Source: Caballeronia sp. TF1N1
Lineage (GTDB): Bacteria; Pseudomonadota; Gammaproteobacteria; Burkholderiales; Burkholderiaceae
Reading direction: 5' to 3'
Length of the DNA stretch: 64,000 bases
Assembly (NCBI RefSeq): GCF_022878925.1
Contig: NZ_CP084627.1
Coordinates: 248,001 to 312,000 of the forward strand
Each line of letters starts with the position of its first letter. Position 1 is the first letter of the stretch. Positions 1-64,000 of the stretch are shown here, piece by piece. Under the pieces are notes generated by a model. That model made no database searches, was not told the origin of the DNA, and worked only from the letters and a program-made list of their open reading frames with translations. The translations under genes were made by a program, and so were the position numbers.

Positions 1-133
1 ACAAGTCTTGTGGCCGGTTGTGGTCCGGCTCCATGCTTTACCTGATCAGCAGGCTTAGCGACAGACCATCAAACGCCCGGGAAGAAATGCGATAACGGAA
101 CGCCGGGGAATACACTTGGAAGGAGGTGTTGAA

Positions 134-1018
134 ATGAATCGTGTCAAAAATAGTTGTACTAATGGAATAGATGAAGTTCAACAGTGGTATGGCTACGAAC
201 GTGAGGAGCAGGCTAAGCTTGGTGTTTTGACTCGTTCCCCTCGCGACAAAGCCGAACGTGAGATGTCCGAGCGTGCGAGCCAAGTCGGATCGGAAGAGCC
301 GCGGTCTGAGCGCGAGGCGATCGTACTGCCTATGTGCCGCGAACGCCGGCGCGTGCGCGTCACGTGCACGGCGGCGATCGTGGATGCCTGGCTTGCGCTG
401 CCGCGACTCAACCGTCACTTTGATCAGCGAGTGGCCGATCGCTATGCGCAGACGATGGTCGAGGGGTACTGGCGCGAGTGCAATGGTGACTGCCTGCGCT
501 TCACAAGCAATGGCAAGCTCGGTGACGGGCAGCACCGGCTTGATGCGGCTCGTCAAGCCTTGCAATACGGTGTCGCTATCACATTCGACGTCGAGGTCGC
601 AATCGACCCGGACGTTGTGCTCAGCTTCGATAGCGGACGCCGCCGCCTGCCGAGAGACGTGGCCACCATGCAGGGGCTTGCCCCATGGGAAGCGCAGAAA
701 GCCGCTCAGGCAGCAAGCCTGCTATTCAACTATGAATGCCGCCAGGCAATGTGGATGACGCAGGCACCGGGTTTGTTTGAGATCGATGCCTACCTGCGCA
801 CGCATCCAGAGATCAGCCGCTCAGCGTCGTTCATGAAGGCACTCAATCTGCGCGGCGTGCCTTACCCGTATGGTCTGGCGGTGGCTATGCATACGCTCTT
901 CAGTCCCCTTTTTGACCCAAGCTTGCAGCAGTTCGATGTGCTCGCCCCGCTCGTGCATGCGCTTGCGCGCGTTGAGCAGCACCGTCAGCAGCGGGCGGTG
1001 CCTCACACCGTCCAATGA
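134..1018 (+). CDS. Phage ParB-like protein
   Basis: A 294-residue protein, probably cytoplasmic. Its middle carries a ParB/Srx-type motif, LGDGQHRLDAA near residue 130, as in phage-encoded ParB-like nuclease or DNA-binding domains. The N-terminal 70 residues are charged and look disordered. The ATG at 134 is chosen over a TTG at 116 because AGGAGG lies at 121-126, an ideal distance upstream. It opens the early block of the prophage and is followed by small phage genes on the same strand. A role in DNA replication or regulation is inferred from position; the substrate is unknown. Confidence 0.6.
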   Translation: MNRVKNSCTNGIDEVQQWYGYEREEQAKLGVLTRSPRDKAEREMSERASQVGSEEPRSEREAIVLPMCRERRRVRVTCTAAIVDAWLALPRLNRHFDQRVADRYAQTMVEGYWRECNGDCLRFTSNGKLGDGQHRLDAARQALQYGVAITFDVEVAIDPDVVLSFDSGRRRLPRDVATMQGLAPWEAQKAAQAASLLFNYECRQAMWMTQAPGLFEIDAYLRTHPEISRSASFMKALNLRGVPYPYGLAVAMHTLFSPLFDPSLQQFDVLAPLVHALARVEQHRQQRAVPHTVQ

Positions 1019-1213
1019 CGAACGCGTGCAGGCAAGCGAAGGCTTACGAGGGATGTCGCGGCAGTAGAGCGCCGAAAATTGAGTTCCAGTCGGCACCGCC
1101 GATTCCGGGCCGGCCGACAGGCTGCACACGAAAATATCATTAAGCGCTTTGGTGCCGACCGCACCAAGCGTTCAAAGCAGACTGAGCATTTCAGCCGGGC
1201 CGTAAGGATTGTC

Positions 1214-1495
1214 ATGGCGTACTTCAGACGAGTGAACATCATGAAAAAGACAGCGGAACCTCTTGGCAACACGCCGGAATCTTCGGTCGGCAAACAGAGA
1301 AGCCGTCGGCGCACTTCGATCTTGCCGGTGATTCACGTGTTGTCGGCCAAAGAGATGCGCACCCTGCGCGATCGCTATCAAAGTAGCCGTGGCCAGCTCG
1401 ATCCCCGAACGCGGGCGCTGCTGCGCGACGCGTCGGGCATGCGCCCGGGCGACGTGCTGATCGAGCATATGCAGGGGCTGGAGGAAACGAAGTAA
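1214..1495 (+). CDS. Small phage protein, unknown function
   Basis: A basic protein of about 93 residues with an Arg-rich N-terminal half and the C-terminal stretch MRPGDVLIEHMQGLEE. No family is recognised. The ATG at 1214 has AAGGA just upstream; a second ATG at 1241 is possible. It sits between the ParB-like gene and a string of overlapping early phage genes, so an accessory early function is likely but unproven. Confidence 0.5.
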   Translation: MAYFRRVNIMKKTAEPLGNTPESSVGKQRSRRRTSILPVIHVLSAKEMRTLRDRYQSSRGQLDPRTRALLRDASGMRPGDVLIEHMQGLEETK

Positions 1496-1532
1496 GTCGG
1501 TAACTCGGTCGTTCGTTGACGATTGCAATACG

Positions 1533-1730
1533 ATGATCATGATGATGAAAGCTTTTCTAACTGTTACCGCTGTGCTGTTTGTCGCAGGCGCGTTGGGCAA
1601 CCTCGGCGACCTCGCACGAGGCGTGCCGCCCACGCCACTTGGCAACCACGTGAGAGCCATGAGCGTGCTGCTGCAAGGCATGCTCGGCGCGTGGGCGGTG
1701 TACTCGCTGCTGCGCGGGGTGAGCCCATGA
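1533..1730 (+). CDS. Small membrane protein of the prophage
   Basis: A 65-residue protein with one hydrophobic N-terminal segment (AFLTVTAVLFVAGALG) and a second weakly hydrophobic stretch near the C-terminus (LLQGMLGAWAVYSLL). It is probably an inner-membrane protein. Its stop codon overlaps the ATG of the next gene (ATGA at 1727-1730), which indicates translational coupling. The start could be any of the clustered ATG codons at 1533-1547. No known family is recognised. Confidence 0.5.
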   Translation: MIMMMKAFLTVTAVLFVAGALGNLGDLARGVPPTPLGNHVRAMSVLLQGMLGAWAVYSLLRGVSP

Positions 1731-2170
1731 GACCGCTCGACCATCTGAGTGGTTGGCGTATCAAAAGCCAGGATGACGAAGCGCACACTGGCGCTTTTCG
1801 GCTAATCGCCGCGCCTACGCACGCGACGCTGTACCTGATCGCCTCGAACGGCGGCGGATGGGATCACGTCAGCGTGACCGTGGCGGGCGAGGGGCGTTGT
1901 CCCTTGTGGTCGGAGATGGCCTGGGTCCGGGACCAGTTCTTCGAACCCGGCGAGACCGTGATGCAGCTCCATCCGCCGCGTGACCAATACATCAACAACC
2001 ACGCCTATTGCCTGCACCTGTGGCGTGCGCATCACCAGGCGATCCCGTTGCCGCCGACGATTATGGTCGGCTTCACGAGCCTGACGCCCCAGACGCTCGC
2101 ACGCATGACGTCTGCCGAGCTGCGCGCATTGCGCGTGCTGGCCGCGCTCACCCGTTCGAAGGTGTCGTGA
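1727..2170 (+). CDS. DUF7694 phage protein
   Basis: A 147-residue protein with the pattern of the DUF7694 phage family: GWDHVSVTVAGEGRCPLW, then the motif ETVMQLHPP and NNHAYCLHLWR. These proteins are common in the early or replication segments of tailed-phage genomes and have no assigned reaction. The start overlaps the previous stop by ATGA, and its own stop overlaps the GTG of the RusA-like gene (GTGA at 2167-2170), so the block is one transcription and translation unit. Confidence 0.75.
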   Translation: MRPLDHLSGWRIKSQDDEAHTGAFRLIAAPTHATLYLIASNGGGWDHVSVTVAGEGRCPLWSEMAWVRDQFFEPGETVMQLHPPRDQYINNHAYCLHLWRAHHQAIPLPPTIMVGFTSLTPQTLARMTSAELRALRVLAALTRSKVS

Positions 2171-2679
2171 GCATCTTGAGCATGGGTGTCATTGCCTTCA
2201 CGATCCTCGGCGAATGCGCGAGCAAAGCAAACAGCCGGGCGATCGTCATGCGCCGTTCGCGTACAGCGACGGGCGAATTGCGCGCGCGGCTGGCGTCGAT
2301 TAAGTCGGACAAGGCGCTCGCGTTCGAACGCTCGGCGCTGCAGCAGATCCCGGCTTCACGCCGGTTACGTCTCGAAGGACCGGTGCGCATCACGCTGAAG
2401 CTCTTCTACGCCAGCGAGCGGCCCGATCTCGACGAGGCGCTCGTGCTTGATGTGCTGCAGGATCGTTGGGCATATGTGCGGCGCAACGGGGTGAGGGTGC
2501 GTGAGCGCGTGCAGGACGGCGTGTACCGCAATGACCGGCAAGTTCGCGAGAAGCACGTGTATCACGGCATTGATCGCACGCATCCGCGCGTCGAGATCGT
2601 TATCGAATCGCTGACCGCACCGTCCTACGCACGGCTAACTGGCCTGCAGATTGGGCGCCTTTTAAGAGAGTCACGATGA
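2167..2679 (+). CDS. RusA-like Holliday junction resolvase
   Basis: About 170 residues of the RusA endonuclease family, which resolves Holliday junctions during phage recombination. The conserved acidic motif RPDLDEALVLDVLQ and the later DGVYRNDRQV segment give the Asp residues expected for metal binding. The GTG at 2167 overlaps the upstream stop codon; an ATG at 2182 is an alternative. The 3' end overlaps the next ATG (ATGA at 2676-2679). Confidence 0.75.
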   Translation: MSILSMGVIAFTILGECASKANSRAIVMRRSRTATGELRARLASIKSDKALAFERSALQQIPASRRLRLEGPVRITLKLFYASERPDLDEALVLDVLQDRWAYVRRNGVRVRERVQDGVYRNDRQVREKHVYHGIDRTHPRVEIVIESLTAPSYARLTGLQIGRLLRESR

Positions 2680-2930
2680 ACCCGTTCTTCAAGGACCTGC
2701 GCATCGCCCATGGCGAGCAGTTGCGCGCGCGTGCGGTTCACGATGTGCCGCGCTTGCGCCACGCATTGCATTTGATCGCCCAGATCGCCGAGCGTGCGAA
2801 CGGCAGGGAGCGCCGGGCTAGCCTGTCCACCCAGCATGACCTGCATCGCATCGCGCAGCTGGCGCGCTCCGCGTTGATCGTGTCGACACCGCCCGATAGC
2901 GACAGCGGACCCGATACCGATCACCGGTGA
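2676..2930 (+). CDS. Small phage protein, unknown function
   Basis: An 84-residue, His- and Arg-rich, mostly helical protein with no recognised family. It is coupled to the RusA-like gene by an ATGA overlap and is followed 12 bases later by another small gene preceded by GGAGG. Its reality rests on the tight spacing within the early operon. Confidence 0.5.
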   Translation: MNPFFKDLRIAHGEQLRARAVHDVPRLRHALHLIAQIAERANGRERRASLSTQHDLHRIAQLARSALIVSTPPDSDSGPDTDHR

Positions 2931-2942
2931 ACGGAGGCATTC

Positions 2943-3160
2943 GTGAAAGCACCGTACGCGAAACGCCTCGATGCGCTGAGGCCACTGCCCACCGTGGCTG
3001 AACTGGTGCGCGCCAAAGCGAACGCCGTGGCGGTCCGTATGCACGCAATGCCGATCACTATGCCGCGGTGGCCGAGCGCTGGTATGGTCGTCGCCCGCTG
3101 CACGATGAGGCGTTGCGGCTCATGTTCGATGACGTGTTCGGCAACGGTTTGAGGCGATGA
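2943..3160 (+). pseudogene. Frameshifted small phage gene
   Basis: A GTG start at 2943 has GGAGG just upstream and reads KAPYAKRLDALRPLPTVAEL. The coherent reading then switches to the +2 frame, giving ARNADHYAAVAERWYGR and ending FDDVFGNGLRR with a TGA at 3158-3160. That TGA overlaps the ATG of the next gene exactly as other genes in this block do. In the first frame the tail becomes a Met/Arg/Cys-rich nonsense sequence. A one-base loss between about 3000 and 3035 explains it. It could be a real lesion or a sequencing error; function unknown. Confidence 0.6.
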
Positions 3161-3621
3161 ACGGCAACCGGCGCACGTCGTCGAACCACCTCTCGACACG
3201 ACCCGTGACGACGCTGCTGGCGCGCCTCGATGGCGTGCACCGTGTCGCGCCGGGTCGGTGGCGTGCGATGTGTCCCGCGCACGACGGCCACCGCCCGGCG
3301 CTTGGCATCACCGAGACCGACGAGGGCGTTGTGCTGATGCATTGCTTCGCGGGCTGCAGTGTCACGGAGATCGCCGAGTCCCTCGACCTGAACCTCGCGG
3401 AGCTGTTTCCGCGCGACGATCACACCCTTCATCACGCGAGCCCGGCGAGACGCCGCTTTGTGGACGCGCAGATGTGGCCCGCGCTCACGCTGGAGCTGCT
3501 CGAGGTCGCCGTGATCATCGGCGCGATCCTGCGTCGCGGTTCAGTCACTAAGAGCGAGCACACGCGCCTGCTCGGCTCGCTCAAGCGCATCCTTGATGCA
3601 GAAAAATACTGCCATGACTGA
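3157..3621 (+). CDS. CHC2-type zinc-finger primase part
   Basis: A 154-residue protein with a primase-type zinc finger: CPAHDGH followed about 25 residues later by HCFAGC, the Cys/His pattern of CHC2 domains that bind template DNA in bacterial and phage primases. No Toprim catalytic domain follows, so this is the zinc-binding half of a split primase. It would work with the helicase encoded immediately downstream, whose start overlaps this gene's end. Confidence 0.7.
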   Translation: MNGNRRTSSNHLSTRPVTTLLARLDGVHRVAPGRWRAMCPAHDGHRPALGITETDEGVVLMHCFAGCSVTEIAESLDLNLAELFPRDDHTLHHASPARRRFVDAQMWPALTLELLEVAVIIGAILRRGSVTKSEHTRLLGSLKRILDAEKYCHD

Positions 3622-4951
3622 TCCGTTTTCACGCCGCCCTGGCCGGATAAGTGCAAAGGACACCAACGACTCTAAGTCTCGTTTCAGTTACGAGGACTTC
3701 TACGCTTATCTTCCCACACACGGTTATCTGCATGCGCCGACGCGCGAGATCTGGCCTGTCGCCAGCGTGAATGCGAAACTGCCGCCGCGCGAGCGTATTA
3801 AGCCCTCGACCTGGCTGGACCAACACCGCGCCGTCGTGCAGCTCGTCTGGGTGCCGGGCGAACCGCAGCTTGTGCATGACCGTGTGATGATCGTGTCTGG
3901 CTGGCAGCAGCACGCGGGTGTGAGTGTCTACAATCTGTACACGCCACCCGCCGTGCTGCCTGGTGACGCGCTGCGCGCGAAACCCTGGCTCGATCATCTC
4001 ACGCACCTTTATTCCGATGACTTTGATCACCTTGCCGACTGGCTCGCACATACGGTGCAGTACCCGGGCGTCAAAATTAACCACGCGCTCATGCTCGGCG
4101 GCGCGCCCGGCATCGGCAAAGACACGCTGCTGGAGCCGGTGCGCACGGCCGTGGGCGCGCACAATTTCGCCGACATCAATCCGCGCATCATGCAGGGTCG
4201 CTTCAACGGCTGGGTGCGCAACATCATCGTGCGCGTATCTGAAGTGCGCGACCTCGGTGAGATCGACCGCTTCGCATTTTACGAACACTGCAAGCCACTG
4301 CTGGCCGCGCCGCCGGACGTGGTGCGTGTCGATGAGAAGAATCTGCGCGAGTACTATGTCGCCAACGCCTGCGGTGTCATCTTTACCACCAACCATCTCA
4401 CTGACGGCCTATACCTACCCGCCGATGATCGTCGCCACTATGTCGCTTGGAGCGAGGCGACGGCGGCCGACTTCAACGAGGACTACTGGCATGGGCTATG
4501 GTCCTGGTACGACGAAGGCGGGCTTGGCCACGTCGCCGCATGGCTGCGCACGCGCGAGCTCTCCGGCTTTGACCCGAAAGCGCCGCCTCCGCATACGCCC
4601 GCGTTCTGGACCATGGTGCAGGCAGGCGACGCGCCCGAACGCGGTGAAATGCGTGACCTCGTCGAACTGCTCGGCAGCCCGCCCGCGTTGACGCTTGACG
4701 ATCTCATCTCGGGGGCCATGCGCCACAACATGCGCTCGGTGGAGGGGGAGTTGGCCGACCGCCACAATCGCCGCGCCATTCCGCATCAGATGGAGCGTAC
4801 CGGCTATACGCCAGTACGTAATCCCGATGCTGACGACGGACTTTTCCGCGTGGCAGGACGGCGCGTCGTGGTCTACGCGCTGCGTGCACTCACCTTCGCT
4901 GAGCAGGTGCGCGTCGCTCGCGAGCGGATGAAAGCAGGCAGCCTGCCCTAA
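3614..4951 (+). CDS. Phage replicative helicase (SF3/DUF5906-like)
   Basis: About 445 residues with a Walker A motif GGAPGIGKDT (Lys near residue 169) and a downstream ATPase core that includes GVIFTTNHLTDGLY and DDRRHY, as in phage primase-helicase proteins of the DUF5906 type. It probably unwinds DNA at the phage origin together with the separate zinc-finger protein upstream. The ATG at 3614 overlaps the preceding gene by 8 bases; in-frame TTG/ATG codons at 3593-3596 are alternatives and no strong Shine-Dalgarno decides. Full length for the family. Confidence 0.75.
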   Translation: MTDPFSRRPGRISAKDTNDSKSRFSYEDFYAYLPTHGYLHAPTREIWPVASVNAKLPPRERIKPSTWLDQHRAVVQLVWVPGEPQLVHDRVMIVSGWQQHAGVSVYNLYTPPAVLPGDALRAKPWLDHLTHLYSDDFDHLADWLAHTVQYPGVKINHALMLGGAPGIGKDTLLEPVRTAVGAHNFADINPRIMQGRFNGWVRNIIVRVSEVRDLGEIDRFAFYEHCKPLLAAPPDVVRVDEKNLREYYVANACGVIFTTNHLTDGLYLPADDRRHYVAWSEATAADFNEDYWHGLWSWYDEGGLGHVAAWLRTRELSGFDPKAPPPHTPAFWTMVQAGDAPERGEMRDLVELLGSPPALTLDDLISGAMRHNMRSVEGELADRHNRRAIPHQMERTGYTPVRNPDADDGLFRVAGRRVVVYALRALTFAEQVRVARERMKAGSLP

Positions 4952-4967
4952 ATCCGGCGTCAACTAT

Positions 4968-5084
4968 GTCAGCGGAGTCACCATCCGCCTATTCCCACTA
5001 TTTGACGTTTTACTTTTCAACGATCAGGAAGGGCACGCGCGTAGGTGTGAGGGATGGGGATAGCAGGATGGTGACTCCGCTGAC
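4968..5084. repeat. 19-bp perfect inverted repeat in a 750-bp gap
   Basis: The sequence at 4968-4986 (starting GTCAGCGGAGTC) returns as its exact reverse complement at 5066-5084. Pairing continues imperfectly inward for about ten more bases, leaving a loop of roughly 80 bases. It sits directly downstream of the helicase gene in the stretch 4952-5702, where no convincing gene was found: the short reading frames there are Arg-rich and lack ribosome sites. It may be a replication signal or a scar. Confidence 0.6.
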
Positions 5085-5569
5085 TTAGCTGACTCACCGT
5101 CGAGGGGCGAGCGCGTGCGGTCAGAGCCCGACATGAGTACGAGAAAAGCTGCGCAACCCAGCCTTGCGCGGGGCTGGCGCGCAAAAGGCGCCGCGAAGTC
5201 AAGGCCGTGTCGCGTGAAGTCGACAGTGGATAAAGCAGGGGACAACGGCGTAAGGTTGCGCGTGGCTGAACGTGCGTGGAAGTCGTGCGGTCGGGGCGAA
5301 GGCGGGTGTCGGGGGCGTGTTGGGCGAGTGCGGGGTCGATCGGTAAGTTGTCCACTGGTGGAAATTTCGTCACCGTGTCTTATGTCTCATTCGACCGTGC
5401 GAAAGAACTCACGACGAGCCGCTATGAGCCCCGCCTAAAGTCGACAAAACATGTCGAACCGGTTGACATTCTTGCCTTCGCCAAACTGATACGCAGGCGC
5501 TAGCTCGCACGACGGACGCGAAAGGGACGCGCAAAGGAGGCGTGTTTAACCCTTTGGGGGGCGCAAGAC

Positions 5570-5597
5570 TTGACAAGCGACATATTCGGTCTATTCT
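5570..5597 (+). promoter_or_regulatory. Sigma-70 promoter
   Basis: TTGACA at 5570-5575, a 16-base spacer, then TATTCT at 5592-5597. Transcription would begin near 5604 and meet an intrinsic terminator about 70 bases later, before the gene at 5703. Confidence 0.55.
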
Positions 5598-5634
5598 GGG
5601 CAACTAAACGGTATGTGCCGTAATGTGTCCAAAG

Positions 5635-5672
5635 AACCCGCCTCGTGACTCGACGACGATCGGCGGGTTTTT
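5635..5672 (+). terminator. Intrinsic terminator before the Cys-rich gene
   Basis: AACCCGCC at 5635-5642 pairs with GGCGGGTT at 5662-5669, followed by a T run and a further TTTT. It lies between a strong promoter and the gene at 5703, so it either ends a small RNA or acts as an attenuator. Confidence 0.7.
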
Positions 5673-5702
5673 CGTTTTCGCACGTTCGGTTGTTCACTTG
5701 CC

Positions 5703-6296
5703 ATGAAGGACCACTACCTCAGCACCGCCGAAGCGCTGCGTGACGCGTTGCGCCACACCGTAGAGTCGGGCAGCGTGTCGTCACTTGCACCGCTGCATCA
5801 GAGCGTCGGCACCGGCATGGCGCTCGTCGGGACCGACGCCAGCGTGCAAGCGGCACGTATTCGCCGCCAACTCGAGCGGCTGCCGATGGCCCAGCAGGCG
5901 CTCCTGGTCGTGTCGTATGCGCCGCGCCAGCTGCGCTGCAATTGCCGCCGCCCGTGTTGCGCGGGCCACTATCCGAACCCCGAATGGGCTAACGCGCTCA
6001 CATTTGTTGTGGCGACCACTGCGGCGCTGTTCGCCAATCATGTGCTTAACGTTCGGCTGCGCGAGGCGTTGGTGACGAACCTGCTCACGCATACCTCGGA
6101 GACGCAAGTGGCACTCGCGCAGCGCTGCGGCGCGCATCGGCAGACGGTGGCGCAGCATATCTCGCTGCTCTCGCCCGCGCTCTTGGGCACCCGCACGCAA
6201 GGCGGCGCGTTCGACGCCGCGTTCGCCCACATCGACGAACGACTGCGTGAGACGGGCATCGTTATGAGCGAAACTGAGGCGCAGGCCGCCGCCTAA
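5703..6296 (+). CDS. Cys-rich phage protein, possible late regulator
   Basis: A 197-residue protein. The middle has the cysteine cluster CNCRRPCCAGHYPNPEW, which suggests a bound metal. The C-terminal part (TSETQVALAQRCGAHRQTV) looks like a helix-turn-helix. It lies between the replication block and the methyltransferase/terminase block, where lambdoid phages keep their late antiterminator, and behind a promoter-terminator unit. A late transcription regulator is therefore a reasonable guess, but no family is firmly recognised. Confidence 0.45.
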   Translation: MKDHYLSTAEALRDALRHTVESGSVSSLAPLHQSVGTGMALVGTDASVQAARIRRQLERLPMAQQALLVVSYAPRQLRCNCRRPCCAGHYPNPEWANALTFVVATTAALFANHVLNVRLREALVTNLLTHTSETQVALAQRCGAHRQTVAQHISLLSPALLGTRTQGGAFDAAFAHIDERLRETGIVMSETEAQAAA

Positions 6297-6333
6297 TGGG
6301 CACCGCCTTGCAAACAAGTGATTAGCGTTGCCC

Positions 6334-6585
6334 TTAGATAAGCTCTACGTGTGAACGTGGTTGCTCAGCCAGTTCAATCGAATCCGGCCTGAGCTTTGCC
6401 TGTTCGAGCTTCACTCCGTCGAACCAGCAGCAGTCGAGATAATTTGCATCGGCAACCGTTGAGACAGAGTCCACTGTCATGACCGGGCCGCCAGACTTAA
6501 GACGAATCGTCTTGCCCATGAATTTCACGCGCAGTTCGTTCAGCGCAACCGCTTCGTCATGTTCGATGTTTTTATTGAGCGTCAT
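6334..6585 (-). CDS. YodC-like DUF2158 protein
   Basis: About 83 residues with the DUF2158/YodC pattern: VKFMGKTIRLKSGGPVMTV near the middle and LDCCWFDGVKLEQAKLRPD towards the end. These small proteins are widespread in bacteria and prophages and their role is unknown. The ATG at 6585 is preferred over an upstream start at 6642 because GAGGA lies seven bases before it. It is the first of several reverse-strand accessory genes in an otherwise forward-strand prophage. Confidence 0.7.
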   Translation of the reverse strand: MTLNKNIEHDEAVALNELRVKFMGKTIRLKSGGPVMTVDSVSTVADANYLDCCWFDGVKLEQAKLRPDSIELAEQPRSHVELI

Positions 6586-6701
6586 GCTGTGATCCTCGTC
6601 CGGTTGAAAGGACGAAGCTGGTGCCGAGAGCGCTGCACGCAAGACCAGACAATTCCGAAATGTCGTGGCGCTGACAATGCCTGAGTAAGCTGCCCAAAGT
6701 C

Positions 6702-7964
6702 ATGGAACTCGTTCAGCGCGCCATCGCCGAACTCGTCCCCTATGAACGCAATGCGCGCACCCATGCGCCGGCGCAGATCAGCCTACTGGTCGCCAGTTTG
6801 CGCGAATTCGGCTTCACCAATCCGGTTCTGATCGACGATCACGATCGCGTGATCGCGGGCCACGGGCGGCTTGCGGCTGCGCAAGCAATCGGCATGGCCG
6901 AGGTGCCGTGTGTCGTGCTCTCGCACTTAAGCGATGCACAGCGGCGGGCCTATATTCTCGCGGATAACCAACTTGCCGAGCGTGCCGGCTGGGACCCGGA
7001 ACTCCTCGCGTTCGAGCTGGGTGCGCTGCGGGATGATGGCTTCGACCTCGCGCTCACGGGCTTCGACGGCAGCGAGCTAGAGCGGCTGCTCGGGCCGACT
7101 GGCTTGCCGGGCTTGACCGGCGAGGACGACGCACCCGCGTGCCCAGACACGCCCGTGTCGCAGCCAGGCGATGTGTGGCGATGCGGGCCGCATCGCGTGA
7201 TGTGTGGCGACGCGCGCGATGCGAGCGACATGGCGCAACTGATGGTGGACACCTCGGCGGCACTCGTGCTGACCGACCCGCCATACAACGTGAACTATGA
7301 GGGCAAGGGTCGACGGCGTCTAAAGATTGTCAACGACGCGATGGCCGGCGCCGCGTTCTACAAATTCCTGCTCGGCGCGTTCACGCGGATGCTCGAGCAT
7401 GCGACGCCCGGCTCGGCCGCTTACGTGTTCCACGCCGATACGGAAGGACTGAACTTCCGGCGCGCGTTGGTGGATGCCGGCTGGCGGCTCGCGCAGTGCG
7501 GCGTATGGGCAAAACCCTGCTTTGTGTTGGGCCATCACGACTATCACTGGCAACACGAGCCGGTGCTGTATGGCTGGAAGCCAGGTGCGGCGCATCGCTG
7601 GTACGGCGATCGCAAGCAATCAACGATATGGGCCTTTGATCGCCCCGCGCGCAGCGATGCGCATCCGACCATGAAGCCGGTCGCGCTGTTGGCGTATCTG
7701 ACGATGAACAGCACTCAGGCGGGCGAGGTGGTGCTGGACCCGTTCGGCGGTTCGGGTTCGACGCTGATCGCATGTGCGCAGACGCAGCGCGTGGCCCGGC
7801 TAATGGAGGTCGATCCACGCTACTGCGACGTCATCGTGCGTCGCTGGCAGGACTTTAATGGGGAGCGCGCCAGTCGGGCGTCCGATGGCGCGTGGTTTGA
7901 AGAGGGGGCGAGCGCTTCAGGGGCGCCCGGTAGTCTTGCGGTGGATTATGCGGCGACCCGATAG
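6702..7964 (+). CDS. ParB-domain DNA methyltransferase (N4/N6)
   Basis: A 420-residue fusion. Residues 1-130 form a ParB/Srx-like domain with VIAGHGRLAAAQAIG. Residues 155-390 form an adenine or cytosine-N4 methyltransferase of the beta order: catalytic DPPYNV near residue 190, then the AdoMet-binding DPFGGSGST near 349. Such orphan phage enzymes modify viral DNA against host restriction or regulate transcription. No restriction partner is nearby. The reverse-strand DUF3489 gene overlaps its 3' end tail to tail. Confidence 0.85.
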   Translation: MELVQRAIAELVPYERNARTHAPAQISLLVASLREFGFTNPVLIDDHDRVIAGHGRLAAAQAIGMAEVPCVVLSHLSDAQRRAYILADNQLAERAGWDPELLAFELGALRDDGFDLALTGFDGSELERLLGPTGLPGLTGEDDAPACPDTPVSQPGDVWRCGPHRVMCGDARDASDMAQLMVDTSAALVLTDPPYNVNYEGKGRRRLKIVNDAMAGAAFYKFLLGAFTRMLEHATPGSAAYVFHADTEGLNFRRALVDAGWRLAQCGVWAKPCFVLGHHDYHWQHEPVLYGWKPGAAHRWYGDRKQSTIWAFDRPARSDAHPTMKPVALLAYLTMNSTQAGEVVLDPFGGSGSTLIACAQTQRVARLMEVDPRYCDVIVRRWQDFNGERASRASDGAWFEEGASASGAPGSLAVDYAATR

Positions 7965-8527
7965 GTGCGCTTGCCGTCCACGCGGGCGCTTTCGATCGTC
8001 AGCCCGAGCTTCTTCTTGGCGGTGCCGCTGATGAATCCGCGCACCGTGTGCGCCTGCCAGCCGGTGGTGCTCATGATCGCGTCAAGCGTGACGCCCTCGG
8101 GCGCGGCAAGCATCGCGATGACACGGGCTTGCGCGGTGTTCTGGCGGGACGCACGTGCTTGATGCGCGGTGGCCGAGACGGGTGCAGGGGCGGGCGCCGG
8201 CGACGTGGCGGGTGCTGACACGGCCGACACGGCCGGCGTGGTGGAAGCAGGCGAGCGGCTGGCGAAGAACGCTTCATTCGGGTCTGTCTTGCGTGCTGAC
8301 GGCGCTTGCTTGGATGCTGGTGTGCTCTTCGCCGTGGGTTTCACCGCGCCTTTCGTCGCGGACTTTGCGGGCGTCGTGCGCGGCTTGGTGGCCGCCTGTG
8401 TGCCGCTGGTGCGCGCGGCCTTGGCCGGAGCCTTGGCGGCCTTCTTAACGGCGGCTTGGGTGGCTGTTTTGGCGGTTGCCTTGGTGGTGCTCTTCTTCGC
8501 TGCGGAGGTGGTTGCTTTCGTTGCCAT
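7946..8527 (-). CDS. DUF3489 protein with histone H1-like tail
   Basis: A 193-residue protein in two parts. Residues 1-125 are an Ala/Lys/Thr/Pro-rich low-complexity tail with KKAAKAPAKAA-type repeats, like histone H1 or bacterial nucleoid proteins. Residues 130-193 are the DUF3489 domain (TLDAIMSTTGWQAHTVRGF, then SARVDGKRTYRV), which has a winged-helix-like look. DNA binding is inferred from composition. It has the shared 36-bp upstream element at 8579-8614, and its 3' end overlaps that of the methyltransferase by 19 bases. Confidence 0.75.
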   Translation of the reverse strand: MATKATTSAAKKSTTKATAKTATQAAVKKAAKAPAKAARTSGTQAATKPRTTPAKSATKGAVKPTAKSTPASKQAPSARKTDPNEAFFASRSPASTTPAVSAVSAPATSPAPAPAPVSATAHQARASRQNTAQARVIAMLAAPEGVTLDAIMSTTGWQAHTVRGFISGTAKKKLGLTIESARVDGKRTYRVAA

Positions 8528-8578
8528 GTGGGTCGGTCCTGATGATCGGTGGGTGCGGCGCGGTGCGCTGCGGTGAGA

Positions 8579-8614
8579 GCATTAACGCTCTGGTTTGCTA
8601 GACAATCGAGTCAA
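8579..8614 (-). promoter_or_regulatory. 36-bp shared upstream element, copy 1
   Basis: On the reverse strand this reads TTGACTCG at the upstream end and CAGAGCGTTAATGC at the downstream end. It is 51 bases before the DUF3489 start. The same ends at the same 36-bp spacing occur at 9076-9111 and 9514-9549, each before a reverse-strand gene. Confidence 0.65.
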
Positions 8615-8661
8615 TAAGCGTGTCGATGTTGAGGCGCAGGCCGCAGCCTGCGCGGTGGGCT

Positions 8662-9042
8662 TTATTCGTCGTTGCTGGTGAGATCGCAGTGGATCACGAA
8701 GCCGGTGAGATAAGGTAGGCCGCGCGGGATGCCGTGCTGGCGACTTGCGCGCGCGCTGATGGTCCAGCCCATCCACTTGCGGGTGGCGGCGTCGATGGCG
8801 GCGGCAAGTTCGAGGCCGCCGTGCATGGCGTTGTGAACGTCGTCGGCAAAGTGCCGCCCAGGCGCGGCGTCGAGGAAGCGGCGCACCGCCTCGTGCGATT
8901 CGCCGGTCGCTTCTGAGACCGCTTCAATCGCGCGCGGCCAGGCGGCCTTGGCGTGCTGGTCCATCGTGCCGAAGAAGCCCCAACCTTCGTTGCGGGTGTT
9001 GGGGATCGTGGCGCTGGTCGTGTGGGTCGTGTTGGTGTTCAT
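8662..9042 (-). CDS. Prophage accessory protein, unknown
   Basis: A 126-residue protein with no recognised family. Notable stretches are RNEGWGFFGTMDQHAKAAW near the start and HEAVRRFLDAAPGRHFADDV in the middle. It lies alone on the reverse strand between two other genes that share the same upstream element (its own copy is at 9076-9111, 33 bases before the start). The common control suggests that the three act together or under the same signal. Confidence 0.55.
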   Translation of the reverse strand: MNTNTTHTTSATIPNTRNEGWGFFGTMDQHAKAAWPRAIEAVSEATGESHEAVRRFLDAAPGRHFADDVHNAMHGGLELAAAIDAATRKWMGWTISARASRQHGIPRGLPYLTGFVIHCDLTSNDE

Positions 9043-9075
9043 TTGCTTGGCTTGCGTTGGTGTGTTGCGATGACT

Positions 9076-9111
9076 GCATTAACGCTCTGGTCGCGAACGA
9101 AAGCGAGTGAA
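9076..9111 (-). promoter_or_regulatory. 36-bp shared upstream element, copy 2
   Basis: Reverse-strand reading begins TTCACTCGCTTTCG and ends CAGAGCGTTAATGC. It differs from copy 3 at only a few positions and lies 33 bases upstream of the gene starting at 9042. Confidence 0.65.
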
Positions 9112-9222
9112 GTGTGTGGTGATTTGGGTCTGTCAGATCGAAGCCACGCGGGTGGGTTTCCCACGCTAGCCGCACCAGCGAAAACGCCGGCACAAGGCCG
9201 GCGCTGCTGGTTGCGCGCTGCT

Positions 9223-9495
9223 TTAGTAGGGCTTGCGGTTGGACAGGCCCAGCAGGTAGCCGCCGCGCGTTCGGTACGCGTCGCCGCCGCACGTATGGAC
9301 AACGAGATCGCTGTGTCGTGGGCCGTGGGCGAGATAGGTCACTTGGCCGACGCTGCGACCGTTCTGATCGTAGAGCACGTCGCCAATGTTCAGGAGCGTG
9401 TTCTTGATGCGGTACAGCCGCGTGGATAGCCCGTCGTGAGCGGCTTGTTCGTTGGTGTGGTGTGCGTTGTTGGCTGGTGCGTTCATGGCTTTCAT
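9223..9495 (-). CDS. Prophage accessory protein, unknown
   Basis: A 90-residue protein with a beta-rich middle (NIGDVLYDQNGRSVGQVTYL) and a C-terminal HTCGGDAYRTRGGYL segment. It has no recognised family. The start may be the ATG at 9495 or the one at 9486; neither has a clear Shine-Dalgarno. The shared 36-bp element at 9514-9549 lies immediately upstream, so the untranslated leader must be short. Confidence 0.5.
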   Translation of the reverse strand: MKAMNAPANNAHHTNEQAAHDGLSTRLYRIKNTLLNIGDVLYDQNGRSVGQVTYLAHGPRHSDLVVHTCGGDAYRTRGGYLLGLSNRKPY

Positions 9496-9513
9496 TCCGT
9501 GGTTGGGATGACG

Positions 9514-9549
9514 GCATTAACGCTCTGATGGCGAACGAAAGCGAGTCAA
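9514..9549 (-). promoter_or_regulatory. 36-bp shared upstream element, copy 3
   Basis: Reverse-strand reading begins TTGACTCGCTTTCGTTCG and ends CAGAGCGTTAATGC. The TTGACT could be a -35 box, but no good -10 occurs 16-18 bases after it, which hints at an activator or another sigma factor. Confidence 0.65.
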
Positions 9550-9647
9550 TCAAGCCGATGTGTTTGAACATGACCACTGCGGCAAAAACGTGCGCTACAT
9601 CTGGCCTAACATCGCATGGAACCGTTGACGGGTGAGGCGTTTTAATC

Positions 9648-10046
9648 ATGCCGCGTAGCGCTTTTGCGCCGGCTATTGCACAGCGGCAGCTTGTGCTCAA
9701 GCTCGCCGCATGCGGCACGTCCGTGTCGGAGATCTGCGCGCTGGTGACCGGCGCACGCGGGCGACCTGTGACCGAGCAGACGCTGCGCACGCACTTCGCG
9801 CAAGAGCTGCTGGAGGGGGCGGTTCGCGCCAACAGCAACGTGGCGCAATCGCTCTACAACAAGGCCACCGGTGGCGACACAATCGCGGCAATCTTCTGGC
9901 TGAAATGCCGCGCGCGCTGGAAGGAGACCGCACAGGCGGTCGAGCTCTCTGGCGCGAACGGCGGTCCGCTTGTTTTGCAGTCCATGAGCGATGCCGAACT
10001 CGAAGCCATCGTCGCCAAGGGACGCAAGGGACGTCGATCGCGTTAA
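9648..10046 (+). CDS. Terminase small subunit
   Basis: A 132-residue protein with an N-terminal helix-turn-helix (QRQLVLKLAACGTSVSEIC) and a helical C-terminal part (NSNVAQSLYNKATGGDTIA) typical of small terminases that recognise the packaging site and load the large subunit. It is directly upstream of and overlaps the large terminase gene, the usual order in tailed phages. Family assignment rests on this order plus the domain pattern. Confidence 0.7.
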   Translation: MPRSAFAPAIAQRQLVLKLAACGTSVSEICALVTGARGRPVTEQTLRTHFAQELLEGAVRANSNVAQSLYNKATGGDTIAAIFWLKCRARWKETAQAVELSGANGGPLVLQSMSDAELEAIVAKGRKGRRSR

Positions 10047-11553
10047 TCGAGTGGATCGCGTTAATCGTGATGCGGCAGCGGCTGAACTGCTCTCACGTCG
10101 CCGCGCTCGCGCGAGCATCGTCGACTACGCCAACGCGATCGAGGTGCCCGGGCGGCCTGTTGGTGACCCTGCGAGCGATGACGCAGATGCGGACGACTGC
10201 GATCAGTTCGAGCCGGTGTCGACGCCGCTGGCGGCGCACCATCGGCTAATACTGGAGCGCGTGGACGCGACCAGCCGCACGCCGCACGGACGGCTGATGA
10301 TCTTTACCCCGCCGGGCGCGGGTAAATCGACTTACGCCTCGGTGGTATTCCCATCGTGGTATGTGGGCGCGGCGCCGCAGCGGCGGCTGATCCTCGCGAG
10401 CTACGGCGACGCGCTCGCGAGCCGCATGGGCCGGCGCACGCGCTCGATCGTGCGGCAGGCACGCTGGCAGCGCATCTGGAACACGGAGCTGGCGGCCGAT
10501 TCACACGCCGCGCACGCGTTCGCGCTGACCAACAGCAGCGAGTATCTCGCCAGCGGCATCCTGTCAGGCGTCACGGGCAACCGCTGCGACGGGCTCATCC
10601 TCGATGACGTGATTCGCGGCCGTGAGCAGGCTGACTCGGAAGTCGTGCGCGAGAAGGTGTTCGACGCTTACGAGGACGACCTGAAGACGCGGCTGATGCC
10701 GGGCGGCTGGATCGTCTATATCGGTACGCGCTGGCACGAGGACGACCTGGCGGGCCGCATCCTGCCCGAAGGCTGGCATGGCGAGAGCGGGCGCATCGCC
10801 TGCCGCGACGGCAACATGTGGGAGGTCCTGTGCCTGCAGGCGCGTTGCGAGAACGATACCGATCCGCTCGCGCGCGCGAAAGGCGAGTATCTGTGGACCG
10901 AGTGGTTCGATCAAAAGCACTGGGCGCAGTACGAATCGAACCCGCGCACGTGGGCATCGCTGTATCAGCAGATGCCGGTGCCCCCGGAGGGCGATCTGTT
11001 CAAGCCTGAGCAACTCGTCGTCGTGGACATCATTCCGACGAGCTGGATCGACTGGGTGCGCGCCTGGGATCTGGCGAGTATCGAGGGCGACGGCGATTGG
11101 ACGGCGGGTGCGAAGCTCGGGCGCCTGGCGGACGGGCGCTATGTTATCGGCGATGTGACGCGCGGGCGGTGGGGACCCGACCGGCGCGATGCGATTATCG
11201 CGGGCACCGCGCAACTCGACGGCGGGGGCACGCGTGTCGGCCTACCGCAAGACCCCGGACAAGCCGGCAAAACTCAGGTGCTGTATCTGACGCGCGAGCT
11301 GGCGGGTTATCGCGTGGTGAGCAGCCCCGAGACGGGCGACAAGGTCACGCGCGCCGAGCCGTTCGCGGCGCAGATGAATGTGGGCAACGTGCTGATGCTG
11401 CGGGGCGACTGGAACGCCGCGCTGATCTCTGAACTGCGCGGTTTTCCGTTCGGCACGCACGACGATCAGGTCGACGCGCTGTCGCGCGCCTTTGCGCTAC
11501 TGATTGCGCGGCGGCCAATGCGGATTTCGGATGCAGCGCTGGCAGCGGTTTAA
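9991..11553 (+). CDS. Terminase large subunit
   Basis: A 520-residue DNA-packaging motor. The ATPase has Walker A PPGAGKST (Lys112) and a Walker B segment CDGLILDDV. The nuclease half includes VRAWDLASIEGDGD and the C-terminal acidic motif GTHDDQVDALS. The length is normal. The start at 9991 overlaps the small subunit by 56 bases. Its first residues contain a short repeat (RVNRVDRVNR) from a duplicated GGATCGCGTTAATCG, so a start near 10051 is possible. The 3' end of this gene is duplicated at 12557-12673. Confidence 0.9.
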   Translation: MPNSKPSSPRDARDVDRVNRVDRVNRDAAAAELLSRRRARASIVDYANAIEVPGRPVGDPASDDADADDCDQFEPVSTPLAAHHRLILERVDATSRTPHGRLMIFTPPGAGKSTYASVVFPSWYVGAAPQRRLILASYGDALASRMGRRTRSIVRQARWQRIWNTELAADSHAAHAFALTNSSEYLASGILSGVTGNRCDGLILDDVIRGREQADSEVVREKVFDAYEDDLKTRLMPGGWIVYIGTRWHEDDLAGRILPEGWHGESGRIACRDGNMWEVLCLQARCENDTDPLARAKGEYLWTEWFDQKHWAQYESNPRTWASLYQQMPVPPEGDLFKPEQLVVVDIIPTSWIDWVRAWDLASIEGDGDWTAGAKLGRLADGRYVIGDVTRGRWGPDRRDAIIAGTAQLDGGGTRVGLPQDPGQAGKTQVLYLTRELAGYRVVSSPETGDKVTRAEPFAAQMNVGNVLMLRGDWNAALISELRGFPFGTHDDQVDALSRAFALLIARRPMRISDAALAAV

Positions 11554-11724
11554 TACGAGTGCATGCTGGCGGTCGGTCTAAAGTCACGTCGGCATGCCAG
11601 CAAACCCGAAGAGCACGTTCCGAGTGACAGGGGAAGTTGGCTGAAGCGGTACAGCGACTCAACTGGTCGGATTTTTTTTGCATACTGAGCTTTGCTCAAT
11701 CTGCGGTTATCAAAAACCAGCTGG

Positions 11725-12480
11725 TCAACTAATTTCGACTTCAATTACGTAGGCTGGCACGTTTTTTTCAACCCTTTGAATGCCCGAAGTGACTCTGGAT
11801 ACGGGAATGTCGGCGATGTAGGTTTTGCGCACACAGGTAAGTGTTGCGCCGCTCGCGAAGACTACCTCTTTCTCGTTTCCGTGATTGCCCTTTAGGCTGT
11901 ACGCGAAGGCTTTAGTTTTAGGCCGTGTCACGCGGACCACCATAAGGTCCACCCGGCCAGCATCATAGGCTTTGCCTCTCCACTGCGCATTCCTTAAGGC
12001 CACCTGAGGGCAGAAGGACGTCGAAAACGGACGCGACGTTGTGACAGTGGAGTTGTTGCTTGCCCATCGGCCACCGTGGAACAAGAATTGTCCCTCCGCT
12101 ATCTCTACGCCATAAGTCTTTATGGCCTGATCCGCCATTGCCCAACCGTCTTCTGAGAACTCGCCCTGATACGAACTAAGGGCCTCGGGTTCATCCGGCG
12201 GCATCAATCCGCGCAGGTTGCAATACTCGATGCTTGAGTCGAGTGCCTCGTCGATGTGGCGCTCCATGCCATTGTCAGCATGTTGCCGGAGTATGCGGGC
12301 AGCCGCTTCGAAGTGCGTCGAGACGACTGCCATAAGCTTGTCCTTCACCCGCAGGGCTTCCACCAAGGACAAGCCCTTGTTGTTGACACGATCCAACGCC
12401 TCGTCAAAAGTTGCATCGCGTTGAGACCAATTCTCATAATGCGTAGCGAATACGTTTACAACGCCTGCTTTTCTTGCCAT
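11725..12480 (-). CDS. ADP-ribosyltransferase-like cargo protein
   Basis: A 251-residue protein. The C-terminal half carries the order of motifs seen in NAD-dependent mono-ADP-ribosyltransferases: FLFHGG (residues 133-137), PFSTSF with an STS core (153-155), and GNEKEVVF with an ExE pair at Glu203 and Glu205. The first motif has His135 where arginine-specific enzymes have Arg. The N-terminal 110 residues are helical. There is no signal peptide. It is on the reverse strand right after the terminase, with lower GC than its neighbours, typical of prophage cargo. A toxin or anti-phage role is inferred. Confidence 0.6.
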   Translation of the reverse strand: MARKAGVVNVFATHYENWSQRDATFDEALDRVNNKGLSLVEALRVKDKLMAVVSTHFEAAARILRQHADNGMERHIDEALDSSIEYCNLRGLMPPDEPEALSSYQGEFSEDGWAMADQAIKTYGVEIAEGQFLFHGGRWASNNSTVTTSRPFSTSFCPQVALRNAQWRGKAYDAGRVDLMVVRVTRPKTKAFAYSLKGNHGNEKEVVFASGATLTCVRKTYIADIPVSRVTSGIQRVEKNVPAYVIEVEIS

Positions 12481-12556
12481 GTGCTGGTTTGGTCCTATTC
12501 TAGATGAGCCGTTGGGGCACCATTATTGACACTTCTGATCGTCGGGCAAATACAGA

Positions 12557-12673
12557 GCGCCGCTGGTGGCCGAACTGCGTGGCTTTCCGTTCGGCACGCA
12601 CGACGATCAGGTCGACGCGCTGTCGCGCGCGTTCGCGTTGTCGACCGCGCAACGGCTGGCGCCTGCCTCATAG
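12557..12673 (+). pseudogene. Duplicated 3' end of a terminase gene
   Basis: This piece encodes VAELRGFPFGTHDDQVDAL, nearly identical to the end of the large terminase (around 11425-11510), then its own C-terminus and a TAG at 12671-12673. It has no start and no ATPase part. It lies between two reverse-strand cargo genes and marks a recombination event between related phages. Confidence 0.85.
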
Positions 12674-14374
12674 CTGCTTGTCCGTTTCAAGGACGAGCAG
12701 AATTGCGTCAAAGCTCTTGTCGCATTGGGCGGCGAGATCTTTGAAGTGAGCCCGTAGGGTTCCATGTGTTGCGCGCGCTTGCCGCTCTTCGTTATTTTTC
12801 TGCTCGACCGAGCTGTGTGCTTTTAGGATGCTACGCAAGGCGTGAAGCCTACTGAGAGGACCGAGGAGTGCTTTGGCATCGTCGACAGTATTTCCAGAAG
12901 CAACAAAGATCTCTGAGATCACGCGCAAAGGGGCCCAACTTGTTTCCGCTTTCTTTCCTCTCGCTTCCAGACTTTTTCGCAATGGCTTAAGCTGAAATCC
13001 TTCTACGAGCAACTGGTCGAAGGACATGATTTCGTTGGCCCATTCAAGAGTTGAATCTGTGGCCGGGTAGCGTGCCGCGTCCATGAGCGCTTCGTCCCTT
13101 GGTTGCCACCAGTCAGGCGGAGTGATATTCAGTTTCCTGATCTTGTACTTCAAAAGCAGGAGCGGGTCATACTCAGAACTGAACTCACCAAGGATGTCGT
13201 TTTCGTGCGCGCGTCTTGAGATTGTGCCCCGCGGCCATTCGTTGAACGATTGCCAATAGCGCTGCTCTTCGATCGGAAGGCGGGCGAGGTCGCCAATATA
13301 GGCATGCACCTGTCCTGCTTCGTTAATGTCGTAGCTCTTGAGGTACCAAGCGTTGCGACAACTAATGGAGCGGTCGTCAAGACTATATTTCTCGGGGTCG
13401 GCCTTGAAGCGGTGCAACACGTCAGGACGGAAAAAAGCGGGAGAAATTTGCCAAGGAAGGTCCGATTTATGGAAGTAGTCCGTAATGAAATCCGGTGCAC
13501 ACGACGTCTCAATTTCGACTTGATTTTTGCGGTCGAATATCTTGAACGTCGCATATTCTTTTGTCATAGTCGGGTTCGTTTCCTCTTTCCACTCGTCGAT
13601 GAGTCGCTGCAACGGGATGGCTGAGCGGACGATCATCCGACCGTTGACATAGCTGGCATTTACGATGCTACCGCCGTGATAGAAGAGGTCGGGGGCCCTG
13701 CGGTCGATTCGCGGATGCTCGCCCCAACCGATGAAACTTGCTGAATCGAAACGAGTGAAGTCAAAGAAGTAGACGAGGGCCATGTTAGCCAAAGTCATGT
13801 AAGTGCCAAGATCCTTGGTTAGAATCGTAACCGCGGTAAGGCTCTTCCGTCCCGCAAGCTCGGTGCGTATTACGCGAAGAACGTCCTCAATGTCCCCGCG
13901 TTCATCGAGCCGACAGTACGCGCTGCGTTCGGCCACGAAATGCAGGCCGAGCGCATGCACGAGCTTTTGGCTCAGTTCGACTGGACTTTCACCCTTCTGG
14001 ACGCCATCGAATGAGCGCCGGAAAACGAGCTTCTCTCCGCCGGATAGCGATCTTCCCGAGCTTAATGGCGCTTCAAGGTAGACGTGGTGGCCTTCGCCGC
14101 CGCCGTACCTCTTTTGAATGATCCAGCTGTCGTCTGGCTGCACGAAGGAGTCCATGAGATCTTTCTGGTCTGCAGGCGTGACTTGCTCCAGCGGCGCGAG
14201 CACGGCATGAATGAGCGTCGCCGGTCCGCTGGCATAGATCAAAGTCTCCTCGCTCTCCGCGTTCTCCTTTAGGAATAGGACGGAGTCTTCAGCTGCAGTT
14301 AGCCACTCCGCTTCGCCGGTGGCCGGCGCTTGAGCGATGGCCTTCAGCGCCTCGATATTAAATCTTCGTGTCAC
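12668..14374 (-). CDS. Large cargo protein, unknown function
   Basis: A 568-residue protein with no recognised family. The N-terminal part has FLKENAESEETLIYASG and KRYGGGEGHHVYLEAPLSSG. The centre holds beta-rich segments. The C-terminal 150 residues are helical (RKSLEARGKKAETSWAPLRV, then LSRLHALRSILKAHSS), resembling the helical ends of several defence proteins. No Walker, nuclease or membrane motif is evident. It is reverse-strand and has GC and codon use unlike the phage genes. It ends over the terminase remnant. A defence or lysogenic-conversion role is only a guess from context. Confidence 0.6.
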   Translation of the reverse strand: MTRRFNIEALKAIAQAPATGEAEWLTAAEDSVLFLKENAESEETLIYASGPATLIHAVLAPLEQVTPADQKDLMDSFVQPDDSWIIQKRYGGGEGHHVYLEAPLSSGRSLSGGEKLVFRRSFDGVQKGESPVELSQKLVHALGLHFVAERSAYCRLDERGDIEDVLRVIRTELAGRKSLTAVTILTKDLGTYMTLANMALVYFFDFTRFDSASFIGWGEHPRIDRRAPDLFYHGGSIVNASYVNGRMIVRSAIPLQRLIDEWKEETNPTMTKEYATFKIFDRKNQVEIETSCAPDFITDYFHKSDLPWQISPAFFRPDVLHRFKADPEKYSLDDRSISCRNAWYLKSYDINEAGQVHAYIGDLARLPIEEQRYWQSFNEWPRGTISRRAHENDILGEFSSEYDPLLLLKYKIRKLNITPPDWWQPRDEALMDAARYPATDSTLEWANEIMSFDQLLVEGFQLKPLRKSLEARGKKAETSWAPLRVISEIFVASGNTVDDAKALLGPLSRLHALRSILKAHSSVEQKNNEERQARATHGTLRAHFKDLAAQCDKSFDAILLVLETDKQL

Positions 14375-14492
14375 GACTCCGTCTCCTTTTCATAATTGCG
14401 ATGTAGCCTACCTTAAAGTCGACGTGCTTTCTCGAAATCTGTACTCGTTTTGCGACTTTTCGGAATCACCCGGCAGCGCTAGTTTCGAAGTT

Positions 14493-15893
14493 ATGTTGCG
14501 TTTCGACTTCTGGCGACCTCGCCTGAACGAAACGTTCAAGCCGACGGCATCGCCCGCGTGCAACGGTCCCAAGACCCGTCAGATCAGTGACGCGGCACTC
14601 GGCGTGCTAGGTGCGCCACCGCCGCGTATGCGGGCCTTCACGCTGCCGCAGGCCGCGCCTGGTGTCATCGCCCAGGACACCAAGCTCGCGTGCGATTCAC
14701 CAAGTGACGCGAACTACCGCTGGGCGCTCTCAGGAGCCATATCGGGTGCCTTTAGCGAAGGGCTCGGCTTTCTCGGCTATCCATATCTGGCGGAACTTAC
14801 CCAGCGTCCCGAGTACCGGCGTCCTGCCGAGATCCTGGCCAAGGAGATGACGCGCAAGTGGATTCGGTTGCAGGGCACGGGCAAGGACGACAAGAACGGC
14901 GACAAGAGCGAGAAGATTGCGGCCATCGTGGCCGAGATGAAGCGTCTGGGCGTGCAGGCCGCTTTTCGCAAGGTGGCCGAGCAGGACGGCTATTTCGGAC
15001 GCGCGCAGCTTTATCTCGACATGGGCGATGACCGCCCCGAGGAACTGATCGCGCCGCTGGCGGACAGTCGAGCCAAGATCGGCTTGGGCAGTCTGAAGGG
15101 CTTGCGGGTGGTCGAGCCGATCTGGACGTATCCGGGCATGTACAACTCGACCGATCCGCTGCGGCGTGACTTCTATCAGCCGCAGACCTGGTTCGTGATG
15201 AACCGTCAGGTCCATGCGAGCCGGCTGCTCACTTTTGTGTCGCGTCCGGTGCCCGACATGCTCAAGCCCGCGTATGCGTTTGGCGGCTTAAGTCTCTCGC
15301 AGATCGCCAAGCCTTATGTCGACAACTGGCTGCGAACACGCCAGAGCGTGTCGGACCTGCTGCATTCGTTTTCCACCATGGTGCTCAAGACGAACTTGGC
15401 CGCGGTGCTGAATGCTGAAGGGGCGGAGCAGATGCTGCGGCGCGCGGTGCTGTTCAATCAAGCGCGCGACAACCGGCACCTGATGATGATCGACCGTGAC
15501 ACCGAGGACTTCGCCAACGTGTCGGCGCCGCTTGGCAGCCTCGATCGACTGCAGGCGCAGTCGCAGGAACACATGGCAGCGGTCACCGGCATTCCGCTGA
15601 TCGTGTTGCTCGGCATCACGCCCTCGGGACTGAACGCGACCAGTGAAGGCGAGTTGCGCACTTTCTATGCGTGGATCGAGGCGCAGCAGGAGGCGCTCTT
15701 TACCGCGCCGCTGTCGCGTCTTCTCAATGTGATCCAGCTGTCGCTCTTCGGTGCAATCGACCCGGACATCGGCTTCAGCTATGTGCCGCTGTGGACGCTG
15801 TCGGAGGAGCAACTGGCCAACATGCGCAAAGTCGAGGCCGACACCGACACTACCCGAACTGTTAAAGTACGTTCAGCAACGGAAGGTTCATGA
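14493..15893 (+). pseudogene. Portal protein (DUF1073), C-terminus lost
   Basis: About 467 residues of a DUF1073-type portal protein, the ring through which DNA enters the capsid. Recognisable parts are YRRPAEILAKEMTRKW, the middle RRDFYQPQTWFVMNR, and TGIPLIVLLGITPSGLNAT. The match stops after MRKVEADTDTT, and the frame then runs into ten foreign codons where the reverse-strand gene at 15888 has been inserted. The last part of the portal is missing, and so is the head-morphogenesis gene that usually follows. The N-terminal start is also uncertain because cargo abuts it and no Shine-Dalgarno is visible. Confidence 0.75.
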
Positions 15894-17036
15894 AGCGAGC
15901 CTATTTGCGAGTGCGTTTATTCTCTTGCGGGATATCGCTCGTGGATTGAGTTCATGTGCAGCCTCAAAGGCTCTAATCGCTTCGTTGAGTTGCCCTAGCG
16001 AATTGCAGATCCTTCCCTTGAGCAACAATCCGCTCACGTGCCATGAACGACTCTCTTTGGACTCTCCTATCGCCACCTCAACTGACTCTAAGGCTTGCCG
16101 TAGCGCTGTTTCCGAAGGGTCTGCGCCAATCAGCTCTTGCCCTGCCAGAATTCGGTCGCTAAAGCTGCCTTTTGTCAATCGTGCTTTCAAATACCTCTTC
16201 GCATCGAGGAATTCCCCGGAAGCTGCGTAGGCAAACCGACCAAGTTTCGGCACTTTGGCGAACACTTTTACAAGTTGGTTTTCTTCGAACTCGAATATGT
16301 ATGTGCATTGCGTTGCAATAGCGGGTGTTCGGGAAAACAATACTTTGCCTTTACTCACGTTGTGAATTTCAAGGAGATGGCTATCCTCGTTCGGTGCATT
16401 GGCTGTAACACTCGCAATGTATCTTCCGCACGGCGAAATCGTCAGTTGCATAAGATTTGCCCGGTATGCCCGTCGGTAAAGCTCCGCTCCAGAGGAATCG
16501 AACACAACAACTGTGCTTGAGAGTTCTGAGGCCGGCCCCGCGTCGTCTACAACCCAGACGCCTTCATCCGATACGTCAACTGCGATCGGTCGAACAAGCG
16601 ATCGAACCGTGGTGCAGATTTCACGCGTCTCGTTGTTCCGAAGTCGAACGACACTTTCATGGACCAAGGTAGGGCCAGGGTCACGATAGCCTACTGTCCA
16701 TTTCCGATTGGGCGAATGGATTGTCACGCCCATCGCCAATAAGTCATCAATCTTGGATGGGAGTTTGATGCTACTACTAGCAGGAGAGAATTTCGATGCG
16801 GCCACGATTTCTGGTAAAGCGGAGGGCGTGGCCGAAGAATGTCGAGGTCGCTCTACGGCGGTTACGACTCGCTGTACGGTAGAGCTTTTATGCGCGACAG
16901 GCTTTAACAAAAGTCGTTTTATTGCTGATAGGACCGACATGGCCTTCCGTAGATTGGCGCGTATAGATCGTTGGGAATACAAGACGGATCCATGGTCGCT
17001 TACGTTGTCAAAGGAAACTAATCGATGCACAGGCAT
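15888..17036 (-). CDS. Beta-propeller/TPR-like cargo protein
   Basis: A 382-residue protein of unknown role. Residues 100-290 have the repeating beta pattern of a WD40-like propeller (WVVDDAGPASELSSTVVVFD, then LTISPCGRYIASVTAN). Residues 300-375 contain at least one tetratricopeptide-like unit (GQLNEAIRAFEAAHELNP). Such architectures mediate protein contacts. An internal ATG at 16940 is an alternative start, giving 350 residues; neither has an ideal ribosome site. It interrupts the portal gene on the opposite strand and has low GC, so it is a late acquisition. Confidence 0.6.
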   Translation of the reverse strand: MPVHRLVSFDNVSDHGSVLYSQRSIRANLRKAMSVLSAIKRLLLKPVAHKSSTVQRVVTAVERPRHSSATPSALPEIVAASKFSPASSSIKLPSKIDDLLAMGVTIHSPNRKWTVGYRDPGPTLVHESVVRLRNNETREICTTVRSLVRPIAVDVSDEGVWVVDDAGPASELSSTVVVFDSSGAELYRRAYRANLMQLTISPCGRYIASVTANAPNEDSHLLEIHNVSKGKVLFSRTPAIATQCTYIFEFEENQLVKVFAKVPKLGRFAYAASGEFLDAKRYLKARLTKGSFSDRILAGQELIGADPSETALRQALESVEVAIGESKESRSWHVSGLLLKGRICNSLGQLNEAIRAFEAAHELNPRAISRKRINALANRLAS

Positions 17037-17120
17037 GCTACACGTTAGAGACGTCTGATCTTGTTATGTGGCAAATATTCACAATCTTGACAAGCACAGC
17101 GTAAATACGGCGTCATTCGC

Positions 17121-18713
17121 ATGTCAATCGCGCTGCGCGTGCTGGATTTCGGTAACGAACCGCGTCTCGCCTTCGACCGCGCCTCGGTCCGCACCTACGA
17201 TCAAGACGGTCGCCTTCACGTCGCCATCACACCGATCAGCAAAGCCAACGTCTGCCCGTACCTCGGCAGTGAAATTCCGGATTGGGAAGAGCTTGGCCTT
17301 GATGCTCAGCGCACGTACCGGCTGCTGCGTGACCCCGACGAACTCGCGCGCGCCGCCCCGACCTTCAACCGCGTCCCATTGATCGACGCGTTCGACGAGC
17401 TTGGTCGCGAGCACATCCAGCTCAGCGCCGCGTCGCCCAAGAAAGAGATCGTGGTGGGCAGCACCGGAAGCGATGCAGCGTTCGATGCGCCGTACCTGCG
17501 TAACAGCCTCGTGGTATGGGATGCCAAGGCGATCCGCGGCATCGACGACGACACGCGCCGCGAGATCTCATCGGCGTACTACTACCGCGCCGACATGACG
17601 CCGGGCGTCTACGACGGCGAGTCCTACGACGGTGTGATGCGTGACATCCGTGGCAACCACGTTGCGCTCGTGCGCGCGGGCCGCGCCGGACCGGACGTCG
17701 CTGTCGGCGATTCAGCATTGGAGAGAACCATCATGGGCAGCACAGCAACGGGTTCACCGAAGGGACTCAAACTTTCGCGTCGTGGGGCGCTCGTGCGCGG
17801 CGCGTTACTAGCCTTCCGGCCGACATTGGCCGCCGATGCGCGCACGGACCTTAATCCTGTACTGGCGAGCCTCACGCGCGCGAATTGGCTAACCGGCAAG
17901 ACGTCGATCCTGGCGTCGCTCAAACCGAAGCTGGCCACCGACGCCGACATTGAGAATCTCGTGGCGCTGCTCGACAGCCTCGATACGGAGGATGCGGGCG
18001 AGGGTGACAACGGTGATCCGTCGAAGGCCGACGCTGCGGCCGAGCCAGCAGCCGGTGGGGAACTCGACGGCACCAACGAAGCCGATCCTATCGCTCAGAT
18101 CCTGAGCGGACTGCGCGGCAAGCTCAGCGACGAGGACCTGACCGGCATCGAGTCCAAGCTTCGCGCGCTCAAGCTCGCGAGCGACCAGGATGATGAGATG
18201 GCGGCGGTCGACACGCCCCCTCCGACGCCGGGCACACCGCCACCACCGGGTTCGGCCGCACCCGCAAAGGACACCGATCCGGTGAGCCGTCCGGCGATGG
18301 ACGCAGCGATTGCCCAAGTGCGCCGCCAAGTTCAACGTGAAGCTCGAGTCGCGATGGACGCAGCCATGCGCGAGGCAGTCAAGCAGGCCGCGAAGGGTGC
18401 GGAGACCGCAGCGATCCGGCGCATGCGCGCGGTGGCCGATGCGGAGAGCTTCGTGCAGCCCTGGGTCGGACACCTGGCACTGGCGCAGGACAGCGCCGAG
18501 GAGGTCTATCACGCGGCGCTCACGACGCTCGGGATACGCCTCGAGGGCATTCACCCCAGTGCGTTTCGCGCCATCCTCGAGGCGCAGCCCAAACCGGGCA
18601 TGACGGGTCTACAGCGCACGCTCAATCGTGGTCACCCTGCGATGGACTCGGCTTCGATGAAGAGCTTCGCCGAGCGCTATCCCCACGCGGCCGGCATCAA
18701 ACAACTCGGCTAG
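17121..18713 (+). CDS. DUF2213 prohead protease/scaffold-type protein
   Basis: A 530-residue protein. Residues 1-200 match phage DUF2213 proteins (RTYDQDGRLHVAITPISKAN, then SSAYYYRADMTPG), which occupy the prohead protease position. Residues 200-350 are an acidic Ala/Pro-rich linker, and the C-terminal part (RRQVQREARVAMDAAMREAV) is a scaffold-like coiled coil. It would process or scaffold the capsid. It lies where expected, between portal and capsid genes, 78 bases past the inserted cargo gene. Confidence 0.75.
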   Translation: MSIALRVLDFGNEPRLAFDRASVRTYDQDGRLHVAITPISKANVCPYLGSEIPDWEELGLDAQRTYRLLRDPDELARAAPTFNRVPLIDAFDELGREHIQLSAASPKKEIVVGSTGSDAAFDAPYLRNSLVVWDAKAIRGIDDDTRREISSAYYYRADMTPGVYDGESYDGVMRDIRGNHVALVRAGRAGPDVAVGDSALERTIMGSTATGSPKGLKLSRRGALVRGALLAFRPTLAADARTDLNPVLASLTRANWLTGKTSILASLKPKLATDADIENLVALLDSLDTEDAGEGDNGDPSKADAAAEPAAGGELDGTNEADPIAQILSGLRGKLSDEDLTGIESKLRALKLASDQDDEMAAVDTPPPTPGTPPPPGSAAPAKDTDPVSRPAMDAAIAQVRRQVQREARVAMDAAMREAVKQAAKGAETAAIRRMRAVADAESFVQPWVGHLALAQDSAEEVYHAALTTLGIRLEGIHPSAFRAILEAQPKPGMTGLQRTLNRGHPAMDSASMKSFAERYPHAAGIKQLG

Positions 18714-18722
18714 GAGATCGTC

Positions 18723-19253
18723 ATGGGATTCCAGACGCAGGTGTATGTGCAACCGTCGCCCGCTGTCGAGGGCGACTTCGCGTCGGCCAATCCACGCGCC
18801 TCGGTGCTCGCTGGTCCCGGCTCGCTCGTGGCCGGCCCGAATGGCGTGATAGTCGGGCGCTTTGCATGGGCGAGCTCGAACGGCGAGGAGAACGTGAGCT
18901 CGGGCGAGGTCGACTTCTACAACCTCGTATCGAACACCGGCACCGGCGCCCCCACGGGATTCGTGCATCGCGAGCAGCAGGCGCTGATCACGCAGTGGCT
19001 CGCCGAGGCCACGCTGCTGATTCCCGCAGGGTTTGCTGTCACCTTGCATCACGCGGGCGACTTCTGGACGCGCAATGCGGGCACCGTGGCGACTGCAGCC
19101 GGGCAGAAGGTGTTCGCCAAACTGACGGACGGCACAGCCGTTCCGGGAGCCGCTGGCGCCTCGGTATCCGGTGCGGTCGAGACCAAGTGGCTCGTGATGT
19201 CCGCCGCGGCGCCCGGCGAACTCATGAAGATCTCGACGTGGCCCTTGGGCTAG
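18723..19253 (+). CDS. Phage structural cement protein (Gp24-like)
   Basis: A 176-residue protein whose start, GFQTQVYVQPSPAVEGDFAS, followed by NPRASVLAGPGSLVAGP, is typical of structural cement (Gp24-type) capsid proteins that stabilise the mature head. It is preceded by AGGAGATCGTC at a good spacing and ends just before a strong terminator. Normal length, no lesion seen. Confidence 0.75.
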   Translation: MGFQTQVYVQPSPAVEGDFASANPRASVLAGPGSLVAGPNGVIVGRFAWASSNGEENVSSGEVDFYNLVSNTGTGAPTGFVHREQQALITQWLAEATLLIPAGFAVTLHHAGDFWTRNAGTVATAAGQKVFAKLTDGTAVPGAAGASVSGAVETKWLVMSAAAPGELMKISTWPLG

Positions 19254-19271
19254 AGACGAACTGTCCCCGTT

Positions 19272-19330
19272 GAAGACCCGCGACCGATCCGCGACTCGAA
19301 TAGGCGGGTGGCGCGGGTCTTCTTTTTTGC
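19272..19330 (+). terminator. Intrinsic terminator after the cement gene
   Basis: GAAGACCCGC at 19272-19281 pairs with GCGGGTCTTC at 19313-19322, and six T bases follow. It separates the cement gene from the major capsid remnant. Confidence 0.8.
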
Positions 19331-19363
19331 GCATGCGACGGCGCCCATGAAGCGAGGCCAACC

Positions 19364-19628
19364 ATGAGAAATAGCGATTTCGACCAACTCGAGCGGACCT
19401 TCGGCATCGTCTTGCCGGACGTGCTCGAGTACACCACGGCGCTCATCGCCATGGATGCGCAGCCGCCGCTTGTGACCGCAAAAGACCGGGTTTTGCGCGT
19501 TCACCGAGAAGATGCGCGCGCACGGCATCGTGCGCGAGACCAGCAGTTTCAAGCAGAAGAAGTCGCAGGGGACCTGGGGCACAGTGATTTTCCAGCCGTT
19601 TGCGATCGCCTCGATGGTCGGGGTCTAG
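19364..19628 (+). pseudogene. Major capsid (DUF2184) remnant, internal deletion
   Basis: The first 40 codons read MRNSDFDQLERTFGIVLPDV and then [12 protein letters not shown], the N-terminus of a DUF2184 major capsid protein. The next 47 codons, in a different frame, read [20 protein letters not shown], then [19 protein letters not shown], and end at TAG 19626-19628, which is the family's C-terminus. More than 200 residues between them are gone, with the junction near 19490. Without a major capsid protein the prophage cannot form heads. Confidence 0.75.
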
Positions 19629-19638
19629 GAGTCACGAT

Positions 19639-20109
19639 ATGGCCGCCCGTACCGCCCGCTCAGACACGCTGTCGGACGCGAAACTCGCCGACCCGACGAC
19701 GCAGCAATCAGACGCGTCACCTGAAATGCAACCCACCGCAGCCGCGCCCTCGGTCGCGCCACCCCCATCCAGCGACACCGTGACGGTGGCCTGCCGCCTG
19801 CCGCAGGGGATGCATCTGGACATCGTAAAGCACGGCGAATTGCGCAAGCGCGTGACGCTGAACGGGGCGAACTCCCGTTATGCGGTCGCGGGCTTCGGCA
19901 TCACCGAGCACGTACCGAAAGCGTTCTTCGAGCAGTGGCTGGCGGATCACCCGGAGCTGCCGGCCGTGAAGAATGGCCTGATCTTCGCGCACCGGCACAA
20001 GACATCGGTCGAGGCGCAGGCCGAAGAGCAGTCGGAATTGAAGAGCGGGCTCGATCCGATGGACCCGAAGAAGCCCGGCAAGGATCTCGCGCCGCTATCG
20101 AAGGAATGA
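19639..20109 (+). CDS. Phage structural-region protein, unknown
   Basis: A 156-residue protein. The first 45 residues are Pro/Ala/Thr-rich. The rest is a small domain (VACRLPQGMHLDIVKHGELR, then TEHVPKAFFEQWLADHPEL) seen downstream of capsid genes in similar phages. Function unknown. The ATG at 19639 is chosen because GGAG lies upstream; the reading frame is open further back but overlaps the capsid remnant. This is the last clearly phage gene before the type VI secretion segment. Confidence 0.55.
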   Translation: MAARTARSDTLSDAKLADPTTQQSDASPEMQPTAAAPSVAPPPSSDTVTVACRLPQGMHLDIVKHGELRKRVTLNGANSRYAVAGFGITEHVPKAFFEQWLADHPELPAVKNGLIFAHRHKTSVEAQAEEQSELKSGLDPMDPKKPGKDLAPLSKE

Positions 20110-20116
20110 GGCAGAC

Positions 20117-20785
20117 ATGAACGGTCGCACTGACGGTGTTGCATCGGATGGCGGGGTCGCCTTCGACTATGGTCCGTACCTGGTTCGTATCGCGCGAGGG
20201 GCCGAGAAGCCATCGAAGCTCCTGACGCGGCTGGCGCACGCCTGCGTAGATGATTACCGCGGCGTGTCGTTCCTGTTCTCTCGCCTGCCAACCGACGATC
20301 TGATCTGCGGCCTGAGCGAGCGGCTAGATGCATTGTGCGAGGACGGCAGTGAATGGCAGATGAAATTTTTCGATACGCGCTCGCTCGCCGTGCTTGACCG
20401 CGCTTTGTCTGCCGAGCAGCGTCGGGCGTATCTCGGACTCGCAAAACAATGGTGGTATCTCGATAGGTATGGTGAGACGCAGAAATTGATCTTGGCGGAC
20501 GAGACTGAAGACTCATACTGCGGTCCCCTTCGGCTAAGCGAGCAACAGACTGAGGTCTTTGTGGACGCCAGTTTGCCTGATTCCGTGTTGCATTCGCTGC
20601 AGCTGAGCGATGACGATCTCCTCGCTGAGTTCGACGCACAGACTCGCTACCGGGTCTGCGAGGGGATTGTCGCGCAGGCAACAACCGAGGAGTTGCTCAG
20701 TCATATGTTGCTGACTAACCGGGTGAGATCGGCTTTGCTCGCAGCACATAAACAAGAGGAACAAGAGGAGCCGAAATCATGCTGA
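20117..20785 (+). CDS. DUF4123 T6SS adaptor, N-terminus clipped
   Basis: A 222-residue protein. DUF4123 proteins load effectors onto VgrG of the type VI secretion system. The recognisable part begins at FDYGPYLVRIARGAEKPSKL and includes WQMKFFDTRSLAVLDRAL, equivalent to the RFFDPRVL block of the family. The usual first 60-70 residues (a YALLDGA-type opening) are missing. In their place stand about 15 residues from what looks like the start of the next phage gene. So this is a fusion across the phage-T6SS junction and may not work. Confidence 0.65.
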   Translation: MNGRTDGVASDGGVAFDYGPYLVRIARGAEKPSKLLTRLAHACVDDYRGVSFLFSRLPTDDLICGLSERLDALCEDGSEWQMKFFDTRSLAVLDRALSAEQRRAYLGLAKQWWYLDRYGETQKLILADETEDSYCGPLRLSEQQTEVFVDASLPDSVLHSLQLSDDDLLAEFDAQTRYRVCEGIVAQATTEELLSHMLLTNRVRSALLAAHKQEEQEEPKSC

Positions 20786-21261
20786 AAAGGCGATTTAAAC
20801 GTATTGCATTGGCAAGCTTGCTGGCGCTTACGAGTCTCGGGGGGTGCACACAAGATCCATACATGCTCGGAATAATTGGATACAACTACACCGATCGCGC
20901 CTTCTGGAACTTCGGAGTGAATGGTCAGGGGGGAGGCAGTGTTGAGCTAAGCACGCCGACTTCTGGCGGTGGAAGTGTTTCCTGCTGCGTCATTATGAGT
21001 CGCAAGACAAAAATGCCCTTTTGGGTCGAGGTTGGATACTCAATGGACGCTCTCGAATCCTATCCTTCAAGGAGAATCGTCGATCCGCCCAAGCCAGCCA
21101 AAAAAGTACGAGTCGAAGTAAGAGGCTCTATTCCTCCTGATCCGAAATATCTTGAGATTCACTTCTACCCGGACGGTCATATTGAGGCCGCCATATCTGG
21201 TTCGGATGGACCCTCGCCGCCGCGATTGAAGCTTGAGCGACGCATGCCCTTTGTACGATAA
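20779..21261 (+). CDS. DUF3304 lipoprotein, T6SS immunity candidate
   Basis: A 160-residue lipoprotein with a signal peptide and lipobox SLGGC (Cys23 or so). The mature part has IGYNYTDRAFWNFGVNGQGG and VSCCVIMSRKTKMPFWVEV, the pattern of DUF3304 proteins encoded beside Tle-type lipase effectors. It overlaps the DUF4123 gene by 7 bases and precedes the lipase by 14 bases. A role as periplasmic immunity protein for that lipase is inferred from this arrangement. Confidence 0.75.
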   Translation: MLKRRFKRIALASLLALTSLGGCTQDPYMLGIIGYNYTDRAFWNFGVNGQGGGSVELSTPTSGGGSVSCCVIMSRKTKMPFWVEVGYSMDALESYPSRRIVDPPKPAKKVRVEVRGSIPPDPKYLEIHFYPDGHIEAAISGSDGPSPPRLKLERRMPFVR

Positions 21262-21275
21262 GAGAATAAATAGCC

Positions 21276-22889
21276 ATGTTGGACATTACTCAGGTTCCTT
21301 CCTCGGCTGGTCTGCGGCCGTTGACTTCGAGTGAGCGTGAAAAGCGTGCGGAATCTATGGCTTGCTTCGATGAGAAAAAGCGGCCTGGTACTTCAGACTG
21401 TTCGCAATCGCTTTGGATTTCTGTCTTCTTCGACGGTACAGGAAACAATCTTTACATTGACACAGAGAAGTCGGCACATAGTAACGTTGCACGCCTTCAT
21501 GCGGCACATGCTGAAGATGAAGAAAGGACAGGCACATATCGAATCTATATTAACGGGCTCGGCACACCTTTCCCTGAAGTCGGCGAGATGACAGCGAGCA
21601 CGCCGGGACTTGCGTTCGCTAGCGGTGGAGACAAGCGTTTGCGGTGGGCAAGGACTCAGTTCGATCAGAGAATCTCCAAAGCGAAAGCTCGCGCGACGAA
21701 CCCTAAGCAACCGATTCGAATGATCAACGTCGCGCTGTTCGGCTTTTCACGAGGCGCAGCCCTGGCGCGTGCTTTTGCTGTTCGCCTGTCCAAGGATTGC
21801 CGACAGGACACCGCCGGATGGCGCTATCAAGGTTACCCGATCCGGGTGTACTTCATGGGCTTGTTCGATACGGTTGCCTCCGCAGGGTTACCCGCTAGTG
21901 CCAAATCCGTCGATCATAGTCCAATCCTAAAATTCGCCACCTACGCCATATCGCCGGCTCTGAGCGTCGGACTTAGTATTGCACCGAAAGATGGTCACTA
22001 CGATTGGGCGAAAAGCCTAAAGATTCCGGCAATGGTAGAGCAGTGCATTCACTACGTCGCCGCGCATGAGGTCCGCGATTCTTTTCCCTTGGATTCCGTG
22101 CGTGACGGAAAGCACTATCCTCCGAATTGCTCTGAGATCGTCTATCCCGGAGTGCACTCAGATGTGGGTGGGGGCTATGCGCCCGCAGAACAGACCAAAG
22201 CGCTGGAAGACGCGGAAAAGCTAAGTCAGGTGCCGTTGCTACACATGTATCGTGCGGCTCGAACTGCCGGCGTACCGCTGCGATCGTTAAGCACGCTTGG
22301 TGCAAAGGTCCAAGCGTCGTTTAGTCTTTCTCCCAAGACCGCGGCTCTGTTTAATCGATATCAACGGCGCGCTCGAGCCGCCGGACCACTTGAGAAAGCT
22401 GTCTCCGATCACCTTTTCCCGCTTTACGTCGCACGTAGTCACCTCTCCAAGCTGACCAACGATTCCGCCGCACGCGCACGTCTGCCTAAGGCAAAACAAA
22501 TACTTGCAAAGACAAATAACGGCGACTTGGTGCCAAAGCAGGACGAGCAACTACGTCTTATTACCAAAGGCGGTCTTGCGATCAATAGTGCGACGGCGGA
22601 AGCAGAGACTAAGAAACTGAATGGGAAGACCTTGACCCTGAGGGAATTGACGTTGGCCCGTGCTTATGAAGACGTGTCTTTAATCATCGGCGAACCAAGC
22701 GACGCGCAAGCTGAACTCGATTTTTTCGACTACTTGGTACACGATTCTGTAGCCGGCTTTGGAAACGATTTTTCAAAGCTTCAGAATTGGCGAATGATGT
22801 ACTTCGGCGACGTTTCCTACATGCCCGAAAACGACTGGAGCATTGCCTCAGCGCGTGAGCGTTCGGATAACACTGAGGCAATTGCATAA
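21276..22889 (+). CDS. Tle1-type T6SS phospholipase effector (DUF2235)
   Basis: A 537-residue DUF2235 protein of the alpha/beta hydrolase fold. It has FFDGTGNNLY near residue 50, the nucleophile elbow GFSRGAALARAF (Ser158), FMGLFDTVAS, and a later VYPGVHSDVGGGYA segment with the acidic and His residues of the triad. Tle1 effectors cut membrane phospholipids of rival cells after delivery by the type VI system. The adaptor and immunity candidates lie upstream and a PAAR tip downstream, so this is a complete effector module apart from VgrG. Confidence 0.85.
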   Translation: MLDITQVPSSAGLRPLTSSEREKRAESMACFDEKKRPGTSDCSQSLWISVFFDGTGNNLYIDTEKSAHSNVARLHAAHAEDEERTGTYRIYINGLGTPFPEVGEMTASTPGLAFASGGDKRLRWARTQFDQRISKAKARATNPKQPIRMINVALFGFSRGAALARAFAVRLSKDCRQDTAGWRYQGYPIRVYFMGLFDTVASAGLPASAKSVDHSPILKFATYAISPALSVGLSIAPKDGHYDWAKSLKIPAMVEQCIHYVAAHEVRDSFPLDSVRDGKHYPPNCSEIVYPGVHSDVGGGYAPAEQTKALEDAEKLSQVPLLHMYRAARTAGVPLRSLSTLGAKVQASFSLSPKTAALFNRYQRRARAAGPLEKAVSDHLFPLYVARSHLSKLTNDSAARARLPKAKQILAKTNNGDLVPKQDEQLRLITKGGLAINSATAEAETKKLNGKTLTLRELTLARAYEDVSLIIGEPSDAQAELDFFDYLVHDSVAGFGNDFSKLQNWRMMYFGDVSYMPENDWSIASARERSDNTEAIA

Positions 22890-22921
22890 ATTGGTTCAAA
22901 GACAAGTAAAAGGAGCACGAA

Positions 22922-23170
22922 ATGATTGATCTCATCCGTCTTGGCGACGACACCGATCACGGTGGCAAAGTCATTACCGCCTCGAAGACCATGCGCTTCG
23001 GCGGTAGCTATGTCGCGCGCAAAGGAGACGAGGTAAGTTGCCCTTTGCACGACATCAAGCCTAACCTCGTCATCGACGGTGACGATGGCACGACCGACGG
23101 CGGGGTTCCAGTCGCCCGGCACGGCTTTCGTGCTACGTGCGGCTGTCGCCTTATTTCTAGCTTGCGGTAG
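22922..23170 (+). CDS. PAAR-domain spike tip protein
   Basis: An 82-residue stand-alone PAAR protein. It shows the repeated short turns of the family (RLGDDTDHGGKVITAS, then ARKGDEVSCP and VPVARHGFRATCGC) with the His and Cys residues that bind the metal at the tip. PAAR caps VgrG and sharpens the secretion spike. AAGGAG precedes the ATG. It follows the lipase gene by 32 bases, matching an effector-tip module. Confidence 0.85.
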   Translation: MIDLIRLGDDTDHGGKVITASKTMRFGGSYVARKGDEVSCPLHDIKPNLVIDGDDGTTDGGVPVARHGFRATCGCRLISSLR

Positions 23171-23174
23171 ACGG

Positions 23175-24419
23175 ATGCCCGTCGTTTTACCCCCGGCAGA
23201 GTCATCCGAGACCCGTCCCGAGCCGCCACGGATGATTATTTGGCTGGTGCTTCTTGCTGTTGTCATGGCGGGAGGCGCCGTCTATACCTTCGTCGCGTGG
23301 CCCAAGAACGAATCGACGCGCACAGCATGGTTCTGGATCCAGCTGTTAGGCATTCCTTTTCTGCTTTGGGCGCTTGCCTACGGATTGCGCTGGCTCTATC
23401 ACGAACAGGAATGTGATCGGATCGACGCAGTGAACGAAACACTGCGCGCAGACCGAGAAAAAGCAGTGGAGTTTGCCCGCGATCCGCTCGCGGTGCTCGG
23501 CTATGCCTATCTAACTGGCGCCGGCACGTCGAACATGGCGAGGCTCATTGCGGAGCCTGCGAACACCGCCGAACTGCCGGCAGGGGAAATCGCAGTCTCG
23601 GTTAGCAACTACAAGGAACTGCCGCTGGTCGGTGACGACGATGATCCATCACGCTATCGCGCCTGCTTCGGAGATCTGATCGCGGCGATGGTCGATGTAG
23701 TCCGGAAGATTCCCCATGACGCGCCATTTGCCGTTCGTCTGCAGTTGCCCAAGGAGGCGGATCGCGACACCTCGCTTGCGGCATGGCAAGCTTGTTGGAC
23801 CGCCGCGAAACTTCGACCGACCACTGCCATTCTGATCGAACCCGAACAAGGCGTGATGGCGCTGGATGAATGGCTCGATGTCCGAGGTGGGCCAAAGTTG
23901 GAACGGTTCGTCCTTTTTGCTGCTGTACAGCTTCGTGAAGCGCCATTCGACGACAGCACCGAAGCTGCGGTCGCCTTGCTGCTGTCATGGGCGCCGCTCG
24001 CCTATCGTTATGAGCTTTGTCCGCTTGCAATACTGCACCGGCCGATCGAAGGTGAGTCGGAGGAGTGCAGGGCTGTACTGACAACCCCTTTGCGGTTTGG
24101 GCACGCGACAGGCGATCAAATTAGTGATCTATGGGAAGCTGCTCTGGAGTCCGACGAGAAATCAATCATCTCCCGAGACATTTCAAGCTTGGTGGCCGGC
24201 GTGTCAAAGACTGAGAAATTGTCCGGTATTCACGACATTGACAAGACATTCGATCGCCTCGACGGCGCGACCGGATGGCTCACGCTCACGCTCGGTATCG
24301 AGCACGCGGCGGATACCAAGCGCCCACAACTAATGGCATGGAGAGAAGGCAGGTTTCGCGTTGCGGTCGCGCAGCCGGGAGGCCAGACATCGACACGCGA
24401 CGGAATAGAAATTGCCTAA
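23175..24419 (+). CDS. T6SS-associated membrane protein, unknown
   Basis: A 414-residue protein with two hydrophobic segments near the N-terminus (IIWLVLLAVVMAGGAVYTFV, then IQLLGIPFLLWALAYGL) and a long cytoplasmic part. The part after residue 100 (DPLAVLGYAYLTGAG, then LPKEADRDTSLAAWQACW) has no function I recognise. It starts 5 bases after the PAAR gene and overlaps the next gene, so it belongs to the same module. Proteins like this often accompany PAAR genes in Burkholderia. Confidence 0.65.
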   Translation: MPVVLPPAESSETRPEPPRMIIWLVLLAVVMAGGAVYTFVAWPKNESTRTAWFWIQLLGIPFLLWALAYGLRWLYHEQECDRIDAVNETLRADREKAVEFARDPLAVLGYAYLTGAGTSNMARLIAEPANTAELPAGEIAVSVSNYKELPLVGDDDDPSRYRACFGDLIAAMVDVVRKIPHDAPFAVRLQLPKEADRDTSLAAWQACWTAAKLRPTTAILIEPEQGVMALDEWLDVRGGPKLERFVLFAAVQLREAPFDDSTEAAVALLLSWAPLAYRYELCPLAILHRPIEGESEECRAVLTTPLRFGHATGDQISDLWEAALESDEKSIISRDISSLVAGVSKTEKLSGIHDIDKTFDRLDGATGWLTLTLGIEHAADTKRPQLMAWREGRFRVAVAQPGGQTSTRDGIEIA

Positions 24420-25464
24420 ATCTCGTTATTGGATTTTTGTGGGAGCGCTGACCGCGCTCGCTTCACTTTACGCTTGGTCCCATGGCTCGGAACTCGATCC
24501 ATCTGCTGCCCGAAGGGTGATTTTTGTATGCATGATGGGCGCGATCGTACTCAGTGCACGGGGCGCGCTGTCAAGCACATGGCGCTTGACAGCGCGCTTT
24601 GCCCTGCAGCGCAAGCAGGAGCAATTCGAACGCGATCCGCTCGCCCGGCTGAGTGCGGCCGAGACGGTGCGCAAAGAGTCTGTGCCGATCAAACGGGAAG
24701 CACTGAAATTAGCGCTTCGCGACCGCCATGGCAGGTGCTGGCGGTACCGCGATCGCTGGATTCTTGTGAGTGGCGACGAGTCGATCGTCAAACGCCTTGC
24801 GCCAGGGCTTGCCAAGAACGGCTATGAGATCACCAGTGGTGCGGTTCTGATTTATGCGGCGCAGACAATTGATTTTATCGATGCCGACTGGCTCGACCAG
24901 ATCCGTCGGTTCCGTCGCCGACGGCCCGTAGATGCGATCGTAGCCGTGATGTGCAATCGGCATTACAAGGACGCTCCATTTGATTCGGAAGAACTTGCAC
25001 AGCGGCTCACGCGTCAGGCTCGGACGCTGGGCTGGGCGGCGCCTGTGTATCTTGTGAATGCAAAGGATTTCGAGGACAAGCTCCCTGTCTCGGAGGAGGC
25101 CATTGGCATTCTTTGGTCCGATAGGCGTCTGAAAGCCGATGCGGTCGAACCCTTGCTCAGCGCGCTTGCTCATCGTCTTGCGGACAGTGGTGTAAGACGC
25201 CTCGCTCAAGATGCCCACGATCGGTATGCGGCGCAGGTATCGCAACACATCAGCGAGTTGCATGTCGGGCTTCGGCCGGCGCGCTTCAATGCCGCGTCTT
25301 CTTCATCCTCCCGGGCATGGCGCGCGGCACGCGCTTCGGCCGTCTCGATCGCCGGGCGCGGTGGAACCTTGTTGGCATCGACCGGATTGCCCGCCGGATC
25401 GAACGCAAAGATTTCGGTCAGGTCGGGCGTCGCCGACTTGAGCAGCCGGCCTACCGGATCGTAG
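24412..25464 (+). pseudogene. T6SS-associated membrane protein (TssM-like?), truncated
   Basis: The real coding part runs from a TTG at 24412, overlapping the upstream stop, to about 25265. It has a hydrophobic N-terminus (WIFVGALTALASLYAW), a second segment, and a soluble part with RDRWILVSGDESIVKRLAPG and DQIRRFRRRRPVDAIVAVMC, which recalls the N-terminal region of TssM/IcmF-type proteins, though that is tentative. After SELHVGLRPARF the frame runs antisense through the Rhs fragment as Ser/Ala/Arg-rich nonsense and stops at 25464. So most of the protein has been lost by a rearrangement. Confidence 0.6.
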
Positions 25465-26245
25465 GTGTAATCGGTCACCCCGCGCACATGGTCCTCGATG
25501 CGCGTCAGGTTGCCCGCCGTGCTGTACCCATAGGTGCGCTCGGCCAGCACATCGAGCAAATTCACCGAACTCACATGACGCACCGACATCTGTGCGAGCC
25601 GTCCCACCGGATCGTACTGGCGCGCCTGCGTGAAGCTGCGGTGCGTGCGCTTGATTTCCCGATGCAGCTTGTCGCGCTCGAAATCCATCAGCGGCTTGCC
25701 GTCGAGCATGACGCCGTGGACGTGGCCCGAGCCATAACGCAGCCAGTCGATGGAGCGTGTATTCGGCAGGATGGTCTTCGTGCGATTACCGAGCACATCG
25801 TATTGGTGGCGCGTGACGGTCGAATACTGGCCCCGGTAATACGGGCGAACGTGCTGCTCTTCGGCGATCAGGTTGTCCGCGTCGTCGTAATGCAGGCGGG
25901 TCGTGCTGCCAGCGGCCGTGGCGGTCGCGAGCCGCCCGCGCGCGTCGTAATAAAAACTCTCGGTCGCTTGCTTGCCGATCGTGCGCGCGGTGAGCCGTCC
26001 GATCGGGTCGCGCTCGTAACGCGTCTCGACGCCGGCTTCAGTCGATGCCGCCAGCCGCCCGGCATCGTCCCATGCATAAGCGACGCTGCGCCCGTCGAAC
26101 CCCGTCTGCTCGATGACCTGACCGAGCGCGTCATAACGAAACTCGGTAGATTCGTGGTTCTCGTTGTTCAGCGTGGTTAGCCGCCCCTGCTTGTCGTAGC
26201 GGTACGCGACGCGGCCCCAATCGTCGCCTTTCACGTCGGTTTTGC
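25290..26245 (-). pseudogene. Rhs core fragment, both ends missing
   Basis: About 310 codons on the reverse strand encode Rhs YD repeats, for example GRVAYRYDKQGRLTTL, RYERDPIGRLTARTI, FYYDARGRLATAT and DYTYDPVGRLLKSAT. Rhs proteins form a shell around a secreted toxin. Neither the N-terminal part nor the core-closing motif and toxin tip is present. One end abuts the truncated T6SS gene and the other abuts the cas3 remnant, so the piece is a recombination scar. The open frame extends on both sides (25206-26588) but those parts are antisense to other genes. Confidence 0.85.
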
Positions 26246-26255
26246 GGCACTCGTT

Positions 26256-27488
26256 TTGCAGTCTGCGTGGAGCTTGCATCAGGATGAGCAGAATCACGAT
26301 GTCGATGCAACGACCGGCAAGCGCGTGAGTTTTGGCCTTATCCGAATGGCCAACATCAAGCCGTTGTTCGATGTTGCCCGGGCGATGTATCGGCAAGGCG
26401 CGCCAGCATCCGGTGTGCATGTTCACTTGTGCGTGTATCACTCGCAGTTTGCATTGCTGGCGCGATCGCATATCGAACAGCAACTGGATTCGGTGTTCGA
26501 TCGTCGGGCGCAGGGAAGCGGCGGGAATCCTGCGTTGCGGCATCCATCGGTGCGCGCGCTGCTCGATGCGCATCCTGAGGAAGATCATCTGTTTATCGTG
26601 CTGGCGTCACCGGTGTGCGAGGTCGGGCGGGATTGGGACGCTGACTGGGCAATTGCCGAACCGTCGTCGATCCGTTCGCTGATCCAGCTTGCGGGGCGCG
26701 TGCGGCGGCATCGGGCGGGGGCGGTGGCGCGGGCGAATATCGCTGTGCTCGATACGAATCTTCGGTACTTCGAGCGACGTAATCCGAAGCTGGACGCGGT
26801 GTTCAGCAAGCCGGGGTTCGAGATGTCAGGCGGCGTATCTCGGGAGTCGGGCGAATCGGCCTATTTCTTCCATTTGCAAACGCACTTCTTGAGCGAGTTG
26901 TTGCCGCTGCCTGAAGGCAGTCATTCGTGGCCGATCGATGCTCGGCCGCGTATTTGTCGCGCCGACAAGTTGAAGCCTTCCAAGAGCCTGATCGACCTGG
27001 AGCATGGCCGAATGCGTGACACGATGCGGCCGCGCGATGCGAGCAGCATGTCACGTACGCGCATATCGCACGATGCCACGCGGCATTGGCACGCCACGGA
27101 CGACGAGCGCGTTCGAATCTGGTTGACGGGTGTGCTGCCGCAGATGCAGCGCTTTCGTCATGATCCACTGCGACGCGAAGATATCGCGTTGCTGCCTTCG
27201 GAGGACGAGGATGAGTTGCGGTTGCATCGGGTTATCGGTCGGCGGGAGCGAGGGAACGCGCCGTATGTCGATATTCACCACAAGTTCAAGCAGATAGCTG
27301 ATTCCGAGTTAGTCGGCCCGGGGATTGGTTCGTGGTGTCATGTCGAATTGATGGACCTATTACGGCAATGGGCGGATGCGCACGGACAGAGCGCGTTGGC
27401 TAGCGCGGAGAGGGTTGCTACGGTTAGCTTGCATGAATCGCAGAATGGGTGGTGGTTTCACTCGGTGCTGGGGTTTAGGGAGGAGTGA
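26256..27488 (+). pseudogene. cas3: Type I-F cas3, C-terminal third only
   Basis: Type I-F Cas2-3 is normally about 1,050-1,100 residues: Cas2 domain, HD nuclease, two RecA-like helicase domains and a C-terminal domain. Here about 410 residues remain. GKRVSFGLIRMANIKPLFDV begins the second helicase domain; SPVCEVGRDWDADWA and SLIQLAGRVRRHR are helicase motifs V and VI; the C-terminal domain is complete. Cas2, the HD nuclease and the Walker A/DExH half are gone. No cas1 is upstream; an Rhs fragment abuts instead. A TTG at 26256 could start a product, but it could not degrade DNA. Confidence 0.9.
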
Positions 27489-27493
27489 GGATT

Positions 27494-27563
27494 TGCTGCC
27501 TGTTCGGCAGGAATGACAAACACTAAAGATTTGACTTTTTCTCAGCTACCTGCACGGTAGATC
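27494..27563 (+). ncRNA. Mini-CRISPR, candidate Cas-regulating RNA
   Basis: Two degenerate type I-F repeats flank a short spacer. The first has TTTGCTGCC and the perfect hairpin CTGCC/GGCAG (27497-27510 region), then GAATGACAAA in place of the consensus handle CTGAGAAA. The second has hairpin CTACC/GGTAG (27546-27560), a compensated change. Between the hairpins are 35 bases, against about 45 in the main array, leaving a spacer of about 22. Within it, 17 bases (27521-27537, CACTAAAGATTTGACTT) recur at 27616-27632 over the -35 box of the cas8f promoter. Cas6f could process it into a guide that represses cas transcription. Confidence 0.6.
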
Positions 27564-27615
27564 CAACAAACTACGTTAGCACGTTTGCAATTCACACATT
27601 TAAGAATTTTCGAAC

Positions 27616-27655
27616 CACTAAAGATTTGACTTAGTGAAGTCTGCTCCCTTAATCT
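27616..27655 (+). promoter_or_regulatory. cas8f promoter with mini-guide target
   Basis: TTGACT at 27626-27631, an 18-base spacer and TAATCT at 27650-27655 form a good sigma-70 promoter about 100 bases before cas8f. The 17 bases at 27616-27632 match the mini-CRISPR spacer and are preceded on the same strand by CC (27615-27616 overlap the edge of the match), the usual type I-F PAM. Confidence 0.6.
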
Positions 27656-27751
27656 ATTTCAGGCGAGTTCAGTAGTCAATCAAACACCGAATCTCGCCAA
27701 TAAAGTTGAGTGGTCCGTTGAATGCTTTTTTAAGGAAAGTTAGGAGAACAC

Positions 27752-29149
27752 ATGTCATGTTCACATGCGCCGGGAGCATCTGATTGCTTCCGCGCAGCAA
27801 TTGACGCCTTCTTGCCTGAACGTCTCCAAGCCAAACTGGACAAGCTTCCCCTCGATGATGCGAAGCGATCAGAACTGATCGCCGACTATCAACGCGGTCC
27901 GTGGCTTAATGACGCGGCAAGGCGTGTAAAGCATATACAGGTCGTTACGCATTCGCTGAAGGCGATGCATCCACGAGCACGCGGCACTAATCTCTACATT
28001 AAACCTACGGAGTTGCCTTCTCTTAGTGAAGTTGGCAGTCATGCGTTAGGTAATCACTTTGTGGTCGACGTAACAGGTGATGCGGGTGCTCTTGACGTTT
28101 ACAAGCTGCTTAAGATCGAGTCCGGTGGACGCAGTTTGCTTCAGGCTCTGCTGGACGACGACCAGGCGGCTCTACAGGCTCTCGCGGACGATCCTTCCGA
28201 GGCCAAGACGTTGCGAGAGGCGCTGATTAGCATCGTGGCCGAACGCGACGGCGGTCCTGCTTCCCACGGATACGCAAAGCAGTTGTACTGGCTGGTCGGC
28301 GACAACGCCGATGACGACGCGCAGTATCACCTTATTTCTCCGCTGCACCCAACCTCGCTTGCTCAGGTCATATACGAGGAAGTGCAAGACGCCCGCTTTG
28401 GTGATTCCAACAAGTTGGCGCGTCAAGCATATCGCGATGGCTCGATGTACGAGGGCGCTTATCGTGATTACCGTGATCTCGCAATTCAGAAATTGGGTAG
28501 CACTAAGCCGCAGATAGTCTCACAGCTCACTAGCGAGCGCGGGGGAAATAACTACCTGTTGTCGTCACTGCCGCCAATATGGAAAGCCCAACGCAACTTT
28601 CTTCCGGTACATACGACATCGATCTTCGCGCGATCCTTCGGCGCACGTCGCTCAGTGCGTGCTGCCGTTCACAGATTGCAGGAGCATTTGTCGAGCAGCC
28701 GTCCGAACAACATGCACTTTCGTGACCGCACGAATCGGCTAAGAGAAAGGATCGTCGACGAATTGGTTATCTATGCCGGAGAGCTATTGCTCCAGCCAGC
28801 AGGCTGGACGCGGGAACCTTGCTTCGACACGCTCGCTGAAGAGGAAAAGCTCTGGCTCGACCCGTTGCGTGCCGAATTGCCGGAAGAAGGCGACTTCCTG
28901 CAAAGATGGCTCGTTATGGACTGGCCCGCGCAGATTGGCATCGGCTTCGGCAACTGGCTCAACGGCCAGTTGCAGGACAAATTGACTCGTGTCAGCTTTG
29001 AGGAGGCTCGCGAATGGCGTAGAAAATTGCTAGGCGAGGGCAGTAGCTGGGTGCAACACCTGCGTGATTTGCGAGATCGACTTGGGGCGCCCCACTACAT
29101 CCCATTTCGCAAGACGCATGGCGAACTGACGGGGCATGAACGCGCATGA
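27752..29149 (+). CDS. csy1: Cas8f (Csy1), type I-F Cascade large subunit
   Basis: A 465-residue large subunit of the type I-F Csy complex, which holds the 5' handle of crRNA with Cas5f and recognises the PAM. The N-terminal half has FLPERLQAKLDKLP and QRGPWLNDAARRVKHIQVVT; the C-terminal part ends with the helical bundle (VSFEEAREWRRKLL). TAGGAG lies just before the ATG. It is slightly longer than the roughly 434-residue Pseudomonas protein. It is the first gene of the intact csy1-2-3-4 operon. Confidence 0.9.
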   Translation: MSCSHAPGASDCFRAAIDAFLPERLQAKLDKLPLDDAKRSELIADYQRGPWLNDAARRVKHIQVVTHSLKAMHPRARGTNLYIKPTELPSLSEVGSHALGNHFVVDVTGDAGALDVYKLLKIESGGRSLLQALLDDDQAALQALADDPSEAKTLREALISIVAERDGGPASHGYAKQLYWLVGDNADDDAQYHLISPLHPTSLAQVIYEEVQDARFGDSNKLARQAYRDGSMYEGAYRDYRDLAIQKLGSTKPQIVSQLTSERGGNNYLLSSLPPIWKAQRNFLPVHTTSIFARSFGARRSVRAAVHRLQEHLSSSRPNNMHFRDRTNRLRERIVDELVIYAGELLLQPAGWTREPCFDTLAEEEKLWLDPLRAELPEEGDFLQRWLVMDWPAQIGIGFGNWLNGQLQDKLTRVSFEEAREWRRKLLGEGSSWVQHLRDLRDRLGAPHYIPFRKTHGELTGHERA

Positions 29150-30213
29150 AGAACATTAACAGCGCTAACACCGCAAAGGCGTTGCTCGTGTTGCCTCATC
29201 TGCACGTACAGAATGCCAATGCCATTTCCGGCGCGTTCACGCACGGCTTTCCGTCCATCACTGCAACTACCGGACTCATGTGGTCTTTGCAGCGCAAGCT
29301 CACCATTGAGGACGTTCCGCTAAGGCTGCAACAGGTTGGCGTGATCTGTCATCGATACGACGAGCAGGTGGCCCAGGGCTACGTCAAGACATTCCGTTTG
29401 ACACGCAATCCCTTGGGCCGTGATGGCAAGCCATCCACGATCGTCGAGGAAGGACGAATGCACCTGGACATCACATTGGTGTTTCAAGTTTCAATCGACG
29501 ACGCTATCGCTTCATCGATACTGGACCATGAAAAGCAATATGCCGAATGGGCCGATAAGGTTGGGGAGATCGTGTCGCGCATGCGTGTCGCTGGCGGAAC
29601 GTTGCTGCCGGTCGGTCCCATGCCCGGACGGCGTACCAAACCCTGGATGGCCGAGCTCGCGGATAGCCACGACAAACGGGCGCGCGATTTCGCCCGATGG
29701 CGCCGTCAGTGGCTTCCGGGCTACGCGCTTATCGGCCGCGACGATATTTTGAAGAACCGCCACGACGCGTTGCGCGAAAAGCACCCTGACGCCAGCTTGA
29801 TCGATGCCTGGCTGCACGCTGCTCGATTCAATTATCAGCCCATGCCGGAAAAAGAAGCGGCCGATGACGCTGCATCGTCCACCGCACCCAAGCGCGTGCG
29901 TTGGGCCGATCCTAACAGACAAAAGGGCGAAGGCTGGACCGTGCCAATACCCGTGGGCTACGCCGCGCTCACTAAACCGTATCCAGCGGGCAGCGTCGAA
30001 AACGTGCGCGATCCGTCCATTCCGTGCGTATTCGTAGAGACGGTGTATTCAATCGGTCAGTGGATCAGCCCGCATCGGCTGAATAGTCTGGATGATTTGC
30101 TTTGGCGAGCGGAAACCAATACGGAGATCGGCTTGTATCGCTGTCGTAGCGGTTACGTACCCGATCGCTCCGACACCGAGTTGGACGATGACGAGGAATA
30201 CGAGTTTGATTGA
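29146..30213 (+). CDS. csy2: Cas5f (Csy2)
   Basis: A 355-residue Cas5-type subunit which, with Cas8f, caps the 5' end of the crRNA. The start contains LVLPHLHVQNANAISGAFTH and the conserved TGLMWSLQRKL. The C-terminal section has VENVRDPSIPCVFVETVYS. The ATG overlaps the csy1 stop (ATGA at 29146-29149), so translation is coupled and equal stoichiometry of Csy1 and Csy2 is expected. Confidence 0.9.
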   Translation: MKNINSANTAKALLVLPHLHVQNANAISGAFTHGFPSITATTGLMWSLQRKLTIEDVPLRLQQVGVICHRYDEQVAQGYVKTFRLTRNPLGRDGKPSTIVEEGRMHLDITLVFQVSIDDAIASSILDHEKQYAEWADKVGEIVSRMRVAGGTLLPVGPMPGRRTKPWMAELADSHDKRARDFARWRRQWLPGYALIGRDDILKNRHDALREKHPDASLIDAWLHAARFNYQPMPEKEAADDAASSTAPKRVRWADPNRQKGEGWTVPIPVGYAALTKPYPAGSVENVRDPSIPCVFVETVYSIGQWISPHRLNSLDDLLWRAETNTEIGLYRCRSGYVPDRSDTELDDDEEYEFD

Positions 30214-30280
30214 CCGCGGCGACCTTTCGCGTCCGTCGTGGTGTCCTTTGTTTTTATCTTGATTAGGAATATATAAAAAG

Positions 30281-31297
30281 ATGTCTGAGAAAATTGCTAC
30301 TGCTTCTGTCCTCGCTTTTGAACGTAAGCTGGATCCGTCCGATGCGGTCTTCCACTCTGGCCGTTGGGATGAACGCGACAACGGATCGAAATGGTCGCCG
30401 GTTCGTATCCGCGTGAAATCGGTTCGTGGGACGATTTCGAATCGGCTCAAGGCAAAGGGCGGTGATCCAGCCAAATTGGATGCAGCCGTCAATAATGCAA
30501 ACTTGCAGGCCGTGGACGTTGCTACGCTGCCGGCCGATGCCGACACGCTCCGAGTCACTTTCTCGTTGCGCGTTCTGTCGGGCACGGGCATGCCTTCGGC
30601 TTGTAATAACGCAGCGTATAGAGTGCGGCTTCAAAACGTGGTGAATGATTATGTCGCCAAGCATGACTTTACTGAGCTGGCTAATCGCTACGCCGCGAAT
30701 CTGGCAAACGGACGCTTCCTTTGGCGTAACCGTATAGGTGCGGAAAGCGTGGCGGTCGAAGTATCGCGTCAAAAGAACGGCGAGTGCGTACAGAAACTCG
30801 CGTTCGATGCGTTGTCGCTTGGCTTGCGCACGATGGATCAATTCGATTCGAATGTGACGGCGCTGGGCGGACTTATTGCCGACGGGCTTGCGGGTAGAAC
30901 CCATGTGCTTCTGCGCGTGACCGCGTATGTGCGTCTTGGCTTTGGTCAGGAAGTATTTCCGTCTCAAGAGCTGATTCTGGAGAAGACGGAAAAGAGCAAG
31001 ACGCTTTATCACGTGGAGAACGTCGCGGCTATTCACTCGCAAAAAATCGGCAATGCCTTGCGAACGATCGATACTTGGTATGAGAACGCGCTGGAATCTG
31101 GCCCGATTGCGGTCGAGCCTTATGGGTCGGTCACGACTCAGGGCACGGCCTATCGCCATCCGAAGCTGAAGCCGACGCAAGACTTCTACAACCTCCTCGA
31201 TGACTGGTTGCTCAAGGACAAGATGCCGGCGGTCGAGCAGCAGCACTTCGTCATGGCCGTTCTGATTCGCGGCGGTGTTTTTGGCGATGCGAACTGA
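30281..31297 (+). CDS. csy3: Cas7f (Csy3), crRNA backbone subunit
   Basis: A 338-residue Cas7f protein, six copies of which wrap the spacer part of crRNA. The start SVLAFERKLDPSDAVFHSGR and the segments RWDERDNGSKWSPVRI and LAFDALSLGLRTMDQF are characteristic. It is separated from csy2 by 67 bases, which carry AGGA and an A/T-rich stretch before the ATG, consistent with stronger independent initiation for the most abundant subunit. Intact. Confidence 0.92.
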   Translation: MSEKIATASVLAFERKLDPSDAVFHSGRWDERDNGSKWSPVRIRVKSVRGTISNRLKAKGGDPAKLDAAVNNANLQAVDVATLPADADTLRVTFSLRVLSGTGMPSACNNAAYRVRLQNVVNDYVAKHDFTELANRYAANLANGRFLWRNRIGAESVAVEVSRQKNGECVQKLAFDALSLGLRTMDQFDSNVTALGGLIADGLAGRTHVLLRVTAYVRLGFGQEVFPSQELILEKTEKSKTLYHVENVAAIHSQKIGNALRTIDTWYENALESGPIAVEPYGSVTTQGTAYRHPKLKPTQDFYNLLDDWLLKDKMPAVEQQHFVMAVLIRGGVFGDAN

Positions 31298-31302
31298 CGG
31301 CC

Positions 31303-31869
31303 ATGACGACTCACTATATCGACATCACGTTACGACCCGATCCGGAGTTTAGCCGTGTGCATCTGCTTGGCGCTTTGGTGGCGAAACTGCATCGCGCGTT
31401 GGTGGAGTTTCGTGCGGACGACATCGGGATTAGCTTTCCGCAATACAGTTTGAGCCCGCGTTTTCTGGGCGATGTGTTGCGCCTGCATGGCGACGAATCG
31501 CGATTGCAGGAGCTGATGGCACGCGGTTGGATGCAGGGTATGCGGGATCATGTGAAGCTTACCGACGTTATGCGCGTTCCGTCGGGGGCGATGCATCGCG
31601 TCATACAGCGGCGTCAATTTAAAACCAATGTCGAGCGGATGCGTCGGCGTCGAATGCGACGTAAGGGCGAGACGGAAGCGCAGGCCGCTGCGGCGATTCC
31701 GGACACGGTCGAGCGTCGGCCTGATTTGCCTTACGTGCATTTACGTAGCGCGAGTACAGGGCAGCCGTTTTGTTTGTTTGTCGATCAAAAGGGCGAGGTG
31801 GCTGCGAGCGTGCCGGGGACGTTTAATAGTTATGGGTTGAGTTGCGGAGCAACTGTGCCGTGGTTCTAA
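31303..31869 (+). CDS. csy4: Cas6f (Csy4), crRNA-processing nuclease
   Basis: A 188-residue ribonuclease that cuts pre-crRNA at the base of the repeat hairpin and stays bound to it. His30 in VAKLHRALVEF matches the catalytic His of Pseudomonas Csy4. The Arg-rich helix (VERMRRRRMRRKGE) is the RNA-binding helix that inserts into the hairpin. The C-terminal TFNSYGLSCGATVPWF resembles the family end. It starts 5 bases after csy3. It should process both the main array and the mini-CRISPR. Confidence 0.92.
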   Translation: MTTHYIDITLRPDPEFSRVHLLGALVAKLHRALVEFRADDIGISFPQYSLSPRFLGDVLRLHGDESRLQELMARGWMQGMRDHVKLTDVMRVPSGAMHRVIQRRQFKTNVERMRRRRMRRKGETEAQAAAAIPDTVERRPDLPYVHLRSASTGQPFCLFVDQKGEVAASVPGTFNSYGLSCGATVPWF

Positions 31870-32000
31870 ACCCTTTTTCTGGAGCGCTGGTTTGTTGATT
31901 GGGAAATCAATGAGTTAGCGATATAGGGAGAATTTGGGTTGGTTCGGCGAGAACGGTGTCTTTTGTTGAGTAATCAAGGGGATGGCGTTTAAGTCGGCTA
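31870..32000 (+). promoter_or_regulatory. CRISPR leader with IHF-like site
   Basis: The 131 bases between csy4 and the first repeat form the leader. AATCAATGAGTTA at 31905-31917 fits the IHF consensus WATCAANNNNTTR; IHF bending of the leader is required for spacer acquisition in type I-F systems. The degenerate final repeat lies at the far end of the array (36200), which agrees with the leader being here. Confidence 0.65.
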
Positions 32001-34676
32001 GTTTGCTGCCGCGTAGGCAGCTGAGAAATGTCGCAAGCGCGATCGCGGTGCGTTCGTCGTGTTTGCTGCCGCGTAGGCAGCTGAGAAAAACAGATACCGC
32101 AGGTTTTCCGCTAGTGCGTTTGTTTGCTGCCGCGTAGGCAGCTGAGAAAATGCGCCGGTCGCGCCGTCGGGGTCAAGCGCCGTTTGCTGCCGCGTAGGCA
32201 GCTGAGAAATGCGAAAGTTGCTGCGCAGAGACGCCAAGACAGTTTGCTGCCGCGTAGGCAGCTGAGAAAAAGGTATCGTCGTGCGTGATGCCGCGCTCAG
32301 TGTTTGCTGCCGCGTAGGCAGCTGAGAAATGGGAGTGAAGCTTGTGAAGGTCGGCGAGGAAGTTTGCTGCCGCGTAGGCAGCTGAGAAAGATTGCCTCGT
32401 CGAGTTCCGACTTGATGTAATGTTTGCTGCCGCGTAGGCAGCTGAGAAAATGCAGAAAGCTCATTACCCGCGGGATTTTGCCGTTTGCTGCCGCGTAGGC
32501 AGCTGAGAAATCGAGCTGGGCGTCGTCGGCGACTTCCACCTTGTTTGCTGCCGCGTAGGCAGCTGAGAAATGCTGAAGGCATATCAATGACAGTCGGCCA
32601 ATGTTTGCTGCCGCGTAGGCAGCTGAGAAATGCATACTCGCGCGCGGGCGCATTGCCGGTCGGTTTGCTGCCGCGTAGGCAGCTGAGAAAGCGGTGATGT
32701 GCCGCGATTTCAACTGACTGGTGTTTGCTGCCGCGTAGGCAGCTGAGAAAGCTCAGCGCCGCGCAGATCGGTCAGGCTATGCAGTTTGCTGCCGCGTAGG
32801 CAGCTGAGAAATGACCACGTCACGAAGTTCGACACAATGAACGGTTTGCTGCCGTGTAGGCAGCTGAGAAACTATTCGGGCAAAAACCGGGTCGTCGCCG
32901 CAGCGTTTGCTGCCGTGTAGGCAGCTGAGAAAAGGAAGCGCCAGTTCTGCACGCAGTATCTGAAGTTTGCTGCCGTGTAGGCAGCTGAGAAACCATCCGT
33001 TGCCTCAAGCGCGGCGAACACATTGTTTGCTGCCGTGTAGGCAGCTGAGAAAGATCAGCGGCAACCGGTTCGGTGACAACACCTGTTTGCTGCCGTGTAG
33101 GCAGCTGAGAAATCTTGCTTGGCGCTCTCTGCAATTTTCGATTGGTTTGCTGCCGCGTAGGCAGCTGAGAAAGACCCAGACGTCCCGATATTCCCGCAAA
33201 TAAAGTTTGCTGCCGCGTAGGCAGCTGAGAAAAATAGAAGCACTTGAGCAAGGAATGCATCGTCGTTTGCTGCCGCGTAGGCAGCTGAGAAAATTACCGA
33301 AGAATGCGCCCGCATACATGGAGCGTTTGCTGCCGCGTAGGCAGCTGAGAAAGCCAATCGAAAATCTTCAGTTGCGGCAGCATAGTTTGCTGCCGCGTAC
33401 GCAGCTGAGAAACTCCTATGCTGCCGAGATCGTCTCGGCAGACAGTTTGCTGCCGCGTAGGCAGCTGAGAAACTAGAAGGGCGTGCCGGTTTCGGTCTAC
33501 TCAAGGTTTGCTGCCGCGTAGGCAGCTGAGAAAGTCTGCGGGTCTTCCACAACACAGGAATTGTATGTTTGCTGCCGCGTAGGCAGCTGAGAAAAGCTTC
33601 GTGTCTTCGCGATACCAGGGGTCGATGTTTGCTGCCGTGTAGGCAGCTGAGAAATGACAAACGTTTGCGCGAGCGAGCGAGATCGGTGTTTGCTGCCGTG
33701 TACGCAGCTGAGAAAGTGACCTTTGAATTGACTCATGCGCCCTGCTGGTTTGCTGCCGCGTAGGCAGCTGAGAAAGGCACGTCAATCAACGCGAGCTCGC
33801 TCTCCAGCGTTTGCTGCCGCGTAGGCAGCTGAGAAAGATTCGCCGCCCCGCTTTCGCAGGATCCGCGAGTTTGCTGCCGCGTAGGCAGCTGAGAAAGTAC
33901 GTCGGCGTGCATGTGATCATTGGGGACCGTTTGCTGCCGCGTAGGCAGCTGAGAAAACGAAATGTACGCATGAACATCGAACATGAGATGTTTGCTGCCG
34001 CGTAGGCAGCTGAGAAAAATCATCAGCGGGTGCAATCGCGCGCAAAGCACGTTTGCTGCCGCGTAGGCAGCTGAGAAAGAATCCAACCACGAGGAGAAAT
34101 CAGATGAACAGTTTGCTGCCGCGTAGGCAGCTGAGAAAAAGATAAAAGCCGACCGCACATAAGGCCATGCGTTTGCTGCCGCGTAGGCAGCTGAGAAAGT
34201 CAAGACGTTCTTCGAATCGCAGAAGGCGACGTTTGCTGCCGCGTAGGCAGCTGAGAAAATTCGCGTGGCACTTTTATCAGCTGATGCGCAGTTTGCTGCC
34301 GCGTAGCAGCTGAGAAAATGAGCGATCTCACTGCGCTTGAAGCTTGGGCGTTTGCTGCCGCGTAGGCAGCTGAGAAATCGTCACGATATTCAAACTCGGG
34401 GGAAGGAAAGTTTGCTGCCGCGTAGGCAGCTGAGAAAAGCAGCTCACCGTCGAGCGATACGACGCGCTGGTTTGCTGCCGCGTAGGCAGCTGAGAAACTT
34501 CCCTGCGGGAAGGAGCGAGTCGCCCTCTGTTTGCTGCCGCGTAGGCAGCTGAGAAAGTTCGCACGAGAAGAACGGGGTTCCATCGATGGTTTGCTGCCGC
34601 GTAGGCAGCTGAGAAAGCCGGGCAGCGCGCAGTGGTACGGGCAAACGAGTTTGCTGCCGCGTAGGCAGTTGAGAAA
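32001..34676 (+). CRISPR. Type I-F array, 45 repeats and 44 spacers
   Basis: The 28-base repeat begins GTTTGCTGCC, has loop GCGTA closed by GGCAG, and ends CTGAGAAA, the type I-F layout. Spacers are 32 bases, sometimes 33 and once 31. Variants occur: repeats 15-19 (32844-33112) and the one at 33627 have loop GTGTA; 33385 and 33688 have a C that breaks the top stem pair (33688 also has the GTGTA change); 34291 lacks one base; 34649 has GCAGTT. No terminal degeneration is seen at this end because an IS element follows. Confidence 0.97.
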
Positions 34677-34682
34677 ATAAAA

Positions 34683-36051
34683 GAACCTGTCCGCATTTTT
34701 GTGTGCGAGGCGGTTAGCGGAGTCACCCGCGTGCGTTGGTAAAACGCTCTCCAAACAGGATGGCAAACTGGTTCATCGCGGACGACCAGTCGAACGCCGC
34801 GCGTACTGACTTTGCCAGCACGTTGCGCAATGCCAGCCACAGCAGCTTGATGGCGGCCTCGTCATTGGGGAAGTGGCCGCGTGTCTTGATGATCTTGCGT
34901 AGTTGCATGTTCAGACTCTCAATGGCGTTTGTGGTGTAGACGACACGGCGTATGTCCGGCGGAAACACGAAGAACGGTGTGACGTTCTCCCACGCCCGTC
35001 GCCACGACTGCACGATAGTCGGATACTTCGCACCCCACGGGCCTTCGGCAAAGGCCTCCAGGGCCTGCTGAGCGGCCTGTTCACTCGCGGCGGCATAGAC
35101 CGGCCGCAGCGCTGCGGCCACGCTCTTGCGGTCCTTGTAGCTGGCGTACTCCAGACTGTTGCGGATCAGATGCACGATGCAGGTCTGCACGGCCGTGCGC
35201 GGGTACGCCGTGCCAATCGCCTCAGCCAGTCCCTTCAGGCCGTCGACCACCGCGATCAGGATGTCCTGGCAGCCCCGGGTCTTCAGTTCGTTGAACACTT
35301 TCAGCCAGAACTTCGCCCCTTCGGTCTGTTCGATCCACAGGCCGAGCACATCGCGCTGGCCGTCGGCCTGAATACCCAGCGCCAGATACACCGCCTTGTT
35401 GCTCACCACGCCGTCGCCACGGATCTTCACACGCAGCGCGTCGAAGAACACCACCGGGTACATCGGCTCAAGCGGACGGCTTTGCCAGGCGAGCGCTTCA
35501 GCCATGACTTCGTCGGTGACCGAGCTGATGAAATAGGGCGAAACCTCGGTGCCATAGGCTTCGGCCAGAAACGCCTGGATCTCGCGCACACTCATGCCGC
35601 GCGCGTACATGGCGATGATGCGCTCGTCGAAACCGGTAAAACGGCGCTCGTGTTTCGGAATAAGGATGGGTTCAAAACTGCCGTCACGATCACGCGGCAG
35701 ATCGACCCTGAGCGGGCCATAATCGGTGATGAGCGTCTTGCCGCCTGGCGCCGTTACGTTCGTTGTCCTGGCCGTCGGGTTTCGGCTGCCCCGCCAGGTC
35801 GCCCAGATGCATCTTCATCTCGGCGCCCATCGCGCGCTCGATGAGTGCCTTGTTGAACGCCAGCATCAGGTCCTGGACCTCGGTGGGCGTCATCGGGCCT
35901 TTGACCAGGTCATCCAGCAGACCTTCCGGAAGGGCAGGCAGCGGCCCTCGGGCCGCTGCCTGAGAAGCGACGGTGCGTTTCTTCTTCATCGGCATATCCA
36001 TGACTTTTACCTCTCATAATATGCCTCGCCCACAGAATTACGGATAGGTCC
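34683..36051 (-). mobile_element. IS256-family insertion inside the CRISPR array
   Basis: The left end (ACCTGTCCGCA from 34685) and the reverse complement of the right end (ACCTATCCGTA, ending at 36049) are imperfect inverted repeats that extend through GCGAGGC on both sides. The element carries one reverse-strand transposase split by a frameshift. The bases flanking the two ends do not repeat each other, so the 8-9 bp target duplication normal for IS256 is not evident. Boundaries are accurate to a few bases. Confidence 0.8.
34723..36001 (-). pseudogene. IS256-family transposase, frameshifted
   Basis: The N-terminal part (35690-36001) ends in frame as NERNGARRQDAHHRLW, which is out of register. 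The correct continuation is in another frame: GGKTLITDYGPLRVDLPRDR, then MYARGMSVREIQAFLAEAYG (34723-35610). The DDE residues are visible in VFFDALRVKIR, VVDGLKGL and TNAIESLNMQLRK. A shift of one base around 35740-35765 splits the roughly 420-residue mutator-type transposase. The family does not normally need frameshifting, so the copy is probably dead. Confidence 0.85.
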
Positions 36052-36081
36052 AACGCCAGTCAAGCTGCGATCCAAAACACA

Positions 36082-36216
36082 GTTTGCTGCCGTGTAGGCA
36101 GCTGAGAAAAATCATTGCGGAGATGAATAATTGACTGAGAGGTTTGCTGCCGCGTAGGCAGCTGAGAAAGCACACTGCGCTGGACGGCAACGCGCTGTCC
36201 TTTGCTGCCGCCTAGG
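36082..36216 (+). CRISPR. Distal end of the CRISPR array
   Basis: Two full repeats (36082-36109 with the GTGTA loop, and 36142-36169) and a degenerate last repeat (from 36201, TTTGCTGCCGCCTAGGC) continue the array beyond the IS element in the same orientation. The decayed final repeat marks the trailer end. From 36217 to 36402 I see no gene; ALDH begins at 36403. Confidence 0.92.
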
Positions 36217-36402
36217 CAAACCGCCAAAACCACGACTGAAAAGCCATCACCCAAACCCCTCCGCCCGCTCGCCCAAGCCGCCAAAGAAACCCGAAACCAC
36301 CCACCCATACACCCCACCCTATACAAACGATAAGAATGTTTTTCTATCGACAACGCCGTAAGTGCCCCACCATGACACGATTCGATAAAAGCGGAGACGA
36401 TC

Positions 36403-37854
36403 ATGGCAAGCACCACGGATTTGAAGCGCTACGAACTGTTGATCGGCGGCGAGTTCGTCCGGCCCGGCGGCGCGGAATATTCGACGAATCTCGATCCCGC
36501 CACTGAAGAGCCGATCGCCTACGTCGCCCAAGGCACCGCCGCCGATGTCGATCGCGCCGTGATCGCCGCCCGCGCAGCGCTCAAGCCGTGGAACGCCATT
36601 CGCGCGGCGGATCGCGGGCGCATTCTGATGAAGCTCGCCGACCTCCTGCGCCAAAATCAGGACGAACTCGCCGCGCTCGAAAGTCTAGACGGCGGCAAAC
36701 CAATCGCGGCCGTGCATCGGCAAGACGTGCCCGCCGCCATCGACACGCTGACCTACTACGCCGGCTGGTGCGACAAAATCAACGGCCAGGTCGTCCCCGC
36801 GCGACCCGACGCGCTCACCTACACCGTGCGCGAGCCGGTCGGCGTCGTCGCGGCCATCGTGCCATGGAATTTTCCGCTGATGATCGGCATGTGGAAGATC
36901 GCGCCCGCGCTTGCCTGCGGCTGCACGCTGATCGTCAAGCCCGCCGAAATCACGCCGCTCTCCGCGCTGATGATCGGCCGGCTCGCGCTCGAAGCCGGCG
37001 TGCCGCCCGGCGTGCTCAATATCGTGACGGGCAAGGGTTCGGTCGTCGGCGATGCGCTCGTCGCGCATCCAGGCATCGACAAAGTGACGTTCACGGGATC
37101 GCCATCGGTGGGACGCGGCATCCTGCAAGGCGCGGCAGGCAACTTCAAACGCGTCACGCTAGAGCTGGGCGGCAAATCCGCCAACGTTATTTTCGGGGAT
37201 GCCAACATCGACGGCGCCGTGCGCGCGGCCGCCTCGGGCATCTTCTTCAACGCGGGGCAGGTGTGTTCGGCGGGCTCGCGCATCCTGGCGCAACGCACGG
37301 TCTACGACGAAGTGGTCGAGCGCCTCGCCGAACGCGCGCGCACCATCAAGCTCGGCGATCCGTCGAAGCGCGAAACCAACATGGGCCCCGTCATCTCCGC
37401 CAAACAGATGCAGAGCGTGCTGAATTACGTGGACATCGGCAAGGAGGAGGGCGCGTCGCTCGTGACGGGCGGACGGCGCGTCGGCGAGCGCGGTTACTTC
37501 GTCGAGCCGACCGTATTTGCGAACGTCGAACACGAGATGCGCATCTCGCAGGAAGAAATCTTCGGACCGGTCGCAAGCGTGATTCCGTTCGATGACGAAG
37601 CCGACGCGCTACGCATCGCGAACGGCACGCTGTATAGCCTCGCGGCGGGCGTGTGGAGCGCGGATATCGGACGCGTGCATCGCATGGCGGCGGGGCTCAA
37701 GGCGGGCACGGTGTGGATCAACACTTACGGCTATACGGATGTGCGCTTGCCCTGGGGCGGCTCCGGCGATTCCGGCTTCGGCCGTGAACACGGCGATGTC
37801 GCCATCGAAAACTTTACGGAGCCCAAGGCGGTTTGGGTTTCATTGACGCCTTGA
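36403..37854 (+). CDS. NAD(P)-dependent aldehyde dehydrogenase
   Basis: A 483-residue aldehyde dehydrogenase oxidising an aldehyde to the acid. Cofactor-binding VTFTGSPSVGRG, catalytic Glu254 in LELGGKSANVIF and nucleophile Cys288 in FFNAGQVCSAGSRI are all present, as is the C-terminal LPWGGSGDSGFGREHG. GGAG precedes the ATG. The subfamily looks like betaine, aminobutyraldehyde or phenylacetaldehyde enzymes; the substrate cannot be told. It is the first ordinary gene beyond the mobile region and appears monocistronic. Confidence 0.9.
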   Translation: MASTTDLKRYELLIGGEFVRPGGAEYSTNLDPATEEPIAYVAQGTAADVDRAVIAARAALKPWNAIRAADRGRILMKLADLLRQNQDELAALESLDGGKPIAAVHRQDVPAAIDTLTYYAGWCDKINGQVVPARPDALTYTVREPVGVVAAIVPWNFPLMIGMWKIAPALACGCTLIVKPAEITPLSALMIGRLALEAGVPPGVLNIVTGKGSVVGDALVAHPGIDKVTFTGSPSVGRGILQGAAGNFKRVTLELGGKSANVIFGDANIDGAVRAAASGIFFNAGQVCSAGSRILAQRTVYDEVVERLAERARTIKLGDPSKRETNMGPVISAKQMQSVLNYVDIGKEEGASLVTGGRRVGERGYFVEPTVFANVEHEMRISQEEIFGPVASVIPFDDEADALRIANGTLYSLAAGVWSADIGRVHRMAAGLKAGTVWINTYGYTDVRLPWGGSGDSGFGREHGDVAIENFTEPKAVWVSLTP

Positions 37855-38046
37855 TACGGGCTTTTCAAACAGCGCCAGCTTTGAATGTAGGCTGCTGCTT
37901 GTTTCTGTAGAAAGCGCGTTCGTCGGCGTTCGGATTGCGGCACCTGCACAACCCAATGCCGGAAGGCGGCCCGCACTAATGCCGGTCCGCCTTTCGAAAA
38001 TCATGAAAGCGCGTTCAACGTTCCATACGAATACCGAAGCCGAGAA

Positions 38047-38391
38047 TCAAGCTCGCACCTCTTTTCCTTCGTCATCCCGCGCGCGCCAAAGCCGCGCGCG
38101 CTGCGTGCTGTCTTTATACTGCACGGTGTTTTGGCGGCACGCTTCGAGTGTCGAATTCTTCCGCTCGACAATTGCGCCGCAAAGAAACTCCGCGCTATAA
38201 GCCTTCAAAAGATGCGGCGAATGCGTCGCGATATATTGGGCGATCTTTCCGTAATCGCTTTCGGTCGAAGCGAGCGCGCGGTAGGTATCGGCATCCCAAC
38301 GGAACATCAGGTCGAGCTCTTCGAATGCAGTATTGAAAGCGCACACTTGCGCCTGAACTTCGCGGTCGTCGCTTAAGGTCGCATGACTCAT
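38047..38391 (-). CDS. Conserved-looking hypothetical protein
   Basis: A 114-residue, Ala/Glu/Arg-rich helical protein with no recognised family (FNTAFEELDLMFRWDADTYR near residue 20; the segment AEFLCGAIVERKN later). It is alone on the reverse strand, with about 190 bases of empty sequence downstream towards the aldehyde dehydrogenase and about 100 upstream to the LysR gene. GGAGACGAAC precedes its ATG, which favours a real gene. Confidence 0.6.
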   Translation of the reverse strand: MSHATLSDDREVQAQVCAFNTAFEELDLMFRWDADTYRALASTESDYGKIAQYIATHSPHLLKAYSAEFLCGAIVERKNSTLEACRQNTVQYKDSTQRARLWRARDDEGKEVRA

Positions 38392-38488
38392 GTTCGTCTC
38401 CTGTATGGCCGTGGGGCTTCCATGCAGGATAGGGAACTCGATCCATTTACGAAAATTAAAGTTTCTTCGCGTTTATATTTCGGATGAC

Positions 38489-39436
38489 TTATACATCGGG
38501 TTTACCGGTACTCGCGACAATATGCGTAATCGCTTCGATCTGAGCCGCGCCTTCATCGACGAGAAATTGCTTGAATGCCAATGCAACCGGAGGCAAACGC
38601 TTGTTGTTGCGATGAACGACGAACCAGTTGAGCATGACGGGAAAACCCTTGATATCCAACACCGCGAGTTTGCCAACTTGCAATTCCATGCTGATGGTGT
38701 GAGCAGACAAAAAGCTCACGCCCATGCCCGCAATGACAGCCTGCTTGATGGTTTCCGTGCTGGTTATCTCCATTGCCACATTCAGATTGGCGAGCCGGCC
38801 GGCAAAGCCTTCTTCCATCGAATTCCATGTGTCGGAACCGCGCTCACGAACGATAAACGGTTCATCCGCAAGCGCTTCTAGCGGCACGTCCTTGAGCCCG
38901 ACCAGCGGATGATCCGGCGGCGCAACGATCACATACGGATGCGGCGCGAAAGAGATATTCACCGTGTCCATGTCGCGCGGCGGCCGAACCATGACGGCCA
39001 GGTCGGTGAGATTATCAGTCAGTTGATGCAGCAGTTCCTCGCGATTATGGACCGCAAGGTTGAGGCGGACATCCGTATTACGTTTGGTGAATGCCGCAAG
39101 CAAGCGCGGAAAGAAGTAGTCGCCCGCGCTAATGACCGCCACGTTGAGCGTACCGCCCGAAACCCCTTTGAGCCGCGCCATGGCGTCATCGGCTTCGCGG
39201 AATTGTTCGAGGATCGCGCGGCTGTGATGAAGCATCTCGTTGCCCGCGGTCGTCAGATAAATCTTTTTGCCGAGTTGCTCGAAAAGCGGCATGCCCGCAT
39301 GTTCTTCGAGCTGTTTGACCTGCGTGGAAACAGCCGGCTGAGTGAGATAAAGCTCTTCGGCCGCGCGGGAAAAGCTCAACCGGCGTGCAACCGTTTCGAA
39401 GATTTTGAGTTGACGCAGGGTAGCATTACGCAGCAC
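38489..39436 (-). CDS. LysR-type regulator (CbbR-like)
   Basis: A 315-residue LysR regulator. The winged helix occupies residues 5-65 (FSRAAEELYLTQPAVSTQVK), followed by the two-lobe effector domain (VISAGDYFFPRLLAAFTKRN and ETIKQAVIAGMGVSFLSAHT) closest in style to CbbR/CysB-like proteins that sense small carbon metabolites. It is divergent from the OxlT gene across 441 bases, the classic layout for a LysR regulating its neighbour, so control of the antiporter is inferred. Confidence 0.85.
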   Translation of the reverse strand: MLRNATLRQLKIFETVARRLSFSRAAEELYLTQPAVSTQVKQLEEHAGMPLFEQLGKKIYLTTAGNEMLHHSRAILEQFREADDAMARLKGVSGGTLNVAVISAGDYFFPRLLAAFTKRNTDVRLNLAVHNREELLHQLTDNLTDLAVMVRPPRDMDTVNISFAPHPYVIVAPPDHPLVGLKDVPLEALADEPFIVRERGSDTWNSMEEGFAGRLANLNVAMEITSTETIKQAVIAGMGVSFLSAHTISMELQVGKLAVLDIKGFPVMLNWFVVHRNNKRLPPVALAFKQFLVDEGAAQIEAITHIVASTGKPDV

Positions 39437-39877
39437 GGCGGGCCCTCATCCATTCACGATACTGAATTTATACAATAATTTTTTCTAACTTTCCTTAATC
39501 GTTTATATCCCCCACGATGCTTTCACGTCCTGCCAGTCTGTAAGACTTTCAAGGGCGAAGCGCACGGCCCCCACGGCGCGGCATCTTTAGTACCCAGCCA
39601 AAAAACGAAGCCTGCAAAGGCCGCATCAACCATCCAGCTCTATTGGGAATCGCTCGAAATGATTCTTCGATCGCCTGACGCGGATGCTTGCCGGATGTTC
39701 TCATCCATCGCCTTGTTCGATACGCGTTGCCACGCCCACGCCCACGCCCGCGTCGCGTTACCCGAGCACTTTCCCTGACCGACCGCCACGCCGCCGACGC
39801 GCATATCGATGCACTCGCGCCGGCATCTCGCTGTAAATCAAGCGCCGCACGAGCGCGAATGAATAACGGAGACAGAC
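39437..39877 (+). promoter_or_regulatory. Divergent LysR/OxlT control region
   Basis: This 441-base gap has no convincing gene. The LysR-proximal end is A/T-rich (around 39455-39510), and the T-N11-A type sequence ATACTGAATTTATAC there is a possible LysR site. GGAGA precedes the OxlT ATG. Antisense reading frames across the region are shadows of high GC content. Confidence 0.4.
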
Positions 39878-41230
39878 ATGGCAAGCGCAGACACGGTTGT
39901 GTCCGGGCAACCGCACGGGCGTCATCACAACAGGTGGGTTCAGTTGACGATCGGTATCCTGTGCATGGGACTCGTCGCCAACCTTCAATATGCATGGACG
40001 CTGTTCGTCGTACCGATGGATGCCAAGCACCATTGGGGCCAAGCGGCGATCCAGACCGCCTTCACCATCTTCATCGTCACCGAAACCTGGCTCGTGCCCG
40101 TCGAAGGCTGGCTCGTCGATAAGTTCGGGCCCCGGCCCGTCGTCATAGGCGGCTCGATCTGCGCGGCCATCGGCTGGTGCATCGATGCGCATGCGACCAG
40201 CCTCATGCATCTCTACATCGCGGCCGTGGTGGCGGGCGTGGGCGCGGGCTGCGTGTACGGCACGTGCGTGGGCACGGCGCTCAAGTGGTTCCCGGACAAG
40301 CGCGGCCTTGCGGCGGGTTTGACGGCCGCTGGTTTCGGCGCGGGCGCGGCGGTCACGGTCATCCCCATCTCCAACATGATTCAGAGTGCGGGCTACGAGC
40401 ACGCGTTCATGTTCTTCGGCATCTTCCAGGGCGTGTGCATCTTCCTGCTCGCGCTCATGCTGATTCGTCCGAAGCCGCCCTTGAACGTGGTTCCGGCCAA
40501 GCGCGTGGTGTCCACGAAAATCGACTACACCACCGGGCAGATGGTGCGTGCGCCGCTCTTCTGGGTGCTGTACCTGATGTTCGTGTTCGTCGCGGCGGGC
40601 GGCGTGATCGCCACGGCGCAGTTCGGCCCGATTGCCAAGGAATACGGCTTCGCGAAGATGCCCGTGAATATCCTCGGCGTGACCTTGCCGCTGCTTGCGA
40701 TGACGCTGTCCATCGACAACCTGTGCAACGGTTTCACACGGCCTTTGTGCGGCTTCATTTCGGATAAGATCGGCCGCGAGAACACCATGTTCATCATCTT
40801 TCTGGGCGAAGGCGTGGCGCTGCTCGGGCTGATGCAGTTCGGCCACAATCCGTACATGTTCATGCTGTTCGCCGCGCTCACGTTCCTGTGCTGGGGCGAG
40901 ATATTCTCGATTTTTCCCGCCACTTGCGCGGATACTTTCGGCAGCAAATACGCGGCGGCCAACGCGGGCACGCTTTACACGGCAAAAGGCACGGCGTCGA
41001 TGCTGGTGCCGCTTGCCTCGGTGCTCGCGTCGATTGGTTCGTGGAACGCGGTCTTCATCACGGCGGCGATCACGTCGATTGCAGCGGGCCTGTGCGCTAA
41101 GTTCGTGCTCGCGCCGATGCGCAAACGCTGGATCGAAAACACGGTCGCCGAAACGGCCGCGGATTCGTCGATCAACGCGTCGTTTCAGGCGGGCTGGAGC
41201 GACGCGCCGCGCAAACCGTCGGTGCAGTGA
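39878..41230 (+). CDS. oxlT: Oxalate/formate antiporter (OxlT family)
   Basis: A 450-residue major facilitator with about 12 membrane segments, of the oxalate:formate antiporter family (LTIGILCMGLVANLQYAWTL, then GPRPVVIGGSICAAIG). The Lys in TAKGTASMLVPLAS (helix 11) and the Arg in NGFTRPLCGFISDKIG correspond to the charged residues that bind oxalate in OxlT. It would import oxalate in exchange for formate or a similar acid in the inner membrane. The second LysR gene starts 9 bases after its stop. Confidence 0.85.
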   Translation: MASADTVVSGQPHGRHHNRWVQLTIGILCMGLVANLQYAWTLFVVPMDAKHHWGQAAIQTAFTIFIVTETWLVPVEGWLVDKFGPRPVVIGGSICAAIGWCIDAHATSLMHLYIAAVVAGVGAGCVYGTCVGTALKWFPDKRGLAAGLTAAGFGAGAAVTVIPISNMIQSAGYEHAFMFFGIFQGVCIFLLALMLIRPKPPLNVVPAKRVVSTKIDYTTGQMVRAPLFWVLYLMFVFVAAGGVIATAQFGPIAKEYGFAKMPVNILGVTLPLLAMTLSIDNLCNGFTRPLCGFISDKIGRENTMFIIFLGEGVALLGLMQFGHNPYMFMLFAALTFLCWGEIFSIFPATCADTFGSKYAAANAGTLYTAKGTASMLVPLASVLASIGSWNAVFITAAITSIAAGLCAKFVLAPMRKRWIENTVAETAADSSINASFQAGWSDAPRKPSVQ

Positions 41231-41239
41231 GCGAGCGGC

Positions 41240-42181
41240 ATGCGCGATCGTCGAGATGAAATCGCGCCGCCGCTTTGCGTATCGCTGCATCAGTTGCGGT
41301 TGTTCGTCACGCTCGCGCGGCATCGCAGTTTTACCCGCGCGGGCGATGAATTCGGTATCACGCAGTCGGCGGTCAGCCGCAGCATCCGCGAACTCGAGGA
41401 TGAACTCGCGCTGCGGCTTTTCGACCGCACGACGCGTCAGGTCGCGCTCACCGATACCGGGCGTACGCTGCTCGGGCGCATCGCGCCGCTCGTCGAGGAA
41501 CTCGAAGCGACGCTGCGGCCGCGCACCGCGGACGAAGCCGAACCGGGCGTCGTCAATCTTGCCAGCAGTTGCAGCCTGACCGCGAGCGTGTTGCCTGCGT
41601 TGCTCGGCTCGTGTCATGAGCGGCATCCGGGAATCGCGGTCGAGGTGATGGACCGGCCGCAGAACGCCGTGCTGCAACTGGTGCGTTCGAGCGAAGCGGA
41701 CATGGGGCTCGTGATCGCGCCCGGGAGTCTCGACGAACTCGTTGCGGAACCGCTTTTCGACGACGACCTCGCTGCTGTCGTCAACGTGTCGAGCCCGCTT
41801 GGCGATGCGGACTATATCGACTGGACGCAACTGCGCGCTTCGCCACTTCTCCTCCTCGATGACGACACCGGCAGCCTCGATGCCATCGAAGGCGCGCTTG
41901 CGCGTCACGCGGTGACGGGCGCCTTGCGTCAGCGTCTCGCGCAGCCGGTTGCCGTCGCGCGAATGGCGCAGGCGGGACTTGGCATCGGCGTCTTGCCGAT
42001 GCATGCGCGGATGGCTTGCGAGACCATCGGCGTGCGGTTCGTGCCGCTTGCGCCGCGGGCCGTGCGAACGGTGATGCTCGTGCGGCGGCGCGGGCATGCG
42101 TTGCGGGCGAATGCAGCGCATGTGTGGTCGCATGTTGCGGCGTCTTCGTCGCGGAGTTCGATGGCGTTTCAGGCTGCGTGA
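41240..42181 (+). CDS. LysR-type regulator
   Basis: A 313-residue LysR protein with its helix-turn-helix at residues 18-75 (HRSFTRAGDEFGITQSAVSR) and a substrate-binding domain (VNLASSCSLTASVLPALLGS). It lies 9 bases downstream of the antiporter gene on the same strand, so the two are probably co-transcribed. The ligand is unknown; the location suggests a small organic acid. Confidence 0.85.
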   Translation: MRDRRDEIAPPLCVSLHQLRLFVTLARHRSFTRAGDEFGITQSAVSRSIRELEDELALRLFDRTTRQVALTDTGRTLLGRIAPLVEELEATLRPRTADEAEPGVVNLASSCSLTASVLPALLGSCHERHPGIAVEVMDRPQNAVLQLVRSSEADMGLVIAPGSLDELVAEPLFDDDLAAVVNVSSPLGDADYIDWTQLRASPLLLLDDDTGSLDAIEGALARHAVTGALRQRLAQPVAVARMAQAGLGIGVLPMHARMACETIGVRFVPLAPRAVRTVMLVRRRGHALRANAAHVWSHVAASSSRSSMAFQAA

Positions 42182-42425
42182 ATCCGCGCGGACGCCGCGC
42201 AGGCGTAGTCATACGTCGAGTGCTATGCATCGTCACCCGGCGGTGCGCAGAACCTTAGTCGTCGCTATCGAACTGTTTCTGTTTGACGCTCACGCGGCGC
42301 GCGCGCCTAATTCCCATAGCAGGCTTTCCCTAAACGACACGACACAAACGCGCTCCTCGTGCGGGTTTCCGCTCGTCCGAAAGCGCGCGATTCGCCTTGT
42401 CGCTCCCCATTATGGAATGTAGTAT

Positions 42426-42439
42426 CTTGTATATCAGAA
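42426..42439 (+). promoter_or_regulatory. Operator-like site upstream of panE2-like gene
   Basis: CTTGTATATCAGAA. Its exact reverse complement lies after the gene at 43512-43525 and close variants lie in the sucC/ThDP gap. It is placed 34 bases before the ATG and is probably bound by the GntR regulator encoded nearby. Confidence 0.6.
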
Positions 42440-42472
42440 GGTGATCCGCATACAACCTCAGGAGACGAAATC

Positions 42473-43486
42473 ATGAAAATCTGCGTGTATGGCGCCGGTG
42501 CGATCGGTGCATATATGGGCGCGCAACTCGCGCGGGCTGGAGCGGACGTCAGCTTCGTGGCGCGCGGGCCGCATCTCGCGGCAATGCAAGCGAACGGCGT
42601 GAAGCTTCAGATCGATGGCGAGGAACACGTCGTCAAAGTCCGCTGCACGAACAATCCCGCCGAACTCGGCCCGCAAGATTTCGTGATCATCGCGCTGAAG
42701 GCGCATTCGGTGCCGGGCGTCGTCGATCTCATTCCGCCGCTCCTTGGACCCGATACGGCGATCATCACCGCCGTCAATGGCCTGCCTTACTGGTACTTCT
42801 ACGAGCATGGCGGCGAACTCGCTGGAACGACGCTGCAAAGCATCGACCCAAGCGGGCGGCAGTGGAGCGTGTTCGGACCTGAGCGCGCAATCGGCTGCGT
42901 GCTGCTGCCGGCGGCGGAGATCGCGGAGCCGGGCGTCATCAAGCATGTGTACGGCAAGAAGTTTCCCATCGGCGAACCGAGCGGCAAGATCACCCCGCGC
43001 CTGCAGGCGCTGCACGACATCATGGCCGCCGCCGACATGGAAGCGCCGATGCGCGACAACATCCGCGATGAAATCTGGCTCAAGCTCTGGGGCAACCTGT
43101 GTTTCAACCCGATCAGCGCGCTCACGCATGCGACGCTCGACGTGCTGACGAGCGACCCCGGCACGCGCGCGCTTTCCAAAGCGATGATGCTGGAAGCAAA
43201 AGCAATCGGCGACAGGATCGGCGTCAACTTTCGCGTCGATGTGGAGCGGCGCATCAATGGCGCGGGCGCGGTGGGCGCGCACAAGACATCGATGCTCATG
43301 GACTGCGAAGCCGGCCGCCCGATGGAGATCGATCCGCTCATCACCGTCGTGCAGGAAATCGGGCGCCTTGTGAAAGCCGAGACACCGATGATCGATGCCG
43401 TTCTCGCATTGATCAAGCTGCGCGAAGGCGTGAACCAAGGCACGGCCAAGGCTTTACCGCCCCCGCAAACGCAGAAAGCCGCCTAA
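42473..43486 (+). CDS. PanE-family reductase, candidate oxalyl-CoA reductase
   Basis: A 337-residue protein of the ketopantoate reductase fold: an N-terminal NADP-binding GAGAIGAYMGAQLARAGADV and a C-terminal helical domain with LWGNLCFNPISALTHATLDV and GAHKTSMLMDCEAGRPMEID. A PanE paralogue (PanE2) of Methylorubrum extorquens reduces oxalyl-CoA to glyoxylate in oxalate growth. The antiporter, Frc and ThDP genes here make the same role likely. AGGAGA precedes the ATG. True ketopantoate reduction for pantothenate is the alternative, but no pan genes are nearby. Confidence 0.65.
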   Translation: MKICVYGAGAIGAYMGAQLARAGADVSFVARGPHLAAMQANGVKLQIDGEEHVVKVRCTNNPAELGPQDFVIIALKAHSVPGVVDLIPPLLGPDTAIITAVNGLPYWYFYEHGGELAGTTLQSIDPSGRQWSVFGPERAIGCVLLPAAEIAEPGVIKHVYGKKFPIGEPSGKITPRLQALHDIMAAADMEAPMRDNIRDEIWLKLWGNLCFNPISALTHATLDVLTSDPGTRALSKAMMLEAKAIGDRIGVNFRVDVERRINGAGAVGAHKTSMLMDCEAGRPMEIDPLITVVQEIGRLVKAETPMIDAVLALIKLREGVNQGTAKALPPPQTQKAA

Positions 43487-43511
43487 ACTGCATCCAGGAA
43501 GCCGGCGTTGT

Positions 43512-43525
43512 TTCTGATATACAAG
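43512..43525 (-). promoter_or_regulatory. Operator-like site before the GntR unit
   Basis: TTCTGATATACAAG, the perfect 14-base reverse complement of the site at 42426. It lies about 70 bases before the small membrane gene and the GntR gene, consistent with autoregulation. Confidence 0.6.
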
Positions 43526-43597
43526 ATGCAAAATATGTTGAAATGTATTGCAACGCAACATATACTGAGGGCTCTTGAAGATTAACCGGAGCCTGAA

Positions 43598-43819
43598 ATG
43601 AGCATCGCCTTGTTGGTTGTCATCGGATTCGCGCTGGTTGCCGTGGGTGTGGGCGTTACGTTTATGATTGCGTCGGCGGTGCCGCAGGACATGCTGCAGC
43701 GCGCACAGGATCACGGTCGGTTTGCCGGTCTCGCGGCGGACGACCAGAACGGCGGTTCGGGCAAGCGTGTCGATGCTTCCCGCCCGCACATGGGAACTCA
43801 AGTCATCAATGCCATCTGA
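43598..43819 (+). CDS. Small membrane protein upstream of GntR
   Basis: A 73-residue protein with one long hydrophobic N-terminal segment (ALLVVIGFALVAVGVGVTF) and a polar tail. CCGGAGCC lies before the ATG. Its end overlaps the GntR start by 11 bases, so it is translated with the regulator. No family is recognised; a small leader or a membrane-anchored partner is possible. Confidence 0.5.
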   Translation: MSIALLVVIGFALVAVGVGVTFMIASAVPQDMLQRAQDHGRFAGLAADDQNGGSGKRVDASRPHMGTQVINAI

Positions 43820-44540
43820 TACTCAATCCGTAGACCGGCCGGACGTTCGCCCAAGCGGCCTTACGCTGTCGCTCGAGCCGATCAATGCCACGGTTTCGCT
43901 GCGCGATCAGGCGTACGCGAAGCTGCGGCAGGCAATAGCGGAAGCGGACATCTACCGTTCGCGGGAAGAGATCCGTCTCGACGAAAAAGAACTGACCGAA
44001 GCACTGGGCGTAAGCCGCACGCCCATTCGCGAAGCCATGACGCTGCTGGAGCAGGAAGGCTTTCTGCGAACCGTGCCGCGTCGCGGCGTGTATATCTTGC
44101 GCAAGACCAAGCGCGAGATCGTCGAGATGATCCACATGTGGGCGGCGCTGGAAAGCATGGCGGCGCGCCTTGCCACGCAGCGCGCGTCGGACGAGGAAAT
44201 CGCGCAGTTGCGCCACATGTTCGACAACTTCCGCGACGCCACGCCGGCGGAGCACATCGACGAATATTCGGAAGCGAATATCGCGTTTCATCAGGCTATC
44301 GTGCGGCTGTCGAAGTCGCAGATCATCTTCGACACGATCAAGAACATCTTCGTGCACGTGCGCGCCATTCGCAAGATGACGATCTCGCAGAGCGACCGCG
44401 CGTCGCGCTCGATCGTCGATCACATGCGGATCATCGAGGCGCTCGAGAAGCGCGACACGGAACTGGTCGAGCGGCTGGTGAAGCAGCATTCGCTGGATCT
44501 CGCCGCGTTCGTCGAGGCCAATTGCGACTTTCTCGATTGA
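43809..44540 (+). CDS. GntR regulator (FadR/FCD type)
   Basis: A 243-residue GntR regulator. Residues 28-95 form the winged helix (KELTEALGVSRTPIREAMTL), and residues 105-235 the FCD effector domain, with the metal-binding His and Asp pattern (EANIAFHQAIVRLS, then SIVDHMRIIEALE). FCD proteins usually repress catabolic genes until a small acid binds. The TTGTATATCA-type sites around this gene and in the neighbouring promoters are probably its operators. The gene ends at a strong terminator. Confidence 0.85.
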   Translation: MPSDTQSVDRPDVRPSGLTLSLEPINATVSLRDQAYAKLRQAIAEADIYRSREEIRLDEKELTEALGVSRTPIREAMTLLEQEGFLRTVPRRGVYILRKTKREIVEMIHMWAALESMAARLATQRASDEEIAQLRHMFDNFRDATPAEHIDEYSEANIAFHQAIVRLSKSQIIFDTIKNIFVHVRAIRKMTISQSDRASRSIVDHMRIIEALEKRDTELVERLVKQHSLDLAAFVEANCDFLD

Positions 44541-44575
44541 GTCCGAACTGAAAGCTGGCAGGCAGGTTGAGAAAG

Positions 44576-44610
44576 GCCGCGTGACGATTGAACGTCACGC
44601 GGCTTTTTTT
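44576..44610 (+). terminator. Intrinsic terminator after GntR
   Basis: GCCGCGTGACG at 44576-44586 pairs with CGTCACGCGGC at 44593-44603, followed by seven T bases. Confidence 0.9.
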
Positions 44611-44742
44611 ATCCTTCCAGCCGATACTGCGTTACCCGTTTCCGGTGGCTCGCGCGCGTCTGCACGCTGACAAGTTTGACGACGGCTGTCCGACTATCTT
44701 GCCGCGCCGAGGGAGCCACTCAATTTCTAATGGCGCCCTTGC

Positions 44743-45615
44743 TCACCGCATCGCGTGAAGCATCGTTTCGCCGAGCGCGGCGGGGGAATCGGCGACATGA
44801 ATGCCCGCCGACTTCATTGCGTCGATCTTCGCGCTTGCCGTGCCCGAACCGCCCGAAATAATCGCGCCCGCGTGCCCCATGCGGCGTCCCGGCGGCGCGC
44901 TCGTGCCGGCGATAAACCCGACCACCGGCTTCTTCGTGTTCGCGTCCTTCAGAAACTGCGCGGCTTCTTCCTCCGCCGATCCACCGATCTCGCCGATCAT
45001 GATGATGCCTTCAGTCGCGTCGTCTTCGAGAAAGAGCGCGAGGCAATCGATGAAATTCGTTCCGTTCACCGGATCGCCGCCAATGCCGATGCAGGTCGTC
45101 TGACCGAGCCCCGCAGCGGTGGTCTGCGCGACGGCTTCATAAGTGAGCGTGCCCGAGCGCGACACCACGCCTATTTTCCCCGGCCGATGAATATGCCCCG
45201 GCATGATGCCGATCTTGCATTGCCCCGGCGTGATGACGCCTGGGCAATTCGGCCCGATGAGCCGGCTGCGCGAGCCGGTGAGCGCGCGCTTCACGCGCAG
45301 CATGTCGAGCACCGGAATGCCTTCGGTGATACAGACGATGAACGGCACCTCCGCGTCGATGGCTTCGAGGATGGCATCGGCGGCGAAGGGCGGCGGTACG
45401 TAGATGACGGATGCATCCGCGCCGGTTTTCGCGACCGCGTCGGCGACGGTATCGAACACGGGCAGGTCGAGATGCGTCGTGCCGCCCTTGCCCGGCGTCA
45501 CGCCGCCAACCATGCGCGTGCCGTACGCAATCGCCTGCTCGGAATGAAACGTGCCCTGCGCGCCGGTGAAGCCTTGGCAGATGACCCTGGTATTGCTATC
45601 GATCAGAACGCTCAT
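44743..45615 (-). CDS. sucD: Succinyl-CoA synthetase-like alpha subunit
   Basis: A 290-residue alpha subunit. It has the CoA-binding Rossmann part ([20 protein letters not shown]), [20 protein letters not shown], and the phosphorylated His248 in [15 protein letters not shown]. It joins an acid to CoA at the cost of ATP or GTP, via phosphohistidine. Malate thiokinase (MtkB) is very similar, so malate as substrate cannot be excluded. It lies 14 bases after sucC and faces the ThDP/Frc operon. It is probably a second copy beside the TCA-cycle genes. Confidence 0.85.
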
Positions 45616-45629
45616 TGTCGGCTTCCTCG

Positions 45630-46832
<1,203 letters not shown>

Positions 46833-46898
46833 GTCTCCCTAGTCGTCGGTTCTCTGAGCGCAACCGGGCTTCAGCGACTGCGACGGTGCGCTGAAATA

Positions 46899-46908
46899 TG
46901 ATATATCA
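46899..46908. promoter_or_regulatory. Palindromic operator-like site, sucC side
   Basis: TGATATATCA is a perfect palindrome, followed at once by CATATCACG. It lies about 70 bases before sucC within the divergent gap 46833-47139 and resembles the GntR-associated sites. Confidence 0.5.
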
Positions 46909-47060
46909 CATATCACGATAAGATTTCACGCTGTTTTGTTGATGCTCTGCAGCACGAAACACGCGCTTAAGAAGATGCGGAGGCGCTATGAAGGGATGAC
47001 GCATTGCATCACAGGGTTTTCGCCATCGCTCGACGCTTGACTAATACTGTGTGTGGAATA

Positions 47061-47074
47061 TTGTATATCACAGC
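47061..47074 (+). promoter_or_regulatory. Operator-like site before the ThDP gene
   Basis: TTGTATATCACAGC shares its first ten bases with the site at 42427 (TTGTATATCA). It lies 66 bases before the ThDP gene. Confidence 0.55.
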
Positions 47075-47139
47075 AACCGGACGGCAGCGCGACGTCACGG
47101 AAGCCTTGAACACAACCCCCTTCGAGGAGGAGACAAACA

Positions 47140-48906
47140 ATGTCCGAAGTCGTCAGCAGCCGTCCGGAAGTCGCTCCCGCCACCACCACCGCGGATGACA
47201 CGCTCAAACAAAAAACACGCGGCGCGGGTGTCGTCTCGGGCGGCCATTTGGTCGCCCGAGCGCTCAAGAACGAAGGCGTCGATACCATCTTCACGCTGTG
47301 CGGCGGTCATATCATCGATATCTACGATGGCTGCGTCGATGAAGGCATTCGCATCATCGATGTCCGTCACGAACAGGTCGCCGCCCACGCCGCCGATGGC
47401 TACGCGCGTCAGACCGGCAAGCTCGGTTGCGTCGTCACCACGGCCGGCCCCGGCTGTACCAACGCGGTGACAGGTGTCGCCACGGCGTTTCGCTCGGAAA
47501 GCCCGATCATCCATATCGGCGGGCAGGGCGCGTTGACGCAGCACAAGATGGGCTCGCTGCAAGACCTGCCGCACGTCGACATGATGGCGCCGATCACCAA
47601 GTTCGCCGCCACCGTGCCGAGCACCGAACGCGTCGCCGACATGATCTCGATGGCCGCGCGCGAAGCCTTCAACGGCGCGCCCGGCCCGGCGTACCTGGAG
47701 ATTCCGCGCGATGTGCTCGACCGCGAAATCGATGTCTCCAAGGCCGTGATTCCGCAGCCGGGACGGTATCGCGCATCGACGAAATCGGTGGGCGATCCGC
47801 TCGATATCGAGAAGCTGGCCGACCTGCTGGTCGACGCCGAGCGTCCCGCGATCCTCTACGGCCAGCAAGTGTGGACCGCGCGCGGTCACGAAGCAGCCAT
47901 CGCGCTGTTGCGCGGCCTCGACATTCCCGGCTACTTCAACGGGGCGAGCCGCGGCCTCTTGCCGCCGGGCGACCCGCATCACTTCGACCGCACGCGTTCG
48001 CAAGCCTTCGCGAAGGCCGATGTGATCGTGATCGTCGGCACGCCATTCGACTTCCGCATGGGTTACGGCAAGCGCATCAGCCGCGACCTGAAGCTCGTGC
48101 AGATCGACATGGATTACCGCACGGTCGGCAAGAACCGCGATATCGATCTCGGGCTCGTAGGCGACCCGGGCGCGATCCTCGGTGCGGTGCTGCAAGCGGC
48201 GAGCGGACGCATCAAGAACGACAAGCGCCAGAGCCGTCAGGCGTGGATGCGCGAACTCGCGGCGGCGGAAGAAACCGCGACGGCCAAGCTGATGCCGCTC
48301 TTCACGTCCGACGCGAGCCCGATTCATCCGTACCGCGTCGCGCACGAAATCAACCAGTTTCTATCGGACGACACGATCTATATCGGCGATGGCGGCGACG
48401 TCGTGACCATTTCCGCGCAGGCCGTGCGTCCGCGCCGTCCGGGTCAGTGGATGGACCCCGGCGCGCTTGGTTCGCTCGGCGTCGGCACAGGCTTCGCCAT
48501 CGCGGCGGGTCTTGCGAACCCCGAAAAGGAAGTACTCTGCTATTACGGCGACGGCGCTTTCTCCATGACTTCGTTCGACATGGAAACCGCGAATCGCTTC
48601 GGCGTGCCGTATCTCGCCGTCATCGGCAATAACTCGGCGATGAACCAGATCCGCTACGGCCAGCTCGCCAAGTACGGTCAGGAGCGCGGCAACGTCGGCA
48701 ATTTGCTCTCGGACGTGCCGTATGGCCGCTTCGCCGAAATGCTCGGCGGCTATGGCGAGGAAGTGTACGAGGCCTCGAAGATCGCGGGCGCGTTGCAGCG
48801 TGCGCGGGAATCGATCGCCAAGACGGGCAAGAGCGCGGTCGTCAACATCTGGGTCGATCCGACCGTGTACGCCCCCGGCACGATGGCTCAAACGATGTAC
48901 AAATAA
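47140..48906 (+). CDS. ThDP-dependent enzyme, oxalyl/hydroxyacyl-CoA lyase-like
   Basis: A 588-residue thiamine-diphosphate enzyme of the acetolactate synthase superfamily: catalytic Glu78 in DVRHEQVAAHAADGYAR and the cofactor motif GDGAF...GNN around residues 470-500. Placed before Frc, oxalyl-CoA decarboxylase is the expected job: oxalyl-CoA to formyl-CoA plus CO2. Yet the active-site loops (FTLCGGHIID, GNNSAMNQIR) differ from the Oxalobacter and Methylorubrum Oxc I know (GIPITNL, MNNGGIY) and look more like 2-hydroxyacyl-CoA lyases. The exact substrate is open. GAGGAG precedes the ATG. Confidence 0.75.
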   Translation: MSEVVSSRPEVAPATTTADDTLKQKTRGAGVVSGGHLVARALKNEGVDTIFTLCGGHIIDIYDGCVDEGIRIIDVRHEQVAAHAADGYARQTGKLGCVVTTAGPGCTNAVTGVATAFRSESPIIHIGGQGALTQHKMGSLQDLPHVDMMAPITKFAATVPSTERVADMISMAAREAFNGAPGPAYLEIPRDVLDREIDVSKAVIPQPGRYRASTKSVGDPLDIEKLADLLVDAERPAILYGQQVWTARGHEAAIALLRGLDIPGYFNGASRGLLPPGDPHHFDRTRSQAFAKADVIVIVGTPFDFRMGYGKRISRDLKLVQIDMDYRTVGKNRDIDLGLVGDPGAILGAVLQAASGRIKNDKRQSRQAWMRELAAAEETATAKLMPLFTSDASPIHPYRVAHEINQFLSDDTIYIGDGGDVVTISAQAVRPRRPGQWMDPGALGSLGVGTGFAIAAGLANPEKEVLCYYGDGAFSMTSFDMETANRFGVPYLAVIGNNSAMNQIRYGQLAKYGQERGNVGNLLSDVPYGRFAEMLGGYGEEVYEASKIAGALQRARESIAKTGKSAVVNIWVDPTVYAPGTMAQTMYK

Positions 48907-48944
48907 AGCCACTGACAAGCCACTGAAGACATTGGGAGACAGCC

Positions 48945-50201
48945 ATGAATAATTCGGGCAAGGCACTGGATGGCGTGCGCATCCTCGATTTCACGCACGT
49001 TCAGTCGGGGCCGACCTGTACGCAGTTGCTCGCGTGGTTCGGCGCGGACGTCATCAAGGTGGAGCGCGCGGGCGCCGGAGACATCACGCGCGAGCAGTTA
49101 CGCGATATCCCCGACGCCGACAGCCTCTACTTCACGATGCTCAACCACAACAAGCGTTCGATCACCATCGATACGAAGAATCCCGAAGGCAAGAAGGTGC
49201 TCGAAACGCTCGTCAAGAAGTGCGACGTGCTGGTCGAGAACTTCGCGCCGGGCGCGCTCGATCGCATGGGCTTTACGTGGGAGCGCATTCAGGAGCTGAA
49301 CCCGAAGATGATCGTGGCGTCGGTCAAGGGCTTCGGGCCCGGACCGTACGAAGACTGCAAGGTGTACGAGAACGTGGCGCAATGCGCGGGCGGCGCGGCA
49401 TCGACGACGGGTTTCGACGATGGCCCGCCGGTCGTCACCGGCGCGCAGATTGGCGACTCGGGCACGGGCTTGCACCTCGCGCTCGGGATCGTCACGGCGC
49501 TGTATCAGCGCAATGCAACCGGGCGCGGCCAGCGCGTGCTCGCGGCGATGCAGGACGGCGTGCTGAACCTTTGCCGCGTGAAACTGCGCGATCAACAACG
49601 GCTCGAACGCACCGGCACGATGAAGGAATATCCGCAGTATCCGAACGGCACATTCGGTGAGGCGGTGCCGCGCGCGGGCAACGCCTCGGGCGGCGGTCAG
49701 CCGGGCTGGATTCTCAAGTGCAAGGGTTGGGAGACGGACCCGAACGCGTATATCTACTTCATCACGCAGGCGCCGGTCTGGGGCGAAATCTGCAAGGTGA
49801 TCGGCAAGGAAGAGTGGATCGACCATCCGGACTACAAGACGGCCAACGCGCGCCTGCCGCATCTGAAGGACATCTTCGCGGAGATCGAGCGCTGGACCAT
49901 GTCGAAGACCAAGTTCCAGGCCATGGAAATTCTCAACAAACACGACATTCCGTGCGGCCCGATTCTCTCGATGAAGGAAATCGCCGAAGAGCCGTCGCTC
50001 AGAAAAACCGGCACCGTCGTCGAAGTGGATCATCCGGTGCGCGGCAAGTATCTGACGGTCGGCAATCCGATCAAGCTGTCGGATAGTCCGACCGAAGTCG
50101 TGCGCTCGCCGCTGCTTGGCGAACACACCGACGAAGTCATGGCCGAACTCGGCTACTCGCCCGATCAGATCGCGACGCTGAGAAGCCTCGGCGCAATCTA
50201 A
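48945..50201 (+). CDS. frc: Formyl-CoA:oxalate CoA-transferase
   Basis: A 418-residue class III CoA-transferase moving CoA from formyl-CoA (or succinyl-CoA) to oxalate. It follows Oxalobacter Frc along its length: [13 protein letters not shown] at the start, catalytic Asp171 in [23 protein letters not shown], the glycine loop [18 protein letters not shown], and [12 protein letters not shown] near the end. GGGAGA precedes the ATG. It is 38 bases after the ThDP gene in the same operon. A broad CaiB/BaiF substrate range is possible but the Frc-specific motifs are strong. Confidence 0.88.
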
Positions 50202-50224
50202 ACGCCTCATTCGATGCCTGTCGC

Positions 50225-50245
50225 GCCGCCTCCTCGTGAGGCGGC
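50225..50245 (+). other. Hairpin between frc and the acyl-CoA ligase
   Basis: GCCGCCTC pairs with GAGGCGGC across a five-base loop. No T run follows, so it is more likely an mRNA stabiliser or partial attenuator than a terminator. Confidence 0.5.
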
Positions 50246-50282
50246 GTGGAGTGGCACGTCCATACGAACGGAGACAAGTCAG

Positions 50283-52481
50283 ATGAACAGCACCGTTGTG
50301 CAGGAACGCAATGACTCTTCGACGCAAGTCGCGAACGCTATCCCGCTGCATGCAGCCGATGCGAAACGCCGCGTGGCGGAAGTGTTCGATCGCGTGAAGG
50401 CGGAAGGGCGTACGCCGCTCACGGCGCCGGAAGGCAAGCTCGTCTGCGACGCATACGGCATCGCCGTGCCGCGGGAAGGCGTCGCGACGAGCGCGGACGA
50501 TGCGGCGAAACTCGCGTCGTTCATCGGCTTTCCGGTGGTGCTGAAAATCGTCTCACCGGAGATTTTGCACAAGACGGAAGCGGGCGGCGTGCTCGTCGGC
50601 GTGAAGAACGAAGCCGATGTCAAAGCGGGCTTCGCGACGATCATCGAGAACGCGAAGAACTACGACGCGAACGCGACGGTCCTCGGCGTGCAAGTGCAGC
50701 AGATGGTCGGCGCGGGACAGGAAGTGATCATCGGCGCGGTGACCGATCCTTCGTTCGGCAAGCTGATCGCGTTCGGGCTCGGCGGCGTGCTCGTCGAAGT
50801 GCTGAAAGACGTGACCTTCCGGCTCGCGCCCGTCACGCGTGACGAAGCCGCCTCCATGCTCGACGGCATTCAGGCGGCTGAAGTGCTGCGCGGCGTGCGG
50901 GGCGCAGAGCCGGTGCATCGCGAGAGTCTCGTCACGCTGATCGAGCGCGTGTCGCGCCTCATCGACGACTTCCCGCAAATCTCGGAGATGGACCTGAACC
51001 CGGTTTTCGCGAGCCCGAGCGGCGCGGTGGCGGCGGACGTGCGCATCGTGATGGACTTCGAGCCTGCCGCGCCGCGTTACCGGCCGACGCAGGAGCAGAT
51101 CGTCGCGCAGATGAACCGCATCATGAAGCCAGACGCACTCGCCGTGATTGGCGCGTCGAACGAGGACGGCAAGATCGGCAATTCGGTGATGAAGAACCTC
51201 ATCAACGGCGGCTACCAGGGCGCGATCTATCCAATCCATCCGAAAGCCGACGAGATCATGGGCCACAAGGCGTACAAGAGCGTGAAGGACGTGCCCGGCG
51301 TGATCGATGTCGCGGTGTTCGCCATTCCCGCGAAGTTCGTCGCGCAGGCGCTCGTCGAAGTCGGCGAGAAGCAGATTCCCGGCGCGGTGCTGATTCCTTC
51401 GGGCTTCGCGGAGACGGGCAATCACGAAGGCCAGGAAGAACTCGTGCGGATTGCGCGTCAATACGACATTCGCATGATGGGCCCGAACATCTACGGCTTC
51501 TATTACACGCCGAAGAATCTCTGCGCGACCTTCTGCACGCCGTATGACGTGAAGGGCAAGGCGGCGCTGTCGTCGCAATCCGGCGGCATTGGCATGGCGA
51601 TCATCGGCTTTTCGCGTTCGGCAAAGATGGGCGTCTCGGCAATCGTCGGGCTCGGCAACAAGTCGGACATCGATGAAGACGACCTGCTCACGTTTTTCGA
51701 GCAGGACGACAACACCGAGATCATCGCGCAACACTGCGAGGACTTGAAAGATGGCCGCGCGTTTGCCGAAGCCGCGAAGCGCGTATCGAAGAAAAAGCCG
51801 GTCGTGGTGCTAAAGGCCGGACGCACGAGTCTCGGCACGCGTGCGGCCAGTTCGCACACCGGCGCGCTCGCGGGCAACGACAAGATCTACGAAGACGTGT
51901 TTCAGCAATGCGGCGTGATCCGTGCGCGGTCGCTGCGCGATTTGCTGGAGTTCGCGCGCGGCATTCCCAAATTGCCGACGCCCAAGGGCGAGAACACGGT
52001 CATCATCACGGGCGCGGGCGGCTCGGGCGTGTTGCTCTCGGACGCGTGCGTGGACAACGGCCTGTCGCTCATGACCATGCCCGACGATCTCGACGCCGCA
52101 TTCCGCAAGTTCATTCCGCCGTTCGGCGCGGCGGGCAATCCGGTCGACATCACGGGCGGCGAGCCGCCGACGACCTATAAGAACACGATCAAGCTGGGTC
52201 TAGAAGACGAACGCGTCCATTCGATCATCCTCGGCTACTGGCATACGATCATCACGCCGCCGATGGTCTTCGCGAAGCTCGTGATCGAAGTGAAGGAGGA
52301 GATGAAGGCGCGCGGTATCGAAAAGCCGATCGTGGCGTCGCTCGCGGGCGACGTGCAAGTGGAGGAGGCGGCGGAGTATCTATACGCGCATGGCGTGCCG
52401 GCCTATGCGTATTCGACCGAATTGCCAGTGGCGGTGCTCGGGGCGAAATATAAGTGGGCGCGCGGCGCGGGATTGATCTGA
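50283..52481 (+). CDS. NDP-forming acyl-CoA ligase (acetate-CoA ligase type)
   Basis: A 732-residue fused ligase of the ADP-forming acetyl-CoA synthetase family. The ATP-grasp beta part comes first (SPEILHKTEAGGVLVGVKN, residues 50-250), then the CoA-binding domain (DALAVIGASNEDGKIGN) and the ligase domain with a His at 525 in ASSHTGALAG. It couples acyl-CoA breakdown to ATP formation, or activates an acid. AGATG after ACGGAGAC gives a good start. It is the third gene of the ThDP-Frc operon. The GPNIYGF loop differs from the usual GPNCLG, hinting at an unusual acid substrate. Confidence 0.8.
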   Translation: MNSTVVQERNDSSTQVANAIPLHAADAKRRVAEVFDRVKAEGRTPLTAPEGKLVCDAYGIAVPREGVATSADDAAKLASFIGFPVVLKIVSPEILHKTEAGGVLVGVKNEADVKAGFATIIENAKNYDANATVLGVQVQQMVGAGQEVIIGAVTDPSFGKLIAFGLGGVLVEVLKDVTFRLAPVTRDEAASMLDGIQAAEVLRGVRGAEPVHRESLVTLIERVSRLIDDFPQISEMDLNPVFASPSGAVAADVRIVMDFEPAAPRYRPTQEQIVAQMNRIMKPDALAVIGASNEDGKIGNSVMKNLINGGYQGAIYPIHPKADEIMGHKAYKSVKDVPGVIDVAVFAIPAKFVAQALVEVGEKQIPGAVLIPSGFAETGNHEGQEELVRIARQYDIRMMGPNIYGFYYTPKNLCATFCTPYDVKGKAALSSQSGGIGMAIIGFSRSAKMGVSAIVGLGNKSDIDEDDLLTFFEQDDNTEIIAQHCEDLKDGRAFAEAAKRVSKKKPVVVLKAGRTSLGTRAASSHTGALAGNDKIYEDVFQQCGVIRARSLRDLLEFARGIPKLPTPKGENTVIITGAGGSGVLLSDACVDNGLSLMTMPDDLDAAFRKFIPPFGAAGNPVDITGGEPPTTYKNTIKLGLEDERVHSIILGYWHTIITPPMVFAKLVIEVKEEMKARGIEKPIVASLAGDVQVEEAAEYLYAHGVPAYAYSTELPVAVLGAKYKWARGAGLI

Positions 52482-52487
52482 GCAAAG

Positions 52488-52507
52488 CGGGGCGCTTAGG
52501 CGCCCCG
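52488..52507 (+). other. GC-rich hairpin after the acyl-CoA ligase
   Basis: CGGGGCGC pairs with GCGCCCCG across the loop TTAG, seven bases after the stop. No T run follows. Confidence 0.5.
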
Positions 52508-52540
52508 CGGCGCCCCTTCCTAATCACACGGACCTTCATA

Positions 52541-53329
52541 GTGACCACCTGGATTCGTTTTCGCGATGCCGACGGCCGTATTGGCTTCGGCACGCTCGAT
52601 CCGCACTCCGGCCGCGTCGTGCAGTACGACGGCGCATTGTTCGGGCAAGCACGTCCGACCGACATTTCCTTCGCCGCCGACGACCTCACCCTGCTCGCGC
52701 CTTGCGAACCGAGCAAGGTCATCGCGTTGTGGAACAACTACTACGCGTTGTCGCAGAAGCTCGACAAGGCGCCTCCTGCGCATCCGCTCTTTCTGATCAA
52801 GCCGCCAATGTCCGTGATCGGGCCAAACGAGTCGATCAAGCGGCCGAAAAGTTATCACGGCAAGATTGCGTACGAGGGTGAACTGGGAATCGTGATCGGC
52901 AAGACGGTTTCGGGCGCGTCGGTGGAAGAGGCCGAGGCGGCCATTTTCGGCTATACGTGCGTGAACGATGTCACCGCCATCGAACTCTTGCAGGAAGATC
53001 CCAACTTCGCGCAATGGTGCCGCTCGAAGGGCTTCGATACCTTCACGTGTCTCGGGCCCGCCATCGTCACGCCAGGCAACGGCTTCGACTGGCGCGCGGC
53101 CCACGTGGTCACGACGCTGGACGGCGTCGAGCGTCAAAATTATCCGCTCGACGACATGATCTTTTCGCCCGCCGAGCAGGTCAGCTTGCTGTCGCACGAC
53201 ATGACGCTCGTTCCCGGCGATGTCATTGCGTGCGGTACGTCGATCGGCGTGGGATCGATCAAGGACGGCGCGCGCGTGGAAGTGACGATTCGCGGAATCG
53301 GTACTCTGGCGAACACGCTCGCGGCCTGA
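52541..53329 (+). CDS. Fumarylacetoacetate hydrolase-family protein
   Basis: About 262 residues of the FAH family, which cleaves C-C bonds or decarboxylates 2-oxo acids with Mg2+. Metal ligands are visible in AYEGELGIVIGKT and GYTCVNDVTA, and the C-terminal PGDVIACGTSIGVGS is typical. A GTG at 52541 is the best start because the upstream frame is Arg/Pro-rich and overlaps the hairpin. It closes the operon before a bidirectional terminator. Its substrate in this pathway is unknown; oxaloacetate-like or fumarylpyruvate-like acids are possible. Confidence 0.8.
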   Translation: MTTWIRFRDADGRIGFGTLDPHSGRVVQYDGALFGQARPTDISFAADDLTLLAPCEPSKVIALWNNYYALSQKLDKAPPAHPLFLIKPPMSVIGPNESIKRPKSYHGKIAYEGELGIVIGKTVSGASVEEAEAAIFGYTCVNDVTAIELLQEDPNFAQWCRSKGFDTFTCLGPAIVTPGNGFDWRAAHVVTTLDGVERQNYPLDDMIFSPAEQVSLLSHDMTLVPGDVIACGTSIGVGSIKDGARVEVTIRGIGTLANTLAA

Positions 53330-53351
53330 AGCGGTGTGAGCATCGTGCAAT

Positions 53352-53391
53352 AAAAAACGGCAAAGCCGACTTGCGGACTTTGCCGTTTTTT
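53352..53391. terminator. Bidirectional terminator
   Basis: AAAAAACGGCAAAG pairs with CTTTGCCGTTTTTT, giving T runs in both directions. It serves the FAH gene and the convergent CsbD-like gene. Confidence 0.9.
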
Positions 53392-53432
53392 CACGCCTGG
53401 CGCCATGCGAGATGGCGCCGCGCGTCGATGTC

Positions 53433-53687
53433 TCAACGATCGCGATTCCACAGCGCGCCGAGCACGAAGCCCACGGTCGCCGCGATCAGCAAACCGTTGA
53501 TCGGCTGACTCGCCACCGCCACGCGCAATTGATCCACGGTCTCACCGTAGCTCTGCTGCAGCGAGCCGAGCGCCTGCCGCGTCTTGCCGGCCACTTGCGT
53601 TTCCGAGTCGCCCGTAAGCGCGCCAACCGCATCCTGCACCTTGCCCACGACCTGTTGCGCCGCGCCTTCCACTTGATCCTGCACCAT
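53433..53687 (-). CDS. CsbD-like stress protein
   Basis: An 84-residue protein: residues 1-50 resemble the CsbD stress family (QDQVEGAAQQVVGKVQDAVG), and the C-terminus has a membrane segment (PINGLLIAATVGFVLGALW) ending in NRDR, like ElaB/YqjD-type tail anchors. GGGAGG precedes the ATG at 53687. A role in general stress is known only loosely for the family. Confidence 0.75.
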   Translation of the reverse strand: MVQDQVEGAAQQVVGKVQDAVGALTGDSETQVAGKTRQALGSLQQSYGETVDQLRVAVASQPINGLLIAATVGFVLGALWNRDR

Positions 53688-53796
53688 GGTGCCTCCCTTC
53701 TCGTCTGTAGCGGTTATGGTCAATGTTGCAGCGGGCTGATCTTGCGGCATCCCGGCAACGTCCGAGTGAAACAAGGAGCACGCTTCGTGCCCAAGG

Positions 53797-54153
53797 TCAG
53801 GCTTCGCCGAGTTTATGTTTAACCAGATCGAGCAAATCGTCGATGGAAAGCGGTTTGCGGCGGAACTGCGCGTTGGCGTGTTCCAGCGTGGGCGCATGCG
53901 CCGCCGCGCTCATGAGAATCACGGGAACCTGTGCGAGCGAGTCGTTCGCCGCCAGTTCGCGGATGAAGGCAACGCCGTCCATGTGCGGCATCATCCAGTC
54001 GGTGATGACGAGGTCGGGCGGATTCGCGCGCGCGGATTCGAGCGCCACGCGCCCGTTCGACGCGGTCGTCACTTCATAGCCTTCCATTTCGAGAATGAGG
54101 CGCCAGGTTGTGAGGATGTCGAATTCGTCGTCGACGACGAGGATTTTTTTCAT
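53797..54153 (-). CDS. Single-domain response regulator
   Basis: A 118-residue receiver domain with no output domain. It has the acidic pair in ILVVDDEFDILTTW, the phospho-acceptor Asp in LVITDWMMPHMDG and the Lys in FRRKPLSIDDLL. The start (ATG at 54153) overlaps the end of the KaiC-like gene by ATGA, so the two are translated together. It probably relays a signal to or from the KaiC-like ATPase. The histidine kinase is not in the window. Confidence 0.88.
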   Translation of the reverse strand: MKKILVVDDEFDILTTWRLILEMEGYEVTTASNGRVALESARANPPDLVITDWMMPHMDGVAFIRELAANDSLAQVPVILMSAAAHAPTLEHANAQFRRKPLSIDDLLDLVKHKLGEA

Positions 54154-55661
54154 GCTCGCTGGCCGGGGTCCGACACAGAAAGCGCAGGCGCCAACGACGG
54201 ATGTCCGGACAGCAGACCCGTCGAGCCGATGAACCCTTCGCTGATATGCAATCCGCGCGAATCGATCGTGAGACGGCGGATCGCCGTATCGTGCGAACCT
54301 TCGCGCTGTTTGACCACCGACACCATGCGATACAGCGACGAGTTTGCCTCGACATAGCGCAGGAGCACGATGTTTTCGGTCATCGCGGACGCCCGCAAGG
54401 TGGTGGGCGTCGTCGAATCGCCGTAGAGCGGCAACTCTTCCGTCACGAGCGTGGTGACGCCGGCTTCGCGCAGACGGTGCGTGAGCGCGTTCAAGAATAG
54501 CCCGAGGCGCTCGGTGCGGTTGGCCGACTGAAAGAAGCCGTCGACGCCATCCACCACGAGCCGCGACGCCTTCGAGCGCTGGATCGACGCAATCAGTTCC
54601 GAGGCAAGTTCGTCGATGGCGAGTTCCACGGCGGGATGCCATTCCAGTAGCAAATGGCCGCTATCGACAGCGTCTTTCAGGTCGATGCCGACCGACGCCG
54701 CCTTCGCGATCAGCCGCTCCGGCGACTCGTAAAGCCCGAAGTAGACGCACTGCTCGCCGCGCGCCGCGCCCGCCTGCAAAAACTTGAGCGCGAGCAGCGT
54801 CTTGCCGACGCCCGAGGGCCCAATAAACGTGGTGGTCGAACCGCGCACCACGCCGCCGCCAAGCATCTGATCGAAATCGGGGAAACCGAAGGCAAGACGG
54901 CTTTCGAAGTCCGGCACGTCGTGCGCATTCGCCGACGATGCTTCGAGTCGCGGGAAAGTCACGAGTCCGTCCGCCGTGATCTTGAAGAAATGCTTGCCGA
55001 GCAGATGATCGCGCGCGCGCAGCTTATGCACTTCGATTTCCCGTGCGCGGCGCATTCCGGTGTTGTAGCGATTTAGCTCGATCAAGCCATCGACCAATGT
55101 GTGCTCGGGATGCGGCTCGTTGCCGGACAGCGGCGCGAGGATGAGCGTCGTGCAGCGCGCGGCGCTCACGAAGGCCGACAACTCGTGGATGAATTGCGAG
55201 AGTTCGAGTTCGGTCGAACTGAATTCGCGGGCGCTGCGAAAGCCGTCGATGACCATGAAACGCGGGCGGCTCGTGCGGATGGTCGCCGCGATGAGCGAGA
55301 GAAAGCCCGACAGGCCGTCGCGTATCAGTTCGTGGTAACCGCTCACAAACAGCATGCGTTCGGAAATGGCGTCGGCGTCGTAGAACGACATTGCCCGGAG
55401 GTGCGACAGCAGCTTCGTGTGCGATTCGGCGATCAGCGTGATGTATAGCACCATGTCACCCTGGCCCACGCGATGAAAACCGATCTGCGACGAAAGGATC
55501 GTCTTTCCCGCGCCAGCCATGCCTTCGATCATGTACAGACCACCTTCGGCGAGACCGCCGCCCAGAATCTCGTCCAGACCTGCCACGCCAGTCGTGACGT
55601 TGCCGTCGTTGGGTATGGGCTGTCGGGGCGAAACGGTGGGGAGCTTGTCGTCTTGGGTCAT
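54150..55661 (-). CDS. KaiC-like two-domain ATPase
   Basis: A 503-residue RecA/KaiC-superfamily protein with two ATPase domains. Walker A motifs are EGMAGAGKTIL near residue 45 and IGPSGVGKTLL near 275, and each domain has an acidic Walker B segment (RFMVIDGFRSA and RLVVDGVDGFF). Proteins of this type in non-cyanobacteria are linked to signalling or stress, not to a clock. It is followed by the coupled receiver protein. Confidence 0.85.
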   Translation of the reverse strand: MTQDDKLPTVSPRQPIPNDGNVTTGVAGLDEILGGGLAEGGLYMIEGMAGAGKTILSSQIGFHRVGQGDMVLYITLIAESHTKLLSHLRAMSFYDADAISERMLFVSGYHELIRDGLSGFLSLIAATIRTSRPRFMVIDGFRSAREFSSTELELSQFIHELSAFVSAARCTTLILAPLSGNEPHPEHTLVDGLIELNRYNTGMRRAREIEVHKLRARDHLLGKHFFKITADGLVTFPRLEASSANAHDVPDFESRLAFGFPDFDQMLGGGVVRGSTTTFIGPSGVGKTLLALKFLQAGAARGEQCVYFGLYESPERLIAKAASVGIDLKDAVDSGHLLLEWHPAVELAIDELASELIASIQRSKASRLVVDGVDGFFQSANRTERLGLFLNALTHRLREAGVTTLVTEELPLYGDSTTPTTLRASAMTENIVLLRYVEANSSLYRMVSVVKQREGSHDTAIRRLTIDSRGLHISEGFIGSTGLLSGHPSLAPALSVSDPGQRA

Positions 55662-56043
55662 GGAGTGTTCGTTTTACTTGGCGATCCGTTTGAGCGAACG
55701 CGAATTATGGCTGACTCCGAGCAACAATGGGATCTTCCGTCTGTGGTGAAAGCCCGTCCGCCTTGGCGCTGGATGACAACCCATCGATGGGCAGAGGCGC
55801 GCGTTGGATTCCCGTTCCTGCAAAAAGGGTGGCGCTAAAGGTTTGAACTCTACTCGTCCGCATTTTTCACGCCCGCTCGTCTTCTCGGGAGTGCATCCCA
55901 AAAATAGGACGAAATTGAGAACCTTCTCATGGGCGATGACGCTTGGCCCTGTTGAAATGGCATCCATGCATTAACGAGGGCCGAAGATGGATCGAGGCCT
56001 TTTCTGTTCCAGGCGTTACGCGCCGTTTCATTTCAGGTCAGCC

Positions 56044-56322
56044 ATGTCCCGTCCGAACTCGCTTTCAAGCATCGTCACGCTCGCGCTTTGTCTCGTTTCT
56101 TCGTTTCCGATTTCAGTTTCATGCGCGAATGCCGGCGAACGGCTGCCCGATTCGCGCATTCTTTCGGCGGCTCCGTTCAATTTTCACGCGGACAAGGAAA
56201 TCTTCTCGCGCCTACCGGCAAAACCCGTGGATTCGCGCATCTTTTCGCCTAATAAACCCGAACGCTACAACGGCGATTCGCGAGTGGCACAAACGCGATT
56301 CGATCACGCGCAAATGATTTGA
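56044..56322 (+). CDS. Small exported protein, unknown
   Basis: A 92-residue protein with a signal peptide (SLSSIVTLALCLVSSFPISV, probable cleavage near CANA-GE). The mature part carries a loosely repeated motif: DSRILSAAPFNFHAD and DSRIFSPNKPERYNGDSRV. No family is recognised. It starts at ATG 56044 within a longer frame from 55987. The 382 bases before it (55662-56043) hold no other gene I can support. Confidence 0.5.
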   Translation: MSRPNSLSSIVTLALCLVSSFPISVSCANAGERLPDSRILSAAPFNFHADKEIFSRLPAKPVDSRIFSPNKPERYNGDSRVAQTRFDHAQMI

Positions 56323-56384
56323 TTTGGAAGAGTAGAGCGCGCAGGTTGTTCTGGAATTAATTGGATTCTCTGACCATAATCAGA

Positions 56385-56406
56385 TACGCATTAAGCTGGA
56401 TGCGTA
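56385..56406. repeat. Short inverted repeat in the gap before OmpA gene
   Basis: TACGCAT and ATGCGTA flank an eight-base centre, an operator-like arrangement. The gap 56323-56719 otherwise shows nothing coding. Confidence 0.35.
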
Positions 56407-56719
56407 ATCCGAATTGAGCAACTTGCCGGCGAAATGTCGCCGAATTGCATGACGTCGATGGTCGCAACAGTCGTTCAGATGGCGCACGCTTCGGTGAATA
56501 ATGAGATGCGAAGCGGGATGTCGATTTTTTTGGGAATTATCCCTGCGGTAAATTCTTAAGCCGTTGCTAGAATCGCGGCGGCTTTCGGTCGTTTCAAGAT
56601 CGCGATACCGAACTTCATCTATTTCTCAAAACGGGCTTATTCGCGCTTTCGCAATTCAGGCGCTGAAATAAGCGGAAATCCCGTCAATTGCCAACAGGCG
56701 CTCTGCTTACTCATTCAAT

Positions 56720-57451
56720 ATGTTCAACAAGACCATTGCCACTATTCTCGCGAGCGTCGCCGTTCTTGCCGCTTGCTCGTCCACGTCCAGTCCTGCGACC
56801 AGTCTTGCGTCCAGTCCCACGTTCAATCTCAGCGAAATTCAGACGTCGAACGGCCAAAAGGCTTTCCGCGCCGAATGCTACGGCTTGTTCGAAGGCGGCA
56901 GCCAATGCATGGCCGCCGCGCAGAAGGCTTGCGGCAACCAGCCGGTGAACCCGCTCCAGAACGTCGCGGGAACGAAGACACCGGACAATGTCTCCGAGCT
57001 GATCTTTGTCTGCGGTGCACCGGCACAGCCCGTGCAGCCGGCGGCTGCGGAACCCGCGCCGCCAGCGGTAGTGGATACGGCGACCGTCGCGCCGGTCGCG
57101 CCGGCCGCACGCAAGATTTCCCTCGACGAAAAGACGAACTTCGACTTCAACAGCGCCCAGTTGACGCCGAAGGCCAAAGCCTCGCTCGATCAGATCATCT
57201 CGGAAGGACGCGGCACGACGTTCTCGTCTGTCAGCATCGAAGGACATACGGACTCTGTCGGCTCCGCGCCGTATAACCTGGCGTTGTCCCAGCGTCGCGC
57301 GGAGTCGGTGCTCGAATACCTCAAGAGCCACGGTCTGAAGGCGAACGAGTTCTCCATGAAGGGCTTCGGCAAGTCTGTTCCAGTGGCATCGAACGCGACG
57401 AGTCAGGGTCGCGCCGAGAATCGCCGTGTGGAAGTGACGCTCAATCCGTAA
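56720..57451 (+). CDS. OmpA-family outer-membrane lipoprotein
   Basis: A 243-residue lipoprotein with signal peptide and lipobox VLAAC (Cys19). A variable Ala/Pro-rich middle follows, then a C-terminal OmpA domain that binds peptidoglycan (ISEGRGTTFSSVSIEGHTDS, then LSQRRAESVLEYL and GFGKSVPVASN). It anchors the outer membrane to the cell wall. The gene is monocistronic and ends at a clear terminator. Confidence 0.88.
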   Translation: MFNKTIATILASVAVLAACSSTSSPATSLASSPTFNLSEIQTSNGQKAFRAECYGLFEGGSQCMAAAQKACGNQPVNPLQNVAGTKTPDNVSELIFVCGAPAQPVQPAAAEPAPPAVVDTATVAPVAPAARKISLDEKTNFDFNSAQLTPKAKASLDQIISEGRGTTFSSVSIEGHTDSVGSAPYNLALSQRRAESVLEYLKSHGLKANEFSMKGFGKSVPVASNATSQGRAENRRVEVTLNP

Positions 57452-57467
57452 GCCGGACGCTGTCGAA

Positions 57468-57507
57468 GAAAAAAGCTCGCGAGCCGAAAGGACCGCGAGC
57501 TTTTTTT
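57468..57507 (+). terminator. Intrinsic terminator after the OmpA gene
   Basis: AAAAGCTCGCG pairs with CGCGAGCTTTT, followed by further T bases; it may serve the convergent ogt gene too. Confidence 0.85.
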
Positions 57508-57528
57508 CGTCGATATGCGCCGAAAGGA

Positions 57529-58041
57529 TCAGAACAACAGCAGTTGCTCGCGCCCGCGTCCGCCTTCCAGCGTCAGCAGGTGACGCTTGCGCGCAACGCC
57601 GCCCGCGTAACCTGTGAGTTCGCCATCGCCGCCGATCACGCGATGACACGGCACGATGATCGACACCGGATTGCGCCCATTCGCGCCGCCGACCGCGCGC
57701 GATGCGCCTGCGGGCAAGCCAAGACGGCGCGCGAGATCGCCGTAAGTCCAGGCTTCGCCGAAAGGAATCTGACGCAGCGTGTCCCAGACTTGTTTTTGGA
57801 ACGCGGTGCCGTCGAGCCGCAGCGCCACCGAAAACACCTCGCGCGCGCCCCCGAAATATTCGTCGACTTGCTCGCGCGCCTCGGCGATCACGCGCGGCAC
57901 GCGCGCCGATGCGCGTGGCTCGTGCGATAAACCGTCCGGGCAATACTTCTGCCCGACAAAGAAAAGCCCGGTCAGGCAATCGCCTTCCGCGCGAAACAAA
58001 ATGGGCCCGAGCGGGCTCGGGCTAACGTGGCTTTCGATCAC
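57529..58041 (-). CDS. ogt: Methylated-DNA-protein cysteine methyltransferase
   Basis: A 170-residue O6-alkylguanine DNA alkyltransferase that removes alkyl groups by transferring them to its own cysteine. The active site is IIVPCHRVIGGDGELTGYAG, and the helix-turn-helix GEAWTYGDLARRLGLPAGAS precedes it. Length is normal for Ogt. It follows nothing obviously co-transcribed and is convergent with the OmpA gene. Confidence 0.92.
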   Translation of the reverse strand: MIESHVSPSPLGPILFRAEGDCLTGLFFVGQKYCPDGLSHEPRASARVPRVIAEAREQVDEYFGGAREVFSVALRLDGTAFQKQVWDTLRQIPFGEAWTYGDLARRLGLPAGASRAVGGANGRNPVSIIVPCHRVIGGDGELTGYAGGVARKRHLLTLEGGRGREQLLLF

Positions 58042-58064
58042 GTCGCGTCTTCTCGCGTCCCGTT

Positions 58065-58325
58065 TCAGATGAACGGATTATCCGCCGTGCCGCCGGGCGC
58101 GGTCGGCTCGTCGGCAAGCTTCGCGGGCAGCGCCTTGTCCTTTTGAAGAACATCGACGATAGCCCCGAGCGCCTTGTACAACGCCTGCGCGGCGGCGAGC
58201 CCCGCCTTATCGCGTGCGATGGTGAGGTCGCCGCTCACCGACACACGCGTGGTGCCGTTCTGGATGTTGATCGCGTCGCCCGCGATGTTCATCACGTCGG
58301 TATCGTTGGCAAATGGTTTAAACAC
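58065..58325 (-). CDS. Hypothetical protein next to the nuclease gene
   Basis: An 86-residue protein, beta-rich at the start (NIAGDAINIQNGTTRVSVSG), then a helix (AGLAAAQALYKALGAIVDVL) and a Pro/Ala-rich tail. No family is recognised and no signal peptide is present. It overlaps the start of the nuclease transcription unit by 8 bases at the nuclease's 3' end, so it is translated after it; a functional link such as an inhibitor is only a guess. Confidence 0.6.
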   Translation of the reverse strand: MFKPFANDTDVMNIAGDAINIQNGTTRVSVSGDLTIARDKAGLAAAQALYKALGAIVDVLQKDKALPAKLADEPTAPGGTADNPFI

Positions 58326-59076
58326 CGCTCAGTCCTCCAATTCGTTTGTCTTTCAGTGCATCGGGGATGCCGGGAAACGCGAGACCGCTCATGGCTTCCA
58401 GTTCGCGCACGGTTTTCATCGTATAGGTATTGGTCGGCACATTATCGACGACGACCACGAACGCGATTTGCCGCTTCGGCAAATAGACCACCTTGTACAA
58501 CTGCGTCGGCACGAACACGCGCGACTCGCCGATGGTCTGCAACTGCCGCCCTGAAAAGAGCGGGCCGGTCACGACATAGGCATCGCCGGATTCTTCGGTC
58601 AGCCTGCGTACCGCTTGCTCGATGCGCGACCAGATGCGCCGGTTGTTCGACGGATCCTGCGGCACGATGTTCGCAAGCGAGAACGATTCGGCCATGCCTT
58701 GCTTGCTGGCTCGATCGCCCGCCGGGCTCATGTGGCCGCGATCGTAGCCGCTCCTTTTATAGTCGTCGAGTTGCGCGCTGTCGCCGGCCGGCAGCCGCTT
58801 GTCGACGAAAAAGCGATTGGTGCGCGTGTTGTTCTTCGCGTCATCGACGCTCTGCGCGGTCAAATGCTCCGCCGACCAGAGCGGCCCGTGCGTGACGCCG
58901 GAATGCAGCAGAGCGAAATCGGTATAGCAGATTTCCTGCGTGGACGCGCGCATCTTCTGATTGACGACGACGGGCGCGCGGCCGCCCGGACTGAACTGCG
59001 GACAGTCGCTCGCGACCGCCGCGACCGACGCGGCGCCTAGAAGCGCGGCGACGAATGCCTTGATGCGTACTTGCAT
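58318..59076 (-). CDS. Secreted DNA/RNA non-specific endonuclease (NUC1)
   Basis: A 252-residue exported nuclease. A signal peptide (IKAFVAALLGAASVAAVAS) leads into the NUC1 domain, whose catalytic block YDRGHMSPAGDRAS contains the general-base His, followed by the metal-binding Asn in FSLANIVPQDPSNNRRIW. It degrades DNA and RNA outside the cytoplasm with Mg2+, for nutrient use or competition. It overlaps the next small gene by 8 bases. Confidence 0.9.
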   Translation of the reverse strand: MQVRIKAFVAALLGAASVAAVASDCPQFSPGGRAPVVVNQKMRASTQEICYTDFALLHSGVTHGPLWSAEHLTAQSVDDAKNNTRTNRFFVDKRLPAGDSAQLDDYKRSGYDRGHMSPAGDRASKQGMAESFSLANIVPQDPSNNRRIWSRIEQAVRRLTEESGDAYVVTGPLFSGRQLQTIGESRVFVPTQLYKVVYLPKRQIAFVVVVDNVPTNTYTMKTVRELEAMSGLAFPGIPDALKDKRIGGLSGV

Positions 59077-59277
59077 GCTGAGTATGAAGATCCGTGCTGA
59101 TGCGTGAGAACTCGCCGCCTGATGGTCAGCCGTTCGGCTTAAGCCGGGCGAATCGAGGCCGCAGAGTATAAGGCAGTGCAGTGCACATGGAACGGAAGAA
59201 ATTCATCCACGCTAGAATGCGTCGGCTCGGGCCGCGCCGTAGGCGAAGGCCGCATCGAAACGAATGGAAGGAAGCCA

Positions 59278-60345
59278 ATGAACGCCAAGCGCCGCAAGCT
59301 CGATATCGCGCGAAACCTGCTGCTGTCGCTCGTCTCGTGTTGCACGATGCTCACCGCGAGCCAGGCTCACGCGCAAGACGCGCCCGCCAACGATGGCCCA
59401 GCATACGGACCTGAACTGCAAGGCTTCGACTATCCTTATCCGGTCGCGCGGTTCTCCATTTCGTCGCAACGGCAGGTCGTCCAGATGGCCTATATGGATG
59501 TGCATCCCGCGCATCCCAATGGCCGCACGGCCGTGCTTCTGCATGGCAAGAACTTCTGCGCGGCGACGTGGAAAAAGACCATCGATACCTTGAGCGAAGC
59601 CGGGTATCGCGTGGTCGCGCCGGACCAGATCGGCTTTTGCAAGTCCACCAAACCGGCGCGTTATCAGTACAGCTTCCAGCAGCTCGCGCGCAATACGCAT
59701 GCGCTGCTTGCGGCGCTTGGCGTCACGCATCCCACGTTGATCGCGCATTCGACGGGCGGCATGATCGCGGTGCGTTATGCGCTGATGTACCCGCGCGAGA
59801 CCGAGCAACTCGTGCTCGTGAATCCCATTGGTCTGGAAGACTGGAAGGCGAAGGGCGTGCCGTCCATTTCCATCGACGACTGGTATGCGCGCGAGCTCAA
59901 GACCACGGCCGACGGCATCCGCAGCTACGAGACCAGCACGTATTACGCGGGGCATTGGAGCGCGGACTACGAACCGTGGGTGCAGATGCTTGCGGGAATG
60001 TATCGCGGACCGGGGAAAGATGCGGTCGCGTGGAACTCGGCGTTGCTGTACGACATGATCTATACACAGCCTGTCGTCTATGAGTTCGATCAGTTGCGAA
60101 CCCCGACGCTGCTGATGATCGGCGATAAGGACACGACGGCCATCGGCAAGGATCTGGCGCCGCCGGAGATTCGCCCGACGCTGGGCCGTTATCCTGAGCT
60201 GGCGAAGCTTGCACAGCAGCGGATCGAGGGCGCGAAGCTCGTCGAGTTTGCCGAGCTCGGTCATGCGCCGCAGATGCAGGACCCGGTGGCGTTTCACAAG
60301 GCGTTGTTGGAAGGTATGGCGGCGTTGAAGGCGAAGGCGGATTGA
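59278..60345 (+). CDS. Exported alpha/beta hydrolase
   Basis: A 355-residue hydrolase with a probable signal peptide (ARNLLLSLVSCCTMLTASQAHA). The fold is clear: oxyanion region LLHGKNFCAATWKKTI, nucleophile Ser in LIAHSTGGMIAVRYAL, Asp near TLLMIGDKDTTA and His in ELGHAPQMQDP. The ATG at 59278 is preferred over the frame's earlier start at 59176 because GGAAGG stands before it. The substrate (an ester, lactone or epoxide) cannot be told. Confidence 0.85.
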   Translation: MNAKRRKLDIARNLLLSLVSCCTMLTASQAHAQDAPANDGPAYGPELQGFDYPYPVARFSISSQRQVVQMAYMDVHPAHPNGRTAVLLHGKNFCAATWKKTIDTLSEAGYRVVAPDQIGFCKSTKPARYQYSFQQLARNTHALLAALGVTHPTLIAHSTGGMIAVRYALMYPRETEQLVLVNPIGLEDWKAKGVPSISIDDWYARELKTTADGIRSYETSTYYAGHWSADYEPWVQMLAGMYRGPGKDAVAWNSALLYDMIYTQPVVYEFDQLRTPTLLMIGDKDTTAIGKDLAPPEIRPTLGRYPELAKLAQQRIEGAKLVEFAELGHAPQMQDPVAFHKALLEGMAALKAKAD

Positions 60346-60365
60346 GTCAGGCCATCCACTCCACG

Positions 60366-61745
60366 TCAATCCACGCACGATCTCCGCTCGATCGCGGGCA
60401 ACTGCACCAGCAACGTAACGGCGCGCGCGATCATCAAGATGGCGAGCGCGAGCCACAATCCGTGGTTGCCGAACCAGCCGTTCAGCAACCACGCGGCAAA
60501 TAGAAAGATGCCAAGCGATACAGCCGTCGACACCATCAACTCCCGCGTGCGCGTCGCGCCGATGAACACGCCATCGAGCTGAAAGCTGATGACCGATGCA
60601 AGCGGCATCACCACGGCCCAAGGCAAGAAGCGCAGCGCGGCGGCACGCACGTCCCGCTGATCCGTGAGCTGGCCGATGATCCACTCGCCCGCGAGCCAAT
60701 AAACGAGCGAAAAGCCCGCCGCGCCGATCGCCGACCACAGCATCGTCACCTTCACGGCCTGGCGAAACGCGTGGCGGTCGCGCGCGCCCGTGGCCGCGCC
60801 GACCAGCGCTTCGGCGGCGTGCGCGAAGCCATCGAGTCCGAAGGCCATGAAGGTCTGGAAGTTGAGCAGGACGGCGTTGGCCGCGAGGATCGCATCGCCC
60901 TGACGCGCGCCCATGTGGGCGAACCATCCATACGATCCGAGCAGGCACAGCGTGCGAATGAAGATGTCGCGATTGAGCGCGACGAGGCGCTTCATCGCGC
61001 GCGCGTCCAGCAGCGTGCGCAGCGCGAGCGCCGGAAGTCCATGTGGACGCAAACCCCAGAGAATCGCAAGACCGAGCGCGAAGCCGCAAAAATCCGCAGC
61101 CGCCGTGGCCGCGCCGATGCCCGAAATACCCCAGCCGAAGCGATACACGAATAGCAGGACCGCCACGATATTCACCACGTTGATGAACACTTGCGTGACG
61201 AGCGCGAGCCGCACGCGCTGGCAGCCGAGCAACATCCCGAGCACGACGTAGTTGCCAAGCGCGAAGGGCGCGGCCCAGATGCGCGCGTGGCAGTAGGCGC
61301 TGGCCGTGCTCTGGACGGCCGCGCTACCGCCGAGCGCGGCGAGCGCATAACGGATGATCGGCACCTGTAACGCCAGCACCGCCATGCCGATGAAGAGCGC
61401 GAGCAGCATCGCCCGCAATACGCTTGCGCGCAGGGCAAGCGAATCGTCTGCACCGAACGCCTGCGCGACGAGGCCCGTCGTGCCCATGCGCAAAAAGCCG
61501 AAGCTCCAGAACACGAAGCTGAAAACGAGCCCGCCGAGCGCGACGCCGCCAATATATTGCGGTCCGTCGAGATGACCGGCGACGGCGGTATCGACCGCGC
61601 CTAGAATCGGCTGCGTAAGATTTGCGAGGACGATGGGAAACGCGAGCGTCAGCACGCGCTTGTGCCAGTGCACCGGCACGGCGGCCGGATGCTCGATAGT
61701 GTCGGGAGCGTTCAATTGCAGGGCGAGGTGAGCAAGAGGCGTCAT
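60366..61745 (-). CDS. MATE-family efflux transporter
   Basis: A 459-residue inner-membrane protein with about 12 membrane segments of the multidrug and toxin extrusion family (DinF type). The opening [20 protein letters not shown] is typical, and the repeat of the pattern around residue 240-260 gives the second half. It exports cationic compounds using H+ or Na+. It is convergent with the hydrolase gene and divergent from ynfA. Confidence 0.88.
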
Positions 61746-61817
61746 TGTGCCGTGTCAGGGCGACGCTTGCTGCCGAAGCAGCCGATAATGCGCGTCGAAC
61801 CCGCTGCCCGACTGTCC

Positions 61818-62138
61818 ATGAAAACTCTTCTGCTTTATGTCGTGACGGCCATCGCGGAGATCGCCGGTTGCTACTTTCCGTATCGATGGCTGAAGCTCGA
61901 TGGCTCGCCCTGGCTGGTCGTGCCCGGCGCGCTTTCGCTTGCGTTGTTCGCGTGGCTCCTCACGCTGCACGATGCGGCGGCAGGGCGCGTCTATGCGGCG
62001 TATGGCGGCGTGTATATCGGTGTGGCGATCGCATGGCTGTGGGCCGTGGATCGCATCCGGCCGACGATGTGGGACGTGACGGGCGCGGTCATTGCGCTCG
62101 CGGGAATGGCGGTCATCGCGTTCCAGCCGCGCGTCTGA
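61818..62138 (+). CDS. ynfA: UPF0060 membrane protein YnfA
   Basis: A 106-residue protein with four membrane segments ([20 protein letters not shown] first, [19 protein letters not shown] last). It is the YnfA family of small-multidrug-resistance-like proteins, of the same length as the E. coli protein (108). The conserved [20 protein letters not shown] block is present. It ends 21 bases before the end of the convergent DUF2891 gene. Confidence 0.9.
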
Positions 62139-62159
62139 TTCAGCGTGGCGCTCAACGCG

Positions 62160-63182
62160 TCACGCTTCCAGCGCCAGCAACGCAAACGTGGCGAGCCAAT
62201 GTTCGCCCATGTAGTCGCCCGCCACGTGCGCGATGCCCGCCGCCAGATGCTCGTCGGCGCTCGCGTCGAGCACGCCGATGCGCGCATCGCCCGCAGGCAG
62301 CGCCCGCGCGATGGTCCGCTGGCACCACGCGCGGCTCAGGTTCAGGCCGTCGAGATGCGCGAGCTTGCCGTCGCTGCGATCGGTGACGGTGGCCGGCACG
62401 AAGAGCGTCGCGGGTTCGCGCACGGCAAGACGCGGCAAGAAGCGTTCGAGCCAGCCGTTGAACGATGCATCGGGCAACACGTGGCGCATCAGCACGGCTT
62501 CCATCAGCGACGGCGAGAGGAATTCGTCGCCGGCCGGTTCCCACGCCTGACAGGCTTCGTCATTGGCGAACCAGCGCGTGGCCGTATCGACGAGAAGGCG
62601 CTCGAAATCGCCATCACGAACCACACGTGCATAACCGAGCGCCAGCGTCAGCGCGAACGCCATGTTGAAATGCGTGCCGACGCGCAGCGGATACGTCGAC
62701 TTCGGCAGGAATTCGACGAAGCGCGCGACGAAGGCATCCGCGAGCGGTTGCAGCGTACGGGCCCAGCGCGCGCCTTCCTCGGTGTGCATCGAACGCAATT
62801 GGGCCGCGAGCGCGAGCAGCCACGCCCAGCCGTAGGGCCGCTCGAAACCGCGCGCCGCCGGGCGTTCGAGGTAGGCGACTTCAGCGGCGACGTTGGCATC
62901 GGTGAAATGTTCGTCGATGACCGAGCGAATGCGCGCGGCTTCGGGCAGCGCGGGAAAGCGGTCGACGAGACGCGCAAGCAGCCAATAGCCATGCACGCAC
63001 GAATGCCAGTCGAAGCTGCCATAGAAGACGGGATGCAGCGCGCGCGGGCTTTGCACGTCCGCTGCGCTCGCCATGACGTGATCGAGCTTGTTGGGATACT
63101 CGCGCGTGAGGTGACCTAGCGCGACTTGCGCGAATTTCGACGCCAACGCGTCGTCCAGCACGATATGGCGCGGCATGTTCAT
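62160..63182 (-). CDS. DUF2891 protein
   Basis: About 340 residues of the DUF2891 family, an (alpha/alpha)-barrel-like, glycoside-hydrolase-looking protein of unknown reaction. FYGSFDWHSCVHGYWLLARL and RPYGWAWLLALAAQLR are its typical blocks, with SYLTG-like end replaced by HVAGDYMGEHWLATFAL. The ATG at 63182 follows GGAG at a good distance; the frame opens further at 63194. Probably cytoplasmic; monocistronic. Confidence 0.85.
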   Translation of the reverse strand: MNMPRHIVLDDALASKFAQVALGHLTREYPNKLDHVMASAADVQSPRALHPVFYGSFDWHSCVHGYWLLARLVDRFPALPEAARIRSVIDEHFTDANVAAEVAYLERPAARGFERPYGWAWLLALAAQLRSMHTEEGARWARTLQPLADAFVARFVEFLPKSTYPLRVGTHFNMAFALTLALGYARVVRDGDFERLLVDTATRWFANDEACQAWEPAGDEFLSPSLMEAVLMRHVLPDASFNGWLERFLPRLAVREPATLFVPATVTDRSDGKLAHLDGLNLSRAWCQRTIARALPAGDARIGVLDASADEHLAAGIAHVAGDYMGEHWLATFALLALEA

Positions 63183-63506
63183 ACGAAACTCCAATGATGG
63201 ACGAGCGAGACTTTATCGACAAATCCGCAGCGCCGTGTTCGATAAGGGAAATTCCCTAACCCGTGGCCACGCCGGGAAACATGCGAATGGCGTAAGCCGC
63301 GCGAAGGCTTTGGCGACAAGCCGCGTCGGCTGAAAGCATAAAGATGGATGCCGCCTTTGTCGCGCGCCGCATTGGGGAAATCACAATCATCTTTGCGCGC
63401 TTTTCCGCGAATCGTCGTATAAACTTGCGCCCGAACGCCGCAGAGCGATTCGCCCCGGCAGTGTCGTGCCGGCCGATCAAACGCCGAGACCAGGAACAGA
63501 CTACCC

Positions 63507-64000
63507 ATGAACGACATTCCCGCCTACACCGCTGAAGATACCCGTCGCCGCGTATTCGCGATCGTCGGGGCATCGTCGGGCAATCTCGTCGAATGGTTCG
63601 ACTTCTATATTTATTCGTTCCTTGCGCTGTATTTCTCGGCGGCCTTCTTCCCGAGCGGCAATCCGACCACGCAATTGTTGAATACCGCTGGCGTGTTCGC
63701 GGCGGGCTTTCTCATGCGCCCGATCGGCGGGTGGCTCTTCGGCCGTATCGCCGACAAACACGGCCGCCGCAACGCAATGATGATTTCCGTGCTGATGATG
63801 TGCGGCGGCTCGCTCGTCATCACCTTTCTGCCGACGTATTCGAGCATCGGCGCGTGGGCGCCGTTCTTTCTGCTGATCGCGCGGCTCTTCCAGGGCTTGT
63901 CCGTCGGCGGCGAGTACGGCACGAGCGCAACCTATATGAGCGAGGTGGCGCTGCGCGGCCGTCGCGGTTTCTTCGCATCGTTTCAATATGTGACGCTAAT
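63507..64000 (+). CDS. MFS metabolite:H+ symporter, partial (window end)
   Basis: The first 164 codons of a major facilitator of the metabolite/H+ symporter type (KgtP or ProP group). [20 protein letters not shown] opens the first membrane segment, [14 protein letters not shown] is the signature loop and [17 protein letters not shown] follows. The rest lies beyond the window. It probably imports a dicarboxylate or 2-oxoglutarate. The 324 bases between it and the divergent DUF2891 gene hold no other gene. Confidence 0.85.

Follow-up and report, generated by a model that had tools for sequence, protein, structure and literature searches.

A minus-strand mini-CRISPR upstream of csy1 in a type I-F locus of Caballeronia sp. 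TF1N1 as a putative guide for autorepression of the Csy operon

Upstream of csy1 in Caballeronia sp. TF1N1, positions 27496-27560 (minus strand) probably constitute a type I-F mini-CRISPR of the CreA/CreR family, whose guide RNA would load the Csy complex and direct it to silence csy1-4, an autorepression. Positions are those of the window, the whole stretch of 64,000 nucleotides that was analyzed. The anatomy, strand, and register of the unit are plain in the window, and the unit, its target, and a Cascade-type mismatch pattern are conserved in relatives; the working proposed below would follow from the anatomy of the family and from published work on CreA and CreR. For the family, comparison of the loci strongly supports a crRNA-like unit that directs the Csy complex to the promoter of csy1, and the conserved arrangement suggests that the complex limits its own synthesis. 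The original prediction had already seen an autorepressor of the csy operon here. In that reading, strand, guide start, PAM, and promoter strength had been misread, and the published I-F CreTA of the same slot had not been weighed as a rival. If the reading is true, guide-directed autorepression of cas genes would extend to type I-F, to which the much-studied Csy complex and many anti-CRISPRs belong.

In the 7.07-Mb genome, the locus comprises, in order, a cas3 remnant, an intergenic slot, csy1-4, and a CRISPR array. The remnant (26256-27488, plus strand) covers C-terminal positions 736-1109 of the 1110-position Cas3f model, and a minus-strand RHS-repeat (YD) fragment (25206-26588) adjoins it near 26256. 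The slot between the remnant and csy1 spans 263 nt (27489-27751). It is followed by the open frames of csy1, csy2, csy3, and csy4 (27752-31869, plus strand), which encode the Csy complex with Cas6f. The array (32001-36169, plus strand) holds 46 repeats like GTTTGCTGCCGCGTAGGCAGCTGAGAAA and is interrupted by a Mutator-family transposase gene (34723-35610), with two repeats beyond it (36082-36169). None of the 43 array spacers matched the rest of the window (first 8 nt exact, at most 8 mismatches).

Within the slot, two degenerate CRISPR-like repeats surround one spacer beside the cas operon, as in CreR. Both hairpins of the original prediction are present and fully paired: CTACC-GTGCA-GGTAG (27546-27560), which would form the 5' end of the putative guide RNA and shows a compensated pair relative to the array stem CTGCC/GGCAG, and CTGCC-GAACA-GGCAG (27496-27510), its putative 3' hairpin. 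Read along the minus strand, the first hairpin (27560-27546) is followed by the 8-nt crRNA handle CTGAGAAA (27538-27545), identical at 8/8 positions to that of the array repeats downstream of csy4, and then directly by a 27-nt guide that extends to the 3' hairpin (27511-27537) and whose first 17 nt, AAGTCAAATCTTTAGTG, match the target. The G...A loop form of the array repeats is found in both hairpins on the minus strand only, an orientation shared by 51 of the 53 3' hairpins found across csy1 loci. Because the handle scores 8/8 here versus 3/8 directly after the hairpin on the plus strand, and because of the orientation of the loops, we placed the unit on the minus strand. The handle thereby needs none of the 2-3 extra bases previously assumed on the plus strand, and the guide start, previously uncertain, is fixed by a match that begins at minus-strand guide nt 1. 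The minus-strand RNA of the unit folds no better than shuffled sequences (z -0.61), and an Rfam search returned just minus-strand CRISPR-DR4 matches of 19 and 18.6 bits, below the gathering threshold of 35.

The target lies between the unit and csy1. As originally noted, the 17 bases at 27521-27537 recur exactly at 27616-27632 and cover a TTGACT (27626-27631, plus strand); on the protospacer (minus) strand, guide and target agree at 17/17 positions from guide nt 1 and then differ at 18 and 21-23 (first 24 compared). Such limited complementarity of a spacer to a cas promoter is a feature of CreR. From a comparison with the promoters of relatives, we take the site to be the csy1 promoter, presumably 27626-27655 on the plus strand, with TTGACT as its -35 box and a weak -10 box, either TTAATC at 17 nt or TAATCT at 18 nt, where the related loci L004 and L005 have TATGCT at 17 nt. 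The good csy1 promoter once proposed was not recovered, as a sigma-70 search of the plus strand from 27480 to 27760 found none. The CC formerly read as the PAM (27615-27616) sits at the PAM-distal edge in the minus-strand orientation, and the PAM position itself (27634-27633, minus strand) reads CT instead of the CC expected of both I-F CreR and I-F CreTA. A search of the TF1N1 genome with a pattern of 15 fixed bases returned the two known exact copies and one site with 1 mismatch, and no further guide targets. Downstream of the target, the csy1 leader contains a hairpin, GGCGAG...CTCGCC (27662-27698), and hairpin-like stretches are similarly placed, by eye, in L004 and L005.

We propose that a leftward transcript would carry the unit, perhaps from a promoter-like site, TTGACT-17-TAGATT (27679-27651, minus strand). 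This candidate promoter for the guide unit is the single match of a minus-strand sigma-70 search that would be expected to give 0.3 matches in shuffled sequences (sd 0.5). Csy4 (Cas6f) would cut 3' of each hairpin and leave a short crRNA-like RNA composed of the handle CTGAGAAA, the guide of ~27 nt, and the 3' hairpin. Loaded into the Csy complex, this RNA would bind the csy1 promoter at its -35 region (27616-27632), and the bound complex may then block transcription of csy1-4, similar to CreR autorepression.

Because the PAM of TF1N1 is CT and its -10 box is weak, we would expect less repression here than in relatives, or its loss. It is possible, if rather doubtful, that the unit is a relic that descends from a working CreR or CreTA guide and represses no more, its PAM having changed and decay having followed the loss of cas1 and most of cas3. 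Besides the PAM and the -10 box, the state of the locus favors this view. The genome lacks cas1 and roughly the first two-thirds of cas3, as a profile search found no Cas1 match and no Cas3f match besides the remnant, although both profiles matched control genomes. The CRISPR locus may therefore be decaying, with cas3 truncated, cas1 absent, and the array interrupted. On the other side, guide and target still agree at 17/17 positions, the handle at 8/8, both stems are fully paired, and csy1-4 are open. In the I-F system of ICP1, which has a different canonical PAM, non-canonical PAMs other than CT were weaker but measurably active (PMC6452262). Since non-canonical PAMs still worked there, reduced repression is possible in the window, as is a relic.

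The comparison of csy1 loci drew on genomes of the genus (csy1 matches in 9 of 58), family (14/398), order (20/399), and class (32/369), sets that overlap, and on plasmid records and named genomes (the best 80 of 155 in an alignment-based search). Sixteen plasmid records carried csy1, and four were taken in besides M1242. Left out were the class-level matches for G967, for G1110, and for a single piece of G1101, which were returned with no locus. L010, a duplicate of L005, was removed beforehand, and the resulting 148 loci, less 12 duplicates and 1 that was too short, gave 135 distinct loci. An earlier scan of genome contigs with Csy1 alone had confirmed no relative. In a target-blind test, the psi-repeat was picked without regard to any target, and the best site toward csy1 was scored at guide positions 1-5 and 7-11; CC and the remaining guide positions served to break ties, not to choose sites.

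A psi-repeat with handle was found in 64 of the 135 loci, and in 54 of these 64 the best site before csy1 reached 9 or 10 of 10. A CC PAM accompanied 52 of the 54 sites; the window (CT) and L146 (CA) were the only exceptions. Guides of other loci gave 23 such sites in 1,280 trials, 8 with CC, and shuffled guides 22 in 1,280, 1 with CC. Also outside the 52 are L066 and L069, where the blind rule chose another repeat, and L019, L021, L031, L052, L097, L101, L103, and L125, with weak matches. L066 is the published I-F CreTA of Acinetobacter LoGeW2-3 and, as a positive control, has the same layout. In the 52 CC loci, mismatches fall at guide position 6 in 45, at 12 in 36, at 18 in 44, and at 24 in 43, against a chance expectation of 39 per position; positions 13-17 are mismatched in 57 of 260 cells and positions 19-23 in 136 of 260. 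Such a period of six bases agrees with Cascade, where each sixth base of the guide stays unpaired, as stated for positions 6 and 12 (PMC8501985). A later rule-based table, which admitted sites at at least 9/10 (positions 1-5 and 7-11) with CC, except L001 and L146 by name, yields unit and target in 55 of the 135 loci. Its 53 CC sites out of 55 and its few mismatches at positions 1-5 and 7-11 are partly so by construction, and 52/54 is the PAM figure to rely on because the table required CC. Among these 55 loci, stem pairs 3, 4, and 5 of the psi-repeat vary with pairing mostly kept. The remaining 80 loci showed no unit with target under this rule, including four from the genus or family (L008, L009, L011, and L012). 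L008 (the sequence of L074, C. concitans) has a perfect minus-strand handle and no guide site of at least 9/10 before csy1, so its target may be elsewhere or lost; in L009, of the window's genus, neither handle nor target was found. The comparison thus yields a search rule: a minus-strand hairpin and handle upstream of csy1, a CC site before csy1, and mismatches at positions 6, 12, and 18.

Two layouts share the cas3-csy1 slot. In 36 of the 55 loci, the distance from target to csy1 exceeds 160 nt. A Shine-Dalgarno mini-ORF occupies this interval in 31 of the 36, but in only 524 of 3,600 leaders after resampling and in 3 of 36 when the opposite strand is read. In the other 19, the window among them, the distance is 9-159 nt and no mini-ORF is found (distances are approximate, as csy1 start codons were set by script). 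The rule requires a mini-ORF to end 30 nt before csy1, and the 8 leaders under 72 nt lack room for one (0 of 800 resamples); in the 11 leaders of 72-159 nt, window included, the 0/11 is by itself weak evidence because only 47 of 1,100 resamples had a mini-ORF. A second difference concerns the hexamer beside the PAM, which matches TATAAT or TTGACA at no fewer than four of six positions in 15 of the 19 short-layout loci, versus 13 of 110 other hexamers beside GG in these regions, as in TATAAT-GG (L124), TATCAT-GG (L085, L095, L096), and TTGACT-GG (L004, L005, L006). The window is not among the 15, its TTGACT being one base off the hexamer register. The same score is reached in 15 of 36 long-layout loci versus 50 of 797 other hexamers. 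Since the window has no mini-ORF, and since targets of short-layout loci lie near csy1, mostly by promoter-like hexamers, we infer a CreR-like layout for the window, in which the Csy complex would silence its own operon. Whether I-F systems sense their own supply of Csy complex becomes directly testable with the 19 short-leader loci.

We regard it as quite unlikely that the unit is instead part of a CreTA module, whose guide would repress a small RNA toxin, creT, encoded between target and csy1, so that cells depend on the Csy complex. The published I-F CreTA occupies the same slot with its guide unit divergent from creT (PMC10097628), most long-layout loci have a mini-ORF, including L003 of the window's own genus (Burkholderia sp. 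Leaf177 in NCBI), and the window leader folds into a hairpin. However, the 119-nt leader (27633-27751) contains no Shine-Dalgarno mini-ORF, nor do the other short leaders of 72-159 nt. The rule sees ORF-coded toxins only, and an RNA toxin without an ORF is possible in the window leader. The same-genus loci L002 (C. calidae), L004, L005 (Caballeronia sp. M1242), L006 (C. megalochromosomata), and L007 all have the short layout.

Cas-regulating RNAs, or CreR, were reportedly described by Liu et al. in 2023 in Cell Host & Microbe. They are covered in reviews (PMC13131331, PMC12737573, PMC12948488), one of which names autorepression by CreR for subtypes I-B, I-E, and V-A (PMC13131331). No I-F CreR was found among the literature matches listed, a search that did not take in the original paper. 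The window resembles CreR in its mini-CRISPR, its limited match to a cas promoter, and the absence of a toxin gene between target and cas genes, as judged by the mini-ORF rule; unlike the CreR of I-B, I-E, and V-A, it belongs to type I-F and lacks the canonical PAM. Type I-F CreTA is known from Acinetobacter WCHA45, LoGeW2-3, and ANC3789, where the target follows the promoter of creT and precedes a mini-ORF of 33 bp (PMC10097628). As in these systems, the window has two psi-repeats and a shortened spacer in the cas3-csy1 slot, in a creA-like unit divergent from csy1, and its relatives share with them the CC PAM and the unpaired position 6 (PMC10097628). In contrast, the window has neither the creT Shine-Dalgarno sequence nor the ORF of ~33 bp, its target holds the presumed csy1 -35 box, and its PAM is CT. 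The CreTA of the haloarchaea H. hispanica and H. hubeiense (PMC8501985, PMC9458426) also has degenerate repeats, and positions 6 and 12 need not pair in that of H. hubeiense, but that system is archaeal, uses a TTC PAM, and targets an RNA toxin. By its layout the unit would work like a CreR, and it is kin to I-F CreA by slot and strand; CreA in the cas3-csy1 slot has already been published for I-F, and CreR has been reported for I-B, I-E, and V-A.

The 17-base repeat might also be a copied piece of promoter next to chance hairpins, which we consider very improbable. Guide and target agree in the window at positions 6 and 12 as well, a combination absent from the 54 other loci, as if a short tract were a recent copy. 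Yet diverged relatives keep the hairpin, handle, register, CC PAM, and mismatches at 6, 12, and 18, and swapped and shuffled guides seldom find such sites, which disfavors functionless tandem promoter copies for the family. When the intergenic region was resampled 5,000 times (first-order), no exact repeat exceeded a length of 13, versus the 17 observed. A plus-strand unit as first proposed, with a guide from near 27520 and CC at 27615-27616 as PAM, is scarcely credible, for although the CC exists and the handle reaches 6/8 with 2 extra bases allowed (hand count), it scores 3/8 without them, and the handles and loops of relatives favor the minus strand.

The window has its own oddities. It is the sole locus of the 55 that matches at both guide positions 6 and 12, and its match may therefore be newly copied and not a pair that has been maintained. 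Compared with L004 and L005, the spacer and its target show parallel changes, consistent with either recent short-tract copying between the two sites or a paired change. Position 6 of the target is an A in 17 of the 19 short-layout loci (the guide there has G in 9, C in 6, and A in 2), and with the hexamer in register this A is the first T of the hexamer on the plus strand. As a promoter, the spacer copy has a mean best match of 3.6 versus 4.3 of 6, and 12 of the 19 spacer copies still score at least 4. That the position-6 difference is under selection for a poorer promoter in the spacer copy is only an idea, as drift at this unread position would give most of the effect.

A Csy1 tree of 49 loci requires at least 9 changes of layout (well-supported branches force 8, and bootstraps give 9-10). 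This tree omits L146, L091, L048, L069, and L051 (long leader, no mini-ORF) as well as L062, whose Csy1 is short, and it supersedes a preliminary one of 133 rows with looser layout labels and 12 changes. L069, a near relative of the published L066, is probably a CreTA missed by the mini-ORF rule. We tentatively put forward, as the less likely way of reading the whole, that the guide unit of the cas3-csy1 slot in type I-F systems changed roles repeatedly, at times guarding a toxin (CreTA) and at other times serving to autorepress the Csy operon (CreR). In its CreR role, guide positions 1-6 would usually lie on a promoter hexamer, and the unread position 6 would differ in a way that makes the spacer copy, which has no PAM, less effective as a promoter. 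The window, reduced to Csy complex, array, and CreR without Cas1 or a complete Cas3, would then be an RNA-guided regulator kept without its cutting machine. Alternation of CreTA and CreR in one slot would offer a natural series for the passage from addiction module to regulator, or the reverse.

The creT-like mini-ORFs of the cas3-csy1 gap are ~9-15 codons long and often have adjacent AGA-AGA or AGA-AGG arginine codons near their end (L003, L014, L016, L040, L045, L066, L067, L080, L081, L094, L109, L113, L118, L120, L137, L144); others have TTA-TTA (L018, L077, L105, L130) or ATA-ATA (L013). These paired codons recall the tRNA-sequestering CreT of haloarchaea, whereas the I-F CreT of Acinetobacter has been proposed to act on ribosomal RNA. 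In L067, plasmid pVF1 of Vitreoscilla filiformis, cas3f is separated from the CreTA-like unit before csy1 by a stretch (477-1511) with a small gene, a toxin gene of the VapC family, and an XRE regulator.
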